64,000 nt of DNA from Pseudovibrio exalbescens. Its GTDB lineage: Bacteria > Pseudomonadota > Alphaproteobacteria > Rhizobiales > Stappiaceae. The notes beneath the pieces are model-generated. The model made no database searches. It was not told the origin of the DNA and worked only from the letters and a program-made list of their open reading frames with translations. Shown in pieces: positions 1 to 64,000 of this stretch (position 1 is its first letter; each line of letters begins with the position of its first letter). Location: assembly GCF_028737195.1 (NCBI RefSeq), contig NZ_JAQZAJ010000002.1, forward strand, positions 682,001 to 746,000, given 5' to 3'. The position numbers were made by a program, and so were the translations under genes.

Positions 1-774
1 CGTCAGCAGGTCTGCAAGAGCAAACACCGGGTCATGACGGTAAGCACGTGGTACGGCTCCAGAGTGACCGGGTTCACCAATGCAGCGAATGTTGCGATGG
101 CGGAAGTTGCCCCTAATGCCAGTGACAATGCCTGCTGGAAGTTTCTTCTCGACAAGCAGGGGGCCTTGCTCGATGTGGAGCTCCAAATACTCAAGCACGC
201 TTGACGGAGACAGAAATTGATCGCCGCGCTCGATGGGCTCCATATCAATGCCGATGTCATGCATGTGTTCGGCGAGCGTGCGCCCGTCCTCCTTATGGCG
301 TGCAGCAAGCTCATCAAGGTGCAAATGGCCAAGCAATGCTTTCGAGCTGATGTAGCAAGGGCCGAACCAGGCGCTTTCCTCGCCGCGCAATGCAATCACT
401 TTGACAGGGCGCTTGAAGCGCAGGCCCACCTGCTTGGCTTTCAGAAGGCACAGCAGTCCAGCAAGAATGCCTGCAAGGCCATCAAAGTTTCCGCCTTGAG
501 GTACGCTGTCAATGTGGGAGCCGATAAGGACATATTGCGTTGCCTTGGCATCTTGCGGCAGCGAGAAGATGGCGTTCTCCAACGCATCATACTCCACATG
601 CAAGCCATTGCCGCGTGCAAAATCTGCAAGGTACTTCAGGCTTTCTGTTTCGATCTCCGAGTAAGCAGGGCGGCTTACGCCCTCCGTATCGCGGGTGTGA
701 AACTTGAAGTGCTCGAAAAGGTTCTTCGCGAGAGTTGCATCCGCTTCCGTGAAGCGCGAGTTACTGCGGTTCAT
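1..774 (-). CDS. M20-family N-carbamoyl-amino-acid/allantoate amidohydrolase, C-terminal part off the window
   Basis: Open frame read by translating the reverse strand from ATG at 774 to the window edge; it has no stop, so the gene is cut at its 3' end. It shows GSHIDSVPQGGNFDG (metal-binding His and Asp), a RGEESAWFG segment and LELHIEQGP, the hallmarks of the M20 HyuC/AllC/beta-ureidopropionase subfamily, then GEPGHSGAVP of the lid domain. Such enzymes hydrolyse N-carbamoyl amino acids or allantoate to the amine, CO2 and ammonia in the cytoplasm. The start overlaps the stop of pyrD (ATGA), so it is the downstream gene of the dctPQM-pyrK-pyrD operon. Family is clear. The exact substrate is inference; N-carbamoyl-aspartate fits the neighbours best. 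Confidence 0.85.
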   Translation of the reverse strand, partial: MNRSNSRFTEADATLAKNLFEHFKFHTRDTEGVSRPAYSEIETESLKYLADFARGNGLHVEYDALENAIFSLPQDAKATQYVLIGSHIDSVPQGGNFDGLAGILAGLLCLLKAKQVGLRFKRPVKVIALRGEESAWFGPCYISSKALLGHLHLDELAARHKEDGRTLAEHMHDIGIDMEPIERGDQFLSPSSVLEYLELHIEQGPLLVEKKLPAGIVTGIRGNFRHRNIRCIGEPGHSGAVPRAYRHDPVFALADLLT

Positions 775-1712
775 GAGAGAGCCTCCAGAAACTGCTGATC
801 AGCAGCCTCACCATCGCGCACTGAACCGATCAGGCTGCTCAGGTCCGCAAGACCCTCCGCTTCGGCATAGGCCGCCAGTTCGTCCACGAGTGTGGTCATG
901 ATTGTCGGATTGATGAATGTAGACGTACCAACTTGCACGGCGGTTGCGCCCGCGATGAGGTACTCCAGAATGTCTTCCAGATTTGCGATGCCACCACAAC
1001 CGATCACAGGAATCGAGACCGCCTTTGCGCATTGATAGGTCATGCGCAGGGTAATCGGCTTCAGAGCGGGGCCGGACAGCCCGCCCATCAGGTTGCCGAG
1101 CTTCGGTTTGCGGGTGCGGACATCGATAGCCATAGAGAGCAGTGTATTGGCAACAACCAGTGCATCCGCGCCGCCTTCTTCAGCGGCTTGCGCGACTTCC
1201 GCTGTTTCTCCGGTATTTGGCGACAGTTTCGCCCACAGCGGCAGGTCGGTCGCTGAGCGCAGCTTCTCCATGACGGCGAGCGTTGAGGATGGGCGCATGG
1301 CAAATGCCTTGCCATCCTCCTCAATGTTTGGGCACGAGATGTTCACCTCAATGGCAGCAACACCGGGCACACTGATGTCTTCGCAAAGCTTCGCGAACTC
1401 ATCGACTGTTCCGGCAGAAATGGACGCCACAAACGGACTGTCATAGTGCCTGAAGAACGGAAGGGTGTTTTCAAGGAAGTAAGCAAGCCCCTTGCTGGGA
1501 ATCCCGATGGAGTTCAGCATGGAACCACGCACCTCACATACGCGCGGTGTTGGGTTGCCAGTCCGCACCTCGCGCGTAATTGTTTTTGCAACCAACGCAC
1601 CAAGCTTGTTCAGATCCAGCACTTCCGAAAGGTCTTCAGAAAAAGTGCCTGAGGCTGGCATGATCGGGTTTTTCAGGGTCAGTTGGCCCAGTTTCACGGA
1701 AAGATCTACCAT
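771..1712 (-). CDS. pyrD: Dihydroorotate dehydrogenase, type 1B catalytic subunit (PyrDB)
   Basis: 313 residues, the normal length for class 1 dihydroorotate dehydrogenases. FMN TIM barrel with NPIMPASGTF near the N-terminus, NSIGIPSKG at about 67-75, the NISCPN loop with the class 1 catalytic Cys127, and IPVIGCGGI and AVQVGTSTF in the phosphate-binding region. Type 1B enzymes work as a complex with PyrK and exchange electrons with NAD(H), interconverting dihydroorotate and orotate. The pyrK stop overlaps this start by 7 bp and the M20 gene overlaps this stop, so translation is probably coupled. Alphaproteobacteria normally use a quinone-linked class 2 PyrD for biosynthesis. This copy, in a transporter operon, may therefore be catabolic (inference). 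Confidence 0.93.
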   Translation of the reverse strand: MVDLSVKLGQLTLKNPIMPASGTFSEDLSEVLDLNKLGALVAKTITREVRTGNPTPRVCEVRGSMLNSIGIPSKGLAYFLENTLPFFRHYDSPFVASISAGTVDEFAKLCEDISVPGVAAIEVNISCPNIEEDGKAFAMRPSSTLAVMEKLRSATDLPLWAKLSPNTGETAEVAQAAEEGGADALVVANTLLSMAIDVRTRKPKLGNLMGGLSGPALKPITLRMTYQCAKAVSIPVIGCGGIANLEDILEYLIAGATAVQVGTSTFINPTIMTTLVDELAAYAEAEGLADLSSLIGSVRDGEAADQQFLEALS

Positions 1713-2551
1713 CCCATTGCCTCCTGAAGGTCAAACACTGGGCCCTCTTTGCACACGCGCAGGTGCACAACCTCTCCATTCTGCGAGAATGGGCGCACGC
1801 AGCATTGGCACATGCCGAGCCCACAGGCCATTTGCTGTTCCAGTGCGATTTCGCCGGGGATGTTATGCTTGGCGCCCAGCTCTTGAAGCAGCTTCAAGAG
1901 GCGATTGGAGCCACAGGTGTAGAACGCATCAACGCCTTGGCTGCCTATGAGTCCTTCAATCAGCGTTTGCAGGTTCTCAACGGAGGAGGAGCCATCTTCA
2001 TCTGTCACGCTGATCACTTGCGCGCCAAGAGAGCGGAAGTGCTCCGTGGAAAGCAGGGCGGCCTCAGAGCGTGCGCTGCAAATGGCTGTCAGCTTGCGTC
2101 CAAGCCGAGCAGCTTCTTGCGCAAGGGGCGCAAGAGTGGCAAGTCCAACGCCGCGAGCCACCAGCAGCAGGTTCTGCCACTCCGGTTTGATGGTGTAGCC
2201 AACACCCAGCGGGCCGAGCACATTGAACAGCTCCCCCGGCTTGAGTGTCGCCATGGCCGCGGTTCCCTCTCCAGCGACCTTGTAAAGAAAAGCAAGCTCA
2301 CCTTTGTCGGCATCAAAGCGATAGATGCTCATGGGGCGGCGCAGATAAGGCTGCTGTTGGTCCGTCACTGGACACAACAAATGGAAAAACTGCCCTGGTT
2401 GGCAGTTCAGGATGTGCTTTGGGGCTTCCAGTACCAGCAGCCGGTAGTCATCGTTGGCCGAGGTGTTGGACTTGACCGTACACAGTGCTTCAAATGCCTT
2501 AAGTCCGGCTTCAGGTCGAGCTGAAGCCGGATCCATGTCCTGATGTATCAT
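1706..2551 (-). CDS. pyrK: Dihydroorotate dehydrogenase electron-transfer subunit (PyrK)
   Basis: 281 residues. Ferredoxin-reductase fold: FAD-binding RRPMSIY at about 72-78, a flavin/NAD-binding half with LGPLGVGY and LLLVARGVGLATLAPL, TCGSN before the end, and a C-terminal [2Fe-2S] motif C-x4-C-x2-C-x15-C (MACGLGMCQCC then RVCKEGP). It carries electrons between NAD(H) and the FMN of PyrD in the A2B2 type 1B complex. The typical GGxG of the NAD pocket reads ARGVGLA here, which is unusual but still recognisable. It lies 9 bp after dctM and overlaps pyrD by 7 bp. The N-terminal 15 or so residues are poorly conserved, so the start could be slightly internal. Confidence 0.92.
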   Translation of the reverse strand: MIHQDMDPASARPEAGLKAFEALCTVKSNTSANDDYRLLVLEAPKHILNCQPGQFFHLLCPVTDQQQPYLRRPMSIYRFDADKGELAFLYKVAGEGTAAMATLKPGELFNVLGPLGVGYTIKPEWQNLLLVARGVGLATLAPLAQEAARLGRKLTAICSARSEAALLSTEHFRSLGAQVISVTDEDGSSSVENLQTLIEGLIGSQGVDAFYTCGSNRLLKLLQELGAKHNIPGEIALEQQMACGLGMCQCCVRPFSQNGEVVHLRVCKEGPVFDLQEAMGW

Positions 2552-2560
2552 TGTTAAGTC

Positions 2561-3841
2561 CTAGCCGAAGATGAGGCGTGGGATGAATAAGGAAAGATCC
2601 GGTACGTAGGTAACGATCCCCAAGACAACGAGGTTCATGACAACGAAAGGCCAGACCCCGCTGATGATCGTTGCCACCGGTTTGTTCAAAGTAGATGAAG
2701 CAACGAATATATCCAGCCCGAACGGCGGTGTGATCATGCCGAGGCTGATGTTGAGCGTGACAATCATGCCGAAGTGGACCGGATCAATGCCCAGGCTGGT
2801 TGCAACGGGGAACAGCGGCGGAACTAGCAGGATCAAGGCTGAGTTCGGATCAATGAACATGCCAGCGATCAGGAATGCCAGATTGATGATCATGAGGAAC
2901 ATGATTGGCCCGGCCTCAATGTCAGTCAAAAAGCCGGTAATGAAGGCCGGGACCTGCGCCAGTGTGACGAAGAACGCCAAAATGCCGCCGAACGCCAACA
3001 GGATGAAAATCACCGATGTTTGTATAGCGCTCTGCTCTGTAAGACGGAACAGATCCTTCAACGTCAGGTGTCGATACACCACCATCTCCACAATGATGGC
3101 GTAGACCACGCTGGTTACGGCCGCTTCGGTTGGCGTTACAAAACCAGAATAGATGCCACCGAGAATAATCACCGGCATGCCAAGTGCCCAGCCCGCACGA
3201 CGGAAGCTGACCCAGCGCTCTTTCCATGACGTGCGCTCATAGGTTTTGATTGGCGAGCGGCGGGCTTCCCACATCACCATCAGGGCAAATGCCAGACCAA
3301 GGATCACACCAATGGCAAGGCCGCCCGCGAACAGCTTTGCAACTGAGGTGCCAGTCATCCAGCCATAGATGATCATGGTGATGGATGGTGGAATGAGGAG
3401 GGCCGTTTCGGCACTGGAGACGATAAGGCCCGTGCTGAAGCGATCGGAAAACCCAGTTTCACGCAGGCGCGGATACACCATGCGGCCCATGGCAGCCACC
3501 GTTGCCGGCGCTGAACCGGAGACGGAGCCAAACATCATGGAGGCGCCAATGGTGGTGTGGCCCATGCCACCGCGCGTATGACCCACCAGCGTTTGAATGA
3601 AGTCGGTCAGCCGCCGCGCTATCTGACCTGCGCCCATGAGCTGCGCCGCAAAGATGAAGAACGGGATTGCGAGCAGCGTGGTATGGTTGATGCCGCCAAC
3701 CAGCTTTTGAACGAACACAGCCTCCGGAATGTGGCCGTAGAACATTTCCTTGACTGCAAGCGTAGGCAGGCCAAGCACGAGCAGCATTTCAAAGCCAAGG
3801 ATCAGCAGAGCTGCGGCAAGGAGAATGGGGATGGCAATCAT
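2561..3841 (-). CDS. dctM: TRAP transporter large permease (DctM family)
   Basis: 426 residues, very hydrophobic throughout, with the dozen or so membrane spans expected of the 4TM/12TM TRAP subunit. Family signatures include GGINHTTLLAIPFFIFAAQLM, GGMGHTTIGASMMFGSVSGSAPATVAAMG near residue 110, IPPSITMIIYG, and a late MFIDPNSALILLVPPLFPVATSLGIDPVHFG with ITPPFGLDIFV. It is the membrane channel of a sodium-coupled secondary uptake system for small organic acids, working with DctQ and the periplasmic DctP upstream. The start overlaps the dctQ stop (ATGA), and pyrK begins 9 bp after the stop. The substrate cannot be read from this subunit. Confidence 0.95.
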   Translation of the reverse strand: MIAIPILLAAALLILGFEMLLVLGLPTLAVKEMFYGHIPEAVFVQKLVGGINHTTLLAIPFFIFAAQLMGAGQIARRLTDFIQTLVGHTRGGMGHTTIGASMMFGSVSGSAPATVAAMGRMVYPRLRETGFSDRFSTGLIVSSAETALLIPPSITMIIYGWMTGTSVAKLFAGGLAIGVILGLAFALMVMWEARRSPIKTYERTSWKERWVSFRRAGWALGMPVIILGGIYSGFVTPTEAAVTSVVYAIIVEMVVYRHLTLKDLFRLTEQSAIQTSVIFILLAFGGILAFFVTLAQVPAFITGFLTDIEAGPIMFLMIINLAFLIAGMFIDPNSALILLVPPLFPVATSLGIDPVHFGMIVTLNISLGMITPPFGLDIFVASSTLNKPVATIISGVWPFVVMNLVVLGIVTYVPDLSLFIPRLIFG

Positions 3842-4359
3842 GATGCGTTCTCGCCTTCTTCTGCGGTTCGTGGGGCGTTTTCAAATCGATTGATTATGCC
3901 GAAAAGGTTCAGGAGATAGCGCAGGCCCAAGAGCGAGAAACCCAGAAGGGGTGCCAGATAAATCCAACCCATAGGCAGATCCAGCGTCGGGCTTTTCTGG
4001 CCTGTACCCAGCACGAACACCATGAGGCGGTAGCCCAGCAGTGCCACATAGAACGAAATGATAGCGCCGCTAAGGTCAATCGCGCGGATCAGCCATTTGC
4101 GTTGGTGTTCGGGCAGCTTGTTTCGAATGGTATCGATGCTCACATGGCGCCCGCGTTCCAGGGCAAGGCCCAGACCGCCGAACACAAGAAACAGATTGAG
4201 CAGGCGAACCGCTTCTTCAATCCATGCAAACTGTGCGGAATAGGAGCTTGCCAGCTCGCGCACCAGAACGTTGAAGAAGAACAGAAACACCATCACCAAG
4301 AAGATGGTGACGATCGATGTCCGCTCCACGAGGCGTAACAGATTGAGCGCTTTTCTCAT
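3838..4359 (-). CDS. dctQ: TRAP transporter small permease (DctQ family)
   Basis: About 173 residues with four hydrophobic spans; the segment FNVLVRELASSYSAQFAWIEEAVRLLNLFLVFGGLGLALERGRHVSID is typical of DctQ. It pairs with the large permease DctM in the inner membrane. I chose ATG 4359 because GGGGAAACC lies just upstream. The longer frame would begin with GTG at 4416, inside a strong stem-loop (4404-4430) and without a ribosome-binding site. The 3' end overlaps dctM by 4 bp. Confidence 0.93.
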   Translation of the reverse strand: MRKALNLLRLVERTSIVTIFLVMVFLFFFNVLVRELASSYSAQFAWIEEAVRLLNLFLVFGGLGLALERGRHVSIDTIRNKLPEHQRKWLIRAIDLSGAIISFYVALLGYRLMVFVLGTGQKSPTLDLPMGWIYLAPLLGFSLLGLRYLLNLFGIINRFENAPRTAEEGENAS

Positions 4360-4403
4360 GGTTTCCCCAAACAGTTCGCTGGCCCGCTGATATAAAACAG
4401 AAA

Positions 4404-4430
4404 AGGGCGCGGCCACTTCAGGCGCGCCCT
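4404..4430 (-). terminator. Intergenic stem-loop between dctP and dctQ
   Basis: On the minus strand AGGGCGCG pairs with CGCGCCCT around a short loop, followed by TTTT, between the dctP stop and the dctQ start. It looks like a leaky terminator or processing/stabilising hairpin, often seen after a binding-protein gene that needs more product than its permease. Function is inferred from position and structure. Confidence 0.7.
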
Positions 4431-4446
4431 CTCGTTTGCTTGGTAA

Positions 4447-5481
4447 TCAGTTTGCGGAGACGTCCGCAAATGCTTTTTCGTAGATAGCGATCAGCTTCTG
4501 GCCTTCCTCGCCCGTTGCGGAGAGATAGGCATCCCGAGCGGTTGGGTACATCACTTCGCGCATCTTCGCCCGTTTTGCATCGTCTAGTTCGCGGACGGTC
4601 GTCCCGCTGTCCTTGATCACTTTGAGAGCGTCTTCGGCAGCAGCAGTCTTGTGCGCAACAAGCTCGGGGATCACTTCTTCGAAAGCTTCCGTAATGACGG
4701 TCTGATACTCAGCAGGCAGAGCAGCCCACCAAGCCTGATTGAACAAAACAACATCCTCGAAAGCGCCATGGTTGGTCAGAACAAGGTTGTCCTGCACCTC
4801 AAAGAACTTCATGCGCTGGATGGTATCAAGCGGGTTTTCCTGACCATCTACGATGCCCGTTTGCAGAGAGGTGTATACCTCATTGAATGGCAGCACGATT
4901 GCGGAAGCGCCCAATGCGGTAAACTGACCGATGAGGATTTTGGAGTCCATCACGCGGAACTTTTGGCCCTCAAAGTCATCAACGCTTTCAAGCGGTTTGT
5001 TGGAGGTCATGTGCTTCCAGCCATTTGGCCACAAGGCAACACCCTTCACGCCGCGGCTGTCGAAAGTCGCAAGCAGCGCTTCACCAAACTCACCGCCGCG
5101 GATTTTCTGAGCCTTCTCGGCATCCGTTGGCATCAGGTAAGGGATGTCGAGAACGGAAACCGCCGGGTTGAAGCCGCCAAGGAAACCGGCCGGAGAAACA
5201 GTGCCCTGAATGATGCCCAGCTGAACACCTTCAGTCATTTCGCGTTGGTTCCCAAGCTGACCTTGCGGGTAAATCTGGAACTCCACAGCACCGTCTGTGC
5301 GCTCCTTTACAAGCTCTGCAACCTTTTCGAGCATGATGTGACGGGACTGAGCCGTTGACTCAAGGTGTCCGATCTGAGCTGTGAAGTCAGCGGCGGAAGC
5401 AGTCGATACGGCAGCAAAAAACGCCCCGGAAGTGATTGCGCATGCAACCGCTGCCCGAGCAACTTTGTAAAGGTGCGTCAT
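4447..5481 (-). CDS. dctP: TRAP transporter substrate-binding protein (DctP family)
   Basis: About 344 residues from ATG 5481 (GGGGAAATC just upstream); the frame extends to 5517 but lacks a better site there. Residues 1-30 form a Sec signal peptide (basic start, hydrophobic core, cleavage near AASAAD). The body shows the family pattern GAVEFQIYPQGQLGNQREM, GQKFRVMDS, TSLQTGIVDGQENPL (the central substrate-binding strand) and a long C-terminal helix. It captures a carboxylate in the periplasm and delivers it to DctQM. As the first gene of an operon that continues into pyrK, pyrD and an N-carbamoyl hydrolase, it is a candidate orotate or N-carbamoyl-amino-acid binder; that ligand is inference. 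Confidence 0.94.
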   Translation of the reverse strand: MTHLYKVARAAVACAITSGAFFAAVSTASAADFTAQIGHLESTAQSRHIMLEKVAELVKERTDGAVEFQIYPQGQLGNQREMTEGVQLGIIQGTVSPAGFLGGFNPAVSVLDIPYLMPTDAEKAQKIRGGEFGEALLATFDSRGVKGVALWPNGWKHMTSNKPLESVDDFEGQKFRVMDSKILIGQFTALGASAIVLPFNEVYTSLQTGIVDGQENPLDTIQRMKFFEVQDNLVLTNHGAFEDVVLFNQAWWAALPAEYQTVITEAFEEVIPELVAHKTAAAEDALKVIKDSGTTVRELDDAKRAKMREVMYPTARDAYLSATGEEGQKLIAIYEKAFADVSAN

Positions 5482-5514
5482 GATTTCCCCGATAAAAGTG
5501 TTCAAACGGACGAA

Positions 5515-5542
5515 CATCTACACGAACAGCGAAGCCTGTCAA
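5515..5542 (-). promoter_or_regulatory. Candidate sigma70 promoter of the dctP operon
   Basis: Minus strand: a perfect -35 TTGACA (5542-5537), 16 bp spacer and TAGATG (5520-5515) as -10. This places transcription about 25-30 bp before the dctP start codon. A GAGC-7-GCTC inverted repeat a little further upstream could be an operator. Confidence 0.5.
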
Positions 5543-5998
5543 CATAGTTGAGTAGAATTGAGCTAATTTCGCTCACCTCACCATACGGGAGATACGTCAA
5601 TTCACTTATTTTGCGTCGCTTGGCTGGGCTGAAAACAAAAGCAAAGCCTTGCTAAAATGTGCTGTTTTTATCGGAATAAGCGATCAATATACTTTCGCTG
5701 CTAAGGGTGTGCAAGCGCCATGCTGGCATCAAGCACTTCTTATCCACGTTGAATTTTGCTCAACAATGAATCGTCCTTATTTAAATGCTGCTTGCAGGTA
5801 GCTCGAGCAGCTCTTCGCTCTGGCATTTGGCAAGGCAATAAAACAGATCTAAAGCTTGCGGCACAAGATAGGCTGCTGGTTTCTGTTAGTATCAAGAGCG
5901 TGAGGGTCAGAGTGGTTTCCGTTCTCTGAGAGCGGAAGGGAGCGTACAGGCCATTAGGCCTGTTTTCTGGGCAAGGACAACGAGGACGCGAAATCAGC
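5543..5998. other. Divergent intergenic region between dctP and the nucleotidyltransferase gene
   Basis: About 455 bp with no convincing coding frame. It is AT-richer than the genes on either side and should hold promoters for both directions. It includes TTGA-7-TCAA near 5750 and, close to the rightward gene, a perfect stem-loop listed separately. I see no known riboswitch. Confidence 0.5.
5946..5966 (+). terminator. Leader stem-loop with T-run before the nucleotidyltransferase gene
   Basis: ACAGGCC-ATTA-GGCCTGT followed by TTTTC, 33 bp before the start codon at 5999. It is a perfect 7-bp stem with intrinsic-terminator form. As it sits in the apparent 5' leader it may attenuate the downstream gene or end a short upstream transcript. 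Confidence 0.5.
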
Positions 5999-6691
5999 AT
6001 GAAGAAAGAACATGGGCTCCAATTCCCAACCTTCGGTAGTGACAGGATAAACCAGGCAAGCGAGCCAGAGTTGCAAGCGCTGGTTCGAGAGATGGTACGC
6101 AACAATTCAGTTATCTGGTCGCTGCTGAAGTTGGCGGAGGCGGAGAAGCTGCCCGACGCCTGGATCGTTTCAGGGGCCATCTACCAAAACCTCTGGAACG
6201 CGATGTTGGGCTTGCCTCAGGGCCACGGGATCAAGGACTATGATTTGGTCTATTTCGATGGTGCCGATCTTTCTTGGCAGGCTGAGGACCGCATTATCAA
6301 GCGTATTGATTCCCGATCGGTCGACCTTGGTGTTCCCGTTGAAGTGCGCAATCAAGCCCGCGTTCATTTGTGGTATCCGGACCGGTTCGGGGCGGCTTAT
6401 CCGAAGCTGCAGCATGCCACCCACTCTCTGGACTATTATGCCTCAAAGACCCACGCGGTCGCTGTCGGACTGGAGGCAGGAACAGAGAACATAAAAGTTC
6501 ATGCGCCGTTTGGCCTGCGCAACATCTTCGACATGCTTGTTGTGCCGAACTATGCGCTTGATAATAAAAAGACACATCAGGATAAGGCGGCGCGTCTACA
6601 ATCCGTCTGGTCCCCAGTTACGATCATTGATTGGGAGGATGACGAGTTTCTGCGCCATCAAAGACAAGATGCGGGTTTGTTCCTCCGCTAG
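5999..6691 (+). CDS. Nucleotidyltransferase-fold protein (NTP_transf_6, formerly DUF925)
   Basis: 230 residues. The core reads DAWIVSGAIYQNLWN, then GHGIKDYDLVYFDGADLSW: the helix-hairpin and D-x-D pair of the polymerase-beta-like nucleotidyltransferase fold. VPVEVRNQARVHLWYPDRFG follows (third acidic position Glu) and VHAPFGLRNIFDMLVVPN near the C-terminus. This is a widespread bacterial family of unknown substrate. The intact acidic residues suggest an active enzyme. A diverged copy without them follows 45 bp downstream on the same strand, probably in the same transcript. Confidence 0.85.
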   Translation: MKKEHGLQFPTFGSDRINQASEPELQALVREMVRNNSVIWSLLKLAEAEKLPDAWIVSGAIYQNLWNAMLGLPQGHGIKDYDLVYFDGADLSWQAEDRIIKRIDSRSVDLGVPVEVRNQARVHLWYPDRFGAAYPKLQHATHSLDYYASKTHAVAVGLEAGTENIKVHAPFGLRNIFDMLVVPNYALDNKKTHQDKAARLQSVWSPVTIIDWEDDEFLRHQRQDAGLFLR

Positions 6692-6736
6692 TTCCCCAGT
6701 ATAAGGGGCGCGAGACCTCTCGAAATTAGGACAGCC

Positions 6737-7396
6737 ATGCCCGTGCCGCAGCAAGGTGCCGACGCAGTCAGTCAAGAGCTGACATTGCTCGATCAGCAGA
6801 TACTTGCAGATCCTCTGAAGTCATCAGAGGACGAGCGGCGACGTGTGCTCTCATTGCTGCTGCTCACTCATCCCGGATTGCTGTCAGCCATGAAAGGCAT
6901 ACGTTCTCTTGGGGTGGCGGACTGGCGCATTTCCGGGCGCACCATCGGGTTGATTGTTGGCAGTGCTTTGTTTGGCAAGCCTGAGCAACTGGGCAGTAAG
7001 CTGCCGCTGCATCTGTCGTATTTTGAGGGCGATAAATCGTCTTCAGGCGGGGATTTGGCATTGCTGCGCAATCTTCAGCTGGTGCTGGAAGAGAGTCCGT
7101 TCAGCATAGCGGTCGAGAATGTTGGGCCACTGCAAAGCGTGCCGCTTCTGGAAAGCGGCCCCAACCAACCTCCGCCCTCGTGCACGGATGAAGCCATACT
7201 TCGGAGCCCCGTTCAGGCGTTGGCTGTTGGGGTGCGCCTTGAGGCAAAAAACAGGCTCTCAATATTTGCGCCCTATGGGCTGGCCTGCCTGTTTGCGATG
7301 AAGTTCATTGAAAATCCGGTTCATCCTGATGAGGCGGCTGTCAAACAGGAAATGCGCTATTTCTCGAGTCTTTGGCCCGATCAGATTCACGGCTGA
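6737..7396 (+). CDS. Diverged, probably catalytically dead paralogue of the preceding nucleotidyltransferase
   Basis: 219 residues. Lined up by eye with the upstream protein, WRISGRTIGLIVGSALFGKP matches WIVSGAIYQNLWNAMLGLP. GSKLPLHLSYFEGD matches GIKDYDLVYFDG, but the DYD acids are gone. ALAVGVRLEAKNRLSIFAPYGLACLFAMKFIENP matches AVAVGLEAGTENIKVHAPFGLRNIFDMLVVPN, and FSSLWPDQ matches LQSVWSPV. It therefore keeps the fold but lacks the metal-binding acids. A regulatory or structural partner of the active copy is a reasonable guess. The 3' end overlaps the convergent pabBC gene by 10 bp. Confidence 0.7.
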   Translation: MPVPQQGADAVSQELTLLDQQILADPLKSSEDERRRVLSLLLLTHPGLLSAMKGIRSLGVADWRISGRTIGLIVGSALFGKPEQLGSKLPLHLSYFEGDKSSSGGDLALLRNLQLVLEESPFSIAVENVGPLQSVPLLESGPNQPPPSCTDEAILRSPVQALAVGVRLEAKNRLSIFAPYGLACLFAMKFIENPVHPDEAAVKQEMRYFSSLWPDQIHG

Positions 7397-9219
7397 TGTT
7401 CTCTCTCCCCTTCAAAAGCCGCAAATAGTTTGGACAGCTCCACTTTCACCAGACCGCGAACGCTGTTTCCCACATAAACGGCCTCTGCCTTCACCAAGTC
7501 CTCTGGCCGCAGGTCGGCTTCTTCCGCGATGCCTCGTTCCAGCAGACCCGCTCGGAGCGTTCCGGGAAGCAGGCCGTGGCGCAGATGAGGCGTGAGCAGC
7601 TTTCCGGGGTTCCTGATGAAGAGCGTTGTGAAACTGCCTTCCGTCAGAAAGCCGTCCTCGTTGGTGAAGATGGTTTCCTGACAGTCGAACCGTTCCTGAT
7701 ATCGCTTGCGGGCGTCGTCATAAAATGCCCGGTGCGTTGTCTTGTGAAAGAGAAACCGGTTGTTTGAAAGGAGCGGTTCCCGTGCAAGGCAAACAGACCA
7801 CGCGCTGTCTGACGCTGAGGGCAGGGGCGTATTTTCTATTTGGAAGCTCCCATCCTCGTGCAGCTCCAAACGTACCCGTTGGGCGCTCGGGTCCCACGCA
7901 TTTGCGTGAGCCGCTAATGCCGCACGCACAGCCTCGCCATCGATCTTGAAGCCAAAATACGAAGCGCTCTCCAGCAAGCGGGCCATATGGCGCTCAAGAA
8001 GGAAGAAGCCGTCTTCAGGTGTCCACTTCATGGTCTCAATGAGGCCAAACGGTTCAATCGGATCAGTGAAGACTTCGAGCTTCAGCAAGCATTCTTCATA
8101 CTCAGGGGAGGCTCCGGAATCGAAGACCACGCCCGAGCCCGTTCCAAGACTGCCGTTACCGGCCTCATCAAGCACAAGCGTGCGTATGGCCACATTGAAG
8201 CAAAAGTCACCATTTGGTTCGATTGCACCAATGGAGCCGGTGTAGATGCCGCGCGGACTGGCTTCTAGATCGTCAATAATCTCCATGGCCCGCAGTTTAG
8301 GGGCTCCGGTGATGGAGCCACACGGAAACAACCTCTCCATGATCTCAGGAAGCTCCGCGCCCGGCTCAAGCTTTGCCGTGGTTGTAGAGGTCATCTGGAA
8401 GATGCTGCGATAGGTCTCCACCTCGCAATGGGACGGTACCGCAACACTGCCCGGCTCGGCGATGCGCGACAGGTCGTTGCGCATCAAGTCTAGGATCATG
8501 GTGTTTTCGGCCCGGGATTTGGTATCGCTCGCAAGCCAGCGTGCGATGCGCTGATCTTCTGCTCGCGTGCGCCCTCGTGCGGCTGTGCCTTTCATCGGCT
8601 TGCAGGTGAGTAGGTCTCCACGACGAGAGAGAAATAACTCAGGTGAAATGGAAAGCACACGGTGCCCATTCATATGCATCAACGCTGCATAGTCGACGGG
8701 TTGCTGAAACAACAGCCGTTCAAACAGATGAACCGGGTCGCCCTCAAACTGTAGTGCAGCGCGCATGGTCAGGTTGATTTGATAGATGTCACCTTCCGCC
8801 AGGTGCTGCTGTGTCTTTTGGAAAGCAGCATCATAGGCATCGCGGCTCAGATCGAACTCTTTGAGGTCAATCTTGGCGGACGTTTCGCTCGGGTCCCGGG
8901 CTTGATGAAGCCATGATCGGACCTGCGTTGCAGTAAGGTGTTCAGGTGCCTCATAGATCCCGAACCATGAGAGAGGCATCCCGCCAGTGCCGCGAAAGCG
9001 CGGGATCAGCTTTTCTTCAAAGGCAAAACCGAATTCATACGAAAAATAGCCAGCAAGGTAGGCGCCGTTCTTTCGCGCTTCTTCCAGTGCAGCAAGTGTT
9101 GCACGCACATCGTCCAGCGACCAGCACTCAATCACATCCAATGGTTTGGAAAGGAGACGTGCTTCAAACCGCGATTTGCGGTCGAGCAGCAGAACCGTGC
9201 CATCCTCAAATCGCGACAT
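7387..9219 (-). CDS. pabB: Aminodeoxychorismate synthase component I fused to 4-amino-4-deoxychorismate lyase (PabB-PabC)
   Basis: About 610 residues. The N-terminal half is a chorismate-binding domain: ISPELFL, KPMKGTA at about 207-213, RAENTMILDLMRNDLSRIA and CGSITGAPK. The C-terminal half, from about residue 360, is a PLP fold-IV lyase: KTTHRAFYDDAR with the Lys, ETIFTNEDGFLTEGSFTTLFI, LLPGTLRAGLLE. Together they make 4-aminobenzoate from chorismate for folate, with glutamine amidotransferase PabA encoded elsewhere. Such fusions are common in alphaproteobacteria. I chose ATG 9219; a TTG nine bases upstream also opens the frame. Confidence 0.93.
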   Translation of the reverse strand: MSRFEDGTVLLLDRKSRFEARLLSKPLDVIECWSLDDVRATLAALEEARKNGAYLAGYFSYEFGFAFEEKLIPRFRGTGGMPLSWFGIYEAPEHLTATQVRSWLHQARDPSETSAKIDLKEFDLSRDAYDAAFQKTQQHLAEGDIYQINLTMRAALQFEGDPVHLFERLLFQQPVDYAALMHMNGHRVLSISPELFLSRRGDLLTCKPMKGTAARGRTRAEDQRIARWLASDTKSRAENTMILDLMRNDLSRIAEPGSVAVPSHCEVETYRSIFQMTSTTTAKLEPGAELPEIMERLFPCGSITGAPKLRAMEIIDDLEASPRGIYTGSIGAIEPNGDFCFNVAIRTLVLDEAGNGSLGTGSGVVFDSGASPEYEECLLKLEVFTDPIEPFGLIETMKWTPEDGFFLLERHMARLLESASYFGFKIDGEAVRAALAAHANAWDPSAQRVRLELHEDGSFQIENTPLPSASDSAWSVCLAREPLLSNNRFLFHKTTHRAFYDDARKRYQERFDCQETIFTNEDGFLTEGSFTTLFIRNPGKLLTPHLRHGLLPGTLRAGLLERGIAEEADLRPEDLVKAEAVYVGNSVRGLVKVELSKLFAAFEGEREHQP

Positions 9220-9342
9220 TTGCTGCAATTCTCATTGTGAACAAGCGTAACACCTCAACGTGCAAAACAATGCGCGCGGGTATACCAGTCAGATGGAGTT
9301 GCTGGCAACATGCGCCGCGTTTCAGTCCGCTATAAGAACGGG

Positions 9343-9365
9343 AAAAGGCCGCCAAGAGACGGCCC
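9343..9365 (-). terminator. Intrinsic terminator of the chemoreceptor gene
   Basis: Minus strand: GGCCG, an 8-nt loop and CGGCC followed by TTTT, about 30-50 bp after the stop codon at 9396. Confidence 0.75.
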
Positions 9366-9395
9366 TCTTATCTCGTCCGGTGCTGATGCAAGACG

Positions 9396-10880
9396 TCAGG
9401 CCACATCCTGCAGGAACTGTGTGATCCGGTTGCCCAACTGAACAATGCGCTCCTCCATGACGCGTGTGTCATTGTTCACCTCACCGGCGGCACGTGAGGT
9501 TTGCTCAACCGCCTCGCCGAGGCCCTGCACGTTCTCAGCAACAGCCTGGGTGCCTTGCGCAGCAGAGGTGATGTTCATGGAGATTTCGTTGGTAGCTTCA
9601 CCCTGTTGGCTAACAGCTGCGGAAATGGCGCTGGCGTTGCTGTTTACGTCGTCAATTCGCGCGGAAATGTTTCCGATCGCTTCGGCAGCTTGGCGTGTCT
9701 GTCCCTGAATCTCGGAGATTTGGCCGCTGATCTCCTCTGTGGCCTTGGAGGTCTGGGTCGCCAGATCCTTGACTTCCGCAGCCACAACGGCAAAGCCTTT
9801 GCCCGCTTCACCCGCCCGCGCGGCTTCGATTGTGGCGTTCAAAGCCAGAAGGTTTGTCTGTTCCGCAATCGCTTGAATGAGGGTGATCACTTCGCCAATG
9901 CGATTGGCGGCATCGGACAACCCGTTCATTGTCTCATCAGCTGCACGCGCACTTGAGTTGGCGTCGTTGATCTTCTCGTTGGTCTGAGCAATCTGGCGTG
10001 CAATCTCGCCAATGGAGGAAGACAGCTCTTCAGCAGCTGCTGAGACGGTTTGCACATTGCCCGAGGCAACGTTTGAAGAGTGCTCTGCACGATCTGCGCG
10101 GCTGTTGCTGTCATGAGCCAGCTGGGTCAGGGCCTCTGTGGCTTGCAATATGGTTTGGGCGCGGTTTGACAGCTCAGTGACCAGTTCATCGGCTTCGGCT
10201 TTGAACGCGGCAATATGCTCTTGGACGCGGATGGATTGCTCATGCTCGTTTGACTGGCGCTCGCTTTCAGATGCCTGCAGTGCAAGGGCCCGTTCTTCTG
10301 CCGCGACTGCGTCTTCGCGGGCCTTTTCTGACGTGCTGAATAGCTCATTCACCTTTTGGCAGGTCAAGACCAACGCCGCCGTTTCCAAAATCAGAATAGC
10401 TGCATGAAGGGCTACACGGCCGATGCTGCCGTCGCCCGGAAACACAAGTTCCGGAAGAAGAAAGTTGAAGGTCAGGTGATGGAGCGCCACAACGGCGGCA
10501 AAGGCCAGCAGAGGGCGGATGTCAAACCAGCCTATCAGAATGGCAAGCACCGCAAAAAAGTACATGTGCATGTCAATCTGATAGGAAGTGGCCGCATCTG
10601 GTGAGGCGCTGGCCGCCACAATGACGGACACAATGGCGGCCATGCAAAGCGCTGTCACAATCCGGGTAGGAGTTGCAGAGCCAAACTGCATCCAGACGGC
10701 TGTGGGAACCACAGCCAGCAAGACAGCAATGCCAGAGATGATTGCCACCGAGGCGTGCTCATTCAAAAACGCGGCTGTCATGGCCAACAAAACGTTGATC
10801 CACATGAGGCCGATAATCAGCCGTGTTACAGCCTCACGCATCTCGTGCATGCTTTGCGAGGAAAGCCTCTGCCCACTCAT
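9396..10880 (-). CDS. Methyl-accepting chemotaxis protein, integral membrane sensor without HAMP
   Basis: About 494 residues from ATG 10880 (GGAG 9 nt upstream). The N-terminal 180 residues are a cluster of about six hydrophobic spans with very short loops, so the sensor lies in the membrane and there is no periplasmic domain. A coiled linker (residues about 185-240) leads straight to the MCP signalling domain, whose tip reads [32 protein letters not shown], the CheA/CheW contact hairpin. I see no HAMP domain and no C-terminal CheR-tethering pentapeptide. It follows a small membrane protein by 4 bp and is probably co-transcribed with it. The ligand is unknown. Confidence 0.9.
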
Positions 10881-10884
10881 CGTT

Positions 10885-11223
10885 TCATTCTCCAAAAGCG
10901 TTCAGGCCCGACCGGCACGCGTCAAAAATCAAGGGTGAAAGCACAAGCAGTGCTCCGTGGTTGTAGAGTTGTTCTATGAAGTCAGGCTTATCCGAAGCTG
11001 CCACTACCAGATATCGTCCGTTGCCGATGGTTCCAAGGAGCGCCCCTTCTGCAGCGACAGCGCTGTCAATTGCTGCAGTGGACCATGGGGCCGAGAGTAC
11101 AGCGACCCTTGAGGCGCTGCTGGGAACCAGTGTGGCAAGGCTCATGCATAAAAAAACGAGAGCAAAGACAAGCATGTAGAATGACATGCCCACTTCGCTC
11201 TCGTTTTGATGATCTGACTGCAT
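10885..11223 (-). CDS. Small membrane-anchored or secreted protein upstream of the chemoreceptor
   Basis: 112 residues, not recognised. Residues about 13-37 form one hydrophobic segment ([20 protein letters not shown]) that could be a signal anchor or signal peptide. The rest is a small domain with AVLSAPWS and [14 protein letters not shown], then a second hydrophobic stretch. It ends 4 bp before the chemoreceptor ATG, so the two are likely translated together. It may be a periplasmic accessory to that receptor (inference from coupling only). Confidence 0.65.
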
Positions 11224-11306
11224 GAATTTCCCTCATTAATTTGAGGGGTCATTTCTGCAGTTATTTTACTTAATTCTCTATTAAAGCTGAGATACCTGCC
11301 TGTCGA

Positions 11307-11768
11307 TTAGGCTGGTTCAGCCACTGGCTCCATGTCCGTGAAGCAGTATCGCATGCAGGTCGAGTTCTCAGCCTTTTCAAGAATGCTTTGGAAGACAGCA
11401 TCCAGGCGCTCCAGATCTTTTTCGTCGATCTCTTTGAGCAGAGCGGTGGCTGTGTCCCAACGGCTCTTTGCCAGGTCCGAAGCCCTGCGTTTACCGCGTG
11501 CTGTCAGCTCAACCATAACTTCTCTGCCACGGCGACGCTGCCGGCGCACGAGCCAGTCTTTTTCCAGCCGGTCGATCAGGCGGACCGTCGCAGAGTGGCT
11601 AAGACGAACCTCTGTCGCAATGCCTCCAATGGAAACAGTGGAGTTGCGTTGGATGGTTAGAAGAGCAGCGACAGCACTTGAGGAAAGGTCGCCATAGGCT
11701 TCGACGCTTGTATCTTCCAGCAACGTGCTGACCGCTGTCAATTTGTTCGCTACTTGATCAACTAACAT
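11307..11768 (-). CDS. MarR-family transcriptional regulator
   Basis: 153 residues, the usual MarR length. The winged helix spans about 30-100: STVSIGGIATEVRLSHSATVRLIDRLEKDWLVRRQ as helix-turn-helix, then the wing RRRGREVMVELTARGKRRA. Terminal helices serve dimerisation. MarR proteins usually repress their own and neighbouring genes and release DNA on binding phenolics or after oxidation. A near-perfect 24-bp AT palindrome lies about 50 bp upstream (11817-11840) and is a good operator candidate. msrA is the next gene upstream on the same strand, so an oxidative-stress role is possible but not shown. Confidence 0.9.
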   Translation of the reverse strand: MLVDQVANKLTAVSTLLEDTSVEAYGDLSSSAVAALLTIQRNSTVSIGGIATEVRLSHSATVRLIDRLEKDWLVRRQRRRGREVMVELTARGKRRASDLAKSRWDTATALLKEIDEKDLERLDAVFQSILEKAENSTCMRYCFTDMEPVAEPA

Positions 11769-11816
11769 TTGAAAACATTTCTTGAAAAGTGTTGCCCTTA
11801 AGTTCGGTGAGATAAA

Positions 11817-11840
11817 ATTAATTTAAAATTTTATATTAAT
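11817..11840. promoter_or_regulatory. Candidate MarR operator
   Basis: ATTAAT-T-TAAAATTTTA-T-ATTAAT: a 24-bp inverted repeat with a single mismatched pair, 49 bp before the marR start. Size and symmetry suit a dimeric winged-helix repressor. No binding data can be seen from sequence. Confidence 0.5.
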
Positions 11841-11899
11841 CAACTCACTCATTCAATTAAGGGTGGTGGAATGGGGTGAGGGATAACCTGACTGTCTAA

Positions 11900-11913
11900 A
11901 AGAATCGATTCTT
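11900..11913. repeat. Perfect 14-bp palindrome downstream of msrA
   Basis: AAGAATCGATTCTT lies 13 bp after the msrA stop codon. It could be a weak terminator stem or a regulator site for marR. There is no T-run, so I do not call it a terminator. Confidence 0.35.
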
Positions 11914-11925
11914 GAATTGATGAAT

Positions 11926-12576
11926 TTAGGTTGTGTAACGGACATCCAGGCCACAAATGCCGCAATAACCCTCGGGGTTTTTGGCAAGATATTGCTGATG
12001 GTAGTCCTCAGCCCAATAAAAGGCAGGGGCTGTTCGAATTTCTGTCGTTATGCTTCGTCCCAAATCGGATTCTCTTAGATTTCTCTGATAAACCTCCTTT
12101 GATTCTCTTGCGGTGGAAAGGTCACTCGAATCAAAAGTGTATATCACTGACCGATATTGACTGCCAATATCGTTACCCTGCCGCATTCCCTGAGTTGGGT
12201 CGTGATTTTCCCAAAAGAGCTTCAAGAGCTGATCAAGGGATGCCTCGGTGGGATCAAACACAACAAACACAACTTCGGCATGGCCAGTTCGCCCCGTACA
12301 TACCTCATTATAGGTGGGGTTGGGCGTGCCTCCGCCCGCATAGCCAACGCCAGTGACGTAGACGCCTTCTTTGTTCCAGAACAGGCGCTCTGCCCCCCAA
12401 AAACATCCCATGCCGATGACGAGCCGTTTGAAGCCTGCTGGGTAAGGGCCCGCCAGAGGCTGCCCGTTTACATGATGGGTACCTGGAAGGTTTATGGGGT
12501 CATGCCGCCCCGGCAGCGTTCCTTCATTGGATTTGCCGCTGAACTTGTTGGACAGCATGTTCATGAATGACATCAT
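11926..12576 (-). CDS. msrA: Peptide methionine-S-sulfoxide reductase MsrA
   Basis: 216 residues. The active-site GCFWGAE gives the nucleophile Cys58, followed by GVYVTGVGYAGG, the family pattern TGHAEVV, LFWENHDPTQGMRQGNDIGSQYRS and AEDYHQQYLAKNPEGYCGICG, which holds the C-terminal resolving cysteines. It reduces the S-form of methionine sulfoxide in oxidised proteins using thioredoxin. The first 35 residues precede the usual core, typical of long alphaproteobacterial MsrA. ATG 12576 has AGGGGAGGTT upstream. Confidence 0.96.
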   Translation of the reverse strand: MMSFMNMLSNKFSGKSNEGTLPGRHDPINLPGTHHVNGQPLAGPYPAGFKRLVIGMGCFWGAERLFWNKEGVYVTGVGYAGGGTPNPTYNEVCTGRTGHAEVVFVVFDPTEASLDQLLKLFWENHDPTQGMRQGNDIGSQYRSVIYTFDSSDLSTARESKEVYQRNLRESDLGRSITTEIRTAPAFYWAEDYHQQYLAKNPEGYCGICGLDVRYTT

Positions 12577-12666
12577 AACCTCCCCTGAAACGACTTGATA
12601 TCAAACTGGAGTAAGTCTGAGATAAATCAAGGCGTCAACTGGCGGGCGGCGAGGCAGGCTGGCGAC

Positions 12667-12984
12667 TTACAAAAGCGAGGCGCGCAGTCTTTTCCGGCGG
12701 TCGCCGTACCAGAGCAGCAAAAGGCCCAGAGGGGTAAAAACAACCCACGCCGGATATTGCAGGAGGCCTTGGAGGATCGGATCCCAAAGGAATGGAGAAA
12801 CATTCCGTTGGATTCCCGCCTGAGCCGCGTTCAGACTTTCCGGCGACAAGTCAAACCAGACTTGCCCCATCGGCGTCACCACCCATGCCGAGGCGGCGAT
12901 GCTGCGTGTGCAGTCAACCACAAACGCGACCAATGCCACGGCAACAAACCAAAGGCCGAATACTCTCGCCAAAAAACTGAACAC
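12667..12984 (-). CDS. Small inner-membrane protein of unknown function
   Basis: 105 residues from a GTG start with GGGGG upstream. Two clear hydrophobic spans lie at about residues 5-25 and 76-94, the second ending in a basic tail (YGDRRKRLRA). The segment between (WVVTPMGQVWFDLSPESLNAAQAGIQRNVSPFLWDPIL) would face the periplasm. Similar small proteins occur in many alphaproteobacteria without assigned function. The opposite-strand frame here is lower quality, so I take the minus strand as coding. Confidence 0.7.
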   Translation of the reverse strand: MFSFLARVFGLWFVAVALVAFVVDCTRSIAASAWVVTPMGQVWFDLSPESLNAAQAGIQRNVSPFLWDPILQGLLQYPAWVVFTPLGLLLLWYGDRRKRLRASLL

Positions 12985-13266
12985 CTGTGCCCCCGTTTAT
13001 CTGGGTTGTAAGGACGTGCAGACGCCTTGACGTGTCTGCGTATTGGGATCCTTACGCCATATCATGATCATTGAAACTCAACATCCGGTGAATGATTAGT
13101 GATGCTCTTGAAAATACGTGGAATCCGAAGCTGTTGTGCGTTTCGTGCCGGCTAAGTTCACAGGTTGGGGAAAGCTGAAGGTTTTTTCAAAATAAGTCCT
13201 TGCGCCCTCCGGGTGCTTTGACTATACCCCCACTCACGCCGTCGGTGCCAAGCCGACGCAGCAAGC
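12985..13266. other. Intergenic region before tRNA-Ser
   Basis: About 280 bp without a supported gene. It should contain the tRNA promoter. A CGTCGG-7-CCGACG stem-loop sits a few bases before the tRNA 5' end and may help leader processing. Confidence 0.4.
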
Positions 13267-13356
13267 GGAGAGGTGGCCGAGCGGTCGAAGGCGCACGCCT
13301 GGAACGCGTGTAGGCGGGAAACCGTCTCCAGGGTTCGAATCCCTGTCTCTCCGCCA
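13267..13356 (+). tRNA. tRNA-Ser(GGA)
   Basis: 90 nt with encoded CCA. Acceptor GGAGAGG pairs with TCTCTCC (one G-T pair), followed by discriminator G and CCA. The D-arm reads GGCCGAGCGGTCGAAGGC. Anticodon stem CACGC/GCGTG encloses loop CTGGAAC, giving anticodon GGA (reads UCC and UCU). A long variable arm TAGGCGGGAAACCGTCT marks a class II serine tRNA. The T-arm is CAGGG-TTCGAAT-CCCTG. The gene is intact and marks the chromosome side of the junction with foreign DNA. Confidence 0.98.
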
Positions 13357-13401
13357 TTAACCTAAAACGAACTTGTCTATGCCCGAGATGGCATAGCCTC
13401 A

Positions 13402-13426
13402 AAAGCCCAGCATTTGCGGGCTTTTT
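13402..13426 (+). terminator. Terminator downstream of tRNA-Ser
   Basis: AAGCCC, a 12-nt centre and GGGCTT followed by a T-run, 46 bp after the tRNA CCA end. Confidence 0.75.
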
Positions 13427-13504
13427 CGCTATTTGCAATTGACTTCCTCTCTATAAAAACACCCCGTTTTTCTCTAATTTTCCTCCTATATATGCCCCTT
13501 TCCT

Positions 13505-13537
13505 GAAAAACACCGTACTTGGAAAAGCGAAGTACGG
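13505..13537 (-). terminator. Terminator of the leftward repressor operon
   Basis: Minus strand: CCGTACTT, a 9-nt loop and AAGTACGG, a perfect 8-bp stem, followed by TGTTTTTC. It lies about 70 bp after the stop of the last gene of the operon. Confidence 0.75.
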
Positions 13538-13606
13538 AGCTTTTAGTCATGGGAAATCAATGGTTTGGCAATTGACCAGTTCGCAGCAGTCTATGCCTAT
13601 CATTGA

Positions 13607-14659
13607 CTATTCATCAGGTGAGATATGAAATTTGGAGCGATAGCAAACGCGGTTTTTGTGATCTTTGTAATCCTCAAATGGGTCACTGTCATATATGCCG
13701 AAGAACTTTTGAAAGACCTTCTTCAGTTCTTGTTTTTGCTTTTTCTGGTTTCGGTTGGCTTTCGGGTTATCCCACGTGAATTGGCCTCGCTCATCTGCAA
13801 AGCCTTCCAGCAGATTCCATTGTTTGTTGGGAGATGCTGTTCGGCCATCAGCCATGCCCATCTGGGTAAAATTGTAAACTTGGGAAACCCTATTGTTACC
13901 AGTATTGCAAGTGACACGAACCGTATGCCCATCGGTGAACTTAACCGTAATATTCGACCACTCTGCATCGGCTGGGGTTGGAAATAAGACACAGCTCACT
14001 TCTGGCATTGGGTCTTCTTGAGCCTCATGAAAGGCAGAAAATGCTTCTGAGGCTTTTTTGGTATCAATGAGCATGTCTGCATTAGTCAAATCTTGCAGAC
14101 CAATTAAAGCAGAGCTTTTAGCTCGGATAGCATTTATCTTGGATTGGCTGATGTTGTCGACAGACGGCATCAGCAAAATGGCTGATCCATCAAGACCAAT
14201 CACATGGTTGATTATGCCTTCCAGATCTCCATCGTGAATGTCTATTCCAAAGAAAACTGGATAACGGATGGTGCCGCGAGGTATGTAATGCCCAACCCTT
14301 ATACAGCTTGAGGTGCCATCAATGGTTTGTATATCCTTTGAAACTGAAATCTCATTCGTAGAGTCGGCGATTAAGCCAGCAATTTTTTTTAGACTTAGAG
14401 TATGCAGCCGTCTGTCATTATTCGAAATATGTAAGTCTGGGCAGGATGTGGTGTCATCATTACAAACTGCCAGCATTTTCCCATTAGGCATTTCACACAC
14501 ACGCCTTCCACCGCAATGCCCATGATCACAATGCAACTGTTCATCAAAAGCAGTTGTGCTATCGAACCAAGACTTGATTAACTCAGCATCACCAAAGTGT
14601 TTGATTAAAAATGCATGGTTATGTTCATGCCGAGGCAGCTTCGCGAGCATATTCCACAT
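13607..14659 (-). CDS. Unrecognised protein with an N-terminal Cys/His cluster (third gene of the repressor operon)
   Basis: 350 residues from ATG 14659, chosen for its strong AGGAGG site; the frame is open to 14695. Residues about 40-90 hold C-x4-C-x5-C and V-C-x7-C (CDHGHCGGRRVC, AVCNDDTTSC), which looks like a zinc-binding module. The middle has GTIRYPVFFGIDIHDG and DGSAILLMPSVD, perhaps an alpha/beta domain. The last 120 residues (SNITVKFTDGHTVRVTCN, FTQMGMADGRTASPNKQW) may form a small winged or beta domain before a basic tail. I do not recognise the family. Its start lies inside the preceding gene (35-bp overlap), so it is translationally coupled to it and under the prophage repressor promoter. 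Superinfection immunity or phage defence is a guess from context. Confidence 0.75.
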   Translation of the reverse strand: MWNMLAKLPRHEHNHAFLIKHFGDAELIKSWFDSTTAFDEQLHCDHGHCGGRRVCEMPNGKMLAVCNDDTTSCPDLHISNNDRRLHTLSLKKIAGLIADSTNEISVSKDIQTIDGTSSCIRVGHYIPRGTIRYPVFFGIDIHDGDLEGIINHVIGLDGSAILLMPSVDNISQSKINAIRAKSSALIGLQDLTNADMLIDTKKASEAFSAFHEAQEDPMPEVSCVLFPTPADAEWSNITVKFTDGHTVRVTCNTGNNRVSQVYNFTQMGMADGRTASPNKQWNLLEGFADERGQFTWDNPKANRNQKKQKQELKKVFQKFFGIYDSDPFEDYKDHKNRVCYRSKFHISPDE

Positions 14660-15830
14660 ATTGCGCTGCCTCCTGTTTTGATGATCTAGGTTCAACTAGC
14701 CCTTGGTCGGTGATCCAATCTTCCACAACCAGAAAATCTTCGTCACGACTGAACGTGGCACGATTGCCAGCCCGGATATCAATTGGCCTTGCCTTTTTCA
14801 CCCCTTCAAACTTTACGCTGAACTTGGCAAAATTAATGGCCGCACGCTTTGTCGATTCCTGTCCGTTTTTCCGTATAAGCGTGTTGAGAAGATTGCCTGA
14901 TTTTCTGATTTCAGTTTCGCCGCCCCAATCATAATGAATTTCAACCAGCTTCACATCTTCAACACCATCAGTAGTGGCAAAATTATGGGCGGCATTATCA
15001 ACATCTCTCAATTTCTCTAACGAAAACTTCTTTTGCTCAGAGAAGTACTCCTCGTTACCAAAAATATGTTTTCCCACGCAGCGCAAGAATTCTTCTATCT
15101 GACCTTTTTTCTTGCTAGATATTCTGACGCTGACATCATCGCTGTCGCAATTGTAAATCAAAAGATCGTGGCATTGAGGGTTGTAAAATACGCTCCCTGT
15201 CTCGCCATCTTTCATTTTAAATTCACGCTTTAATGGCTTGCCGTATTTTATAACGATGCTAACTCGGTGCCCTTGAGGGAACAAATAAACTCGGCAATTT
15301 CGCAATCGGTTATTACTGGCAAACCAGTCATCAAGCTCTGATTGCAGTGCTGTGATTGTTCCATCTGAAATCTCTGGAAAAGATCTTTTTTGAGCGTGAG
15401 AGCCCCAATAAAAACTAAAGCCCCGATAGTTTCGGACTAATGATCGCGCATATTCCGTATGGAAAAGATCAGGCTGATTTAAAAAGCAAAACAGGGCTAA
15501 ATCTTCATGTGATCCGGGTATATAGTGTAACTCGATACCTTGGTCTTTGGCTGCTGATATCAGCGAGTCCATCGCTTCTTGACTGGACATTTCTGTAATT
15601 AATTGCAGAGCTTCCATCAACTCGTGCGTTTCATCCGAATCTTGAACGCTGTCGTTTGGGCGGATAAGCGCTTTTGTAATATCTTCAAAATTCAATGTGC
15701 CGTTTTCGAGATGAATCTCATGCTCTTCAAAGAATTTTGGAAACTTTCTGAATAGCTGAATAAGCAGCTCTGCATCCAGACCGCCTAAAACATCTACATT
15801 TGTGAATACCTTTGGATTATATCTCGACAT
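14625..15830 (-). CDS. Unrecognised protein (second gene of the repressor operon)
   Basis: 401 residues from ATG 15830 (AGGAG 7 nt upstream). The start overlaps the repressor stop by 14 bp. No membrane segments or Walker motif. It is acidic, with GGLDAELLIQLFRKFPKFFEEHEIHL at the start and a central part QGIELHYIPGSHEDLALFCFLNQPDLFHTEYARSLV. A segment around 200-290 (FPQGHRVSIVIKYGKPLKREFKM, SSKKKGQIEEFLRCVGKHIFG) is probably a beta-rich domain. The C-terminus ends in a short basic and acidic region. I do not recognise the family. Sharing a transcript with the lysogeny repressor means it should be made in the lysogen, as superinfection-exclusion and defence genes often are (inference). Confidence 0.75.
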   Translation of the reverse strand: MSRYNPKVFTNVDVLGGLDAELLIQLFRKFPKFFEEHEIHLENGTLNFEDITKALIRPNDSVQDSDETHELMEALQLITEMSSQEAMDSLISAAKDQGIELHYIPGSHEDLALFCFLNQPDLFHTEYARSLVRNYRGFSFYWGSHAQKRSFPEISDGTITALQSELDDWFASNNRLRNCRVYLFPQGHRVSIVIKYGKPLKREFKMKDGETGSVFYNPQCHDLLIYNCDSDDVSVRISSKKKGQIEEFLRCVGKHIFGNEEYFSEQKKFSLEKLRDVDNAAHNFATTDGVEDVKLVEIHYDWGGETEIRKSGNLLNTLIRKNGQESTKRAAINFAKFSVKFEGVKKARPIDIRAGNRATFSRDEDFLVVEDWITDQGLVEPRSSKQEAAQYVEYAREAASA

Positions 15831-16479
15831 CGCCAATCTCCTGTTTCGTCGTTACAGGGTTGGCCTCGGTGTCAACACCCGAGCAGACGTGTAAGACCTT
15901 CCCAATTATTTTAAGTTCATCTTGTTGTCCTATGATGATGGGTTTTAGTTTCTGATTTTCAGGGCGCAGTTCAATATGCTCCCCTTCAATGCTCAGCCGC
16001 TTTACAGTGGTCTCTTCGCCGACCATGGCCACCACAATATCGCTGTTTTCAGCAATCGGCTGCTGGCGCACAACAACGTAATCTCCCTCGAAAATATCAG
16101 CATTGATCATGCTGTCACCTTGCACTTTGAGCGCAAAGCATTTCCCGCGCAGCACATTATCCGGCACCATGACCTGACCAATCTGATTCTCAAGGGCGAG
16201 AATCGGTTGGCCAGCCGCAACCATCCCTAAAACAGGAACAGCCGTCAGATTGGTTTTATCCGGTGTTTGTGCGTGGAGGACTTCGATGGAACGCGCTTTT
16301 CGCGCTTGCCTGCGAATATAGCCTTTATCTTCCAGCCGCTTGAGCCCTTCAAACACACTGGGCGCTTTCACACCCAATTCCACAGCAAGCTCTTGTACCG
16401 TGGGCGACATCCCCATGGCACGTTTCAGGCGCTCAATGGCCTGTAATAGCGTATTCTGTGCGTTTGTCAGTTGCTCCAT
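15817..16479 (-). CDS. LexA/S24-type self-cleaving repressor of the prophage
   Basis: 220 residues. The N-terminal winged helix is LexA-like: MGMSPTVQELAVELGVKAPSVFEGLKRLEDKGYIRR. The C-terminal S24 domain has the Ala89-Gly90 cleavage site in LGMVAAGQPILA, nucleophile Ser123 in VQGDSMINADIFEGDYVVV, and the base Lys160 in TTVKRLS. RecA-stimulated self-cleavage after DNA damage should derepress its targets. It is the only repressor-type protein I see in the element, so it is probably the lysogeny switch. Its promoter is overlaid by an inverted-repeat operator (16506-16546), which supports autoregulation. Two unknown genes follow in the same operon. The host SOS LexA would be elsewhere. Confidence 0.9.
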   Translation of the reverse strand: MEQLTNAQNTLLQAIERLKRAMGMSPTVQELAVELGVKAPSVFEGLKRLEDKGYIRRQARKARSIEVLHAQTPDKTNLTAVPVLGMVAAGQPILALENQIGQVMVPDNVLRGKCFALKVQGDSMINADIFEGDYVVVRQQPIAENSDIVVAMVGEETTVKRLSIEGEHIELRPENQKLKPIIIGQQDELKIIGKVLHVCSGVDTEANPVTTKQEIGDVEI

Positions 16480-16505
16480 AGCATCCTTTCAATTTTGGCT
16501 AATGA

Positions 16506-16546
16506 CCTAATATAAATTAGGCTTTTGATTTTCACAAGCCTAATTT
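16506..16546. promoter_or_regulatory. Operator of the LexA-like repressor
   Basis: AAATTAGGCTT (16514-16524) and its exact inverse AAGCCTAATTT (16536-16546) flank an 11-bp centre. An overlapping palindrome CCTAATATAAATTAGG covers 16506-16521. Three half-sites with core CCTAAT therefore lie over the repressor promoter, a layout suited to cooperative dimer binding and to control of the rightward genes. Confidence 0.7.
16509..16537 (-). promoter_or_regulatory. Promoter of the repressor operon
   Basis: Minus strand: -35 TTGTGA (16537-16532), exactly 17 bp, -10 TATATT (16514-16509). The start of transcription falls about 20-25 bp before the repressor start codon. Both boxes overlap the operator half-sites. 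Confidence 0.65.
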
Positions 16547-16570
16547 GATTCAATGCACAGCATTGACTGA

Positions 16571-16611
16571 GCCGACAGTTTTCAAGTCATTTCAGTAAGT
16601 AACTCCTTGAA
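16571..16611 (+). promoter_or_regulatory. Paired-box element, copy 1 (upstream of the integration genes)
   Basis: GCCGACAGTTTT, a 12-bp variable spacer, then GTAAGTAACTCCTTGAA. The same 41-bp layout occurs without gaps at 19827-19867 (35 of 41 identical by eye: 12/12, 6/12, 17/17). Two conserved boxes around a variable spacer resemble a promoter for a dedicated sigma factor or a two-part regulator site. It lies 31 bp before a start codon at 16642 that has an AAGGAGG site. Confidence 0.6.
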
Positions 16612-16641
16612 CGACGCAATAATTCTCAAGGAGGTTCGCCT

Positions 16642-16851
16642 ATGTCTTCACTTTCCCCAAACCTAATAAATGAACGAGATCGCCGCACCGAAGTGGCCCG
16701 TTTACTGGCACTTGGCATTCTGCGCCGCAAGATCCGTCTGAACCGTCAGTTCGAGCCAACACATCCCTCTAATTCATTGGACTTACAAGTTTTTCCAAGC
16801 GTTCATGCCCATGACGAAGAACCAAAAAACCAAGGAGAAACAGATGGATAA
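16642..16851 (+). CDS. Small phage protein of unknown function
   Basis: 69 residues with an excellent ribosome-binding site (AAGGAGG, 8-nt gap). A basic N-terminal half (NERDRRTEVARLLALGILRRKIRLNRQ) could form a helix, followed by a polar tail. The end overlaps the DUF2924 start by 8 bp, so the two are coupled. Not recognised beyond that; small proteins in this position usually accompany DUF2924 and a recombinase. Confidence 0.65.
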   Translation: MSSLSPNLINERDRRTEVARLLALGILRRKIRLNRQFEPTHPSNSLDLQVFPSVHAHDEEPKNQGETDG

Positions 16852-17299
16852 AACACTTCTGGCGCGTGTGGCGGCACTCCCAAACATGCCGCTATCAGAC
16901 CTGAAAGCATTATGGCGGGATGTGTATCAGGACGAACCACCCGGCGGCCATAAAAGCCACATTGTCCGCAGACTGGCTTATCGCCTGCAGGAGCTTGCAT
17001 ATGGCGTTGATCCGCAGATTGAGAACCGGATCGAACAGCAGGCCAATGATTTATTCGGATCGGGCAAGAAATCCAAGCCGAAGCGCAAGACACAATATCA
17101 GCGGCCCATCCCCGGCACCAAACTTGTTCGGGAATATAAGGGCATTGAATATCAGGTCACCATTTTAGAAGAAGGCTACGAATATGCAGGCTGTTTATAC
17201 AAAAGCCTGTCGAAAGTTGCGCTGGCCATAACGGGCAGCAGCTGGTCAGGACCTGCCTTCTTCGGATTAAACAACAAAGCACAAGGAGGCAAACATTGA
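16844..17299 (+). CDS. DUF2924 protein, partner of the adjacent serine recombinase
   Basis: 151 residues from ATG 16844 (AAGGAGAAACAG upstream). The family pattern is LSDLKALWRDVYQDEPPGGHKSHIVRRLAYRLQELAYG, then RPIPGTKLVREYKGIEYQVTILEEGYEYAGCLYKSLSKVALAITGSSWSGPAFFGL. DUF2924 genes sit directly upstream of large serine recombinases in many alphaproteobacterial elements; a role with the recombinase, perhaps in directionality, is likely but unproven. The stop overlaps the recombinase TTG start. Confidence 0.88.
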   Translation: MDKTLLARVAALPNMPLSDLKALWRDVYQDEPPGGHKSHIVRRLAYRLQELAYGVDPQIENRIEQQANDLFGSGKKSKPKRKTQYQRPIPGTKLVREYKGIEYQVTILEEGYEYAGCLYKSLSKVALAITGSSWSGPAFFGLNNKAQGGKH

Positions 17300-18681
17300 G
17301 CGCAACTACACCGAAAAAACGCTGCGCGATTTATACGCGCAAATCTACTGAAGAAGGCTTGGACATGGAATTCAACAGCCTTGATGCTCAGCGCGAGGCT
17401 TGTGAGTCCTACATTGCCTCACAAAAACATGAAGGCTGGTTTCAGCTTCCTGATGAATATGATGATGGCGGCTTCACAGGCGGCAATATGGATCGTCCGG
17501 CTTTGAAGCGCCTGATGGACGATATCAAAAGCGGGCTGATTGATACGGTTGTCGTGTACAAGGTTGACCGTTTGTCGCGCTCCTTGGCTGATTTTGCCAA
17601 ACTAATTGATCTGTTCGATGAGCACAAAGTGTCCTTTGTCTCTGTGACCCAGCAATTCAACACCACCACATCAATGGGCCGACTGACGCTGAATATTCTG
17701 CTGAGTTTCGCCCAGTTTGAGCGTGAGGTGATTGGCGAACGCATCCGCGATAAATTAGCCGCCTCCAAACGCAAAGGCATGTGGATGGGCGGTGTCACGC
17801 CCATGGGCTATGTGGTCAAAAACCGCGAGCTTGTGATCGAGCCTGATGAGGCTGAGGGCATCCGCAAAATATTTGATCTGTTTTTGATGACCAAGTCACC
17901 AACGGAAATGGCGAAAATGTTGCCGCGCATGGGAGTGTTAAGCAAGAAGCGTACAACCAAGAACGGACGGGTTATTGGAGGCAAGGCACTGGATAAAGGC
18001 GGTCTCTATAAGATTCTGCAAAACCCCATCTATATCGGCAAGATCAAGCATAAAGACAAAATCTACGAAGGCCGCCATCCAGCCATCATTGATATGGATA
18101 CGTGGAATAAAGTCCGCGCCATCATGAAAGAAAACACCATCAATAGAGGCGCAATCACACGCAAGAAAACCAAGGCCATTTTGATGGGGCTTTTGAAATG
18201 CGGTGAATGTGGATGCTCTTTGGTGCCAAGCCATACCCGTAAAAAAGGCGGCAGGCTTTATCGCTATTACACCTGCGAACACTATCGCAAAGGTATCAAA
18301 CCTGATTGCAAAGTTCGTAATGTCAGTGCCAGTGAGATGGAAGCTTTGATCCTGACACAGCTGCAAGCCGTTTTTGCCTCACCTGAAATGATCGTTGAGA
18401 CATGGCGCGAGGCATACAAAGAAGATGAAAGCGTGACTGAAACGGAAGTCCGGGACGCGCTTGGCAATATTGTACCGATCTGGAAGGAGCTTTTTCCGGC
18501 AGAGCAGCAACGTATTCTTGAGCTGATGATTGAGAAAGTCATCGTCAATTATGAATATGTCGATGTCCGTATCCGGGCAGATGGCATGCTTAGCCTTGCA
18601 CGAGAATTGGACGAACAAGAAAAGCGCCTCCAAGGAATTTCAACCAAACAATTGGAGGAGCAAGCATGGATGCACGCATAA
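17296..18681 (+). CDS. Large serine recombinase (site-specific integrase)
   Basis: 461 residues from TTG 17296, with AAGGAGG upstream and overlap with the preceding stop. The resolvase domain has AIYTRKSTEE with nucleophile Ser17, SLDAQREACESYI, VYKVDRLSRSLADF and FAQFEREVIGERIRDK. The recombinase domain follows at about 170-290 and a zinc ribbon with CGECGCSLVPSH...YYTCEHYRK...C, then a short helical end. It is somewhat shorter than many large serine integrases because the C-terminal coiled-coil region is reduced. It should integrate and excise the prophage. The att core it uses is not identifiable from one end. Confidence 0.93.
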   Translation: MSATTPKKRCAIYTRKSTEEGLDMEFNSLDAQREACESYIASQKHEGWFQLPDEYDDGGFTGGNMDRPALKRLMDDIKSGLIDTVVVYKVDRLSRSLADFAKLIDLFDEHKVSFVSVTQQFNTTTSMGRLTLNILLSFAQFEREVIGERIRDKLAASKRKGMWMGGVTPMGYVVKNRELVIEPDEAEGIRKIFDLFLMTKSPTEMAKMLPRMGVLSKKRTTKNGRVIGGKALDKGGLYKILQNPIYIGKIKHKDKIYEGRHPAIIDMDTWNKVRAIMKENTINRGAITRKKTKAILMGLLKCGECGCSLVPSHTRKKGGRLYRYYTCEHYRKGIKPDCKVRNVSASEMEALILTQLQAVFASPEMIVETWREAYKEDESVTETEVRDALGNIVPIWKELFPAEQQRILELMIEKVIVNYEYVDVRIRADGMLSLARELDEQEKRLQGISTKQLEEQAWMHA

Positions 18682-19076
18682 AAATGATGGAAGGCAATGT
18701 GATCTCGGTTCGGGTTCCGATAAAAATCAAACGCTACGGCGGCAAAAAACTGATTTTACTTCCTGAAGGTGCTCATATGACTGCACCGCAAGAAGCTTCG
18801 AAACCCGACGAGACGCTCGTTAGAGCCTTGGCCAAAGCCTATTACTGGCAGAACCTGATTGATACAGGGCGCTATAAATCCATCGATGACATGTCGCGCC
18901 AACGCCAGATCAATTCCTCTTATATGTCGCGGATACTGCGCCTCAATCAACTCGCCCCCCAGATTAAAAAAGCCATCTTGGATGGTACGCAGCCGCGCCA
19001 GTTAAGCCTACAAGATATGCAAACCCCATTTCCCGATATTTGGGATGAGCAATTAAAGCATTTTGGATTTGCTTAA
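18666..19076 (+). CDS. Helix-turn-helix protein downstream of the recombinase
   Basis: 136 residues, starting inside the recombinase gene (16-bp overlap) with GGAGGAG upstream. The second half holds LVRALAKAYYWQNLIDTGRYKSIDDMSRQRQINSSYMSRILRLNQLAPQIKKAILDGTQP, a ParB-like helix-turn-helix often found just after such recombinases in alphaproteobacteria, ending with LQDMQTPFPDIWDEQ. It may be an excision or transcription regulator. The terminator at 19141-19166 closes this integration operon. Confidence 0.8.
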   Translation: MDARIKMMEGNVISVRVPIKIKRYGGKKLILLPEGAHMTAPQEASKPDETLVRALAKAYYWQNLIDTGRYKSIDDMSRQRQINSSYMSRILRLNQLAPQIKKAILDGTQPRQLSLQDMQTPFPDIWDEQLKHFGFA

Positions 19077-19082
19077 TCCCGC

Positions 19083-19102
19083 TTCGGTGAAATTTCACCG
19101 AA
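19083..19102. repeat. Perfect 20-bp palindrome after the integration operon
   Basis: TTCGGTGAAATTTCACCGAA, uninterrupted two-fold symmetry, 6 bp after the HTH gene stop. There is no T-run directly after it. It could be a protein-binding site, for example for the HTH product, or part of the 3' end structure. Confidence 0.6.
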
Positions 19103-19140
19103 CACTCTGAAATTTTTTTCAAAAAAATTCGCACCCACCA

Positions 19141-19166
19141 AAGCCCCGCATGTCGGGGCTTTTTTT
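19141..19166 (+). terminator. Intrinsic terminator of the integration operon
   Basis: AGCCCCG-CATGT-CGGGGCT followed by seven Ts. Strong canonical form, about 65 bp after the HTH gene. Confidence 0.9.
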
Positions 19167-19274
19167 GTTTTTGCAGCGCTTTGAGTAGCGCGTCTCACCG
19201 GGCCTCCGGTGAGTTTTCGCCAGTCCCAGTTGACCCGCCCGCGTGGCGGCTAACCGCAACTGGAGACGAAAACC

Positions 19275-19823
19275 ATGAGCAAAAACAACTATGAAGGAAT
19301 CCATCCTTATGTCGTAAACCAAGTCCGTTATCACGCACGCAGCCTGATGCGGCACTCCGCCATTCATGGCGTAGAAGTCGAGGACCTCGAGCAAGAGCTA
19401 ATGCTGGATTATCTATCCCGCAAGCAGGCTTATGATCCCGAAAAAGCAAAATGGTCGACCTTTGTTGACCGCATCCTCAACCACAAATGCGCCAGCCTGA
19501 TTGAGGCCGCCCGCGCACAAAAACGTGGGTCCGGCATCAGTGATTTCTCACTTGATGCATGGCTTGAGGATAAGGATGGCGAAGACAACGCCTTGCCTGA
19601 TCCCGCAACCGAAGACCTGACCAGCCGCGACCTTCAAATTGACCTTGAACAGGCCGTTCAGCAGATGCCGCCGCATCTGGTGTTGCTGCTCGTTGATCTG
19701 CGGACGCTCAGCATCAGTGAAATCTCACGCAAAACCAAAACCCCACGATCAACCCTTTACGGGACGCTGTCCGAACTACGCGGATCGCTGAAGGAGCGTG
19801 GCTTTGCGGAATACCTGCACTGA
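19275..19823 (+). CDS. Sigma-70-like (ECF-type) RNA polymerase sigma factor of the prophage
   Basis: 182 residues, with GGAGACGAAAACC before the ATG. The first half matches sigma region 2: VVNQVRYHARSLMRHSAIHGVEVEDLEQELMLDYLSRKQAYDPEKAKWSTFVDRILNHKCASLIEAARAQKR. The second half is region 4: LEQAVQQMPPHLVLLLVDLRTLSISEISRKTKTPRSTLYGTLSELR, with the HTH at the end. It has its own leader, with a TCACCGG-4-CCGGTGA hairpin, between a strong terminator and the replication operon. Directly after it lies the second copy of the paired-box element, which may be its target promoter (inference). Confidence 0.8.
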   Translation: MSKNNYEGIHPYVVNQVRYHARSLMRHSAIHGVEVEDLEQELMLDYLSRKQAYDPEKAKWSTFVDRILNHKCASLIEAARAQKRGSGISDFSLDAWLEDKDGEDNALPDPATEDLTSRDLQIDLEQAVQQMPPHLVLLLVDLRTLSISEISRKTKTPRSTLYGTLSELRGSLKERGFAEYLH

Positions 19824-19826
19824 GCC

Positions 19827-19867
19827 GCCGACAGTTTTTGAGCCCTCTCGGTAAGTAACTCCTTGAA
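19827..19867 (+). promoter_or_regulatory. Paired-box element, copy 2 (upstream of the replication operon)
   Basis: Same boxes and spacing as 16571-16611. It begins 3 bp after the stop of the sigma-like gene and about 150 bp before the first replication-operon gene at 20018. Probable promoter or regulator site shared by the two rightward transcription units. Confidence 0.6.
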
Positions 19868-20017
19868 GGCAAGAAAACATGCCGGGTTCTCGCGGAAATA
19901 CAAGACCTGAATCAGGAAATACCGCGACCGCTTTGCTCTTTGGGCGGCGTCAGAACCCGGCAGCCGAAACGACATGACCAAAGAGCAAATTTTAACCCAC
20001 GAAATCAAGGAGGTTTT

Positions 20018-20311
20018 ATGTTTAAGCCATCGTTACAAAAGCTGATTAAAGACAGCTACTACGCCAAACATGTTCCGGCATTTATTCAAATTCCAGAACT
20101 TGGTGCTATTCCTGAAGACACCACCAAACCTATCCATGAGGCAACTCTGGATGATTTGGCCTTTGCCGCGCAGGCTTTGGATAAAGAACAAAGCGCCATT
20201 TACAAGCGCTTGTCTGCCATCCGTGAGCTTTATACGGAAGCACGTTCCAAAGGCGCATTAGGCGCTGAAAACATTGTGGACGCACTCTCCCGCAAAGGAG
20301 GTGCCCAATGA
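20018..20311 (+). CDS. Small phage protein at the head of the replication operon
   Basis: 97 residues; start fixed by AAGGAGG before ATG 20018. FIQIPELGAIPEDTTKPIHEATLDDLAFAAQALDKEQSAIYKRLSAIRELYTEARSKGALGAENIVDAL is mostly helical and polar, suggesting a DNA-metabolism accessory protein. No family recognised. The stop overlaps the next ATG (ATGA), so it is coupled to the ATPase that follows. Confidence 0.75.
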   Translation: MFKPSLQKLIKDSYYAKHVPAFIQIPELGAIPEDTTKPIHEATLDDLAFAAQALDKEQSAIYKRLSAIRELYTEARSKGALGAENIVDALSRKGGAQ

Positions 20312-21207
20312 GCCTTCCTATCATCTCAGCCGATGAACGCTTGAAAGAAACCAAGGGCATTAAAGGATGCATCTTCGGTAAAAGCGGTATTGGCAAAACA
20401 TCACTGCTCTGGACGCTTCCCGCTGAAAAGACGCTGTTCTTTGATCTGGAAGCTGGTGATCTGGCTATCGAAGGTTGGCAAGGCGACACCATCCGTCCGC
20501 GCACATGGCAGGACTGCCGTGATATTGCAGCCTTTATTGGCGGTCCGAATCCGGCTCTGCGTGATGAGCAGCCTTACAGCCAAGCCCATTATGATGCCGT
20601 CACCGCCAAATATGGTGATGCCGGAGCGCTGGATAAATACGACACGATCTTCATCGACAGCATCACCGTTGCTGGACGCTTGTGTTTCAATTGGTGCAAG
20701 GGCCAGCCACAGGCATTTTCTGACAAAACAGGCAAACCCGACACGCGTGGTGCATACGGCCTGCATGGTCAGGAAATGATCGCGTGGCTTACGCATCTCC
20801 AACACACACGCGGCAAGAATATCTGGTTTGTCGGCATCTTGGACGAAAAGATCGACGACTTTAATCGCCGTTTCTTCCAGCCACAAATTGAAGGCAGCAA
20901 AACTGCATTAGAGCTTCCCGGCATTGTCGATCAGGTCATCACTATGACCGAGATGACAAGCCCCGAAGGCAAGTCATTTCGCGCCTTTATCTGCCACACC
21001 ATCAATGATGCCGGATATCCGGCCAAGGATCGTTCCGGTCGTCTTGATCTGATGGAAGAACCCCATCTTGGCCGCCTCATGCAGAAGATTGCGGGCAAAG
21101 CCAAGCCTGCTGCCGAACGCCTCACGTTCTCAATTGAACAAGACGCGCCTGCCAGCAGCACCCCGGATTCCCAAGAAAACAACGAAACACAAGGAGGCCA
21201 AGAATGA
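20308..21207 (+). CDS. RecA-fold ATPase, Sak4-like phage recombinase
   Basis: 299 residues. Walker A GKSGIGKTS at about 26-34, Walker B DTIFIDSITVA, and a long insertion before GLHGQEMIAWLTHLQHTRGKNIWFVGILDEK, as in phage AAA_24/Sak4 proteins. These anneal single strands in phage recombination together with a single-strand-binding partner, here the next gene (ATGA overlap). The C-terminal 40 residues are acidic and disordered. Family assignment is from motifs and context. Confidence 0.8.
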   Translation: MSLPIISADERLKETKGIKGCIFGKSGIGKTSLLWTLPAEKTLFFDLEAGDLAIEGWQGDTIRPRTWQDCRDIAAFIGGPNPALRDEQPYSQAHYDAVTAKYGDAGALDKYDTIFIDSITVAGRLCFNWCKGQPQAFSDKTGKPDTRGAYGLHGQEMIAWLTHLQHTRGKNIWFVGILDEKIDDFNRRFFQPQIEGSKTALELPGIVDQVITMTEMTSPEGKSFRAFICHTINDAGYPAKDRSGRLDLMEEPHLGRLMQKIAGKAKPAAERLTFSIEQDAPASSTPDSQENNETQGGQE

Positions 21208-21794
21208 GTTGGAACGATTTTAATAGTGCAGATGATCAAAGCGGATTTGATGTCATCCCCAAAGGAACACTGGCTAAGGTCCGTATGACCATTAAGCCCG
21301 GTGGTCATGATGATGCATCACAAGGCTGGACGGGTGGCTGGGCCACGCGTAGCAACACCACAGGTGCGGTCTATTTGAACTGCGAGTTTGTGGTGCTGGA
21401 AGGCAAATATGCCCGCCGCAAAATCTGGAGCCTGATTGGCCTTTACAGCGCAAAGGGACCGGACTGGGCCAATATTGGTCGCGCCTTTATCAAAGGGATT
21501 TTGAATTCCTCTCGCGGCGTGTCCAACAAGGATAATTCGCCAGCTGCCCAGAATGCCCGCCGTATCAACGGCCTTGGTGATCTGGATGGTGTCGAGTTTG
21601 CTGCCCGTATCGATATTGAGAAAGACCAAAACGGTGACGACAAGAACGTCATCAAACTGGCTATCACACCAGACAACAAGGAATACGCCTCTCTAATGGG
21701 CGCTGTATCCGGTACAGCTTCTGCGCCTCAGTCCAATAGTGATCAGCCCGCATCTGCGAGTTCTGCCAGCAACCTGCCGTCATGGGCGCAATGA
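21204..21794 (+). CDS. Single-strand-binding-type partner of the phage recombinase (DUF669-like)
   Basis: 196 residues. The beta-rich body has GFDVIPKGTLAKVRMTIKPGG, TTGAVYLNCEFVVLEGKYARRKIWSLIGLYS and LGDLDGVEFAARIDIEKDQNGDDKNVIKLAITPDNKEY, the pattern of DUF669/SSB-like phage proteins. A serine- and glutamine-rich linker ends in NLPSWAQ. It should coat single-stranded DNA for the upstream ATPase. Translationally coupled to it by ATGA. Confidence 0.75.
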   Translation: MSWNDFNSADDQSGFDVIPKGTLAKVRMTIKPGGHDDASQGWTGGWATRSNTTGAVYLNCEFVVLEGKYARRKIWSLIGLYSAKGPDWANIGRAFIKGILNSSRGVSNKDNSPAAQNARRINGLGDLDGVEFAARIDIEKDQNGDDKNVIKLAITPDNKEYASLMGAVSGTASAPQSNSDQPASASSASNLPSWAQ

Positions 21795-21806
21795 TAAGGG
21801 GGCGGC

Positions 21807-23471
21807 ATGTTACTCAGACCAAGACAAAAGGAGCTCGTCTCTAAGACCGTTGATGCGCTTTATACCCACGGCAATACACTTGCAGTCGCGCCAACAGGTG
21901 CAGGCAAGACAATCATGCTCTCAGCAGTGCTGGGGCGCATGTTTGATCGCGATATTGAGCGTGCCTGCGTGCTTGCTCACCGTGATGAGTTGACCTTTCA
22001 AAATGAAGGGAAGTTCAAGCGCGTAAATCCATCGCTCTCCACCAGCATTTTTAATGCGAATGAGAAAAGCTGGGATGGCCAAGTGGCTTTTGCCATGGTG
22101 CAAACCCTCTCGCGGGAGAGCAATCTACACTCATTGCCACCACTTGACGCATTGGTGATTGATGAAGCACATCACGCCCGGGCTGACAGCTATATGCGGG
22201 TGATTGAGCACGCTCAAAACATCAATCCAAACATGAAGCTGCTGGGCATGACCGCCACGCCGAACCGTGGTGATAAAAAAGGTCTGCGCCCGATCTTCTC
22301 CAATGTGTCGGACCAAATCACGGTCAAAGAGCTGATCGCGTCCGGTCACCTTGTGCCGCCACGCACCTTTGTCATGAATGTTGGTGTTCAGGAAGAACTG
22401 AGTAAAGTCCGTAAAACCGCTCTTGATTATGATATGGGCGCGGTTGCCGACATCATGAACACGCGCCCCATCAATGATGCGGTGGTTCAGCACTGGAAAG
22501 AAAAAGCCGGAGACCGTCAAACCGTTGTATTTTGCTCGACCGTTGAGCATGCGCGGGATGTCATGGCCAGCTTTATCAGCGCGGGCTTCGCCACAGGAAT
22601 GATCTGGGGTGATATGAGTGAAACAGATCGCGCTGATACCTTGGCAGCTTACGGCAAAGGCGATCTGCAAGTCATCGTGAATGTCGCGGTACTGACTGAA
22701 GGCTGGGATCACCCGCCAACATCCTGCATCGTTTTACTGCGACCAAGTTCCTACAAATCCACAATGATCCAGATGATTGGGCGTGGGTTGCGAACAGTCG
22801 ACCCGGCTGAGTTCCCCGGCATCATCAAAAAAGACTGCGTTGTGCTGGACTTCGGCACATCGACACTGATGCATGGCTCGCTGGAACAGGAAGTCCAGCT
22901 GGACGACCAGTTTATTGAAGGCGATGCGCCCTATAAAGACTGCCCGGAATGCGGTGCTGATGTGCCGCTCGCCAGTAAGGAATGTCTGTTATGTGGCTAT
23001 ATCTGGGAAGGCCAGCCCGAGGCTGACACCACACAGACCGCCGATTTCCACATGACGGAGATCGACATTCTCAAACGCTCCAGCTTCCTTTGGTGCGATT
23101 TGCGCGGCGATGATCAGTATTTCATTGCGACTGGCTTTGAGGCTTGGGGCGGCGTCTTTTACCGTGATGGCGAATGGTACGCCGTTGGTGGTCGCAAAAA
23201 CCACGCGGTTAAGCTCTTGGCTGCCGGTGAGCGTATTGTGTGCTTCGCCGCAGCCGATGACTGGATCAACCTGTTTGAAACCGAGAGCGCTGCTCACAAA
23301 ACCAAGAACTGGTTGCACCAGCCTGCCACCGAAAAACAGCTGCGTCACCTCCCTCCTGAATATCGCAATGATTACAGCCTGACCCGTTACAAGGCATCCG
23401 CGCTGATGACCATGCGGTTTAACAACACGGCCATCCGTCAGGTCATTGAAAACGGGAGGGTCGCCGCATGA
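21807..23471 (+). CDS. Superfamily II DEAD/DEAH-box helicase
   Basis: 554 residues. Motif I APTGAGKT at about 30-37, motif II VIDEAHHARAD, motif III GMTATPNR, motif V VNVAVLTEGWDHP, motif VI QMIGRGLRT. After the helicase core comes a zinc ribbon CPECGADVPLASKECLLCGYIW and an extra C-terminal domain of about 150 residues (WGGVFYRDGEWYAVGGRKNH and on). Such helicases serve phage replication or recombination. It begins 12 bp after the SSB-like gene and overlaps the next gene by ATGA. Confidence 0.92.
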   Translation: MLLRPRQKELVSKTVDALYTHGNTLAVAPTGAGKTIMLSAVLGRMFDRDIERACVLAHRDELTFQNEGKFKRVNPSLSTSIFNANEKSWDGQVAFAMVQTLSRESNLHSLPPLDALVIDEAHHARADSYMRVIEHAQNINPNMKLLGMTATPNRGDKKGLRPIFSNVSDQITVKELIASGHLVPPRTFVMNVGVQEELSKVRKTALDYDMGAVADIMNTRPINDAVVQHWKEKAGDRQTVVFCSTVEHARDVMASFISAGFATGMIWGDMSETDRADTLAAYGKGDLQVIVNVAVLTEGWDHPPTSCIVLLRPSSYKSTMIQMIGRGLRTVDPAEFPGIIKKDCVVLDFGTSTLMHGSLEQEVQLDDQFIEGDAPYKDCPECGADVPLASKECLLCGYIWEGQPEADTTQTADFHMTEIDILKRSSFLWCDLRGDDQYFIATGFEAWGGVFYRDGEWYAVGGRKNHAVKLLAAGERIVCFAAADDWINLFETESAAHKTKNWLHQPATEKQLRHLPPEYRNDYSLTRYKASALMTMRFNNTAIRQVIENGRVAA

Positions 23472-23662
23472 TTGATCCCACCGATTTCGAACGTGACTGC
23501 ATGAATAAGGCTCTGCGTCCCCTTGGCGAATATGTCGCCGAGATTGGCACTGACAAAGCCTTCCAAGATTTAACCCGTGAGCAAGTCCTGACGCTGATCG
23601 AAGTCGTTGTGACTGCTTACATGGACGAGCTTTCCAAAGGCTCGGAGGAGATTCCGTTTTAG
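23468..23662 (+). CDS. Small phage protein, probably DUF6511
   Basis: 64 residues: FERDCMNKALRPLGEYVAEIGTDKAFQDLTREQVLTLIEVVVTAYMDEL. Acidic and helical, of the kind found between the helicase and the nuclease in alphaproteobacterial prophages. ATGA overlap with the helicase, and the next gene follows with no gap. No function known. Confidence 0.75.
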   Translation: MIDPTDFERDCMNKALRPLGEYVAEIGTDKAFQDLTREQVLTLIEVVVTAYMDELSKGSEEIPF

Positions 23663-24415
23663 ATGCTTGATTTTAATCACAGGCCCAGTTTTACCGAGCG
23701 TGTGTCTGAATTGATTGATCAGGCACTGTGCGCGGAACATAAAACCCAGCCAGAACGCGATTATCTGGGGGCTTCCCGCCTCGGGGAAAACTGCAGCCGC
23801 AAATTACAGTACGAATATACCAACACGCCCAAAGACGAAGGTTTTTCCGGGCAGACATTGCGGATATTTGCCGCAGGCCATGTGTTTGAAGATCTGGCCA
23901 TTCGCTGGCTGCGCCTTGCCGGGTTTGAGCTCTTCACTGAAAAGCCGAATGGCTATCAGTTTGGATTTTCTGTCGCTGATGGCCGCATCCGTGGTCATGT
24001 TGACGGCATTATTAATGGCGCACCCGAGGCGCTAGGCCTGACATTCCCGATGCTTTGGGAGTGCAAGTCGCTCAATGCCAAGTCATGGAAAGATACCGTC
24101 AAACGCGGCGTTGCTAAATCAAAGCCTGTCTATGCCGCGCAGATGGCCACCTACCAAGCCTATATGGAAGGCAGTGTGCCGGGCATTAGTAAGAGCCCGG
24201 CGCTATTCACGGCCATTAATAAAGATACGGCAGAGCTGCATTTTGAGCTTGTTGCTTTTGATGCGAGCCTTGCTCAAAAGGTCAGTGATCGTGCGGTTAC
24301 CATCTTAAAAGCAGCCGATTCTGGTGAATTATTGCCGCGTCATACCGCTGATCCCGAACATTTTGAATGTCGTTTCTGTGCCTACCGCAACCGTTGTTGG
24401 GAGGTACCTGCATGA
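23663..24415 (+). CDS. PD-(D/E)xK nuclease, RecB/Cas4-like
   Basis: 250 residues. RIRGHVDGII gives the Asp, LWECKSLN the E-x-K, and AQMATYQAYM the QxxxY motif of the RecB nuclease family. Cysteines at CSRKLQY and the C-terminal CRFCAYRNRCW could hold an iron-sulfur cluster as in Cas4/AddB. Probably the 5'-3' exonuclease that feeds single strands to the Sak4-like ATPase. The stop overlaps the primase-helicase start. Confidence 0.87.
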   Translation: MLDFNHRPSFTERVSELIDQALCAEHKTQPERDYLGASRLGENCSRKLQYEYTNTPKDEGFSGQTLRIFAAGHVFEDLAIRWLRLAGFELFTEKPNGYQFGFSVADGRIRGHVDGIINGAPEALGLTFPMLWECKSLNAKSWKDTVKRGVAKSKPVYAAQMATYQAYMEGSVPGISKSPALFTAINKDTAELHFELVAFDASLAQKVSDRAVTILKAADSGELLPRHTADPEHFECRFCAYRNRCWEVPA

Positions 24416-26601
24416 CGACAAGCTGGTCCGATTTCAACGATGCGCCAAGCCAATATCCGGAATTTAAAGACACTGCTGTCCCTACGGATGATATCCGTCA
24501 GCAACTGATTGGACGTCTGGATCAAGTCTTGTCTTATTTGCTGCCTGCAGGCCGCATCAAGCGAGGCGTGTATGAGATCGGTGATATTCAAGGTAATAAA
24601 GGTGATAGCCTCAAGATTGAGCTGAATAGCGGCAAGGCTGGCATGTGGCATGATTTTGCCACGGGCGAAGGTGGAGACATCTTTGATCTGTGGGCTGCTT
24701 GTCACAATCTGGATACCAAACATCAGTTCCCACAGGTGGTCAGTTCAGCCAGTGAATGGCTGGGATTGTCTTCGCCCGCGCCGATACCTGCTAATCAAGC
24801 CAAACCTGCCAAACATATCCCCGAGGATGAACTTGGCCCTTACACGGCCAAATGGGACTATCTGGATGGCGATGGCAAGCTGATTGCCTGCGTCTATCGC
24901 TATGACACAGCCGACGGCAAGGAATTCAGGCCATGGGATGTGCTGGCAAAAAAACATCGCGCTCCCACACCAAGACCTCTCTTTAATCAGCCGGGCCTCA
25001 TGGAAAACCAGCATGTGGTTCTGGTCGAAGGTGAAAAAGCTGCCGAAGCTTTGATGGCTCATGGCATCACTGCCACAACTGCAATGAATGGCGCGAAAGC
25101 CCCGCCCGAAAAAACTGACTGGTCACCGCTCAAAGGCAAACACCTACTGATCTGGCCGGATCATGATGAGGCTGGTCGCGCTTATGCCGAAGCCGTTAGC
25201 GCATATCTTGGCGCACAAGGCGTAACCGCTTCGCTCACCATTTTGGATGTACCAAGTGATAAGCCTGAGAAATGGGACGCAGCCGATGCTGTGTCTGAGG
25301 GTTTGGACATACGCGCTTTTATTGCTGCGTGCATTAAAACCGAAAAAGCCGCTGTCACCGCTGTGCCTGCCTTCACGGTTGGGCATTTTCTGGATGACAC
25401 ATCGCCCATGCCAGAAGATTTGATCCTACCGCGTGTGTTAACGCCGGGCGGACTTATGGTCTTTGGTGGTGCGCCAAAGGTCGGCAAGAGTGATTTTCTA
25501 CTCTCGCTGCTGGCTCATATGGCGGCAGGCGTTCCATTTCTTGGCATGAAGCCACCACGCCCTTTGCGGATATTTTATCTGCAGGCAGAGATTGGCTATC
25601 ACTATTTGCGCGAGCGCTTGCAAAACATGGCGTTTGATAAAAACCTGCTTCCACTGGTCCGCAAAAATCTGGTTGTCACACCGCAATTCAAGATGCTGCT
25701 CAATGAGCATGGCGTGGCGGCCACCTGTGAGGCCATTCGCAGCCATTTTGCCGATCTTGGGGTTGATATTATCGTCGTTGATCCGCTGCGCAATGTGTTT
25801 GACGGCGGCGATAGCGATGCCGGTGAGAATGATAACGCCGCGATGCTGTTCTTCCTGCAGCAACGGCTCGATGCCTTACGTGATGCCGTTAATCCCGATG
25901 CTGGGATTATCCTTGCCCACCACACACGCAAAATCCAAAAAAAGCAGCTTGAGGAAGACCCGTTTCAGGCGCTCTCCGGTGCCAGCAGCCTGCGCGGTTA
26001 TTACACCACCGGGCTGATCATGTTCCAGCCGGATGAAAATCAGTCCTATCGCCAGCTGATTTTTGAGCTGCGAAATGGCCCGCGCCTGCGCTCAAAAGTG
26101 ATCGATAAGGTCGATGGTGCGTGGCAAGAGATGGAATACAGTTCGGATCGTTTGGTCAATCGTGACTATGGCCAGAAGCTGGATGCGGAGCGTCGTCGCA
26201 AGCGCGATGTGATCCTTGAAATCATCTATGCAGAATCTCGCGCTGGTCGTGTCTACACCATGAACCAGTTTTGTCAGGCGTTTGAAAACCGCGCCGGACT
26301 TGGCGGTAAAGACACCATTCGTGGACGCTTGGATGTGCTCTCCACCAAGGGCTACGTCAAGTTTTTCAAGGATGCAGACAATTACGGCCTGAGCAGCCCC
26401 TCTCGCACCAAATACGGCTTTTTGTGCGTTGAAGATATGCATCTTGGCACTGGTGAAGAGATGGTCGATCCGCACACAGGCGAAGTCTCTACCAAGCTGC
26501 AAGCGGTCTATCCAACCCATTACAAATGCCGCCAGACAGCCGCTGTCCTGCCTGTCGAGAACCCTCGTGTGTGGATTTATGACGAGGAGGATCAGGCATG
26601 A
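24412..26601 (+). CDS. TOPRIM primase fused to RepA-type hexameric helicase
   Basis: 729 residues from ATG 24412 (GGGAGG upstream, ATGA overlap). The N-terminal part has a short primase-like region (GKAGMWHDFATGEGGDIFDLWA). TOPRIM follows at about 205-275: VVLVEGEKAAEAL, ATTAMNGAKAP and LLIWPDHDEAG. From about 330 there is a RepA/RecA-fold ATPase: MVFGGAPKVGKSDFLLSLL (Walker A), IDIIVVDPLRNVF-type Walker B and IILAHHTRK. The C-terminal 150 residues look like a winged-helix end. It is the probable replication initiator-helicase, and the iteron array follows directly after its stop. Confidence 0.88.
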   Translation: MTTSWSDFNDAPSQYPEFKDTAVPTDDIRQQLIGRLDQVLSYLLPAGRIKRGVYEIGDIQGNKGDSLKIELNSGKAGMWHDFATGEGGDIFDLWAACHNLDTKHQFPQVVSSASEWLGLSSPAPIPANQAKPAKHIPEDELGPYTAKWDYLDGDGKLIACVYRYDTADGKEFRPWDVLAKKHRAPTPRPLFNQPGLMENQHVVLVEGEKAAEALMAHGITATTAMNGAKAPPEKTDWSPLKGKHLLIWPDHDEAGRAYAEAVSAYLGAQGVTASLTILDVPSDKPEKWDAADAVSEGLDIRAFIAACIKTEKAAVTAVPAFTVGHFLDDTSPMPEDLILPRVLTPGGLMVFGGAPKVGKSDFLLSLLAHMAAGVPFLGMKPPRPLRIFYLQAEIGYHYLRERLQNMAFDKNLLPLVRKNLVVTPQFKMLLNEHGVAATCEAIRSHFADLGVDIIVVDPLRNVFDGGDSDAGENDNAAMLFFLQQRLDALRDAVNPDAGIILAHHTRKIQKKQLEEDPFQALSGASSLRGYYTTGLIMFQPDENQSYRQLIFELRNGPRLRSKVIDKVDGAWQEMEYSSDRLVNRDYGQKLDAERRRKRDVILEIIYAESRAGRVYTMNQFCQAFENRAGLGGKDTIRGRLDVLSTKGYVKFFKDADNYGLSSPSRTKYGFLCVEDMHLGTGEEMVDPHTGEVSTKLQAVYPTHYKCRQTAAVLPVENPRVWIYDEEDQA

Positions 26602-26669
26602 AAAACCAGCCCCAAAACACCCGCAAAAACCAATTTTCCCACCCGGGAAAAATGGTCTGCCACGCTCCC

Positions 26670-26848
26670 AAACTGGAGCAGTTTCGGCCGAATCTGAAAC
26701 TGCAGCAAATCTGCCAAAACTGGAAAACGCCAGCCATATCAACGGTTTCAGCGCAGTTTCGGGCCAGATTCCAGTTTTGGTCATCCAGTTTCGTTCCAAA
26801 CTGCCCAAACTGGCGGGAAAGCCTTTTATTTCAAGGCTTAGCCAGTTT
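26670..26848. repeat. AAACTG iteron array, candidate phage replication origin
   Basis: Ten exact copies of AAACTG or its complement in 179 bp, five on each strand. AAACTG starts at 26670, 26697, 26717, 26798 and 26807; CAGTTT at 26679, 26754, 26772, 26786 and 26843. Several extend to CCAAACTGG. About 0.1 copy is expected by chance at even base use. The copies fall in different frames, so this is not a protein repeat. Position after the primase-helicase and before the resolvase suggests an origin or initiator-binding region. An open frame from 26598 runs through it but looks non-coding. Confidence 0.7.
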
Positions 26849-26872
26849 GGAAGTGTTTAGGAAAAAGACTCC

Positions 26873-26889
26873 CTCTCCCTACGGGAGAG
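26873..26889 (+). other. Stem-loop next to the iteron array
   Basis: CTCTCCC-TAC-GGGAGAG, followed by a smaller GCCC-CTAT-GGGC hairpin. No T-run. Either part of an origin structure or a leader element of the resolvase gene at 26976. Confidence 0.5.
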
Positions 26890-26975
26890 AGTGCCCCTAT
26901 GGGCGCAACTCTCCCCGGTCGAGGGTTCCCAAGGGTGCTCATTCATCTTTCCCAACAACCAAACAGGAGGTCTCC

Positions 26976-27461
26976 ATGGAAAAAACTAATCAACCCATTT
27001 TGCTCAGTCTCGATCTGGGTACAGCTACCGGATGGGCGTTCTCCAACAAACATGGACGCATCATGAGCGGCACAGCGCATTTTCGTCCCCGTCGTTTTGA
27101 GGGTGGCGGTATGCGTTACCTGCGCTTTGAACGCTGGCTAAATGAGACCCGCGATGTGTCTGGTGCGATCAACGCAGTCTATTTTGAAGAAGTCCGCAGA
27201 CACCTTGGTGTCGACGCAGCCCATGCTTATGGCGGTTTTCTTGCTTCACTCACCGCATGGTGTGAGGAGCACAGCATCCCTTACGAAGGCGTTCCGGTCG
27301 GCACGATCAAGAAGTTCATCACTGGCAAAGGTAATGCTGGCAAGCAGGCTGTTATCACTGCCGTCAAAGCCCTCGGCCATTTGCCCGAAGATGACAACGA
27401 AGCCGATGCTCTGGCTCTCCTGCATTTTGCCCGTGAGCAGATGATCGGAGGTCAGTCATGA
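26976..27461 (+). CDS. RuvC-like Holliday junction resolvase of phage type
   Basis: 161 residues from ATG 26976 with AGGAGG upstream. ILLSLDLGTATGWAF gives the first RNase H-fold Asp, INAVYFEEVRRHLGVDAAHAYGGFLASLTAWCEEH the Glu, PVGTIKKFITGKGNAGKQAVI the conserved basic helix, and DDNEADALALLHFA the final acidic pair. These are the four acids of RuvC-type nucleases. It should resolve branched DNA before packaging. The longer open frame from 26598 crosses the iteron array and is not needed. Confidence 0.85.
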   Translation: MEKTNQPILLSLDLGTATGWAFSNKHGRIMSGTAHFRPRRFEGGGMRYLRFERWLNETRDVSGAINAVYFEEVRRHLGVDAAHAYGGFLASLTAWCEEHSIPYEGVPVGTIKKFITGKGNAGKQAVITAVKALGHLPEDDNEADALALLHFAREQMIGGQS

Positions 27462-27742
27462 GACACGCCAACCGACTTTTGGAGGAAGCGTCACGAATAC
27501 TGGCAGAGCGTGGTGAAAGCTACGGATCACCCCAGCCGCTATTCGAAAACGTGGCCAAACGCTGGTCACTGACGTTGGGCGTGGATGTGAGTGCTGAACA
27601 GGTCATCACTTGTTTGATTGATCTGAAGCTGGCGCGACTGAACAGCACCCCCGGGCATCACGACAGCATTCTCGACGTTGCCGGGTATGCAGCAATTTTA
27701 AACGAAATTATCAATAACAACGGAGGCGCTTATGGAGCATAA
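27458..27742 (+). CDS. DUF6378-type small phage protein
   Basis: 94 residues: RILAERGESYGSPQPLFENVAKRWSLTLG, ITCLIDLKLARL and HHDSILDVAGYAAILNEI. This pattern is common in phages and is thought to relate to helical nucleotide-pyrophosphohydrolase-like folds; function unproven. ATGA overlap with the resolvase, and the 3' end overlaps the next gene by 11 bp. Confidence 0.78.
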   Translation: MRHANRLLEEASRILAERGESYGSPQPLFENVAKRWSLTLGVDVSAEQVITCLIDLKLARLNSTPGHHDSILDVAGYAAILNEIINNNGGAYGA

Positions 27743-28115
27743 CTGGACAGAAAAGGACGTGGCAGGTCAATTTGAAGAATCTATTTCAACTTTGAAAAAG
27801 CTACCGCCTGTGCGGGCGCAAGGCTATTTCAATGCATGGCCTGAGATTGTCCGCACCCCAGAAGAGATTGCGGCAGGTGAACCCATGCCGCTTCGCTTAC
27901 GGGCAACACCAGATGCCATCTCGCGCATGGAGCAAACACTGCGCTGGATCACATGGGTTGATGTTGAAGAGCGTCGCTTGATCTGGCATCGCGCTGCACG
28001 CAGACGCTGGAAAACAATTTGCTGGGAGCTGGGCTGTGATCGCAGTACAGCATGGCGTAAATGGAGTATTGCGCTGGCAAAAATTGCTGCTCGCTTGAAC
28101 GCAGGACAGAAGTAA
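27732..28115 (+). CDS. DUF6362-type HTH protein, possible late-gene regulator
   Basis: 127 residues. After an N-terminal helical part comes ATPDAISRMEQTLRWITWVDVEERRLIWHRAARRRWKTICWELGCDRSTAWRKWSIALAKIAARL, a sigma-region-4 or ArpU-like helix-turn-helix. It is the last gene of the replication operon and stands before the packaging genes, as late regulators often do. Its stop codon lies inside a 20-bp palindrome (28113-28132) that may be its own operator. Confidence 0.78.
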   Translation: MEHNWTEKDVAGQFEESISTLKKLPPVRAQGYFNAWPEIVRTPEEIAAGEPMPLRLRATPDAISRMEQTLRWITWVDVEERRLIWHRAARRRWKTICWELGCDRSTAWRKWSIALAKIAARLNAGQK

Positions 28116-28132
28116 AGTGTTGCAACACTTTA
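28113..28132. promoter_or_regulatory. Perfect 20-bp palindrome, candidate operator
   Basis: TAAAGTGTTGCAACACTTTA overlaps the stop codon of the HTH gene. A partial second copy, ACACTTGCAACATTT, lies at about 28140-28154. Two spaced sites with core TTGCAACA suggest a dimeric regulator. Confidence 0.6.
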
Positions 28133-28219
28133 GTATTCGACACTTGCAACATTTTTGGCTACTATAAGAACCATAATCGGCAGCGGTGTACGCACAGGCA
28201 GCCGTCAAGAATTCAAGCG

Positions 28220-28249
28220 AGCCGCCATCAGTCTGATTGCGGCTTTTTT
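28220..28249 (+). terminator. Intrinsic terminator before the ParB-methyltransferase gene
   Basis: AGCCGC then inner ATCAG-T-CTGAT then GCGGCT, a long stem with one mismatch, followed by TTTTTT. Confidence 0.85.
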
Positions 28250-28374
28250 GTTTCCTCACACCGCTCATTTATCGATGCTCCTCTCACATACCAAGCCACG
28301 GGTCCTTACTGCGGCTGGAACGTATGCGGGCGGGCTGGGCGCAGTATTTCGCTAGCGTCAGGGCGGTAAAAGAG

Positions 28375-28400
28375 GTTCGCAGTTCGCACCCGGGTTCGCA
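28375..28400 (+). repeat. Three GTTCGCA direct repeats upstream of the ParB-methyltransferase
   Basis: GTTCGCA starts at 28375, 28382 and 28394, within 26 bp and ending 28 bp before the start codon at 28429. The spacing of 7 and 12 bp would put two sites side by side and one almost a turn away. Possible regulator or packaging-related site. Confidence 0.5.
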
Positions 28401-28428
28401 CGTCACTAACATATAAAAAGGTTTAACA

Positions 28429-29721
28429 ATGGATTTAAATGTTCAGCAAATTGAGCTGGAGCAGCTGGTTCCTTATGCCCGCAACGCCCGCACACACAGC
28501 GACTCACAGGTCGCACAGATTGCAGGCTCGATTGCTGAATTCGGCTTTGTAAATCCTGTTCTGGTTGGCGGCGATAATATCATCATCGCAGGCCATGGTC
28601 GTGTGATGGCAGCCAAGAAGCTCGGCCTGCAAACCGTTCCGACCATCAAGCTGGATCACCTGACAGAAAATCAGCGCCGCGCCTTGGTGATTGCCGATAA
28701 CAAAATCGCCGAGAATGCCGGATGGGATGAAGAATTACTGCGATTAGAATTACAAAATCTTGCCGATGAGGATTTCGATCTTGATCTGCTGGGCTTTGAC
28801 GATGTGGAGTTGGATGATTTATTGGCATCACTGGATGACGATGAAGCAGCCGCGCTTGATGAAAACATTCCGGAAGTACAGGAAAATCCTGTCAGCCGCA
28901 CAGGCGATATCTGGATTATGGGTGAGCACCGTTTGCTCTGCGGCGACTCCACAAGTGAAGCCGACATGAAAAAACTGATGGGTGGTGAGCTGGCCGATAT
29001 GGTCTTTACCGACCCGCCCTATAATGTGAATTACGGCGATACAGCCAAAGACAAGCTGCGCTCCAAAGGTGGAGCTAAAGCCGGACGCAAGATTATGAAT
29101 GATAATCTGGGCGATGACTTTGAGGCGTTTTTAACCGCAGCCTGTAAAAACATGCTGGATTATACCAAGGGTGCTCTTTACATCTGTATGAGTTCCAGCG
29201 AGCTGGATACGCTGCAAAGCGCCTTCCGCCATGCGGGCGGTAAATGGTCAACCTTTATTATCTGGGCGAAAAACACCTTCACCCTTGGCCGTTCTGATTA
29301 TCAGCGCCAATATGAGCCCATCCTATATGGCTGGAAAGATGGCAATGACCGCTACTGGTGCGGTGCACGTGATCAGGGTGATGTCTGGTTTTATAACAAA
29401 CCGCAGAAGAACGATCTGCACCCGACCATGAAGCCTGTTGATTTGGTAGTACGCGGGATTAAAAATTCCAGCAAGACGCTGGATATTGTGCTCGATCCCT
29501 TTGGCGGTTCTGGTTCAACACTGATTGCTGCAGAACATACCGGGCGACAGGCACGACTGATTGAGCTTGATCCTAAATATGTGGATGTGATTGTGCGGCG
29601 CTGGCAGGAAATGACCGGATTACAAGCAACGCTATCTGGTACCGGTCAGGACTTTAAGGCTGTTGAAAAAGACCGCCTTGGGAGCAAGGCCGAAGCCTCA
29701 CTGCCTGTGGAGGGCGAGTGA
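28429..29721 (+). CDS. ParB-domain / DNA methyltransferase fusion
   Basis: 430 residues. Residues 1-100 form a ParB/sulfiredoxin-like domain: LVPYARNARTHSDSQVAQIAGSIAEFGFVNPVLV and IIAGHGRVMAAKKLG. An acidic linker follows. From about 160 comes a beta-class amino-methyltransferase: FTDPPYNVNYGDT (catalytic motif IV), a target-recognition region, then LDPFGGSGSTLIAAEHTGR (cofactor motif I). It should methylate adenine N6 or cytosine N4 in its own recognition sequence, often protecting phage DNA from host restriction. This fusion is frequent next to terminase genes. Confidence 0.92.
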   Translation: MDLNVQQIELEQLVPYARNARTHSDSQVAQIAGSIAEFGFVNPVLVGGDNIIIAGHGRVMAAKKLGLQTVPTIKLDHLTENQRRALVIADNKIAENAGWDEELLRLELQNLADEDFDLDLLGFDDVELDDLLASLDDDEAAALDENIPEVQENPVSRTGDIWIMGEHRLLCGDSTSEADMKKLMGGELADMVFTDPPYNVNYGDTAKDKLRSKGGAKAGRKIMNDNLGDDFEAFLTAACKNMLDYTKGALYICMSSSELDTLQSAFRHAGGKWSTFIIWAKNTFTLGRSDYQRQYEPILYGWKDGNDRYWCGARDQGDVWFYNKPQKNDLHPTMKPVDLVVRGIKNSSKTLDIVLDPFGGSGSTLIAAEHTGRQARLIELDPKYVDVIVRRWQEMTGLQATLSGTGQDFKAVEKDRLGSKAEASLPVEGE

Positions 29722-29916
29722 CGCTTCGTGTAAGGCTTTGGCATCGCCAAGCAGCCGATCAAGGTCAATGATGGAACCGATGGCAGCGTTGCGATTGCCG
29801 TCATCCATGTAACCGCAGCCCTCTTGTGCGAGGGTGGCCGCTTTTTCCAGCATGTCACGCATGGCGTTCATGTTGGCTTGGATGGCGTTATTGATAATGG
29901 GATTTTGGTTGCTCAT
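29698..29916 (-). CDS. Small leftward phage protein
   Basis: 72 residues: NNAIQANMNAMRDMLEKAATLAQEGCGYMDDGNRNAAIGSIIDLDRLLGDAKALHEASLAL. Helical, similar in character to short four-helix or hairpin proteins. Convergent with the methyltransferase gene (24-bp tail overlap). It follows the DUF3489 gene with a 4-bp overlap. Function unknown. Confidence 0.65.
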   Translation of the reverse strand: MSNQNPIINNAIQANMNAMRDMLEKAATLAQEGCGYMDDGNRNAAIGSIIDLDRLLGDAKALHEASLALHRQ

Positions 29917-30140
29917 GCTTGGGTTTCCTTTTTCTTGGTTGGTTTAAGGTAATAACGGCGGTCAGCGTCTTGTTTTTCTGAGCTCAACTCAAATCCTTCG
30001 AGCTTTTTGATGACTCGGGATAAAACGCCGCGCACCGTATGTTTTTGCCAGCCCGTCAGTTTCATCATCTCATCGATGCTGGCTCCTTCCTTGGTGCTGA
30101 GCGTTTCAATGATCTTGGCTTGTTTGGTGGTCTTACTCAT
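29913..30140 (-). CDS. DUF3489 winged-helix-type small protein
   Basis: 75 residues. KIIETLSTKEGASIDEMMKLTGWQKHTVRGVLSRVIKKLEGFELSSEKQDADRRYYL is the DUF3489 pattern, a small HTH fold with the W-x-x-H-T-V-R-G motif. In many alphaproteobacterial elements it accompanies DUF2924 and the serine recombinase; here it sits 11 kb away. Probably a DNA-binding regulator. Middle gene of a three-gene leftward cassette. Confidence 0.85.
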   Translation of the reverse strand: MSKTTKQAKIIETLSTKEGASIDEMMKLTGWQKHTVRGVLSRVIKKLEGFELSSEKQDADRRYYLKPTKKKETQA

Positions 30141-30337
30141 TACTTACCTCCTTTGGTGGCAGATTGTTGGCCCGCTTCATAAGCGGCTTCTAATGCGGCT
30201 TTGATGGACCAGACAGCACAGTCGTGAAAATCGAGGCTATCGCTCTTGCGGGTCTCAAGGGTTTCAAGGTGCAGTTCGTCTTTGGCGATCTGCGCCAGTA
30301 TTTGGTCTTTTTGGGTGTGTTTTATGTTGTTTGTCAT
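30140..30337 (-). CDS. Small phage protein, DUF6900-like
   Basis: 65 residues from ATG 30337 (AAAGGAG upstream). QILAQIAKDELHLETLETRKSDSLDFHDCAVWSIKAALEAAYEAG matches the character of DUF6900, a short helical protein linked to mobile elements and DNA-modification genes. First gene of the leftward cassette; its stop abuts the DUF3489 start. Function unknown. Confidence 0.75.
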   Translation of the reverse strand: MTNNIKHTQKDQILAQIAKDELHLETLETRKSDSLDFHDCAVWSIKAALEAAYEAGQQSATKGGK

Positions 30338-30421
30338 GGTTGCTCCTTTGCTTGTTGACGTGTTCATGAACGCTTGGAAACCAAGGCTTATCAAGTCAAT
30401 TCAAGGGATTAATCGAAGAAT
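30338..30421. other. Divergent promoter region, cassette / terminase operon
   Basis: 84 bp between divergent starts. It contains GTTCATGAAC and CTTGG-AAA-CCAAG symmetry, and a TTGACG that could be a -35 box for the rightward packaging operon. I do not see a good matching -10. Confidence 0.4.
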
Positions 30422-30970
30422 ATGGGCGTATCGATCCGAGAATATGCAAGGCAGCGCGGTGTCAGTGATACCGCCGTCAGAAAGGCACTGAAACAAGGCC
30501 GCATTACTGCTGAGCCTGATGGCACTATTGATGTAGAACGCGCTGATCGGGAATGGTCATCCAACACGGCGAAGCCACAAACAAAACAGACGGCAAAGAC
30601 CAAGCCAGTTCCTGCGGCTGCGGTGGAAGCCGTTGAAGAAACCTTGAAGGAAAGCGGCACCCCATTTTCATCGGGCGGCACGACCTACATGCAGGCCAAA
30701 ACCGCCAATGAGGTTTTAAAGGCGCAAACCAACCGGGTACGCCTCAAGCAATTAAAAGGTGAGCTTATCGACCGCAACGAGGCCATTGCCCATGTGTTTC
30801 GGCTTGCGCGTCAGGAACGCGATGCATGGCAAACATGGCCTGCAAGGATTTCAAGCCAGATGGCAGCAGAACTCGAGACCGATGCCCACCAATTACATGT
30901 GACGTTGGAGCGTTATGTCCGTGAACACTTGGAAGAACTTGGAGGGATCAAAGCAAACTTCAAACAATAA
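30422..30970 (+). CDS. Terminase small subunit (Nu1-like)
   Basis: 182 residues. The N-terminal helix-turn-helix MGVSIREYARQRGVSDTAVRKALKQGRITAEPDGTIDVERADREW is the Nu1-type DNA-binding domain. A flexible Lys/Pro/Ala linker follows, then a helical domain KTANEVLKAQTNRVRLKQLKGELIDRNEAIAHVFRLARQERDAWQTWPARIS typical of phage DNA-packaging small subunits. It recognises the packaging site and loads the large subunit, whose gene starts inside this one (56-bp overlap). Confidence 0.88.
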   Translation: MGVSIREYARQRGVSDTAVRKALKQGRITAEPDGTIDVERADREWSSNTAKPQTKQTAKTKPVPAAAVEAVEETLKESGTPFSSGGTTYMQAKTANEVLKAQTNRVRLKQLKGELIDRNEAIAHVFRLARQERDAWQTWPARISSQMAAELETDAHQLHVTLERYVREHLEELGGIKANFKQ

Positions 30971-32945
30971 TGGATATGACGGCACTTTGTACGATGGATC
31001 GCAAACACTTGAACAGGCTTGGTTTGAAGGATTAAAGCCAGATGCTTTTATGACCATTTCTGAATGGTCGGATGAATATCGCTTTCTTTCCCCCAAGGCC
31101 GCCGCCGAACCCGGCCGCTGGCGCACAGAACGCACACCGTATTTGCGCGAAATCATGGATCAGCTCTCGCCCCATAAACGGGCGCAACGGGTTGTGTTTA
31201 TGAAAGGTGCCCAGATCGGTGGGACCGAAGCTGGCAATAACTGGATTGGCTATGTCATTCACATGGCACCCGGTCCGATGATGGCTGTGGCACCAACCGT
31301 GGAAATGGCCAAACGGAATTCCAAACAGCGAATTGACCCGCTTTTGGAAGATTCCAAGGAATTAAAAGCGCGGGTGAAGCCCGCCCGCTCAAGAGATTCC
31401 GGCAACACCGTGTTGTCGAAAGAGTTTCCGGGCGGTGTTCTGGTCATGACAGGTGCGAATTCGGCTGTGGGACTGCGGTCTATGCCTGCGCGGTATCTGT
31501 TTATGGATGAAGTGGATGGCTATCCCGGCGATGTCGAGGGTGAAGGCGATCCGATTTTACTGGCAGAACGCCGAAGCGCCACATTTCAGGGGCGACGTAA
31601 GGTTTTTCTTGTGAGCACACCAACATTGAAAGGATTATCGCGCATTGCCCGAGAATTTGACAATTCAGACCAACGTTATTTCCATGTTCCTTGTCCTCAT
31701 TGCGGTCATGAGCAGCCCTTAAGGTTTTCACAGCTCCGCTGGGCTGAAGGCAAGCCTTCAGATGTCATGTATGAATGTGAATCTTGCGAGGAATTGATCG
31801 CAGAGCATCACAAAACAGAGATGCTTGCCAAAGGCCAGTGGATGGCAACAGCCAAAGGTGATGGACAGACTGTTGGTTATCACCTGTCTTCCCTTTATAG
31901 CCCGGTGGGCTGGTTCAGCTGGTCAGATGCAGCGGCGATGTTTGAGCAAGCCAAGGAACATCCGGAGTTGATGAAGAGTTTCGTCAACACGGTTCTGGGT
32001 GAGCCGTTTGAAGAAGAACATGAAGCACCAGACTGGGAGCGACTTTATGCGCGGCGGGAAACTTACGCGCAAGGCGTTGTGCCCAAGACAGGGTTGTTTC
32101 TAACCGCTGGCGTGGATGTGCAAAAAGACCGTCTTGAATGTGAGGTGGTTGCTTGGGGCCGCGATAAACAAAGCTGGTCCGTTGATTACATCGTGCTGGA
32201 TGGTGATACCGCCCGCCGCGATGTGTGGCAAAAGCTCGAAGATGTTTTGCGCCGCGACTGGCCGCATGAAACCGGACACACCATGCCCATCCGCGTGATG
32301 GCGGTGGATTCTGGTTATGCCACGCAGGATGTCTATGCATGGGCCAAAGGCCATCCCCAAGCTGTTTGGGGTGCTGGTGGTGCTAGAGCCAGCCAGCCGC
32401 GCACTGTCGTGGCGATCAAAGGTCAAGATCGGGATACAGCGCTTATTTTGAGCGTCTCAAAAGCCGATGTTGGCGGTCGCAGGCGCGGTCTTCGGGTGTG
32501 GAATGTTTCCGGACCGGTGGCCAAGGTTGAACTTTACCGCTGGCTGAAACTGGACTGGCCCTCAGAGGCTGAATTGAAAGACGGCATGCCATATCCGGCA
32601 GGAAGCTGTCACTTTCCGCAATATGCGGAAGAATATTTCAAACAGCTGACGGCTGAGAAACGCATTATCCGGGTGCATCGCGGTTATCCCCGCGCTGTGT
32701 GGGAGAAAGACCCCACCCGCAATAATGAGGCACTGGATTGCCGGGTGTATGCCCGCGCTGCCGCCAGTATTTATGGATTGGATCGTTTCTCCGAGCGCCA
32801 TTGGCTGCAGCTGGAGGAAGTCTTGGGCAAGCCTGTGCCAGCGGCACAGAGTCAAACCCAACCAACAGAAAAAAAGGAATCAACGGCTTTGAACGAGCGC
32901 TTGAAACAGCGGCCTGTTCAGATGGCTGACGATCCGTATTTGTAA
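30915..32945 (+). CDS. Terminase large subunit, lambda GpA family
   Basis: 676 residues; GGAG 5 nt before ATG 30915. ISEWSDEYRFLSPKAAAEPGRWRTERTPYLREIMD is the GpA family opening. The ATPase has VFMKGAQIGGTEAGNNWIGY (Walker A-like), AVAPTVEMAKRNS and RYLFMDEVDGYP (Walker B). A zinc ribbon CPHCGHE...CESCEELI follows. The nuclease half has GVDVQKDRLECEVVAWG, MAVDSGYATQDVYAW and NNEALDCRVYARAA. GpA-type enzymes cut cos sites and translocate DNA into proheads, so this phage probably has cohesive ends. Confidence 0.95.
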   Translation: MSVNTWKNLEGSKQTSNNNGYDGTLYDGSQTLEQAWFEGLKPDAFMTISEWSDEYRFLSPKAAAEPGRWRTERTPYLREIMDQLSPHKRAQRVVFMKGAQIGGTEAGNNWIGYVIHMAPGPMMAVAPTVEMAKRNSKQRIDPLLEDSKELKARVKPARSRDSGNTVLSKEFPGGVLVMTGANSAVGLRSMPARYLFMDEVDGYPGDVEGEGDPILLAERRSATFQGRRKVFLVSTPTLKGLSRIAREFDNSDQRYFHVPCPHCGHEQPLRFSQLRWAEGKPSDVMYECESCEELIAEHHKTEMLAKGQWMATAKGDGQTVGYHLSSLYSPVGWFSWSDAAAMFEQAKEHPELMKSFVNTVLGEPFEEEHEAPDWERLYARRETYAQGVVPKTGLFLTAGVDVQKDRLECEVVAWGRDKQSWSVDYIVLDGDTARRDVWQKLEDVLRRDWPHETGHTMPIRVMAVDSGYATQDVYAWAKGHPQAVWGAGGARASQPRTVVAIKGQDRDTALILSVSKADVGGRRRGLRVWNVSGPVAKVELYRWLKLDWPSEAELKDGMPYPAGSCHFPQYAEEYFKQLTAEKRIIRVHRGYPRAVWEKDPTRNNEALDCRVYARAAASIYGLDRFSERHWLQLEEVLGKPVPAAQSQTQPTEKKESTALNERLKQRPVQMADDPYL

Positions 32946-32954
32946 GGAACCGTA

Positions 32955-33182
32955 ATGACAGATTTGGCCACATTACAAAGCCGTCTTGGTGAAGCTGAAA
33001 ACGCCTATCACCTGCTGATGACAGGCGGCAAGGAAGTCTCGGTCAATATCGGCGGGTATGGCGCGGTCACTTATCAGACAGCAGATGCACCCAAGCTGGA
33101 AAAATACATTGCCCATTTGAAGCTGGAAATCAGACGCAAACAGGGAGGTTCCGGTCGCAAGGCAATTTATGTGGAGTTTTAA
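32955..33182 (+). CDS. Head-tail connector protein, gpW-like
   Basis: 75 residues with AAGGA upstream. LATLQSRLGEAENAYHLLMTGGKEVSVNIGGYGAVTYQTADAPKLEKYIAHLKLEI has the helix-hairpin-helix length and spacing of lambda gpW, and the gene lies between terminase and portal exactly as in lambda. It would seal the connector and help tail attachment. Confidence 0.85.
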   Translation: MTDLATLQSRLGEAENAYHLLMTGGKEVSVNIGGYGAVTYQTADAPKLEKYIAHLKLEIRRKQGGSGRKAIYVEF

Positions 33183-33184
33183 AC

Positions 33185-34672
33185 ATGACAAAAAGCAATG
33201 GTCAGCCAGATACAGCACATCGGGCAGCATCCCTGTCTGCCAGAGAGTTGGCATCATGGCTGCCACCTGCTGGATCTGCCGATAGTGATTTAATACCAGA
33301 ACTTGGCACCTTGGTATCACGCTCACGCGACCTTGTTCGCAATCACGGCGTGGCCTCCGGTGCATTTCAGACCCTGACGGATAATGTTGTTGGCACTGAG
33401 CTGCGATTGGCAGCACAGCCAGATTATAAGTCATTGGGAAAGGATAAAGCGTGGGCTGATGAATGGTCACGCCATGTGGAATCATTATGGCGCAGCTGGG
33501 CCGAAACCACGGAATGTGATGCGGCAAAGTCCCTGACTTTTGCTGGACTAACATCTCAGGTGTTTCGCTCATCTATGCTCAATGGTGAAGCCTTGGCCTT
33601 GCCGCTTTGGTTGAAAGAGCGTCGGTTTTCAACAGTCCTGCAGCTGGTAGAGCCAGATCGCCTCAGTAATCCTGATGGCAAGCCTGATTCCAAGTCGCTG
33701 CGCGGTGGTATTGAGATTGATAGCTATGGGGCCGCGAAAGCCTATTGGATCAGAAAAAACCATCCCGGTGATTATTTGTTATCGGCGGGATCAGAAAAAG
33801 ATTGGCAACGCATCCCGGTGGAAACGCTATTCGGTCGCCGTCGTGTGCTGCACATCGCCGATCTGGAACGCAGTGGACAAAGCCGAGGCAAGCCGCTTCT
33901 GACCAGTATCATGCCGTTGTTCAAAATGCTTGATCATTATGAGCGTAGCGAACTGCAAGCAGCTGTGGTCAACGCCATGATCGCGGCATTCATTGAAACC
34001 CCGCTTGATAGTGAGGCCATCGGTGAAATGTTTGGTGGCAGTGTGGATGATTACATCGCCGCCCGCAATGAATGGAAAGTCCGTTTGCAAGGCGGTGCCA
34101 TTATCCCGGTCTTTCCGGGCGATAAGGTCTCACCTTTCACGCCAAGCCGCCCCAATAGCGGATACGGCCAGTTTGTTGAAAATGTACTGCGGCATATCGG
34201 AACGGGCTTAAACATTCCGTTTGAATTGCTGATGAAGGACTTTTCCAAAACCAACTATTCCAGTGCGCGAGCCGCGCTTATGGAAGCATGGCGGTTTTTC
34301 ATGGGGCGCAGGCAATGGCTTGCAACCTACTGGGCACGCCCGGTCTATGAATTGTGGCTGGAAGAAGCGATTGGCAAAGGTCTGATCGAAGCGCCCGGCT
34401 TTTATCAAAACCGCGCTGCATGGACACGCTCTAAATGGATTGGCCCCGGTCGCGGCTGGATTGATCCGGTCAAAGAAGCTGAAGCCTCACGCATCCGCAT
34501 GGAAAATGGCCTCTCCACTTTGGAAGAAGAATGTGCCTCACAAGGCTTGGACTGGGAAGAAGTATTGGAACAGCGTGCGCGTGAACAAGCCAAGATGAAA
34601 GAGCTTGGTCTGAGCACCCCGGCCATGGCCGCAACACTAAAACAGGATGATAAAGATGAGAGTATGGAATAA
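33185..34672 (+). CDS. Portal protein, lambda gpB family
   Basis: 495 residues. LVRNHGVASGAFQTLTDNVVGTELRLAAQPDY, LTFAGLTSQVFRSSMLNGEALALPLW, VLHIADLERSGQSRGKPLLTSIMPLFKMLDHYERSELQAAVVNAMIAAFIETP and NIPFELLMKDFSKTNYSSARAALMEAWRFFMGRRQWL are all typical of the lambda-type portal. Twelve copies form the DNA gate at one head vertex. The C-terminal tail is charged. It overlaps the protease gene. Confidence 0.94.
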   Translation: MTKSNGQPDTAHRAASLSARELASWLPPAGSADSDLIPELGTLVSRSRDLVRNHGVASGAFQTLTDNVVGTELRLAAQPDYKSLGKDKAWADEWSRHVESLWRSWAETTECDAAKSLTFAGLTSQVFRSSMLNGEALALPLWLKERRFSTVLQLVEPDRLSNPDGKPDSKSLRGGIEIDSYGAAKAYWIRKNHPGDYLLSAGSEKDWQRIPVETLFGRRRVLHIADLERSGQSRGKPLLTSIMPLFKMLDHYERSELQAAVVNAMIAAFIETPLDSEAIGEMFGGSVDDYIAARNEWKVRLQGGAIIPVFPGDKVSPFTPSRPNSGYGQFVENVLRHIGTGLNIPFELLMKDFSKTNYSSARAALMEAWRFFMGRRQWLATYWARPVYELWLEEAIGKGLIEAPGFYQNRAAWTRSKWIGPGRGWIDPVKEAEASRIRMENGLSTLEEECASQGLDWEEVLEQRAREQAKMKELGLSTPAMAATLKQDDKDESME

Positions 34673-35855
34673 AGCCGCTGATGAGCCATGGGCGATTACA
34701 TCATCGGCGCTGACAACAATTTTAGATATCGCCGCAAGGCAAAATGCACCGCCTGAAGCGGTTGCAGCCAAGCTGGGGCGAGAGCTGCAAAACAGTTATC
34801 GCCTTGAGATGCGAGATGGAATAGCGGTCCTGCCAGTGGTTGGGCCGCTTTTTCGTTACGCCAACCTGTTTACGCAGGTGAGCGGCGCATCTTCATATGA
34901 ATTGCTGGCCAAGGATTTCACACAAGCGGTCGAGAACCCGGATGTGAAAGCCATTGTCTTGAACATCGATTCACCGGGCGGTGAAGTGAATGGCTGCGCC
35001 GAATTTGCTGACATGATCCATGAGGCACGCGGGGTTAAACCCATCATTGCCTATGCTTCTGGCGATGCGGCCTCCGGTGCCTACTGGATCGCAGCCGCAG
35101 CTGACGAGATCGTGGTGTCAAAAACCAGTGCTCTTGGCTCCATTGGCGTGGTCGGCGTTTATCGCGGCAATAAGGGCGAGGATGCGGTGGAAGTCGTGTC
35201 TTCACAAAGCCCTTATAAGCGGCTTGATCCGGATACGGATGATGGTCGTGCCCGTTTGCAAAAGCGCATTGATGCGATGGCAGATGTCTTTGTGGATGCC
35301 GTTGCCAAGTATCGCGGCGTGGCCTCCAGCCATGTGCAAAACCATTACGGCAGTGGCGATGTGTTCATTGGGGATGCTGCTGTAAAGCAAGGTCTGGCCG
35401 ACCGTATCGGCTCCTTTGAGAAACTCCTCAGTGAAATCAGCGGCAATCCGGTCTCAGAGCCTTCCCCGCATTCTATCAATCCAAACCAACAGGAGAAAAG
35501 CATGGATGATATCCAAAGCCTGCGGGAGGCTTATCCCGATTTAACGGCCAGTCTTGAACAAGATGCGGTCAAACAAGGTGTCACGAAAGAGCGCAGTCGT
35601 GTGCAAGGCATCTTGTCTCATGATGAGGCAAATGCCCGAACATTGCTGGCACAGCACCTGGCTTTTGAAACCGATATGGAAGTGGAAGCTGCTGTATCTG
35701 TTTTATCCAAAGCTCCACTTGAAACGCCCACACGCGATGATGTGTCGGGCTTTAGTGCAGCGATGGAAGCAACGCCCAATCCTGAAATCACCCCATCACC
35801 CGAGACAGAGGATGATAGCGAGGAAGCTGTCGCCAAGCGTCTGGCAACTTACTAA
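34656..35855 (+). CDS. Capsid maturation protease, S49/SppA-like (lambda gpC type)
   Basis: 399 residues from ATG 34656, preferred over 34647 because AGGA is then 8-9 nt upstream. IAVLPVVGPLF, VLNIDSPGGEVNG, IAYASGDAASGAYWIAAAADEIVVSKTSALGSIGVVGV give nucleophile Ser140, with a candidate catalytic Lys near 188 (SPYKRLD). The last 117 residues are a separate, charged scaffold-like region with its own ribosome-binding site (see 35502). It cleaves scaffold and portal during head assembly. Same arrangement as lambda C-Nu3. Confidence 0.92.
   Translation: MRVWNKAADEPWAITSSALTTILDIAARQNAPPEAVAAKLGRELQNSYRLEMRDGIAVLPVVGPLFRYANLFTQVSGASSYELLAKDFTQAVENPDVKAIVLNIDSPGGEVNGCAEFADMIHEARGVKPIIAYASGDAASGAYWIAAAADEIVVSKTSALGSIGVVGVYRGNKGEDAVEVVSSQSPYKRLDPDTDDGRARLQKRIDAMADVFVDAVAKYRGVASSHVQNHYGSGDVFIGDAAVKQGLADRIGSFEKLLSEISGNPVSEPSPHSINPNQQEKSMDDIQSLREAYPDLTASLEQDAVKQGVTKERSRVQGILSHDEANARTLLAQHLAFETDMEVEAAVSVLSKAPLETPTRDDVSGFSAAMEATPNPEITPSPETEDDSEEAVAKRLATY
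35502..35855 (+). CDS. Nested head scaffold protein (Nu3-like), internal start in the protease gene
   Basis: An in-frame ATG at 35502 has AGGAGAAAAGC directly upstream, as strong as the sites of neighbouring head genes. The 117-residue product MDDIQSLREAYPDLTASLEQDAVKQGVTKERSRVQGIL... is helical and charged, like Nu3 scaffolds and phage capsid assembly proteins. In lambda, Nu3 is made this way from within C. Separate translation is inferred from the site. Confidence 0.7.
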   Translation: MDDIQSLREAYPDLTASLEQDAVKQGVTKERSRVQGILSHDEANARTLLAQHLAFETDMEVEAAVSVLSKAPLETPTRDDVSGFSAAMEATPNPEITPSPETEDDSEEAVAKRLATY

Positions 35856-35873
35856 CGATAAGGAGAAATCGAT

Positions 35874-36272
35874 ATGAACGCATATTCTAATCATGCTGGA
35901 GGCTTTACCGATCAAGGTGGCTATACCCCGGATAATCTGGTTGCAGGTGAATTTCCTGCGGTCCAACGCATTGAGACGATCACAGGTGGTGCAGCCTATC
36001 CACGCGGTGCTGTCTTGGGCCGTATCACGGCATCCGGTCTTTATGTCTTGAGTGACGCCAGTGCGACCGATGGATCACAAAAGCCCGCCGCTATTCTGGC
36101 TGAGCCGATTGATACCACATCGGGTGATGCCGAAGCCGTTGTCTATCACTCAGGCGAATTTAACAGCAATGCACTGACCTACGGTGCTGGCCATGATGCA
36201 ACGAGCGTCTGGAACAGCTTCCGTAATGTTGGCCCTTGCACCATCTTTCTACGCAAAAATCAGGAGGTATAA
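35874..36272 (+). CDS. Head decoration protein, lambda gpD family
   Basis: 132 residues. LVAGEFPAVQRIETITGGAAYPRGAVLGRIT, LSDASATDGSQKPAAILAEPIDTTSGDAEAVVYHSGEFNSNALTYG is the gpD pattern. Trimers stabilise the expanded head. It lies between protease and major capsid genes as in lambda. Confidence 0.92.
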   Translation: MNAYSNHAGGFTDQGGYTPDNLVAGEFPAVQRIETITGGAAYPRGAVLGRITASGLYVLSDASATDGSQKPAAILAEPIDTTSGDAEAVVYHSGEFNSNALTYGAGHDATSVWNSFRNVGPCTIFLRKNQEV

Positions 36273-36274
36273 TC

Positions 36275-37309
36275 ATGGTTGATATTTTTTCTACATTTGT
36301 GCTGAACCGCACCGTTGAGCATCTGGAGCGACCAGCCTCCTTCTTGCTGGACACCTTCTTTGGCTCGATCCAGACGGAAGAGTCCGAAGAAATCCACTTT
36401 GACATTGATCAGTCCAAGCCGCGCCTTGCACCATTTGTCTCGCCATTGGTCGCGGGCCGTGTTGTGGCCAATGAAGGTTTCACGACCCAGAGCTTTAAGC
36501 CTGCTTACGTGAAGGACAAGCGCCGCTTTGATGCCAATACACCGCTTAAACGCAGCATTGGTGAAAAGATTGGTGGCTCTCTTCCCGCAAGTCGGCGTTT
36601 GGAAGCAGCCGTCAGTCGCTCGCTGCGTAATCAGCTGGAAAATCTCACACGCCGTGAAGAAGTGATGGCAGCAGAAGCTTTGATTAAAGGCACTGTTACC
36701 GTTGCAGGTGAAGATTACCCGACCAAGATCGTTGATTTTAAACGCGACCCGGCTTTGACACTGGCACTTACAGGTGCTGCCAAATGGGATAGCGTGGACG
36801 CGCCTGCTTTGGATCATCTGGAAGACTGGGCCAGTTTGGTGCAGGAAAAATCCGGTGCCGTGGCGCGTGTTGTGATTATGGACCCGAAAGCATGGCGACA
36901 TTTCCGCAAGAACAAGCAGGTTGTCGGCCAACTTGAAATCCGTCGCGGTACCAATGCGACGATTTCCACCGATCCTATCGTGCGTGGTCAAGGCAATGAG
37001 AAAGCACGTTATGTCGGCTCCATCGGGGATTTTGATTTCCATGTCTATAACGATGTCTATGTCGCCGATGATGGCACAACACAAAACTTGCTTCCGGATT
37101 ACACGGTCTTGCTGGTCAGCCAAGGTCAGCTTGAAGGAACGCGCTGCTACGGCATGATCATGGATGAAAAAGCGGCTTTCAAAGCTCTGCGCTATTTCTC
37201 CAAGTCTTGGCTGGAAGAAGACCCTGCGGTTCGCTGGCTGCTAATGCAGTCTGCGCCGTTGGTGGTTCCGTATCGTCCTAACGCATCTTTGTGTGCAACA
37301 GTCGCTTAA
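36275..37309 (+). CDS. Major capsid protein, lambda gpE family
   Basis: 344 residues from ATG 36275 with AGGAGG upstream; earlier in-frame starts overlap the gpD gene. ETITFGSI-type opening (LLDTFFGSIQTEESEEIHFD), RLAPFVSPLVAGRVVANEGF, FKPAYVKDKRRFD, TRREEVMAAEALIKGTVTV, VVIMDPKAWRHFRKN, DFDFHVYNDVYVADDG and SWLEEDPAVRWLLMQSAPLVVP are typical of gpE. It forms the HK97-fold shell. Confidence 0.95.
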   Translation: MVDIFSTFVLNRTVEHLERPASFLLDTFFGSIQTEESEEIHFDIDQSKPRLAPFVSPLVAGRVVANEGFTTQSFKPAYVKDKRRFDANTPLKRSIGEKIGGSLPASRRLEAAVSRSLRNQLENLTRREEVMAAEALIKGTVTVAGEDYPTKIVDFKRDPALTLALTGAAKWDSVDAPALDHLEDWASLVQEKSGAVARVVIMDPKAWRHFRKNKQVVGQLEIRRGTNATISTDPIVRGQGNEKARYVGSIGDFDFHVYNDVYVADDGTTQNLLPDYTVLLVSQGQLEGTRCYGMIMDEKAAFKALRYFSKSWLEEDPAVRWLLMQSAPLVVPYRPNASLCATVA

Positions 37310-37323
37310 GGGAGGTTAGAAAC

Positions 37324-37665
37324 ATGAATATTATTGTAAAAATCTCCCTTCAAACGCCCGATGGCACTGTGCAGCCGGGTGAGACAATCAAGCTGGACGA
37401 TGCGGAAGCCAAAGCGCTGATTGTGCGTGGCTTTGCCGAGCCTGCTGGAAAATCAACGGCGGTCAAAACCCCTGAAACCAAAACCGATGATCCTGATGCT
37501 GATATTTTGGCAATCATTGATGCCATCGCAGTTCTGGATGAAAGCGGCTTTGGCAAGGACGGCAAGCCCTTGGTGAAAGCACTGGAAGATGTGCTGGATC
37601 GTGATATCAGCCAAGAGCAACGCGATCAGGCTTGGAAACGCTATGAACAGGACAATGCCTCATGA
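37324..37665 (+). CDS. Small head protein at the gpFI position
   Basis: 113 residues from ATG 37324 (GGGAGG upstream). VKISLQTPDGTVQPGETIKLDDAEAKALIVRGFAEP is a small beta domain like the N-terminal domain of Mu-like FluMu proteins. An acidic linker and a helical end (DILAIIDAIAVLDESGFGKDGKPLVKALEDVLDRDISQEQRDQAWKRY) follow. By position it corresponds to lambda gpFI, a packaging accessory. Overlaps the next gene by ATGA. Confidence 0.7.
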   Translation: MNIIVKISLQTPDGTVQPGETIKLDDAEAKALIVRGFAEPAGKSTAVKTPETKTDDPDADILAIIDAIAVLDESGFGKDGKPLVKALEDVLDRDISQEQRDQAWKRYEQDNAS

Positions 37666-37964
37666 TCCCAAGTTTCAAACAGGCGGTAGATCGGCTGTTT
37701 GATCGCTTGGGGCTGGATGCGCTCTACCGGGTAAATGGCGAAGATATACCTGTCAAAATCATCATGAAATCACCGGATCAGATCGTTGATTTTCGGGAAG
37801 CGCAAATCCACACCCCCACCAACATGATGGAGGTGCGCGTAATGGACATCGCCAAGCCAAAGGCCGGAGATGAAATCATCCTTGATGATGCAAGCTACCG
37901 TGTTCAGGGCGAGCCTGTCCAAGACACACATCATCTGGTGTGGAAAATGGAGGTTCTGAAATGA
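37662..37964 (+). CDS. Head-tail joining protein, gpFII-like
   Basis: 100 residues. FKQAVDRLFDRLGLDALYRVNGEDIPVKIIMKSPDQIVDFREAQIHTPTNMMEVRVMDIAKPKAGDEIILDDASYRVQGEPVQDTHHLVWKMEV is the beta-sandwich pattern of phage head-tail joining proteins. It sits on the filled head and receives the tail. ATGA overlaps on both sides. Confidence 0.85.
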   Translation: MIPSFKQAVDRLFDRLGLDALYRVNGEDIPVKIIMKSPDQIVDFREAQIHTPTNMMEVRVMDIAKPKAGDEIILDDASYRVQGEPVQDTHHLVWKMEVLK

Positions 37965-38611
37965 GGTTGCGTGCGGCCATAAGTGGTGATCTGGACAAAT
38001 ACCTAAAAGCTGAATTGCTGGAAGCCGAGCAAGCTGTGACTGGGGCCATCCGCACAGCGACAACAGGTCTTAAAAACAGCATGCGTGCTCAGGTGACAGC
38101 CGCAGGGCTTGGCCCACGTTTGGCAAAGTCATGGCGCGGTGATGTTTATCCCAAGCAGGGTAAAAGCCTGAAAGCCGCTGGCATGGTTTATACCAAAGCC
38201 GCCAAGATCATGGAGGGTTTTGAAGAAGGCCAAGTGATCAAAGGCAAAGATGGCTTTTGGCTGGCTATTCCAACTCCGAATGCGCCAAAGAAGGTTCTGG
38301 GCAAACGTGTTACGCCCGGTAATCTTGAAAAGGCGCGTGGGATCAGGCTGCGGTTTGTTTACCGCAAAAATGGCCCATCGCTGCTTGTTGCTGAAAACAT
38401 GCGAGCCTCTTACAGCCGCAAAACAGGTGATCTGCGAGGTTTTAGAAAGGCCAGTCAATCAGCACTGAAATCCGGTCGTGGTCTCACATCGGTTGTGATG
38501 TTTTGGATGGTGCCACAAGTCAAAATGCCAAAGCTCATCCGTTTTGAGCCGGAAGCTGCAAAATGGCACAGGCGTATTCCTGAGCTGATCGTCAAATATT
38601 GGAAAGATTAG
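37961..38611 (+). CDS. Minor tail protein, DUF6441-like (gpZ position)
   Basis: 216 residues from ATG 37961 (ATGA overlap). Basic protein with AVTGAIRTATTGLKNSMRAQVTAAGLGPRLAKSWRGDVYP, KAAKIMEGFEEG, FWLAIPTPNAPKKVLGKRVTPGNLEKARG and a C-terminal MFWMVPQVKMPKLIRFE. Similar proteins, listed as DUF6441, occupy the tail-completion position in alphaproteobacterial siphophages. Probably acts in joining or completing the tail. Confidence 0.75.
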   Translation: MRLRAAISGDLDKYLKAELLEAEQAVTGAIRTATTGLKNSMRAQVTAAGLGPRLAKSWRGDVYPKQGKSLKAAGMVYTKAAKIMEGFEEGQVIKGKDGFWLAIPTPNAPKKVLGKRVTPGNLEKARGIRLRFVYRKNGPSLLVAENMRASYSRKTGDLRGFRKASQSALKSGRGLTSVVMFWMVPQVKMPKLIRFEPEAAKWHRRIPELIVKYWKD

Positions 38612-38613
38612 AA

Positions 38614-39048
38614 ATGACATCGAAACGCGAACAGGCCCTGCAGGGCCTTTTTTTATGCCTGCAAACAGGTTTGCCCGGTATCAGCGTGCTTCGCAATGAA
38701 GTGCTGACCACGGCTATTCCTGAAACCGGGCTTGTCATGCTGCGTGATGGTGACCCCGGAGAGCCGGATATTCTGCTTTCACCGCCGCGCTACATTTACA
38801 AGCACCGCGCCGATATTGAGGTGTTTGTACAAAACGCCGATGCCGCTCAGCGTGAGACTGATCTGGATCAACTGATCACACAAATTGGCGCTGCGCTGGA
38901 AACGGCAGGCACGCTTGATGGTGTCATCGACATTTTAAACCCCGGAAGCCCTGAATTACTGACGGAACCGATTGAAGGTGCCGCTGCAATCAAGGCTGCC
39001 ACACTGCCTGTCACGCTGGAGTATGTGACGGCAAACCCACTCATTTAA
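38614..39048 (+). CDS. Tail terminator-like protein (gpU position)
   Basis: 144 residues from ATG 38614. REQALQGLFLCLQTGLPGISVLRNEVLTTAIPETGLVMLRDGDPGEPDILLSPPRYIYKHRADIEVFVQN then TDLDQLITQIGAALETAGTLDGVIDILNPG and TLPVTLEYVTANPL. Proteins of this form are often mislabelled acyl-CoA transferase. Fold and position suggest the ring that ends tail-tube growth. Confidence 0.72.
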   Translation: MTSKREQALQGLFLCLQTGLPGISVLRNEVLTTAIPETGLVMLRDGDPGEPDILLSPPRYIYKHRADIEVFVQNADAAQRETDLDQLITQIGAALETAGTLDGVIDILNPGSPELLTEPIEGAAAIKAATLPVTLEYVTANPLI

Positions 39049-39070
39049 CCAAACAAACAGGAGAAAACAT

Positions 39071-40015
39071 ATGGCTCGCGCTTATGGTTGGAATGCCCGG
39101 CTTTTGCTTGGCTTTGAAACAGCATACGGACAGCCGCCAGTAAGCGGCGATTATAACGTGGTTCCGTTCATCTCAAGCTCATTGGATTCTGAGCAAGGCT
39201 TGATTGAATCAAGCGTTTTGGGTTTAGGGCGTGATCCTACGGCTCCTTTTCAGGACGTGATCAATGTGGACGGCGATATTGTTGTGCCTGTCGATCTTCG
39301 CAATATCGGCTATTGGCTGAAAGCACTCTTTGGTACGCCTGCGACCAACGGCTCTGGCCCTTACGCCCATGATTTTGTTTCGAGCGAAGTCAATTTACCG
39401 AGCCTGAGCTTGGAAGTTGGTCTGCCTGATGTGCCAGATTATCCGCTTTTTACAGGTGTTCGCGCCAATAGCTGTGCTTTTAACTTTCAACGATCAGGCG
39501 AAGCGCAAGTGACCATTGGCCTGATTGGTCAGGGGGAAACGCCAGCCAGCAGCACACGCGATGCCAGCCCATTGGAGGCGGTTTATAGCCGTTTTTCTCA
39601 ATTCCAAGGCTCGATCAAACGTGCAGGTTCAAACCTTGCCGATGTGACGGCCGCCTCGCTGACCTACAGCAATAATCTGGAGAAGATTGAGACTATCCGT
39701 GATGACGGCAAGGTCGAGGGCATTGATCCCGGTATGAGTTCGCTTTCGGGGTCTATTTCTGTGCGTTATGGCGATAACACGCTGATGGATTTAGCCAGAG
39801 CCGGAACGCCGATTGATATTGAGCTGGCTTACACCATCGATGCAGATCGAAAGCTGCAGATCATCGCGCATGAAGTTTATCTGCCCAAACCAAAACGCAG
39901 TATTAATGGCCCGGGCGGGATTGAAGCCTCATACGACTTCCAAGGCGCAAAAGACGCCAGCCTCGGCAAAATGCTGACCATAACGCTAACCAATGATGTG
40001 GAGGATTATCTCTAA
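39071..40015 (+). CDS. Phage tail tube protein
   Basis: 314 residues with AGGAGAAAACAT upstream. MARAYGWNARLLLGFETAYGQPP, VVPFISSSLDSEQGLIESSVLGLGRDPTAPFQDVINVDGDIVVPVDLRNIGYWLKALFG, then NSCAFNFQRSGEAQVTIGLIGQGE and MSSLSGSISVRYGDNTLMDLA. This is the phage_tube pattern: stacked hexamers form the tail shaft. The stop overlaps the next start. Confidence 0.92.
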   Translation: MARAYGWNARLLLGFETAYGQPPVSGDYNVVPFISSSLDSEQGLIESSVLGLGRDPTAPFQDVINVDGDIVVPVDLRNIGYWLKALFGTPATNGSGPYAHDFVSSEVNLPSLSLEVGLPDVPDYPLFTGVRANSCAFNFQRSGEAQVTIGLIGQGETPASSTRDASPLEAVYSRFSQFQGSIKRAGSNLADVTAASLTYSNNLEKIETIRDDGKVEGIDPGMSSLSGSISVRYGDNTLMDLARAGTPIDIELAYTIDADRKLQIIAHEVYLPKPKRSINGPGGIEASYDFQGAKDASLGKMLTITLTNDVEDYL

Positions 40016-40572
40016 TGCTTAAATTATCCCTGCCCAAAGAACCGTATTGGATTGATGTCGGACTGGATGTCCGTCTGAAAGTTCGGCCCTGCACAAGTGC
40101 TGTGTTTTATCAGGCGCGAGCCTTTATGAATCAAAAGCTGCAGAAACTCGGTGATGCCTACCGCGCTGAAAAAGATGTTGGTGTGGAGCGTTCAGAATTA
40201 CCTGACCTTGAAGACAGCAATGTGCGTGAAGCCTTGGCTGAACAATATCTCACCGTTGGTCTGGCTCGTGCTGGGATCATCGAGTGGGAAGGTATTTTCG
40301 AAGCCGATGCGGATCAGCCCGCTCCAGTGACAGATGAAAAGATCGATGAACTTTTCGGAGCCTACTGGGTTATCGCCGAGACTTTCCGTCAACAATACAC
40401 AGGCATGCGGGAGTTGTTGGAAGCGGAAAAAAACGCACGCGGGCTCGTATCCGGTGGCACTTCGGAGACGGGCCAAGATATTGCGGCAACTGCGCCGAAC
40501 AAGGCCGAGCCTGCGCCCAAGGGCAAAAAGGCGAAACAGGCGAGCGATGCCCCTATCACGAGCACAGCCTAA
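40015..40572 (+). CDS. Tail assembly chaperone, upstream frame (gpG-like)
   Basis: 185 residues. LKLSLPKEPYWIDVGLDVRLKVRPCTSAVFYQARAFM, LAEQYLTVGLARAGIIEWEGIF and KIDELFGAYWVIAETFRQQYTGMRELLEAEKNA resemble tail assembly chaperones found between tube and tape-measure genes. The C-terminal tail is Lys/Ala/Pro-rich and contains a CAAAAAG slip site (40524-40530), after which the -1 frame stays open to 40775. It should bind the tape measure during tail assembly in two forms, as gpG and gpGT do in lambda. Confidence 0.8.
   Translation: MLKLSLPKEPYWIDVGLDVRLKVRPCTSAVFYQARAFMNQKLQKLGDAYRAEKDVGVERSELPDLEDSNVREALAEQYLTVGLARAGIIEWEGIFEADADQPAPVTDEKIDELFGAYWVIAETFRQQYTGMRELLEAEKNARGLVSGGTSETGQDIAATAPNKAEPAPKGKKAKQASDAPITSTA
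40524..40530 (+). other. Candidate -1 ribosomal frameshift site
   Basis: CAAAAAG, read in frame as GGC AAA AAG. A -1 slip on AAG re-pairs with AAA and continues with GGC in the second chaperone frame, which is open to 40775. The heptamer differs from the canonical A-AAA-AAG in its first base. Confidence 0.55.
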
Positions 40573-40775
40573 AAACCTTGGAAGGCTGGCAGGCTTGGGA
40601 TGTGGCTTGCAAATTAATCACACAATCACATGAACGCTTTCCCCTAGAGACCGCTCTGCAGCTCAGTGCCTCGCTTGGCTATGAGCCTCAAGCGATGGCT
40701 GAACTATTGCCAGAAATCGCGATGGGAACGCTGTTGGCAATAAAAGATATGGGCGACAATAATGGCAGCAACTAA
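40530..40775 (+). CDS. Tail assembly chaperone, -1 frame extension (gpT-like)
   Basis: 82 codons in the -1 frame relative to the upstream chaperone. They read GETGERCPYHEHSLKTLEGW, then QAWDVACKLITQSHERFPLETALQLSASLGYEPQAMAELLPEIAMGTLLAIKDMG. The only starts inside are a TTG at 40578 without a ribosome-binding site, so separate translation is unlikely and frameshifting from CAAAAAG is the simplest explanation. It overlaps the tape-measure start by 14 bp. Known in lambda (G/GT) and most siphophages. Confidence 0.65.
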   Translation, partial: GETGERCPYHEHSLKTLEGWQAWDVACKLITQSHERFPLETALQLSASLGYEPQAMAELLPEIAMGTLLAIKDMGDNNGSN

Positions 40776-43662
40776 AAAACTATCGATCCGCTTGTCAGCG
40801 ACGGGTGGAGAGCAGTTGCGCCGTGAGTTTGGCAAACTGGGCAAGGAAGGCCAACAAGCCTTTCATAAAATCAGCCATGCGACCGCTCCCGCCAGTGCTG
40901 GTTTAAAAGCCGTTGATGCATCCGCCCGGGCATTAAATGGCGTCTTGCGTCAGGCTGCCGGATTGATTGGCGCATACGCAGGTATTCAAGGTATTAGCCG
41001 TTCGCTTGGGTTTATTGTTTCGACCAACCGTGAGTTTGAGCGTTTACATGCCAGCTTGAAAACCGTGACAGGCTCGGCGCAAGGGGCAGATCGCGCCTTC
41101 AAAATGATTGAGGATTTTGCCTCTTCCACACCGTTTAATGTGGAGCAGATCACCGAAGCCTTTATCAAGCTAAAAGCCTTGGGGCTTGATCCCTCTCAAG
41201 AAGCGCTGATGTCATACGGTAATACGGCTTCTGCGATGGGTAAAAACCTAATGCAGTTTGTGGAGGCCATTGCCGATGCCGCCACGGGTGAGTTTGAGCG
41301 CCTGAAAGAGTTTGGGATTAAAGCCAGAACCCAAGGTGAGCAAGTATCCTTCACCTTTCAGGGTGTGACCACCACGGTTGGTAAAAATGCCGCTGAAATT
41401 GAGAGTTACCTTCGCCAGATTGGGAATGTCCAGTTTGCCGGAGCTATGTCTGAGCAAATGAACACGCTCGGCGGGATATTCAGCAATATTCAGGATAATT
41501 TTTCCAAGCTGGCCCGTGAGGTTGGTGCGGGCGGTCTGAATGATGCCATTCGTGATGTTGCCATCAGTTTGAAAGAAACAACCGATAGCGGCAAGCAGGT
41601 AGCGCGGGCTTTGGGTGAAACCTTGGGCGGCGTTGTGCGCGTTGCTGCTGATGGGCTCGGGTTTTTGGTTCGCAATGCCGATCTGGCGGTTGAAGGTTTG
41701 ACGGCATTGCTGATTGCCAGAACGGTCGGTGGTGCAATTACGGCCATGAACGCAGCTATGCTGGGTAATGCCGGAGCCATTGTCGGCTTTCGTTTAATGG
41801 CGCAAGTTTCTGTTGCAGCAGCGGCCAAAATGGTGATTGCCGAAGGAGCCGCTAAATTGGCCACCTTGGCGATGGTTGGGCTTCGCAATGTCATGCTTCT
41901 ATTGGGCGGTCCCGCCGGGATTGCCATTATTGCAGGGTTGGCCCTCTATAAATTGGCACAAGGTCATGACGCAGCCGGAAAAGCTGCCAAAGATCATGCC
42001 GCCGAAATGGAGGAATTGCGCGAAACCGTTCAAAAAACAACGGATGATATTGAGGAGTTGAATGCCGCTTCACGCAATGAAGCCTTGGCGCGGTGGACTG
42101 AAAAACTCAACATTGCCCAAGAGAATATCCGCGAAGTCACCAAGCAACTAAAATACGGTGCAATCGGTGGTTTTTGGGATCAGTTCTCGCGCTTTGGCAG
42201 TGATTTACAAGCCGACCTGTTTCAGGTTCGCCGCGCCTTTCAAACAGGCCGGATCACTGTTGAAGAATATCAGGATGCCTTATGGGCTTTGGCGGTCAAA
42301 TATCCGGACTTCACGGAAAATGCCAAGGAAATCCAAGAACAGGTTTTGGCCTTACAGGCTGCAGAATTGGCTGCACAGCGTGCAGGCGATCAATTGGATC
42401 GATTGCGCTCTGGCGTCACACAAACGGCAGCCGCGCAGGCAAATCCACAAACGCCGCAAGCACCGACCCAGCCCGCAGCACCACAACAGTTGGGCGATAA
42501 GGAGGAAGAGAAAATCCGCTCCTACATTCAGGAGTTGGAAGCAGAAGAAGCGGCCTTGCGGCGCGTTATTGCGGCCCGTTCCAGCGAAGGCACAGCAGTT
42601 GAAAACGCACTTGTTTTGAATGAGCAGGAACAAGCATTGCGCCGTTTGGGTATTGATCTCAGTAACAATCAAAGCGCTGGCGCTCAAGAATATGAGCAGC
42701 GTATTCGTAATCTGATCAGCCGCAAATATGAGCTGGAGGAAGCTGATACACGTGCGCGGGAAGCTGCAGAACGCCATGAAGATACGGTGGAAGATATCAC
42801 CCGGGCTTTTAATGCCCTGAAATCTGAAACTGAACAGGCCACGCTCAAAGCCATTGAATGGCGTGAAGAAGCCTTGGCAGGACTGGATAAAACCCGTGTT
42901 GGCTATGATGAATTCCGCGCTCAGGTCGAAGATGTTTATCAAAACATGCTGCGTGAGGCGCGTGAAAAAGATCTGCAAAGCTCAAAGCATTGGGAAGATG
43001 GTCTCAAACGCGGTTTTCGTGATGTTTTGAATGAAGCCGAAGACATGGCTTCACAAACTGAGCGGCTGGTTAAAAATGCTTTCAAAGGCATGGAAGATGC
43101 GCTGGTTGAATTTGTGACCACGGGCAAGCTGGATTTCAAATCCCTAGCGGATTCCATTATTGCTGATTTGGTGCGGATACAAATTCGCCAAAGCATTACG
43201 CAGCCATTGGCCAATGCACTGGGATCGATTGATTTTGGTTCCTTGTTTGGAGCGGCACATACAGGTGGTGTCATCGGTGGTGATGTTCTCGCCAGCCGCC
43301 ATGTTAATCCTGCCGTCTTTGCCGGGGCGCACAAATTTCATAGCGGCGGTGTGATTGGCAATGAAGTGCCGATTATCGCCAAGCGCGGTGAGACGGTGTT
43401 CACACCAGGACAGATGCGACTGCTTGGCGCTGGCCTTTCTGGGCGCGAGCCCGTGAAAGTCGAGGTCAATGTTCACAATAATGCCGCTGGTGTTCAAACC
43501 AGAACCGAGACGTCACCCCTGCCGGGCGGTGGTAGCAGGCTCGATATTATTGTTGAACAGATCGAAGGCCAAATGACCCGCAATGTCGCTCGAGGGGAAG
43601 GATTGGCCCCAACTTTGGAGCGGCGTTATGGACTTAATCCAGCAGCGGGGAGTTACCGATGA
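40762..43662 (+). CDS. Tape measure protein
   Basis: 966 residues. LSIRLSATGGEQLRREFGKLGKEGQQAFHKISHATAPASAG is the usual opening. The tape-measure domain is at about 90-270 (FERLHASLKTVTGSAQGADRAFKMIEDFASSTPFNVEQITEAFIKLKALGL). Hydrophobic segments lie at about 310-400 (VVRVAADGLGFLVRN, LLGGPAGIAIIAGLALYKLA). Long coiled coils follow to about 760. The lambda-type end is SIIADLVRIQIRQSITQPLANALGS...FAGAHKFHSGGVIGNEVPIIAKRGETVFTPGQM. It sets tail length, roughly 145 nm by the common 0.15 nm per residue rule. Confidence 0.94.
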   Translation: MAATKKLSIRLSATGGEQLRREFGKLGKEGQQAFHKISHATAPASAGLKAVDASARALNGVLRQAAGLIGAYAGIQGISRSLGFIVSTNREFERLHASLKTVTGSAQGADRAFKMIEDFASSTPFNVEQITEAFIKLKALGLDPSQEALMSYGNTASAMGKNLMQFVEAIADAATGEFERLKEFGIKARTQGEQVSFTFQGVTTTVGKNAAEIESYLRQIGNVQFAGAMSEQMNTLGGIFSNIQDNFSKLAREVGAGGLNDAIRDVAISLKETTDSGKQVARALGETLGGVVRVAADGLGFLVRNADLAVEGLTALLIARTVGGAITAMNAAMLGNAGAIVGFRLMAQVSVAAAAKMVIAEGAAKLATLAMVGLRNVMLLLGGPAGIAIIAGLALYKLAQGHDAAGKAAKDHAAEMEELRETVQKTTDDIEELNAASRNEALARWTEKLNIAQENIREVTKQLKYGAIGGFWDQFSRFGSDLQADLFQVRRAFQTGRITVEEYQDALWALAVKYPDFTENAKEIQEQVLALQAAELAAQRAGDQLDRLRSGVTQTAAAQANPQTPQAPTQPAAPQQLGDKEEEKIRSYIQELEAEEAALRRVIAARSSEGTAVENALVLNEQEQALRRLGIDLSNNQSAGAQEYEQRIRNLISRKYELEEADTRAREAAERHEDTVEDITRAFNALKSETEQATLKAIEWREEALAGLDKTRVGYDEFRAQVEDVYQNMLREAREKDLQSSKHWEDGLKRGFRDVLNEAEDMASQTERLVKNAFKGMEDALVEFVTTGKLDFKSLADSIIADLVRIQIRQSITQPLANALGSIDFGSLFGAAHTGGVIGGDVLASRHVNPAVFAGAHKFHSGGVIGNEVPIIAKRGETVFTPGQMRLLGAGLSGREPVKVEVNVHNNAAGVQTRTETSPLPGGGSRLDIIVEQIEGQMTRNVARGEGLAPTLERRYGLNPAAGSYR

Positions 43663-44132
43663 TCGCATGGCCAGAAACATTACCGTTACCAACGGTCGAG
43701 GGATATGGCATCCAGCCCGGCGATGCCATCCTTCGCACAGAAATGGAAGCGGGTCCGGCAAGGCAACGCAGGCGATTTACGCAAGTACCCAGCCGCGTAT
43801 CAGTGCGCTGGATTATGCGGCGCGATCAGTTTGCCCTGTTTGAAGCATGGTATCGCTGGCAAGCCAAGGAAGGTGGCGCATGGTTTGAAATTGAGTTGTT
43901 GGGCGGGCTTGGGTTGCTGACGCAGGAAGCCCGTTTCACAAGGCAGTTTCAGGCCCAGCTGCTTGGCGGCACACTTTGGGAAATCCGCTCTGAGCTGGAA
44001 ATCCGTGAACGGCCTGTTCTGGATGAAGGCTTGCTGAACCTGCTGCTTAGTGAAGATGCTCAAGGGATTATTACCGTCTCCAACAGCCTTTATGTGCTGA
44101 TGCATCAAACCCTGCCGCAGCGCCTTTATTAA
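43659..44132 (+). CDS. Minor tail protein after the tape measure (gpM position)
   Basis: 157 residues. MIAWPETLPLPTVEGYGIQPGDAILRTEMEAGPARQRRRFTQVPSRVSVRWIMRRDQFALFEAWYRWQAKEGGAWFEIELLGGLGL is typical of short distal-tail proteins in alphaproteobacterial siphophages, similar in place to lambda gpM. Overlaps the tape-measure stop by ATGA. Confidence 0.8.
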   Translation: MIAWPETLPLPTVEGYGIQPGDAILRTEMEAGPARQRRRFTQVPSRVSVRWIMRRDQFALFEAWYRWQAKEGGAWFEIELLGGLGLLTQEARFTRQFQAQLLGGTLWEIRSELEIRERPVLDEGLLNLLLSEDAQGIITVSNSLYVLMHQTLPQRLY

Positions 44133-44154
44133 CCCATAAACAAAGGAAACTCTT

Positions 44155-44685
44155 ATGACCTTGCAGACCGATCTGCAGGATGCGGTGGCGCGTGTCCAAA
44201 CGGACAGCCAGCTCCTGCACACCATCGTCCATGGCGATGATCAGACAGAAGTGCCAACTGACGGCGGTAATGTCAAAAGCGCCGCCAAAGCCATTAAGGA
44301 TATTGAGGATGGCATACAGGCAGGATTAACAGATCTTGGCGCGTCAGCAGATCAGCTTAACAACGCTGTATCACAAACCGAAACCTATCGTGACGAAGCG
44401 CAATCCTCTGCCCAATCAGCTTTGCAAACAGCCAATGCCCTGAATCTACCAACCAATATCAATGGTCAGGCGGGAAAACTTCTGGCGGTCAAGCAAGCTG
44501 AAGACGGGTTTGAGGTGATTGAATCCGTGGGCGTGTTTTACGGCCTGCGTGCCGATGGTTCAAAACTCACAGCCATTACAGGCCAAGGCACCTATAACGC
44601 CAATGATTTTGACACATGGTTCATCACGCTGCCGGGGGTGGATTTCAACATCAACGAGGATGGCCACCTCATCATCAATATTTAA
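44155..44685 (+). CDS. Tail fibre-like protein with coiled-coil stem
   Basis: 176 residues with AAAGGAAAC upstream. A heptad-rich N-terminal half (LQDAVARVQTDSQLLHTIVHGDD, LGASADQLNNAVSQTETYRDEAQSSAQSALQTANAL) is followed by NINGQAGKLLAVKQAEDGFEVIESVG, a motif common at phage fibre ends, and a small beta tail. It may form a trimeric stem next to the beta-propeller protein that follows. No family assigned with certainty. Confidence 0.65.
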   Translation: MTLQTDLQDAVARVQTDSQLLHTIVHGDDQTEVPTDGGNVKSAAKAIKDIEDGIQAGLTDLGASADQLNNAVSQTETYRDEAQSSAQSALQTANALNLPTNINGQAGKLLAVKQAEDGFEVIESVGVFYGLRADGSKLTAITGQGTYNANDFDTWFITLPGVDFNINEDGHLIINI

Positions 44686-44700
44686 GAAGGAAGTGAAAAC

Positions 44701-46362
44701 ATGACACAGATTGATTTGGGCAATATCCGCATTAACTGGCGCGGAGCCTATAATAGTGCCACCAATTATGTGCGCCATGATGCCGTTTCCTATCAAGGTT
44801 CCAGCTTCATCGCCAAGCACACCGTATCTGCCGTTACGCCCGTTCAGGGTGATGATTGGGATTTGATGGCGGCGGGCACAGATCAGCTCAACCAAGAAGG
44901 TGATTTGCTTATTCATAACGGTGCAATTCCTGCGCGTCTTTCTCGTGGCGATAACGCTCAAGTCTTGCAAATGGTAGGCAACCAACCTGCTTGGCGCGAT
45001 CAATCGCTCGATCCGTCACGCCGTGTGTGGAAGCTTGGCAAAGTCAACCGTCATGGCGGTTGGTACACACGCACATATCTTATGGCCAACGGCATTATTA
45101 AAGCCTGTGGTTATGGCGGTAATTACTCCAATGGTAATCCAACAGGCAGCCATATCTATATTCCCAGCAGTGTGGCAACCGAAGACCCAGACGTGCGTTT
45201 CGTGGATGTTTTCACAGGCGGGCAACAGCACTACGGGTTAACAGCTACTGGCGTGGTTTGGTCATGGGGCTACAACAATTATGGTCAGCTTGGCCATGGA
45301 GATACAGCCAACCGATCCATTGCCAAGCGGATTGATTATTTCGTCAATAATAACATTCAAATCGCTCGGGTTATTCCGGGGCGGCCAAACTACCATGATT
45401 ATGGTGCTGCATATTTCTTAACCACGGATGGGCGCTTATATGCCTGTGGTTATGGAGGCAATGGAAACATGGGAGCAGGCACCACATCGCACCAATACAC
45501 ACCTGTGCGTTGCGGAGCGTTGGAAAACATTGTCGATGTCGGTGTTTCTGGCCTCCCATATACCATTTATGCGGTTGAGGATGACGGTTCGCTCTGGGTT
45601 TGGGGTTGGAATGCCTATGGTCAATTGGGGCTTGGTGATACCACCCAACGCAGCACGCCAATCCTGAACGCTGCAATTTCTAACGCCGTCAAAGCGCTAC
45701 CTGTGAGTGGGTATCAAACAGATGGTAACACGCCAACGGGTAGTGGTTTTGTCTTAAGGGCTGACGGTTCAATATGGGCGACGGGCTATAACGGTCATGG
45801 ACAGCTTGGTCAGGGTGATACCACACAGCGCAATAGCTTTACGCAAATCTCTAGGCCAGATGTGTTTACTGACATTTTTGCTTCGGATGGGCGTTACTGC
45901 ACCGTTGGCGCTTTGAACGATCAGAATGAGGTCTATTTCTGGGGCTATAACGGCTATGGCCAACTGGGAACGGGCAATACCACTCAGCAAAACACACCTT
46001 TTAAACCCAACAGTCCTTTTCAGGGCAATATCACCCGCGTTCAGATCGCTGGTAGCTCCAGCTATATCGGCTGCATTGTGCAGGCTGGGAATGCGCTGTG
46101 GGCGGCAGGTTATAACGGTAATGGAAACCTCGGCTTTGGAAACTCAAATACGACCAACGACACCTTCAAAGAGGTTCTAGGTGTATCCGGGACGATTGCT
46201 GACTGGAGCCCCTTTGGCCACGGCACAAGCCCATGGGGGCTTGGCGTTTTATATGATGATGGCCGCGTTGATGCCTGTGGGGAAAACAACTCCTACGGTG
46301 AGACCGGAACACGGCCCGGCAATCTGCATGACATTCAAAAACTAACAAATGTGATTTTTTAG
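44701..46362 (+). CDS. Predicted receptor-binding fibre: chitin-binding-like module plus RCC1 beta-propeller
   Basis: 553 residues. The N-terminal 60 residues (WRGAYNSATNYVRHDAVSYQGSSFIAKHTV...DDWDLMAAG) look like the small carbohydrate-binding module seen in phage fibres. From about 130 there are about eight RCC1-type repeats: VWSWGYNNYGQLGHGDTANR, LYACGYGGNGNMGAG, LWVWGWNAYGQLGLGDTTQR, IWATGYNGHGQLGQGDTTQR, VYFWGYNGYGQLGTGNTTQ, LWAAGYNGNGNLGFGN, VDACGENNSYGETG. They should fold as a propeller. Position between distal tail genes suggests host recognition. Confidence 0.85.
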   Translation: MTQIDLGNIRINWRGAYNSATNYVRHDAVSYQGSSFIAKHTVSAVTPVQGDDWDLMAAGTDQLNQEGDLLIHNGAIPARLSRGDNAQVLQMVGNQPAWRDQSLDPSRRVWKLGKVNRHGGWYTRTYLMANGIIKACGYGGNYSNGNPTGSHIYIPSSVATEDPDVRFVDVFTGGQQHYGLTATGVVWSWGYNNYGQLGHGDTANRSIAKRIDYFVNNNIQIARVIPGRPNYHDYGAAYFLTTDGRLYACGYGGNGNMGAGTTSHQYTPVRCGALENIVDVGVSGLPYTIYAVEDDGSLWVWGWNAYGQLGLGDTTQRSTPILNAAISNAVKALPVSGYQTDGNTPTGSGFVLRADGSIWATGYNGHGQLGQGDTTQRNSFTQISRPDVFTDIFASDGRYCTVGALNDQNEVYFWGYNGYGQLGTGNTTQQNTPFKPNSPFQGNITRVQIAGSSSYIGCIVQAGNALWAAGYNGNGNLGFGNSNTTNDTFKEVLGVSGTIADWSPFGHGTSPWGLGVLYDDGRVDACGENNSYGETGTRPGNLHDIQKLTNVIF

Positions 46363-46371
46363 GAGGCTTTT

Positions 46372-46824
46372 ATGAATCTCAAATCCTATTTGCATGATCG
46401 TGCGCCGAGCTTCGCTGGAAGTGAAACTGCTCCCATCCATTTAGCTGACCTGAATGGACGGCATTATTACGCTTTTGCTGCGGAGGTTACTCCGCCATCA
46501 GGCGGTAAAGCTGTGAGTGACGATGAGCTGGCTGATGTTCTTTCAAGCAGTCAGCTTATTCGACAGATCAAGGAAGAAGCCGGACGGCGCATCACCAATA
46601 TTGCCCCTGCGTGGAAACAGCAAAATGCACTGGCTGATTTGTATCTTTTGGGTGGGCGGTCTGATCTGACGGACGATGAACAAGAAAAGCTGACAAAAGC
46701 GCAAGGGTTATTGACTGAAATTTCACGGTTGCGATCACGATCCGATGCCATTGAAGCTTCTTTCTTGGATGGCGTGGCGGTGGATTACATCACCGATATT
46801 GCGTGGGAGGATGAAGATGCCTGA
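46372..46824 (+). CDS. Tail fibre assembly-type protein
   Basis: 150 residues. After APIHLADLNGRHYYAFAAEVTPPSGGKAVSDDELADVL comes LIRQIKEEAGRRITNIAPAWKQQNALADLYLL, DEQEKLTKAQGLLTEISRLRSRSDAIEASFL. The helical second half is like phage tail fibre chaperones and base proteins. It directly follows the propeller fibre gene, so a chaperone for it is likely. GGAGG upstream of ATG; the end overlaps the next gene by 8 bp. Confidence 0.68.
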   Translation: MNLKSYLHDRAPSFAGSETAPIHLADLNGRHYYAFAAEVTPPSGGKAVSDDELADVLSSSQLIRQIKEEAGRRITNIAPAWKQQNALADLYLLGGRSDLTDDEQEKLTKAQGLLTEISRLRSRSDAIEASFLDGVAVDYITDIAWEDEDA

Positions 46825-47359
46825 TCCCACCTTGAATACGGCGATTGCCGAAGCCTATGCTTCTGCGCCCAGTGACATCGTGATTTTACACACGCTGGAG
46901 CTTCGCCATCCTGATTTCAGGGATGATGAAGGCCAGCCCATTGCTGTGCGTTTGGTGCGTGACCATCAAGACTTATCAGCCAAGCTGGAAGATACCGCGC
47001 CCTTAAACCCGGATGAATATGTCACCTTCATTGCCATGGGATTTGATCTGGAGCTGCCACCTGTTGACACATCACCAGTGCCGGAAATCACGGTCACTAT
47101 CGATAATGTCAGCCGCGAGCTGATCAAGCATCTGGATGCTGCCGTTGAGAGCGCAGAAAAAATTGAGATCACCTATCGCCCATATTTGAGCAATGATCTA
47201 TCCGGGCCGCAGATGGACCCGCCGATCACGTTGATCTTGAGCGAGGTCGAAGCGGATGTCAGCCGCGTTGTTGGTCGCGCCCGTATGCTGGATATCGGCA
47301 ATAAGAGCTTTCCGTCAGAAACCTACACGGCCACGCGCTTTCCCGGCCTGACCCGCTAA
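46817..47359 (+). CDS. DUF1833 tail protein (gpL position)
   Basis: 180 residues from ATG 46817, with GGGAGG 6 nt upstream. LNTAIAEAYASAPSDIVILHTLELRHPDF, VRLVRDHQDLSAKLED, EYVTFIAMGFDLELPPVDTSPVPEITVTIDNVSRELIKHLDAA and GRARMLDIGNKSFPSETYTATRFPGL match DUF1833. It stands before the NlpC/P60 and J-like genes as lambda gpL does. Probable tail-tip hub component. Confidence 0.88.
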   Translation: MPDPTLNTAIAEAYASAPSDIVILHTLELRHPDFRDDEGQPIAVRLVRDHQDLSAKLEDTAPLNPDEYVTFIAMGFDLELPPVDTSPVPEITVTIDNVSRELIKHLDAAVESAEKIEITYRPYLSNDLSGPQMDPPITLILSEVEADVSRVVGRARMLDIGNKSFPSETYTATRFPGLTR

Positions 47360-47378
47360 CCCAAATAAAGGACATATT

Positions 47379-47831
47379 ATGAATGAATTGACCCGGCAGC
47401 CAGATGGGCTGCACTGGGCGTGTCGCTATATCGGCTTGCCTTGGCAGGCTGGAGCGAAAGGCCCAGATGTTTTTGATTGCTGGAGTCTCGTGGTTTGGGT
47501 GCAAAAGCATCATTTTGGCCGAAACTTGCCCGATATTCCTGTTGCCGAGGGAAATTTAAAGCGCTTGGCTTTGACCTTTCGAGATCACCCAGAGCGCAAA
47601 CGCTGGCAACTTACCGATACACCAGAACAAGGTGATGCAGTGTTGATGCGCCAATCCCGCCACCCCATCCATGTGGGCATATGGATCACCATCAGCCCTA
47701 GCGAACAAGGTGTTCTTCACTGCGTGAAGGGCAATGGTGTGGTGTTTCAGAATATGGCCAGTCTCAAACTCGCAGGCTGGCAAATTGAAGGGTTTTATCG
47801 GTTTCAGGGGAATGCCGCTAAACCAGACTAA
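47379..47831 (+). CDS. NlpC/P60 tail peptidase (gpK-like)
   Basis: 150 residues. WACRYIGLPWQAGAKGPDVFDCWSLVVWVQKHHFG has the catalytic Cys in DCWSLV. RHPIHVGIWI holds the His, and VLHCVKGNGVVF the following strand. NlpC/P60 peptidases of phage tails cut peptidoglycan cross-links during DNA entry. Same order as lambda L-K-I-J. Confidence 0.9.
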   Translation: MNELTRQPDGLHWACRYIGLPWQAGAKGPDVFDCWSLVVWVQKHHFGRNLPDIPVAEGNLKRLALTFRDHPERKRWQLTDTPEQGDAVLMRQSRHPIHVGIWITISPSEQGVLHCVKGNGVVFQNMASLKLAGWQIEGFYRFQGNAAKPD

Positions 47832-47848
47832 CAAATAAAGAGGTTCCC

Positions 47849-50119
47849 ATGTTTGCTTGCGTCCACATGCTTCACAATCCTTTTATGCCAGTACGCGGAC
47901 GCGATATTTTTGCGGTCGATCATCCCATCACTATTCGAGAATGGCTGAATGAGGCAGGCATCATAGAATTTGAACGTCCTACTATCTGCCTATTCAATGG
48001 CGAAGCCGTGTTACGAGATCAATGGAACAAGATCACCATTGGTCTGTCTGACATCGTCACCTTTATCACGCTACCCCAAGGTGGCGGCGGTGGGGGTGGC
48101 AAGATTTTACGATCCGTTTTGACCATTGCTGTGATGGTTGCGGCTCCTTATGCCGGAGCTGCGCTTGCGGGGGCGATTGGTGTCACCAGTACTGTTGGAG
48201 TGGCCTTGGTTACCGCTGGTGTAGCACTGGCCGGAAGTGCGCTGTTGAATGTCTTAGTACCGCCACCTGTGCCATCAACGAGTTTGAACAGTGGCTTTGG
48301 TAATACACCCGCAGCCAGCCCAACCTATTCATTGCAGTCACAAGGCAATCAGGCACGCTTAAGTCAACCCATCCCAGTGGTTTACGGTCGGCACATTGTC
48401 TATCCCGATCTGGCCGCAACGCCATATTCGCTCTATCAGAATAACGAGCAATATTTGCATCAGCTGCACTGCATTGGTCAGGGTGATTATGATCTGGAGC
48501 AGATCCGTATTGAGGATACGCCGATCAGCTCCTTTGAAGAAATTGACTATGAAATTGTACAGCCCGGCGATGCCGTTACGCTATTTGATACGGATGTGGT
48601 CACTGCACCCGAGGTCGCAGGACAGGAGTTGCTCAGCACAGGTGATGGCGGTGATTGGGTCGGGCCTTTTGTGGCCAACCCCTCACAAACCAATTGCCAC
48701 CAGATCAGTATCGATATTGTCATGCCGCGTGGGGTCTATTACGCCAATGACAGTGGTGGCCTGAACAACCGAACGATTACATGGCAATTTGAAGCGCGTC
48801 AGATCGATGATGACGGCACAGCCATTGGCGCATGGCAAACATTGGGAAGTGAAACCCTCACAGCAGCCACCAATACACCGCAACGCATGACGTTTGATTA
48901 TGCGGTGGCGGTGGGGCGTTATGAAGTGCGGGCTTTGAGAACCGATGCCAAAGATACATCTGCTAGAGCCGGACATGAATTGCGTTGGGGCGGTTTAAAA
49001 GCTGTCTTGGATCAAACACCTGATTTTGGGGATGTCACGCTCATCGCCATGAAAATGCGGGCCACAGATAATTTGTCTCAACGCTCATCACGGATGGTAA
49101 ACTGCCTTGTCACGCGCAAATTGCCTATATGGGATGAAGCCACAGGATGGTCAGCTCCACAAACCACACGCTCCATTGCATGGGCTCTCGCAGATATTGC
49201 CCGCAGTCAATATGGTGGAAAACTGGATGATAGCCGGATTGATCTTACACAGCTTAAGGCGCTGGATGTCAATTGGCAATCTCGCGGTGATTATTTCGAT
49301 GCCGTGTTTGATCAAACAGTCACGGTCTGGGAGGCGTTGAGCCGAACAGCACGTTGTGGCCGCGCTGTGAGTTTCATGCAAAGCGGTACTGTTCGCTTTG
49401 TCAGAGATGAACAACGCTCGATCCCGGTTGCCTTGTTCAGCCCGCGCAACATCGTGAAGAACAGCCTCAAAATCCAATATCTGCTAGCCAGTGATGATAC
49501 GGCTGACAGCGTCACGGTGGAGTATTTTTCAAAAGAGACATGGCAAACGGCAGAAGAAACCGTCAGCCTGCCGGACAGCACCAGCGATCAACCCGCCCGG
49601 GTGCGATTGTTTGGCTGCACTGAAAAAGACCAAGCCATCCGTGAAGGTAAATATATGGCTGCCGCCAATCGCTACCGTAGGCGTTTAGTGACCTTTCAAA
49701 CGGAGTTGGAAGGCTTGATCCCCACTTACGGTGATCTGATTGCAATTGCCCACGATATGCCGAGCTGGGGGCAAGGTGCCGAGGTTATTGCGGTTGATGA
49801 CAATGTTCTGAGCCTGTCTGAGCCATTGGAATGGTCTGAGGAGCTTGGGGATCATTTCATCAGTTTGCGTAAAGCTGATGGCAGCGTTTCTGGTCCGTGG
49901 CTTGTTTTGCCCGGTGAGACACCCGGTCAGGTGGTTTTGCAGGATGAACTGGACTTCACGCCCTACACCGGAGAGCTGCAAGAGCGCACGCATATTGCCT
50001 TTGGTGCTGGTGAGAAATGGAGCACGCTGGCCCGCGTGACGGCTGTTCGGCCTCGGGGCGAGCTGGTTGAAATCAGCGCCGTTGCTGAAAACCCGATCGT
50101 ACATACAGCCGACCAATAA
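47849..50119 (+). CDS. Tail-tip host-specificity protein: gpI-like beta-grasp domain fused to gpJ-like body
   Basis: 756 residues. Residues 1-80 form a small beta-grasp-like domain as in TAP-I/gpI. Then come a Gly run and a hydrophobic segment (about 87-135), PTYSLQSQGNQARLSQPIPVVYGRHIVYPDLAA, and the J-like body: QLHCIGQGDYDLEQIRIEDTPI, SIAWALADIARSQYGG, FDAVFDQTVTVWEALSRTARCGRAVSF, GLIPTYGDLIAIAHDMPSWGQGAEV. It is shorter than lambda J (1132), lacking the long receptor-binding C-terminus. That role may have passed to the RCC1 protein (inference). Confidence 0.88.
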   Translation: MFACVHMLHNPFMPVRGRDIFAVDHPITIREWLNEAGIIEFERPTICLFNGEAVLRDQWNKITIGLSDIVTFITLPQGGGGGGGKILRSVLTIAVMVAAPYAGAALAGAIGVTSTVGVALVTAGVALAGSALLNVLVPPPVPSTSLNSGFGNTPAASPTYSLQSQGNQARLSQPIPVVYGRHIVYPDLAATPYSLYQNNEQYLHQLHCIGQGDYDLEQIRIEDTPISSFEEIDYEIVQPGDAVTLFDTDVVTAPEVAGQELLSTGDGGDWVGPFVANPSQTNCHQISIDIVMPRGVYYANDSGGLNNRTITWQFEARQIDDDGTAIGAWQTLGSETLTAATNTPQRMTFDYAVAVGRYEVRALRTDAKDTSARAGHELRWGGLKAVLDQTPDFGDVTLIAMKMRATDNLSQRSSRMVNCLVTRKLPIWDEATGWSAPQTTRSIAWALADIARSQYGGKLDDSRIDLTQLKALDVNWQSRGDYFDAVFDQTVTVWEALSRTARCGRAVSFMQSGTVRFVRDEQRSIPVALFSPRNIVKNSLKIQYLLASDDTADSVTVEYFSKETWQTAEETVSLPDSTSDQPARVRLFGCTEKDQAIREGKYMAAANRYRRRLVTFQTELEGLIPTYGDLIAIAHDMPSWGQGAEVIAVDDNVLSLSEPLEWSEELGDHFISLRKADGSVSGPWLVLPGETPGQVVLQDELDFTPYTGELQERTHIAFGAGEKWSTLARVTAVRPRGELVEISAVAENPIVHTADQ

Positions 50120-50143
50120 CCCTTAAAAACAGGAAGAGTAATC

Positions 50144-50437
50144 ATGACCGCTGATAACCATCAGCGGCAGGACGATATGGTGTGCCTGCCGCGTACAGAA
50201 TTTGAGTCTCTGCTGGAGCAAGCTGCCTGCCGAGGGGCCAGAAAAGCCCTCAAAGAAGTTGGCTTGGCAGATGAAGAGGCTGCCAACGACATCCGCACGC
50301 TGCGCGATCTGGCAGGCTCAATCAAAACCATGCAACGCACTTTTCTGCAAACCGTTGTGCGCTGGATCACCATTGGTGTTCTGGCGCTCTTGGTCGCAGG
50401 CGTGGCTGCAAAACTTGGACCCTTCACCCCCAAATAA
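50144..50437 (+). CDS. Small membrane protein, DUF6127-like, possible holin partner
   Basis: 97 residues. MVCLPRTEFESLLEQAACRGARKALKEVGLADEEAANDIRTLRDLAGSIKTMQRTF then one hydrophobic span VVRWITIGVLALLVAGVAAKLG. N-in, single-pass topology. It is next to the 3TM holin. It may be a second holin or an antiholin; no direct evidence. Confidence 0.75.
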   Translation: MTADNHQRQDDMVCLPRTEFESLLEQAACRGARKALKEVGLADEEAANDIRTLRDLAGSIKTMQRTFLQTVVRWITIGVLALLVAGVAAKLGPFTPK

Positions 50438-50451
50438 ACAGGAGAAAAACT

Positions 50452-50910
50452 ATGCTGACATTACTTAGAAGCCTGCTGGGCTTTTTATCATCCGCATTCC
50501 CGGATTTTTTGAAACTCTGGCGTGACCATGCCGACCGTAAACATGAGCTGGCCATTCTGGATCGCCAGATGGAAGCGCAACGCCAAGGCCATACACAGCG
50601 CCTTGAAGAAATACAGGTGCAGGCCGATGTGGCTGAAAGCAAGGCGCTCTATGCTCATGCCAGCCAGCCCAGCGGTGTGAAATGGGTGGAGGCTCTGAGA
50701 GCTTCTGTGCGCCCGATTATCACCTATGCATTCTTCATCCTGTTTGCCACGGTCAAAACTGCTGCACTGTTCAAGTTATTGGATCAGGGTGTCGGAATTA
50801 CCGACGGACTGATCGCCGTATGGGACGCTGAAACGCAGGCGTTATTTGCCGCTGTCATGTCCTTCTGGTTCGGGCAACGCGCCTTGGCCAAGTTCCGCTC
50901 AAACCCTTGA
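50452..50910 (+). CDS. 3TM holin (GTA-type holin family)
   Basis: 152 residues. LLGFLSSAFPDFLKLW, then a charged coiled segment RDHADRKHELAILDRQMEAQRQGHTQRLEEIQVQADVAESKALY. SVRPIITYAFFILFATVKTAALFKLL and TQALFAAVMSFWFGQRAL supply the later membrane spans. This is the 3TM holin pattern found in gene transfer agents and alphaproteobacterial phages. It should open the inner membrane for the endolysin at 52319. Confidence 0.85.
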   Translation: MLTLLRSLLGFLSSAFPDFLKLWRDHADRKHELAILDRQMEAQRQGHTQRLEEIQVQADVAESKALYAHASQPSGVKWVEALRASVRPIITYAFFILFATVKTAALFKLLDQGVGITDGLIAVWDAETQALFAAVMSFWFGQRALAKFRSNP

Positions 50911-50997
50911 AAAACATGATCTTATTCACTTGATAAGCGCCCGGAATGAAGCGTTACTGTAAGTGTAAAAAGCAATTGAAAACAAGGAGATAACGCC

Positions 50998-51294
50998 ATG
51001 AGCAAACTATTTTACAAAGCCATGATTGAGGATGTTCAAAACGAAAAATGCACCGATGCAGAGCTGGAAGCACTGCTCAATGCTTTTGAATACACCGTCA
51101 AGAAAATGGCCACCACGCTGGCACGAAAATCTTGGTACGCGCTGGAAGATTACGCCACTGCCAAACAATACGGCATTGACCGCTTTACGCTAATGATCGA
51201 GCGCAAAGAAGTCCTCGGGCAAGAGCAATGGCATGGCGTTTTTGAATGTGGAAGCAAGAACCTGAAAGTTATAGGAACACTGGAAAAGGATTAA
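50998..51294 (+). CDS. Hypothetical small protein in the lysis region
   Basis: 98 residues, AAGGAG before ATG. YKAMIEDVQNEKCTDAELEALLNAFEYTVKKMATTLARKSWYALEDYATAKQYGIDRFTLMIERKEVLG. Helical, soluble, not recognised. It is preceded by a possible promoter of its own (TTGATA-18-TTACTG near 50932), which would make it an independently expressed cargo gene. The 3' end overlaps the convergent HrgA-type gene by 4 bp. Confidence 0.65.
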   Translation: MSKLFYKAMIEDVQNEKCTDAELEALLNAFEYTVKKMATTLARKSWYALEDYATAKQYGIDRFTLMIERKEVLGQEQWHGVFECGSKNLKVIGTLEKD

Positions 51295-52244
51295 TCCTGC
51301 TCTGCATTCATATCCCAGTCAGACTGGCGTATCTCACCTGTTTGATAAAACTGACGGATTAACTTTATATATTGCAAGAAGTCTTTGTTTTCTTCCGTCA
51401 ACCTATTCGCCGTATCCCAATCAATTTCAGTGCGCTCCTTGGCCGGAATCATGATTTGGCTTTCAGATGGGTTCTCAGCGTCCAGACGTATAAATCCAAT
51501 ACCATGAAGGCTGGAGAGCATGCGAAGTTCTTTCAAGGTATCAGCACCTTCAATTTCGCTGGCAACCAAATAGCCGAAGTTTGCCCATGAAGAGTTGCTT
51601 ACAGCTTGGAAAAAGACTTCCCGTACATTTGATCGGTTAATTAATATCTTAACTTCAAACGACCAAAGTTTGGTTTTCTTATCAGCATACTGCTGCACGC
51701 AGTCTTTGATTTCACGGTGCCAATCAGAGCTGAGATCTTCCATACCAACAAGATCAGGGTAGAGCCACTTATTACCGCCTGCGCCTTTAGAATTACGAGA
51801 TCGCTTTTCATCAATTCGTTTGCTGTACAGCTCAAGCTCTGACCAGAGAAATTCTGACAGGATGGGGTAAAGGTCATGCTCTTTTACAACAGCCCCGTTC
51901 GCTTTTGTGGCGGGTGAAGGCTCATGACTTTCAGCATGGTCAATCTCAGCACTGTCAGTTGATTCAGTGAAATAATACTTTCGAGGGCGACCTTCTGTGG
52001 TTTTTACTTCCGGATGACGCTTCTGCAGTCGCGGGCGTTGTGAACCAATTTCAGCAACGATTTGCTGCAGCAATGCTGTTTCATTGTCGAGCGGATTAAC
52101 GGTAGCAGTTGAGCGCTTTTGTTTTTGGCGACATTCATCTGGATAGGTTTCAAATATCCAATTAGCGATCTCCCGAGCAGTAAATTTTTGCTCCGGATTT
52201 TGCTGTAAAAATTCAACAACAGTATTCGCCAAGTTTAGCGCCAT
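51291..52244 (-). CDS. HrgA-family protein: HTH plus PD-(D/E)xK nuclease-like domain
   Basis: About 317 residues from ATG 52244; the frame opens at 52277 but without a site. LANTVVEFLQQNPEQKFTAREIANWIFETYPDEC is the N-terminal winged helix of the COG2958/HrgA family. From about 140 comes LYPILSEFLW, then WLYPDLVGMEDL and TKLWSFEVKILINRSNVREVFFQAVSNSSWANFGYLVA, giving D and E-x-K of a restriction-like fold. HrgA is named for its link with restriction genes in Helicobacter. It lies antisense between holin and endolysin, so it is likely a defence cargo gene. Activity is unproven. Confidence 0.82.
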   Translation of the reverse strand: MALNLANTVVEFLQQNPEQKFTAREIANWIFETYPDECRQKQKRSTATVNPLDNETALLQQIVAEIGSQRPRLQKRHPEVKTTEGRPRKYYFTESTDSAEIDHAESHEPSPATKANGAVVKEHDLYPILSEFLWSELELYSKRIDEKRSRNSKGAGGNKWLYPDLVGMEDLSSDWHREIKDCVQQYADKKTKLWSFEVKILINRSNVREVFFQAVSNSSWANFGYLVASEIEGADTLKELRMLSSLHGIGFIRLDAENPSESQIMIPAKERTEIDWDTANRLTEENKDFLQYIKLIRQFYQTGEIRQSDWDMNAEQD

Positions 52245-52318
52245 GCTTCGATCCCTCTGGTTTTCGTACCAGAACATATTATCAGCAACGATTGAAATTA
52301 CAAGAAAAGAGGAGAAAC

Positions 52319-52765
52319 ATGAGGAACATAACGCAAAATGGACTGGACCTGATCAAACGGTTTGAGGGCTTCTCTCGGACCTTATATTTTTGTCCGGCTG
52401 GTTATCCGACCATCGGCTATGGTCACGTTGTCAAAGACGACGAGGACTTTTCAGCAGGCATTGATGAATCACAGGCCGAAGAATTATTGCGCCAAGATGC
52501 CCAGATAGCAGAACGTGCTGTTTTGCGCCTGATTAACGTACCACTGACAGATGGTCAGTTCGATGCGCTGGTGTCATTCACCTACAATCTTGGCGGCGGG
52601 GCGCTCCAGCGTTCAACACTGCGCCGTAAAATCAACCGCGAGGAGCACGCTGAAGTTCCAGAACAATTTATGCGCTGGGTCTGGGCTGGTGGCCGTAAGC
52701 TCAAAGGACTGGTTCGGCGACGGGTTGCTGAAAGTGAGTTATATCAGTATTCCCAGTTTTCATGA
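52319..52765 (+). CDS. Endolysin, GH24 lysozyme
   Basis: 148 residues from ATG 52319 with GAGGAGAAAC upstream. LDLIKRFEGFSRTLYFCPAGYPTIGYGHVV holds Glu16, Cys25 at the place of the T4 Asp20, and Thr31: the E-C-T variant common in GH24 phage lysozymes. GQFDALVSFTYNLGGGALQRSTLRRKIN and GLVRRRVAESELY complete the fold. No signal anchor, so it depends on the holin. The 3' end overlaps the convergent metallopeptidase gene by 22 bp. Confidence 0.95.
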   Translation: MRNITQNGLDLIKRFEGFSRTLYFCPAGYPTIGYGHVVKDDEDFSAGIDESQAEELLRQDAQIAERAVLRLINVPLTDGQFDALVSFTYNLGGGALQRSTLRRKINREEHAEVPEQFMRWVWAGGRKLKGLVRRRVAESELYQYSQFS

Positions 52766-53472
52766 GCTAAAGGAGACCTGTTCAAATCATCTCTGAAAGT
52801 TCTCCATTGGGGCATAATGCGATCCATATGAGCTATAAAGTTATCATTGTGTGTGCGCTCTAGAAAATGGACCATTTCATGGACAACAATATACTCAAGG
52901 CAGTTAATTGGTTTTTTGATAAGCTCTAAGTTAAGCCATATTCTTTTATGGTAAGGGTTGCAGCTTCCCCATTTTGTTTTCATTCTTTTAATTCCGAAGG
53001 ATGTTACCTCTAAGCCAGATTTAATTTCCCATTTTCGAACAATACCCGGCAGAATTCTTTTCATTTCTTTACGGTACCAATCCGTAAGCAGTTTTTCACG
53101 ATCCTCGAGTTCGGTGTCTCTATTAATATTTAACACCAACGTTTTTTTATTCCGGATTTCAATAAAGGGGCGTTTTTCGGTCTCAGCAATGTCTAATAAA
53201 TATCTGCGGCCAAGATAATAATGGCTCTCCCCAGTAATGAGCTCTCTGGCACTTTGGCGAGGTTGATCTTCAAAAGATTTAATTTGGCGCTTAATCCACC
53301 CGAGTTTTGAAATAACGGCCAATCTAACGGCCTCATCATCAATAATTTCTGGAACGGCAATTCTGACCCATCCATCAGGCGGATAAACAGCCAAGTGAAG
53401 GTTTTTTATTCTCTTTCGGATAACCTTCACAGGCAGTTCATTTACAGTAATTGTGCTTTCATTAGTACTCAC
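52744..53472 (-). CDS. YgjP-like M48-type metallopeptidase linked to type I restriction
   Basis: 242 residues from GTG 53472, overlapping the hsdR stop by 11 bp. VIRKRIKNLHLAVYPPDGWVRIAVP and GIKRMKTKWGSCNPYHKRIWLNLELIKKPINCLEYIVVHEMVHFLERTHNDNFIAHMDRIMPQW, with zinc-binding HEMVH, are the YgjP/DUF45 signature. Such genes are repeatedly found at the end of hsd operons, but why is unknown. Control of restriction enzyme level by proteolysis is a reasonable guess. Confidence 0.9.
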   Translation of the reverse strand: MSTNESTITVNELPVKVIRKRIKNLHLAVYPPDGWVRIAVPEIIDDEAVRLAVISKLGWIKRQIKSFEDQPRQSARELITGESHYYLGRRYLLDIAETEKRPFIEIRNKKTLVLNINRDTELEDREKLLTDWYRKEMKRILPGIVRKWEIKSGLEVTSFGIKRMKTKWGSCNPYHKRIWLNLELIKKPINCLEYIVVHEMVHFLERTHNDNFIAHMDRIMPQWRTFRDDLNRSPLAHENWEY

Positions 53473-56400
53473 TTTGATTTTTCACCAGTTCAAGTATTTG
53501 TTTCGCGTCATAGTCAGTAACGCTCAGAACAGAACGAATAGCCAGTTCTATTTCGCGTTCCTTGAACCTATTTCCACGAAAGCCATCCTTCTTGGTGGCT
53601 CTGACAATTTTATCCACCTCAATGGCAAGATTTTCATCTTTTCCTAAATTGTCGTAGAGAGCTCTTTTCGCCGCAGAGTTTAAGGATTTGGGATAAGAAC
53701 TGTTCGTTTCTGACTTCGAAACCTTTCCCGACAAGTCAATTATCTTCTTCAAATAATCCTTATACTTAAGTGCCTGTTCTTTACGCTCCTGAATAAGCGC
53801 ATCAAGGAGCTCGGACATCTTCTCATAGTATTTTGGGTTAACTGGCTGTTCATCAATAATGACTTTTCGAATGTTATTTTCGATGGTTTCTGCAACCGCT
53901 TCCTCGTTGTTACGAATTCCTTCGGGTAGCTCTTGGATTGCGTCTTCTCCGCGCTCAACAATAAGCTGGATAAGGCTGAGGTCATCGAAAGCTGATATCT
54001 TTTGGCTTTCTTCTGCTCGAATATATGAATCAATCAAATGACGCATTGAAGGCTCGTAGACCTTCATGTCGATATAATCACCGCTGGCCATTTTAACTTC
54101 AGTTCGAACAGCCTCATAGTGTTGAACCTCGGCCTTAATCGCTTCAATCTCTTCTGGAGAATAGCCAGCATCAATCATTTCATTTGCTAGCGCAGCATAT
54201 GCACGAATAAATGAGCCACTTTCTTTGTATAAAGCAAGCCTACGCGGTTCGTTGTCCTTCAAAGCATCTTTGTCAGATGTATCCAGTGCACAGAAATATT
54301 GAATATACGCAGCAGTGTCTTTTGGTGTGCCAACATTTTCACAAAGAGCTTTTACCGTTTCGCGTGTTTCATCCAACCGCTCTCTGGCTTTAGTAAGGCG
54401 ATCTTCAAGCAGGCCAGCAACATCCTCTTTGTCGTATTTATCAAATGCACCGCAAGTATAATCTTGAATAGAGCTTTCCAAGCTGTTGAACAAATCCTTG
54501 TAGTCAATGATATAGCCGTATTCTTTATCCTCACCATCCAAGCGGTTTACGCGGCAAATAGCTTGGAAAAGGCCATGATCTTGCATCTTTTTATCAATAT
54601 AAAGATATGTGGCCGAAGGTGCATCGAACCCTGTAAGCAATTTATCAACGACGATTAGAAGGCGCATCTGGCCGGGCTCATCGACAAACTTTTCTTTCAC
54701 TTTCTTTTCAAATTCTTCTGCACGATTGACCGCTTGATCAGCAGGCTCGTCAAAGAAGTTAGCCAGCATTTTTCGATAAATATCGTACTGGTGCAGTCTT
54801 TCAGTATACCCAGCTCCACTTTCTTCATTTTTGATGTCTTGAGGCGATGGTTTGTATGAGGTTACAATCGCGCATTTGCCGGAGAGGTCTGTCTTATCAA
54901 AGAGCTCAAAGAATTTGCATGCTTGATAGATGCTGCCAGAAACCAAAATCGCATTACCGCGACCATCTGCCAGTCGATCTCGTGTTTCCATATCCAGCAA
55001 AATATCCGCGACTATATTTTCTAGCCTTGATTGAGAGCTGAGAACCTTTTGCATGGTTCCCCATTTCTTTTTCAATTGCGCCCGGGCGAAATCGTTGAGA
55101 CCTTTTGTTTTTGCCTCAAACCACAGATCAATCTTGTCCTGAGAGGTAATGTTCTGGTCAATGTCGCGTGCCTCATAGCGCAAATCGAGTACAACGCCGT
55201 CCTTAACCGCTTCATCAAATTTGTATGTATGAATATAAGGCCCGAAAACTTCGAGGCTAGTTTGCTTATCATCCTTGAGCAAAGGTGTGCCTGTAAAACC
55301 GATGAATAGGGCATTTGGCAAGATCTTCTTCATCGCTGTGTGAAGTTTTCCTGATTGAGTGCGGTGACACTCGTCCACAAACACATAGATGTCACCCTTT
55401 GCCTCAAAGTTGGACATCATATTCTTCTGAATTTCAGCCAAGAACTTATCGACATCTTCATCAGACAATTCATCATTATCAGAGCCGCCAAATTTATGGA
55501 CAAGCGAACACATCAGCCACTGATCGGTGCCATTTAGCGTGTGAACAAGATCAGAGCCACTGGTGGTGCGGTAGATATCTTCATCTACGCCGCGATAAAC
55601 CTTCTCAATTTGCTCATCCAGTTCGGTCCTGTCGGTAATGATCAGAACACGGGAATCTTTGACATTCTCACGTATCCATTTAGTGAGCCACACCATGGTC
55701 AGGCTTTTGCCAGAGCCCTGCGTGTGCCAGATGATCCCGCCCTGACGGCGGCGGATATAATCCTGTGCTTCTTTAATTCCAAAATATTGGTTCTGGCGGC
55801 AAGTCTTCTTAACGCCTGCATCAAAAACAATGAAATCATGTATCAGCTCAAGCAAACGATGCTTTTCGCACATAAGTGAAATGTGCCGATCCAGCTTATA
55901 GTCGCCAATGCCACCTTCTTCTTTCCATTCAAGGTAATATTTTTCACTGGTTTCAATCGTGCCGTAGCGCAAACCTTGTGTATCATTTCCAGCCATCACC
56001 AATTGCATGGTGGTAAAGAATGGACGGATGAAGTCTTTCCGCTGATTAAGCAAATTCTGGCGAATGCCTTCCGTCAGGCCAATGATGGAGCGTTTTAACT
56101 CAATCACACCAACGGCTATACCGTTAAGATACAACACAACATCCGGGCGTTTGGTATTGTTCCCTTTGACGGTGACTTCCTCAGCAATTGCAAAATCATT
56201 GTTTTCTGGTTCAGCCCAGTTGATAAGCCAAACGGTCTGGTTTTGCTCGCCAGCACCTTCCTTCACCTTGATGCCGTAGCGCAGCAGACGGTAAACGTCT
56301 TTATTGGCGTCATACAGGCTACGCCCATCGCCCAGTGCTGCAGCCTGATCTAACTCACGCAAAGCACGTTCAATTAGCTTATCGCTGTAGCCTTGTTTTT

Positions 56401-56545
56401 TCAGGAAAGGCTTTAGCAGGCTTGGCTCAATGTTCTTATTTTCGCGGTCTTTCCAATCCCCCAGATAATCGTACCCAAGTTGATCCTTGAACAGCTTAAC
56501 GATGCGGTCTTGCGTAACGCGCTCTATGGCTCCTACCTTGCTCAT
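53462..56545 (-). CDS. hsdR: Type I restriction endonuclease subunit R
   Basis: 1,027 residues. The nuclease domain near 130-160 has TKRPDVVLYLNGIAVGVIELKR (D...E-x-K). The motor has GGIIWHTQGSGKSLTMVWLTKW (Walker A), VLIITDRTELDEQI, DIYVFVDECHRTQSG (DECH), FTGTPL, LLIVVDKLLTGFDAPSATYLY and AICRVNRL. A helical C-terminal domain binds the MTase core. It translocates unmethylated DNA and cuts it. Overlaps hsdS by ATGA. Confidence 0.97.
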   Translation of the reverse strand: MSKVGAIERVTQDRIVKLFKDQLGYDYLGDWKDRENKNIEPSLLKPFLKKQGYSDKLIERALRELDQAAALGDGRSLYDANKDVYRLLRYGIKVKEGAGEQNQTVWLINWAEPENNDFAIAEEVTVKGNNTKRPDVVLYLNGIAVGVIELKRSIIGLTEGIRQNLLNQRKDFIRPFFTTMQLVMAGNDTQGLRYGTIETSEKYYLEWKEEGGIGDYKLDRHISLMCEKHRLLELIHDFIVFDAGVKKTCRQNQYFGIKEAQDYIRRRQGGIIWHTQGSGKSLTMVWLTKWIRENVKDSRVLIITDRTELDEQIEKVYRGVDEDIYRTTSGSDLVHTLNGTDQWLMCSLVHKFGGSDNDELSDEDVDKFLAEIQKNMMSNFEAKGDIYVFVDECHRTQSGKLHTAMKKILPNALFIGFTGTPLLKDDKQTSLEVFGPYIHTYKFDEAVKDGVVLDLRYEARDIDQNITSQDKIDLWFEAKTKGLNDFARAQLKKKWGTMQKVLSSQSRLENIVADILLDMETRDRLADGRGNAILVSGSIYQACKFFELFDKTDLSGKCAIVTSYKPSPQDIKNEESGAGYTERLHQYDIYRKMLANFFDEPADQAVNRAEEFEKKVKEKFVDEPGQMRLLIVVDKLLTGFDAPSATYLYIDKKMQDHGLFQAICRVNRLDGEDKEYGYIIDYKDLFNSLESSIQDYTCGAFDKYDKEDVAGLLEDRLTKARERLDETRETVKALCENVGTPKDTAAYIQYFCALDTSDKDALKDNEPRRLALYKESGSFIRAYAALANEMIDAGYSPEEIEAIKAEVQHYEAVRTEVKMASGDYIDMKVYEPSMRHLIDSYIRAEESQKISAFDDLSLIQLIVERGEDAIQELPEGIRNNEEAVAETIENNIRKVIIDEQPVNPKYYEKMSELLDALIQERKEQALKYKDYLKKIIDLSGKVSKSETNSSYPKSLNSAAKRALYDNLGKDENLAIEVDKIVRATKKDGFRGNRFKEREIELAIRSVLSVTDYDAKQILELVKNQSEY

Positions 56546-57834
56546 GCCGCCTCCTGCTTTTTATTGGTTTTGATCAATCGTGTTTTACCCGTCAAAAGTT
56601 CCTGCATCATGCCCGTTTTAAGGCTGCGGGCTTTGTCTAGACGTTGTTCGAGGGTATCAATTTCGCTATCCATGTCAGAGAGTATTGAAACGATGGCGTG
56701 TCTCTCATTTTCATCTTCGGGAAAGTCAATTTCAAATGAACGCATTGTTTTGTTTGTAATTTGATTAATTGTCGCGCCGAGGTTCTTATTAATTTGCTCT
56801 TGAATCACATCAGATTGGAACTGGTAGAAAATAAAAGATCCAAATTCGGAGCGGTAAACAGACATAAAAGCACCGAACGTCATGCCAATCGCATTTTGGT
56901 TAATAAGGGCACATTTTCCGATTAATGCTCTGCTGCCATTCCTGACGCATACCAAAATGTCATTCTGTCTAACCATCAGCTTTTCAGGAATTTTTGATAT
57001 AACCCTAACATTATCCTCAAATTTTAGGACTCCATTTTGGATATTTGATGAGCGCAATACGAGAGTCCCTGATTCATCGATTTGAGAGGGAGAGTATGTT
57101 AATCCGATGATGCAATCGCCAAGTTCTCCAAGGGTTCTTTTTTTCCACTCACCATCAAAGCCCGGGAGGCGTTTTTTGCCCGTCAGGAGCTGCTGCATGG
57201 CGGCAGTTTTCATGTCGCGCTTTTTGGCAATTAGATGGGAAAGCGATTCAATCAGCCCATCTACATCCGACAGCGCCGCCGCGATCTGCTTTTGCTCTTC
57301 TGGTTTGGGAACAGGGATTTGAACGTTCTTGAGAGTATTTTTTGAAACACCAAATACTTTAAGCCCTGTAGCAACTTTTTGTATTTGCTGGCGCACAACA
57401 GGCATTTCTTGGATGTAGCCGCGAATACCATCTGAAAATACAGCATTCCGGTCGCGCATCAAAAACGTATGGAGACCTGAAAACACCTTCTTTTCACCAA
57501 TATTTTTCACTTCGACGGTTTTAGCGATGCCTTCGTAGTCCTCTGATGCATCCGCCATTACAAGATCACCATCCCTCAAAGAGGCAGGAAGTTTTTTAAT
57601 CTTTTCCCTACGAAGCTCAGGCAGCTCATTCTTTGATAAATCGAGGGTATTTTCCCAGCGAGTGTGAATATCGCCGTAATGAATGTATCCAAAGTCACCT
57701 TTAAAACAGAGATCTGCTCTCGAATTAGATATGGTACTTAAGAAATCAAAAATTTCACCATAGCTTTTAATATCCCAATCCTCTGGGATAACGCCGATGT
57801 CTGTTTGTTTATATCCTGCTCTCATCTCTGCCAT
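56542..57834 (-). CDS. hsdS: Type I restriction-modification specificity subunit S
   Basis: 430 residues from ATG 57834 (TGATG junction with hsdM; a GTG 3 bases upstream is also possible). Two target-recognition domains are each followed by a conserved helical repeat: PKPEEQKQIAAALSDVDGLIESLSHLIAKKRDMKTAAMQQLLTGKKRLPGF and DENERHAIVSILSDMDSEIDTLEQRLDKARSLKTGMMQELLTGKTRL. The two half-sites of the bipartite target are set by residues about 15-155 and 215-360. The target cannot be predicted by eye. Confidence 0.95.
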   Translation of the reverse strand: MAEMRAGYKQTDIGVIPEDWDIKSYGEIFDFLSTISNSRADLCFKGDFGYIHYGDIHTRWENTLDLSKNELPELRREKIKKLPASLRDGDLVMADASEDYEGIAKTVEVKNIGEKKVFSGLHTFLMRDRNAVFSDGIRGYIQEMPVVRQQIQKVATGLKVFGVSKNTLKNVQIPVPKPEEQKQIAAALSDVDGLIESLSHLIAKKRDMKTAAMQQLLTGKKRLPGFDGEWKKRTLGELGDCIIGLTYSPSQIDESGTLVLRSSNIQNGVLKFEDNVRVISKIPEKLMVRQNDILVCVRNGSRALIGKCALINQNAIGMTFGAFMSVYRSEFGSFIFYQFQSDVIQEQINKNLGATINQITNKTMRSFEIDFPEDENERHAIVSILSDMDSEIDTLEQRLDKARSLKTGMMQELLTGKTRLIKTNKKQEAA

Positions 57835-60317
57835 CACCAGCTTAGCCCCATCTTTTTCAAATGCTCTTCCACGCGATTGGAATAATCTGAAACCTGTTTG
57901 GTCAGTTCCGGCATGGGGTGGGCATAGCGTTCTTCAAGCTCTTTCACACGGTTCGCTAAAACCTGCGTGACACGTTCAACCTCTGCCGCCACATCAGCAC
58001 TTAGGCGATCAAACCATTTGTCGATGACGACCAATTCCTTAATCTCATCAACATCAAGTTTGGCGTAATGCGATACGGTTTTTTTATCGAGTTCAAGCTG
58101 CTGCGCCTTGATCTTCGAGGCTAGCGCACTTTCTTGATCCAGCAGTTTCTGCGCTTGTTTCAGGACGACCATTTCATCCTCAAAGTCTTCATCGCCTTTA
58201 ATTTCTTTCATACGATCCTTGAGGCTGGTTTTGGTGAGCTTGCCTTTATCATTTTTCGCATCTTCCAGCAGACCTTCTTCGCCACTGTGCTCTTCGGTGA
58301 GTTCTTCAATTTCTTGGGCAATGGCCTCACGCTGCGCTTCCAGCTCGTCAATGGCATGCTTCTCATCCGCGAAATAGCGCTGCACGATTAAAGCAGGCGG
58401 GATCAGTTCAGCTTTGAATTTTTGAGCCTTTTTGCCTGTGCCGACAACGATATCCGGTGTTTCTTTGACCTTCTTGTCCTTGTCTTTTTCATCAATGATC
58501 AGGCGTATTTGCGCCGCGTCTTTCCAGCCTTCACCGGAAATTTGATAAACATCATCCTGCATGACCTCAGACCAGTAATTCATTAAATGCTGGTACACAT
58601 CGTATTTATCGATCAGTGGAATATTTGAGAATGTAGACAGTAAGTCCTCTGAAATTTCCCAGATCACATCTTTTGGCTTGCAGCCTTGTTCGAGTGATTT
58701 TAGATACGGCTCGTACTTATCCTTCCATCCCGTCAGGGTTGCTTCGGCTTTTTTGGCGTATGCCTGATATTCAGCAGAATCCAGTATAGTAGATTTGACT
58801 TGATCGCTTGGTACGCGAGCAATGAGATAATCTGGACTGCCATTTTGTTTAAAGAGCGCTTCGCGGGTTGCTGTAAATACATTCCAGTAACGCTGCAGCT
58901 CATCGACATCACGTTTTGGAATACCACCCTTTAAATGCGCTGTTAGATCATGGATGTCGGCTTCATCACCGCTATCAATATAACGCGGGAGGTTGAGGTT
59001 ATAGTCATTTTTCGGATCTGATATTTCTGAGACAGGTACCAAGCGGGAGAAACCTTCGATTTCTAACCCCTTATTGAAAACATCAACAATTTTGTGAATG
59101 TCTTGGGAGCGAAGGCGGTTCTTATTACCGTCTTTGATAAAGCCCTTGCTGGCATCAATCATAAAGATGCCTTTGCGAGATGCGGCATGTTCTTTGTCCA
59201 GCACAATAATACAGGCCGGAATACCTGTGCCGTAAAACAAGTTTGCGGGCAGGCCAATCACACCTTTGATATAACCACGCTTTACTACTTCCTTACGGAT
59301 GGTTGCCTCAGCGTTTCCACGGAATAAGACGCCATGTGGAAGAATGACCGCACCTTTACCAGTGCTTTTCAGAGAACGGACAATGTGCAGTAAAAAGGCA
59401 TAGTCACCATTCTTCGATGGGGGCACGCCATAATCAAAACGGCCATATAAGTCGGTGATGGTCTTTTTCTTCTCGTCCTTGGCAAAGCCGTTTTGCCATG
59501 ATTTGGTTGAGAATGGAGGGTTGGCGACCACAAAATCAAATGTTTTCAGCTCAGATGCAGATGGTGCAAATGCTGGGGCAGATAGAGTGCTGCTGCCACC
59601 AGCTGCAATTTCAGCGGTCGGGTTGTCATGCAAGATCATGTTCATTTTTGCCAGCGCCGTGGTGGCAACATCTTTTTCCTGACCGTAAATAGACATACCG
59701 CTTGGTGATTCATCAGCTGCTTTCAGCAACAATGAGCCAGAACCACATGTGGGGTCGTAAACTGTTTGGTCTTGGCGCGTTTCTTTACCGATGCCGATGA
59801 CTTTGGCCATGATACGGGAAACCTCGGCAGGCGTATAAAACTGCCCTTTACTTTTACCGCTTTCCGTTGCGAAGTGGCGCATAAGATATTCGTAGGCATC
59901 CCCGAGGAGGTCGTCGCCTTCTGCGCGATTGCTTCGGAAATCCAGATCATTAAAAATCGATACCAGCTTTGATAGCCGGTCTTGCATTTCTTTACCTTTG
60001 CCGAGCTTGTCTTCATCGTTGAAGTCGGCAACATCAATCACACCCTTTAGGCCATTGGCTTCGGCGAGCTTGCCGATGGCTTTGTTGATTTTATCACCAA
60101 TCTCTTTGTCGCCTTTGAGGGCAACCAAATCAGCGAAGCCGCCGCCTGAAGGAATTTCAATCAATGAATTTGGCTTGCCTGCGTATTTGTCAGACACATA
60201 TTTTACGAAGAGCAATGTCAGTACATAGTCTTTGTACTGTGAGGCATCCATCCCGCCACGCAGTTCGTCGCAACTTTTCCAGAGTGAGCTGTATAGTGCT
60301 GATTTTTTAATTGCCAT
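57834..60317 (-). CDS. hsdM: Type I restriction-modification DNA methyltransferase subunit M
   Basis: 827 residues from ATG 60317 (GAGG upstream; a GTG at 60350 opens the frame earlier). The N-terminal helical part has SLWKSCDELRGGMDASQYKDYVLTLLFVKYVSDKY. The methyltransferase core has GQFYTPAEVSRIMAKV, YDPTCGSGSLLLKA (cofactor), DFVVANPPFSTKSW (NPPF catalytic) and ILPHGVLFRG. The protein is longer than the usual 500-550 because of a C-terminal extension rich in coiled coil (LEAQREAIAQEIEELTEEHSGEEG and on), a known large HsdM form. It methylates adenine with HsdS. The start overlaps the HTH regulator gene. Confidence 0.95.
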   Translation of the reverse strand: MAIKKSALYSSLWKSCDELRGGMDASQYKDYVLTLLFVKYVSDKYAGKPNSLIEIPSGGGFADLVALKGDKEIGDKINKAIGKLAEANGLKGVIDVADFNDEDKLGKGKEMQDRLSKLVSIFNDLDFRSNRAEGDDLLGDAYEYLMRHFATESGKSKGQFYTPAEVSRIMAKVIGIGKETRQDQTVYDPTCGSGSLLLKAADESPSGMSIYGQEKDVATTALAKMNMILHDNPTAEIAAGGSSTLSAPAFAPSASELKTFDFVVANPPFSTKSWQNGFAKDEKKKTITDLYGRFDYGVPPSKNGDYAFLLHIVRSLKSTGKGAVILPHGVLFRGNAEATIRKEVVKRGYIKGVIGLPANLFYGTGIPACIIVLDKEHAASRKGIFMIDASKGFIKDGNKNRLRSQDIHKIVDVFNKGLEIEGFSRLVPVSEISDPKNDYNLNLPRYIDSGDEADIHDLTAHLKGGIPKRDVDELQRYWNVFTATREALFKQNGSPDYLIARVPSDQVKSTILDSAEYQAYAKKAEATLTGWKDKYEPYLKSLEQGCKPKDVIWEISEDLLSTFSNIPLIDKYDVYQHLMNYWSEVMQDDVYQISGEGWKDAAQIRLIIDEKDKDKKVKETPDIVVGTGKKAQKFKAELIPPALIVQRYFADEKHAIDELEAQREAIAQEIEELTEEHSGEEGLLEDAKNDKGKLTKTSLKDRMKEIKGDEDFEDEMVVLKQAQKLLDQESALASKIKAQQLELDKKTVSHYAKLDVDEIKELVVIDKWFDRLSADVAAEVERVTQVLANRVKELEERYAHPMPELTKQVSDYSNRVEEHLKKMGLSW

Positions 60318-60507
60318 CGTTTTTGTCCTCGCCTTTTTGTTCTTGCTCACTGATCCAGCGGTCTATCTCGCTTTTGCGAAACCGCCACGCGCTTCCCACT
60401 TTGAAGCCCGGAACCTTGCCCTCAGATGCAAATCGATAGGCCGTCTTCTCAGCAATCTTGAGGTAATCGGCGAGTTCCTTCACGGTCATAATGTCATCAT
60501 TGGGCAT
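60307..60507 (-). CDS. Small helix-turn-helix regulator upstream of hsdM
   Basis: 66 residues. MTVKELADYLKIAEKTAYRFASEGKVPGFKVGSAWRFRKSEIDRWISEQEQ is an excisionase/AlpA-type winged HTH. It overlaps hsdM by 11 bp and is first in the operon, so it probably sets hsd expression, as small controllers do when a restriction system enters a new host. Confidence 0.88.
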   Translation of the reverse strand: MPNDDIMTVKELADYLKIAEKTAYRFASEGKVPGFKVGSAWRFRKSEIDRWISEQEQKGEDKNDGN

Positions 60508-60606
60508 AGCTTTAATGTCCTTCTCGGGATATATGGATTGAAAATAGTAGAAAATGGATGAATAATCAAGTAAGTTATCGAGGAAATCAAGTTATAAGAC
60601 AGGGTC
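60508..60606. promoter_or_regulatory. Divergent promoter region between the hsd operon and the nuclease-helicase gene
   Basis: 99 bp, AT-rich (TATATGGATTGAAAATAGTAG and on). It must drive both directions. A TTATAAG lies only 10 bp before the rightward ATG at 60607, so that message may have almost no leader. I cannot assign clear -35 boxes. Confidence 0.45.
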
Positions 60607-63600
60607 ATGCAGCAATACGGTAACGATCAGATTCTCTATTCACCATCGGACTTGGTCACCTTTTTAGGGTGTCACCATGCGAGCTTCCTTGATGTGAAGG
60701 CGCTGAGCGAGAGCATGGACAAGGCCGAGGCCAGCACCACAGGTCAGCTGCTGCAGCAAAAAGGTTTGGAGCACGAAGCAGCATATCTCCAACAGCTCAA
60801 AGACGACGGTAAGTCTGTCGTTGAAATCCCCAAAGACCGCAATTTGCAAGACCGCGCCCAGTTGACATTGGAAGCCATGCAGTCTGGTGCGGACGTCATT
60901 TATCAGGCCGTTTTCTTTGCGCCGCCTTGGCGGGGTGATGCTGATTTTCTGATCAAGTGTGATACGCCATCCAGCTTAGGTGATTTCAGCTATGAGGTGC
61001 TGGATACCAAACTGGCACGAACAGCCGAGCCCAAACATATCATGCAGCTTTGTGTCTATTCCGAGTTGCTGACCGATCTGCAGGGGTTACGCCCGGCTGA
61101 TATGCATCTGTTTCTGGGCGACCATGAAAAACACAGCTTCCGTGTAGCTGACTTTTTCTATTACTACACCCGCGCCAAAGGCCGCTTTGAAACCTATCTG
61201 CGAAGCCTGCCTGCGGATTCATATCCTGAACCTTGCGGTCATTGTAATTTCTGCCCATGGCGTGAGGGATGCAAAGCGCAGTGGGAACAAGATGACCATT
61301 TAAGCCTCGTGGCCAACATTCAGCGCTCACAGATGGATAAGCTGCGGAAGGCTGGCATCCGCAACGCTGCGGAGCTTGCAGCTACAGAACCCGATACCAA
61401 AGTCCCTGACCTAAGCCGTGATGTGTTTTTACGCCTGCGCTCACAAGCGGTTCTGCAACATCACAAAGCCACCACGGGCGAGAATAAATGCGAGATCATT
61501 GCGTTTCCTCCGGGCAAGGGCTTTACCCGTATGCCAGTGCCAGATAATGGTGATCTGTTCTTTGATATGGAGGGCGATCCGCTTTACCCGAATGGCTTGG
61601 AGTATTTGTTTGGGGTCTATTATTTCAAAGATGGCAAGGAGCTTTTCCTGCCGTTTTGGGCGCATGATCACGAAGAAGAAAAAGAGACCTTCAAGCGCTT
61701 TATGGGCTTTCTGGCAGATCACTTGGCTGAATATCCGCATGCCCATATCTATCATTACAACCATTATGAAACCACAGCCCTAAAACGCCTGGCCTGCCGT
61801 TACGCTGTGTGTGAAGAGCAGCTGGATAATCTGCTTCGTAATCAGAAATTCATTGATCTGTATCTGGTGGTGCGTGAAAGCATCCGCACTTCTGAACCCG
61901 GCTATTCCATCAAAAACATGGAAACCTTCTATATGGATAAGCGGGCCAATGCCGTGGCGACCGCTGCCGACAGCATTATCGTTTACAACGAATGGCGCGA
62001 AACAGGTGCCGATGAGTTGCTGCAGGAGATTTCTGATTATAACGAGGTGGATTGCGTTTCCACGCACTTGCTGCGTGATTGGCTGCTGACACTTAAGCCG
62101 GAAGACGCGCCGTGGTTTAAGGGATTGCCTGAATATGGCGAGGAAGAAGAGTTACAGCGCAAGGACTGGGAAATTGAATATGAGGATTATCAAACCCGCC
62201 TTGGCGTGACAGAGGATAACCCGCCGCCCACCAATGAACGGCTATCGCATCTGCTAGAGTTTCATAACCGGGAAGCTAAGCCGCAATGGTGGAGCAGCTT
62301 TGAACGTCAGAACAAGTTTGAAGATGAGCTGATTGACGATACGGAGTGCCTTGGCGGCCTACAACAAATTGGTAGCCCCGAGCCTGAAAAGCGCTCCCTG
62401 ATATACAGCTACCGTTTCCCATCGCAAGAATACAAGCTGAAGGTTGGCGCACAGGCGGTTGATATTGCTGTCATGGAAAATGCAGGCACCATTGTTGAGA
62501 TTGATGAGGATGCTTGCATTGTTAAAATCAAACGCGGAGCCAGCAAAGAACCATTGCCAGAAAGCCTATCGATTGGCCCACCGGGACCCATTGATAGCAA
62601 GATCATCCGCTCGGCCATTTACCGCTATGCCGATCATGTGCTGGAAGCGCCGGAAGGCACACATGCCGCAACCGAACTGCTGGCGCGAAATGTTCCTCGC
62701 ATCCAAGGTAAGCAGCTGGGTGAAGCCGTCATCACAAGCGATGATCTGCAAGGGGATGCTCTGGAAGCCATTGCTGCGTTAGACAACAGCTATCTCTTTA
62801 TCCAAGGCCCTCCGGGCGCAGGTAAGACTTACACCAGCAGCCATATCATTGTGGACCTAATCAAGCGCGGCAAGAAAATCGGTGTTACATCAAACTCGCA
62901 CAAAGCCATTCATAACTTGCTTGAAAAAGTGGAAAGCGTTGCCGCTGAAAAAGATGTGCATTTCCATGGCATCAAAAAAGCCAGCGGCGGGAATGACGAG
63001 ACCATCTTTGATGGGCAGTTCATCCGCTCAGAAATCAAGACCGAGAATATGCGCCTTGGCGCTGATCTCTTTGCAGGCACCGCATGGACCTTTGCCAGCC
63101 CGCACTTTGATGGCCAACTGGATTATCTTTTCATTGATGAGGCCGGACAAGTTGCTACGGCTAATGTGGTGGCGATGGCTACGGCGACCAAGAATATCAT
63201 TCTGGTCGGTGACCAGATGCAGCTGGGGCAACCCATCCAAGGCACCCATCCGGGCGAAGCTGGATTGTCAGTGCTGGAATTCTTGCTGGGTGATCATTCC
63301 ACCATCCCGGCAGAGCGTGGTATCTTCCTTGGTCAAACCAGACGCATGCGTCCCAGCATCTGCCAATTTATTTCTGATGCCTTTTATGATGGCCGCCTGA
63401 CAGCCCATGAAAGCACTGCCGAGCGCAGCCTGAGCCTGCAAGGCGTTGATCTGCCTAATGAAGGGATTGTTATGATCCCGGCAGAGCATGAAGGCTGCTC
63501 GCAAAAGAGTGTCGAGGAAGGTGAGATCATCAAAGCCAAATATGATGCGTTGCTCGGCCAAGAATTTACCGACCGTGATGGCAGCACACGCCCGATCACC

Positions 63601-63936
63601 GAAGATGATATTCTGGTGGTCACGCCTTACAATGTGCAGGTGAATTATCTGCGCTCCATCCTGCCGGACAATGCCAAGGTCGGCACCGTTGATAAATTCC
63701 AAGGCCAAGAAGCGCCCATCGTGCTGATTTCCATGGTGACATCCAGCGCCGAAGATCTGCCGCGCAATATTGAGTTTCTGTACAGCAAGAACCGTTTGAA
63801 TGTTGCCGTCTCACGCGCACAATGTTTGGCAGTGGTGGTCGCCAATCCCAAGCTGCTGGAAATCCCATGCGGTACTGTAGAGCAGATGAAACTGGTCAAC
63901 ACATTCTGCTGGCTGGATGAGTATGCTCAAAGATAG
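60607..63936 (+). CDS. RecB-like nuclease / RNase H-like / SF1 helicase fusion (TM0106 family)
   Basis: 1,109 residues. About 1-220: TM0106-type RecB nuclease with GDADFLIKC, YEVLDTKLAR, QLCVYSELL and cysteines CHHA...CGHCNFCPWREGC for a probable iron-sulfur cluster. About 310-500: RNase H-like (RNase_H_2) domain with DLFFDMEGDPL, IYHYNHYETTALKRL and SDYNEVDCVSTHLL. About 710-1100: Dna2/UPF1-type helicase with FIQGPPGAGKTYT, LFIDEAGQVATAN, LVGDQMQLGQP, GQTRRMRPSI, TVDKFQGQEAPIVLIS and NRLNVAVSRAQ. It could unwind and degrade DNA from ends. Placed divergently from the hsd operon, it is a likely defence nuclease. The family is found outside phages too, so a repair role is possible. Confidence 0.9.
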   Translation: MQQYGNDQILYSPSDLVTFLGCHHASFLDVKALSESMDKAEASTTGQLLQQKGLEHEAAYLQQLKDDGKSVVEIPKDRNLQDRAQLTLEAMQSGADVIYQAVFFAPPWRGDADFLIKCDTPSSLGDFSYEVLDTKLARTAEPKHIMQLCVYSELLTDLQGLRPADMHLFLGDHEKHSFRVADFFYYYTRAKGRFETYLRSLPADSYPEPCGHCNFCPWREGCKAQWEQDDHLSLVANIQRSQMDKLRKAGIRNAAELAATEPDTKVPDLSRDVFLRLRSQAVLQHHKATTGENKCEIIAFPPGKGFTRMPVPDNGDLFFDMEGDPLYPNGLEYLFGVYYFKDGKELFLPFWAHDHEEEKETFKRFMGFLADHLAEYPHAHIYHYNHYETTALKRLACRYAVCEEQLDNLLRNQKFIDLYLVVRESIRTSEPGYSIKNMETFYMDKRANAVATAADSIIVYNEWRETGADELLQEISDYNEVDCVSTHLLRDWLLTLKPEDAPWFKGLPEYGEEEELQRKDWEIEYEDYQTRLGVTEDNPPPTNERLSHLLEFHNREAKPQWWSSFERQNKFEDELIDDTECLGGLQQIGSPEPEKRSLIYSYRFPSQEYKLKVGAQAVDIAVMENAGTIVEIDEDACIVKIKRGASKEPLPESLSIGPPGPIDSKIIRSAIYRYADHVLEAPEGTHAATELLARNVPRIQGKQLGEAVITSDDLQGDALEAIAALDNSYLFIQGPPGAGKTYTSSHIIVDLIKRGKKIGVTSNSHKAIHNLLEKVESVAAEKDVHFHGIKKASGGNDETIFDGQFIRSEIKTENMRLGADLFAGTAWTFASPHFDGQLDYLFIDEAGQVATANVVAMATATKNIILVGDQMQLGQPIQGTHPGEAGLSVLEFLLGDHSTIPAERGIFLGQTRRMRPSICQFISDAFYDGRLTAHESTAERSLSLQGVDLPNEGIVMIPAEHEGCSQKSVEEGEIIKAKYDALLGQEFTDRDGSTRPITEDDILVVTPYNVQVNYLRSILPDNAKVGTVDKFQGQEAPIVLISMVTSSAEDLPRNIEFLYSKNRLNVAVSRAQCLAVVVANPKLLEIPCGTVEQMKLVNTFCWLDEYAQR

Positions 63937-64000
63937 CGTTTCCAATGAATCCCAAACAGGGATTCGAACTCGCGGTTGGTACGGTACTTTCATCAGTATT
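63937..64000. other. Window end with a 14-nt match to the tRNA-Ser T-arm in reverse
   Basis: ACAGGGATTCGAAC near 63967 equals the reverse complement of bases 13332-13345 of tRNA-Ser. The flanks do not match (no T-stem partner, no acceptor or CCA), so it is not a tRNA here. Its orientation is opposite to what an att repeat needs. Confidence 0.4.

Follow-up and report, generated by a model that had tools for sequence, protein, structure and literature searches.

In phage lambda, the repressor gene cI comes first and is followed in line by rexA and rexB. According to PMC11077077, lambda RexA (8TWQ) is similar to RdgC as well as to IML3/CHL4 and is a DNA-binding protein that imposes a bias on the cI switch, RexB is a predicted four-helix membrane protein, and RdgC reduces both RecA strand exchange and LexA cleavage. 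The resemblance of Chl4/Iml3 to RdgC is also described in PMC4080450. RexAB-type pairs near prophage repressors are reported to defend their hosts (PMC12894663, PMC6426596). In addition, PMC11390915 describes operons of Bacillus and haloarchaea that encode an RdgC histone, an RdgC-like protein and a winged-helix membrane protein.

Here we describe a prophage gene set of Pseudovibrio exalbescens in which a LexA-like repressor is followed by two proteins, P1 and P2. As in lambda, the repressor comes first with two genes in line, it is of the self-cleaving type, and the predicted fold of the first partner has partial matches to RdgC/Chl4; the first-pass annotation of this DNA contained neither this parallel nor the predicted RdgC/RexA fold class of P1. 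The two systems also differ. P1 has no sequence link to RexA/DUF4747 and is 122 aa longer than RexA, while P2, unlike RexB, is non-hydrophobic, carries a cysteine cluster and has relatives with a winged helix. The Bacillus and haloarchaeal operons share an RdgC-like protein beside a winged-helix protein but, judged from their published description, are set apart by their histone gene, absent here, and by the non-hydrophobic character of P2.

Organization of the repressor-P1-P2 gene set

The window analyzed comprises 64,000 nucleotides. On its minus strand, the repressor (P0003, 220 aa; 15817..16479), P1 (P0001, 401 aa; 14625..15830) and P2 (P0002, 350 aa; 13607..14659) form a leftward set, with P1 and P2 both starting at ATG. 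P1 combines a helical N-terminus with a region that is partly RdgC-like by fold prediction; P2 consists of a cysteine cluster, an alpha/beta middle region and a predicted C-terminal winged-helix region. Inspection of the open reading frames agreed with the annotated overlaps of 14 bp (repressor/P1) and 35 bp (P1/P2), and the strong internal ribosome-binding sites are present as AGGAG ahead of P1 and AGGAGG ahead of P2. The terminator assigned to the end of the set is also found 3' of P2 (13506..13537, minus strand), with an 8-bp stem followed by TGTTTTT and a z of -4.58 relative to shuffles. This site was chosen by eye; it is missing from the automatic scan, which found 6 sites against 3.3 expected, because its loop has 9 bases. 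Compared with locus L002, the repressor, P1 and P2 are under purifying selection (dN/dS 0.05, 0.06 and 0.05, respectively). We infer that the three genes lie on one transcript, and the two partner proteins appear to be made from the repressor's own transcript by the dormant prophage.

Sequence analysis places a host tRNA-Ser(GGA) (13267..13356, plus strand) at the left prophage junction. The strongly conserved non-coding block between this tRNA and P2 (13357..13606) is a probable attachment arm. Comparison of 12500-13700 with the window right of 16000 gave no exact direct repeat of at least 14 bp, which fits a serine integrase. A DUF2924 gene and a large serine recombinase, the phage integrase (16805..18681, plus strand), are divergent from the gene set; among the open-licence papers listed, those mentioning DUF2924 all concern Wolbachia. 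A sigma-factor-like gene follows (19275..19823, plus strand); its Sigma70_r2 match (E 1.6e-4) falls short of the Pfam threshold, and its relatives are typically located 3' of P2. Short hairpins in the region stand out (z -4.58, -2.09 and -2.54). We also considered whether the conserved block near attL encodes an RNA and rejected this, with RsmY at 17.1 bits against a gathering value of 57 and a whole-block folding z of -1.58.

P1 is predicted to share part of the RdgC fold

A Foldseek search of the PDB with the P1 model (pLDDT 86.8, pTM 0.81) returned three matches at E <= 0.001: E. coli RdgC (2owl chain B, 5.6e-5; chain A, 1.7e-4; probability 1.00) and chain N of the kinetochore CCAN entry 7qoo (E 4.4e-4). 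The next-best matches were chains N of further CCAN entries; we take these chains N to be CENP-N/Chl4. The match to RdgC, a recombination-associated ring protein (PF04381), is partial, with a TM-score of 0.32 by query and 0.40 by target and an rmsd of 9.3-11.5 Å, the best match (E 5.6e-5) standing at 11.5 Å. The RexA entry 8twq is absent from the best 50 fold matches listed.

At the sequence level, hhalign gave 1.35% for P1 against the RdgC profile and 0.1% against seven RexA/DUF4747 sequences; RexA and RdgC, which are reported structural relatives, also score only 0.6% against each other. Neither PF04381 nor DUF4747 (PF15931) matches P0001 or any of the 48 members of the P1 alignment, and a PF04381 match is likewise absent from the window's genome. 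P1 further differs from RdgC in being phage-borne with a near-constant partner. A Pfam scan of the 48 members yielded scattered weak matches to 13 families (best 0.0012, each in at most 3 members), and phrog_16073 matched one member. From its model, P1 is predicted to have a fold partly like that of the DNA-clamping RdgC and lambda RexA. As a member of the RdgC/RexA/Chl4 fold class, it would be a clamp-like protein that binds DNA, probably without sequence specificity. Both P1 and P2 are net acidic, which counts against a DNA-binding reading.

P2 carries a cysteine cluster and a predicted winged helix

The N-terminal cysteine cluster noted in the first-pass annotation is conserved. In P0002 it reads C44-x4-C49 ... 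C66-x6-C73 (14441..14530, minus strand). Of the 59 members of the P2 alignment, 57, P0002 included, retain C44 and C66, and 41 retain all four columns, with the second cysteine of P0002, C49, lying one residue off the conserved column. A winged helix is predicted at approximately residues 270-347 (13619..13852, minus strand), within the segment exchanged among loci, from the model and from matches to Trans_reg_C (PF00486, OmpR/PhoB) in 6/59 members (best 3.9e-8). P2 differs from OmpR/PhoB proteins in that P0002 itself has no PF00486 match and in its N-terminal cysteine cluster. The highest 19-residue hydropathy mean is 1.44, compared with 2.39 for RexB; this is not membrane-like, and P2 is therefore no RexB. 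Overall, P2 has the look of a DNA-reading protein that bears a cysteine cluster.

Whole P2 gave nothing below E 1e-3 against the PDB or viral models. phrog_731 (function unknown) matched 4/59 P2 members (best 3.4e-6). Two candidate assignments were set aside. A CARF hint, consisting of one model match (1/59, 0.0085) and a Can2 fold match (E 0.042), was too weak. Conserved acidic/lysine motifs are a hallmark of nucleases, and a catalytic nuclease in the middle region, suggested by its predicted alpha-beta order, was dropped because no such conserved motif was seen there.

The pair is apparently undescribed

Consistent with the annotation of both partners as unrecognised, P0001 and P0002 had nothing significant in Pfam, NCBIfam, PHROGs or PADLOC, weak matches to Sigma70_r1_1 (0.049), DUF3109 (0.2) and phrog_10597 (0.55) being discarded. 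Nothing credible emerged from profile searches against PDB sequences. No PADLOC-DB 2.0.0 model matches P0001 or P0002, and at E 0.01 its models matched 0/48 P1 members and 1/59 P2 members (E 0.0085, the CARF model). In tblastn searches, P0001 and P0002 matched neither phage nor plasmid records, and nor did the distant P1 members used, two against phage records and one against plasmid records. No description of the pair, which has no searchable name, was found in open-licence literature among the matches listed, and it is apparently undescribed so far.

A candidate operator overlaps the candidate promoter of the gene set

P0003 is a LexA/S24 repressor, as annotated: it contains both a LexA winged helix (LexA_DNA_bind 1.1e-13) and an S24 self-cleaving domain (Peptidase_S24 4e-33), and scores 180.8 bits against NCBIfam lexA (cut-off 110.95). 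Ahead of it lies a candidate promoter, TTGTGA-17-TATATT (16509..16537, minus strand), whose -10 is overlapped by a candidate operator, CCTAAT-TTAT-ATTAGG (minus-strand reading; 16506..16521). A palindrome, AAATTAGGCTT-N11-AAGCCTAATTT, is found by the candidate promoter at 16514-16546. The box CCTAAT-N4-ATTAGG, with up to 2 mismatches, is conserved 5' of 17/23 LexA-like repressor genes, the window's gene among them, and absent at 6/23. With up to 1 mismatch, CCTAAT-TTAT-ATTAGG occurs at a single place in the 4.39 Mb genome, as does a reversed control pattern; in the window, too, it is not rarer than its controls (2 matches against 1.42 expected). The promoter scan found 5 sites against 6.1 expected, and a consensus match alone is not above chance. 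The proposed single promoter therefore draws its support from the position of one scanned site (16537-16509) beneath the conserved box, not from the scan.

The repressor would bind this box. The overlap of the candidate operator with the -10 box of this gene set makes self-repression likelier than the plain expression in the lysogen that was first suggested. With a repressor of the self-cleaving type, the gene set is likely damage-inducible, as also suggested.

Linkage, co-evolution and exchange of P1 and P2

Among distinct loci with at least 1 kb downstream, P2 lies directly 3' of P1 in 65/68. The three exceptions are one divergent 311-aa candidate and two P1-P2-like fusions, in which the P2 half is weakly predicted (35.2%, 4e-4). 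P1 and P2 distances show a partial correlation of 0.76 over 27 loci, compared with -0.20 to 0.36 for the other six gene pairs, save the neighbours P196-ATPase (0.69); on these sequence distances, P1 and P2 co-evolve. The expectation that the pair travels next to repressors held for the pairing, but a LexA-like gene is directly upstream in only 19/71 distinct loci, window included, and in none of the remaining 52.

The loci found come largely from a single phage family, and there the pair typically stands ahead of same-strand replication genes. A sigma-like gene is downstream on the same strand in 35/39 loci, an AAA_24-type ATPase in 32/37, and a helicase farther downstream in many. This placement makes the pair a core module rather than a moron. 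Together with the lack of a PADLOC match for P0001 and P0002, it speaks against the defence cassette first proposed, and the pair looks like a standard part of a large phage family. The window and its nearest relatives encode the pair on the opposite strand, beyond the integrase; as the pair lies outside the replication operon in the window, its role there may have shifted.

The loci are also mosaic: recombination swaps P1 as well as the C-terminal portion of P2. Synonymous differences from locus L004 are high (pS 0.83 for P1 and 0.62 for P2). We therefore rejected positive selection as the cause of this divergence, which points in the sequences to replacement by a distant allele.

Discussion

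We propose, with a probability of about one half, that P1-P2 is a phage DNA-binding complex for early development, with a part in the lysis/lysogeny switch and early DNA metabolism. P1 and P2 would be the two halves of this complex, P1 a clamp-like and probably non-sequence-specific binder, and P2 the partner that brings it to particular DNA through its winged helix. In the window's sub-lineage, the LexA-like repressor would repress its own gene set at CCTAAT-N4-ATTAGG, and its cleavage at prophage induction would raise P1-P2 levels.

The lambda parallel also suggests a Rex-like superinfection exclusion, in which, within the lysogen, P1 would detect recombination intermediates or the DNA of a foreign phage, with P2 acting as effector or adaptor, and infection by other phages would be aborted. 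The gene order, the fold relatives shared with RexA, the reported protection by RexAB-type pairs and the swapping of P1-P2 alleles all agree with it. Specificity modules are often exchanged by recombination. We nevertheless consider exclusion rather unlikely, given that P2 lacks the hydrophobicity of RexB, that a terminator and then a host tRNA come after P2 in the window, that the pair is near-constant in its own phage family with few LexA-like genes directly upstream, and that PADLOC matched almost no members.

If the RdgC resemblance were taken literally, P1 could instead act as a brake on RecA, limiting its filaments or RecA-driven repressor cleavage, and so provide induction feedback and shield replicating phage DNA from recombination. 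RdgC is the best fold match of P1 and has the reported effects on strand exchange and LexA cleavage, P1 lies between a LexA-type repressor and P2, and the genome has no PF04381 match of its own. The argument is one of fold similarity, however, and RexA, of similar fold, has another reported role; with 52 of 71 loci having no LexA-like gene directly upstream, we find this account distinctly doubtful. We would expect least of all a role in replication initiation, with P2 binding the phage origin and P1 assisting in the loading of replication proteins whose genes lie downstream. The usual position ahead of the sigma-like gene, the ATPase and, in many loci, the helicase is consistent with it, as is the winged helix predicted for six of the 59 P2 members. 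What argues against it is that the window and its closest relatives carry the pair on the opposite strand, across the integrase.

A broader picture, possible but tentative, is that of an ancient, hitherto undescribed two-protein temperate-phage device: an RdgC/RexA-type clamp, P1, aimed by a swappable winged-helix P2, sometimes fused to it and, in certain lineages, incorporated into the operon of a LexA-type repressor, where it would tune RecA-driven induction or exclude rivals. The pair would then stand next to RdgC and RexAB as a third branch, free of any membrane component.

Our analysis provides function leads for two protein families whose members here went unrecognised by Pfam, NCBIfam, PHROGs and PADLOC, and CCTAAT-N4-ATTAGG is a specific candidate operator open to immediate testing. 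A RexA/RdgC-fold protein that is near-constant in a different phage family, and repressor-linked only in some lineages, would offer a natural comparison with lambda, and it suggests that a developmental role may be possible without a RexB-type membrane partner.

Organization of the repressor gene set

The first-pass annotation had placed the LexA-like repressor (P0003, 15817-16479, minus strand), P1 (P0001, 14625-15830, minus strand) and P2 (P0002, 13607-14659, minus strand) in one gene set, and our analysis confirms this arrangement, with gene overlaps of 14 and 35 bp and the ribosome sites AGGAG and AGGAGG. The terminator it had also proposed is likewise present, as a strong structure 3' of P2 (13506-13537, z -4.58). 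A promoter consensus scan gave 5 sites against 6.1 expected, which is not above chance. The set lies at one end, the left, of a prophage in which primase, terminase, portal, protease, capsid, tape-measure and tail genes are recognizable. A tRNA-Ser(GGA) at 13267-13356 marks its left junction, and the integrase, one of the large serine recombinases, is accompanied by a DUF2924 protein. The prophage also carries a ParB-like plus DNA methyltransferase protein (28429-29721). Compared with the related locus L002, the DNA of the three genes and of the 3' block is 94-98% identical, with dN/dS values of 0.05 for the repressor, 0.06 for P1 and 0.05 for P2.

This non-coding block (13357-13606), between P2 and the tRNA-Ser, is conserved far above P2 and is probably the serine integrase's attachment arm. 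It aligns in L002, L004, L005, L006 and L007. One exact 124-bp run is common to the window and L006, from a Solemya symbiont, whose P2 is 55% identical to that of the window over the available part. A tRNA-Ser lies at the junction in three of the eight related loci scanned, with anticodon GGA in L002 (8475-8564), GCT in L006 (1223-1313) and CGA in L007 (1312-1401); none was found in the other five within the stretch available per locus. tRNA-Ser genes with differing anticodons adjoin the same phage type, though the integrase of the window prophage is a serine recombinase.

A candidate repressor operator

A candidate operator, CCTAAT-N4-ATTAGG, at 16506-16521 overlies the candidate -10 box. Its number of places proves nothing, since at up to one mismatch it occurs at one place in the whole genome, as does a reversed control pattern, and at up to two mismatches the window holds 2 matches against 1.42 expected. 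What matters is its position and conservation. Drawn from the window and L015, the pattern recurs (up to two mismatches) upstream of 17 of 23 LexA-like genes, 22-69 bp before the longest-ORF start, at a frequency in shuffles of 0 to 0.023 per stretch; these 23 distinct stretches include the window's own as well as close relatives, L002 and L004 among them. It was not found in the remaining six at this threshold. The candidate promoter is spanned by a perfect 11-bp inverted repeat, AAATTAGGCTT/AAGCCTAATTT (16514-16546), which holds further half-sites of the box. We infer that the repressor would repress its own gene set at this candidate operator, and that the set would be induced upon repressor cleavage.

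P1-P2 as a conserved pair

Neither P1 nor P2 was found described in the protein-family libraries or literature searched. Among sampled genomes, a P1 profile built from five sequences matched 21 of 398 at the level of the phylum and 16 of 397 at that of the order, and a single-sequence search matched 3 of 289 at that of the class, the window's genome being counted each time. In IMG/VR the five-sequence profile gave 81 loci, of which 80, the maximum taken, were used. Removing near-duplicates and ORFs below 300 aa left 74 distinct P1 ORFs, the window's type included. Two P1 copies (L104, L110) contain internal stop codons and are apparently decaying.

P2 is the next gene on the same strand in 65 of the 68 distinct loci with at least 1 kb downstream; by longest-ORF start, 62 pairs overlap, a 5 bp gap separates another, and in the last two the genes are about 1.2 kb apart. 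A DUF3800 protein ORF separates the pair in L008 (4845-5975), and ORFs of 376-380 aa occupy the same position in L092 and L093. The three exceptions are L160 and L161, where a single ORF of 774-786 aa matches P1 in its first part and weakly P2 in its later part, and L156, with a divergent 311-aa ORF at the expected P2 position. Profile comparison of four such long ORFs gave 97.2% (3e-11) for the P1 part and 35.2% (4e-4) for the P2 part. The very divergent P1-P2-like pair of L156 (9314-11447), elsewhere in the sampled genome G367, adjoins what by eye resembles an XRE-type regulator and a metallopeptidase in place of LexA.

Distances for P1 and P2 correlate at 0.95 across 27 loci, with a partial correlation of 0.76 after controlling for three downstream genes. 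Downstream, a sigma-like gene is encoded on the same strand in 35 of the 39 loci that extend 3 kb or more (LexA too in three), and an AAA_24-type ATPase in 32 of the 37 that extend 4.5 kb or more. Of the 71 loci reaching at least 0.8 kb upstream, 19 have a LexA-like gene immediately before P1; of the 64 reaching at least 1.4 kb, 41 have a serine recombinase or DUF2924 inside the retrieved stretch.

Probable exchange between conserved flanks

Per 60-base step, L004 is 90-100% identical to the window over the repressor gene and 55-81% over P1. Within P2, whose start is conserved, the identity is 65-76% in the first part following that start, 81-96% in the middle (14299 to 14120) and 28-58% in the remainder; in the 3' block it is 88-96%. 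For L006 the P2 middle is at 95-98%, most of the remaining P2 at 33-60% and most of the block at 95-100%. L007 instead reaches 70-81% in the P2 C-terminal part and 53-73% before it. P1 and the P2 C-terminal part therefore look to have been swapped by recombination between flanks that are nearly identical. The repressor gene and its upstream region are 83-100% alike between the window and L004 whereas the exchanged parts differ, so the latter would probably read something other than the repressor's operator.

Structural predictions

The AlphaFold2 model of P1 (48 aligned sequences; mean pLDDT 86.8, pTM 0.81) gave three Foldseek matches in the PDB at E ≤ 0.001. The top match was the E. coli DNA-clamping protein RdgC, matched twice (best E 5.6e-5, probability 1.00), and is partial (TM 0.32 by query, 0.40 by target). 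The third was chain N of a human entry of the kinetochore complex CCAN (E 4.4e-4), followed by chains N of further human and yeast entries; we take chain N to be CENP-N/Chl4. RexA's own PDB entry was absent among the best 50 matches listed. RdgC and chain N are not random companions, since PMC4080450 reports a Chl4/Iml3 resemblance to RdgC, and PMC11077077 a lambda RexA crystal structure resembling RdgC, IML3 and CHL4. Sequence profiles link P1 to neither RdgC nor RexA, which weighs little because RexA and RdgC are likewise unlinked (0.6%).

For P2 (59 aligned sequences; mean pLDDT 92.1, pTM 0.66), the whole model had no significant fold match in the PDB or viral models. An OmpR/PhoB winged helix was matched by 6 of 59 members (best 3.9e-8), P0002 itself not among them. 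Cysteines align at P0002 positions 44 and 66 in 57 of 59 members; the cluster is complete, with its four columns, in 41 members, while 3 keep three columns, 13 keep two and 2 keep none.

Comparison with lambda Rex and proposed role

The order of repressor followed by two partners, with P1 predicted to share the fold class of RexA, genuinely parallels the immunity operon cI-rexA-rexB. According to PMC11077077, RexA shifts the switch in favor of lysis and acts with RexB to exclude T4 rII. However, P2 is no RexB, lacking its hydrophobicity (hydropathy 1.44 vs 2.39), P1 has no DUF4747 match, and within its own phage family the pair is nearly constant. Superinfection exclusion by P1-P2 we consider unlikely. 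A role of P1 as a RecA brake appears improbable, and origin binding more doubtful still. Two possible RexAB pairs were seen, each a RexA-type DUF4747 gene followed by an ORF with hydrophobic stretches by eye (L171, 1441-2364 and 2369-3004; L172, 1258-2169 and 659-1219); G367, the source of L171, also contains P1-P2.

The best reading, to which we assign a probability of about 0.5, is that P1-P2 form a DNA-binding complex of the phage that acts in its early development and in the switch. On our reading the pair is an old module, nearly constant within one phage family; in most cases it precedes the replication genes, and some of the family have it joined to a LexA-like repressor.
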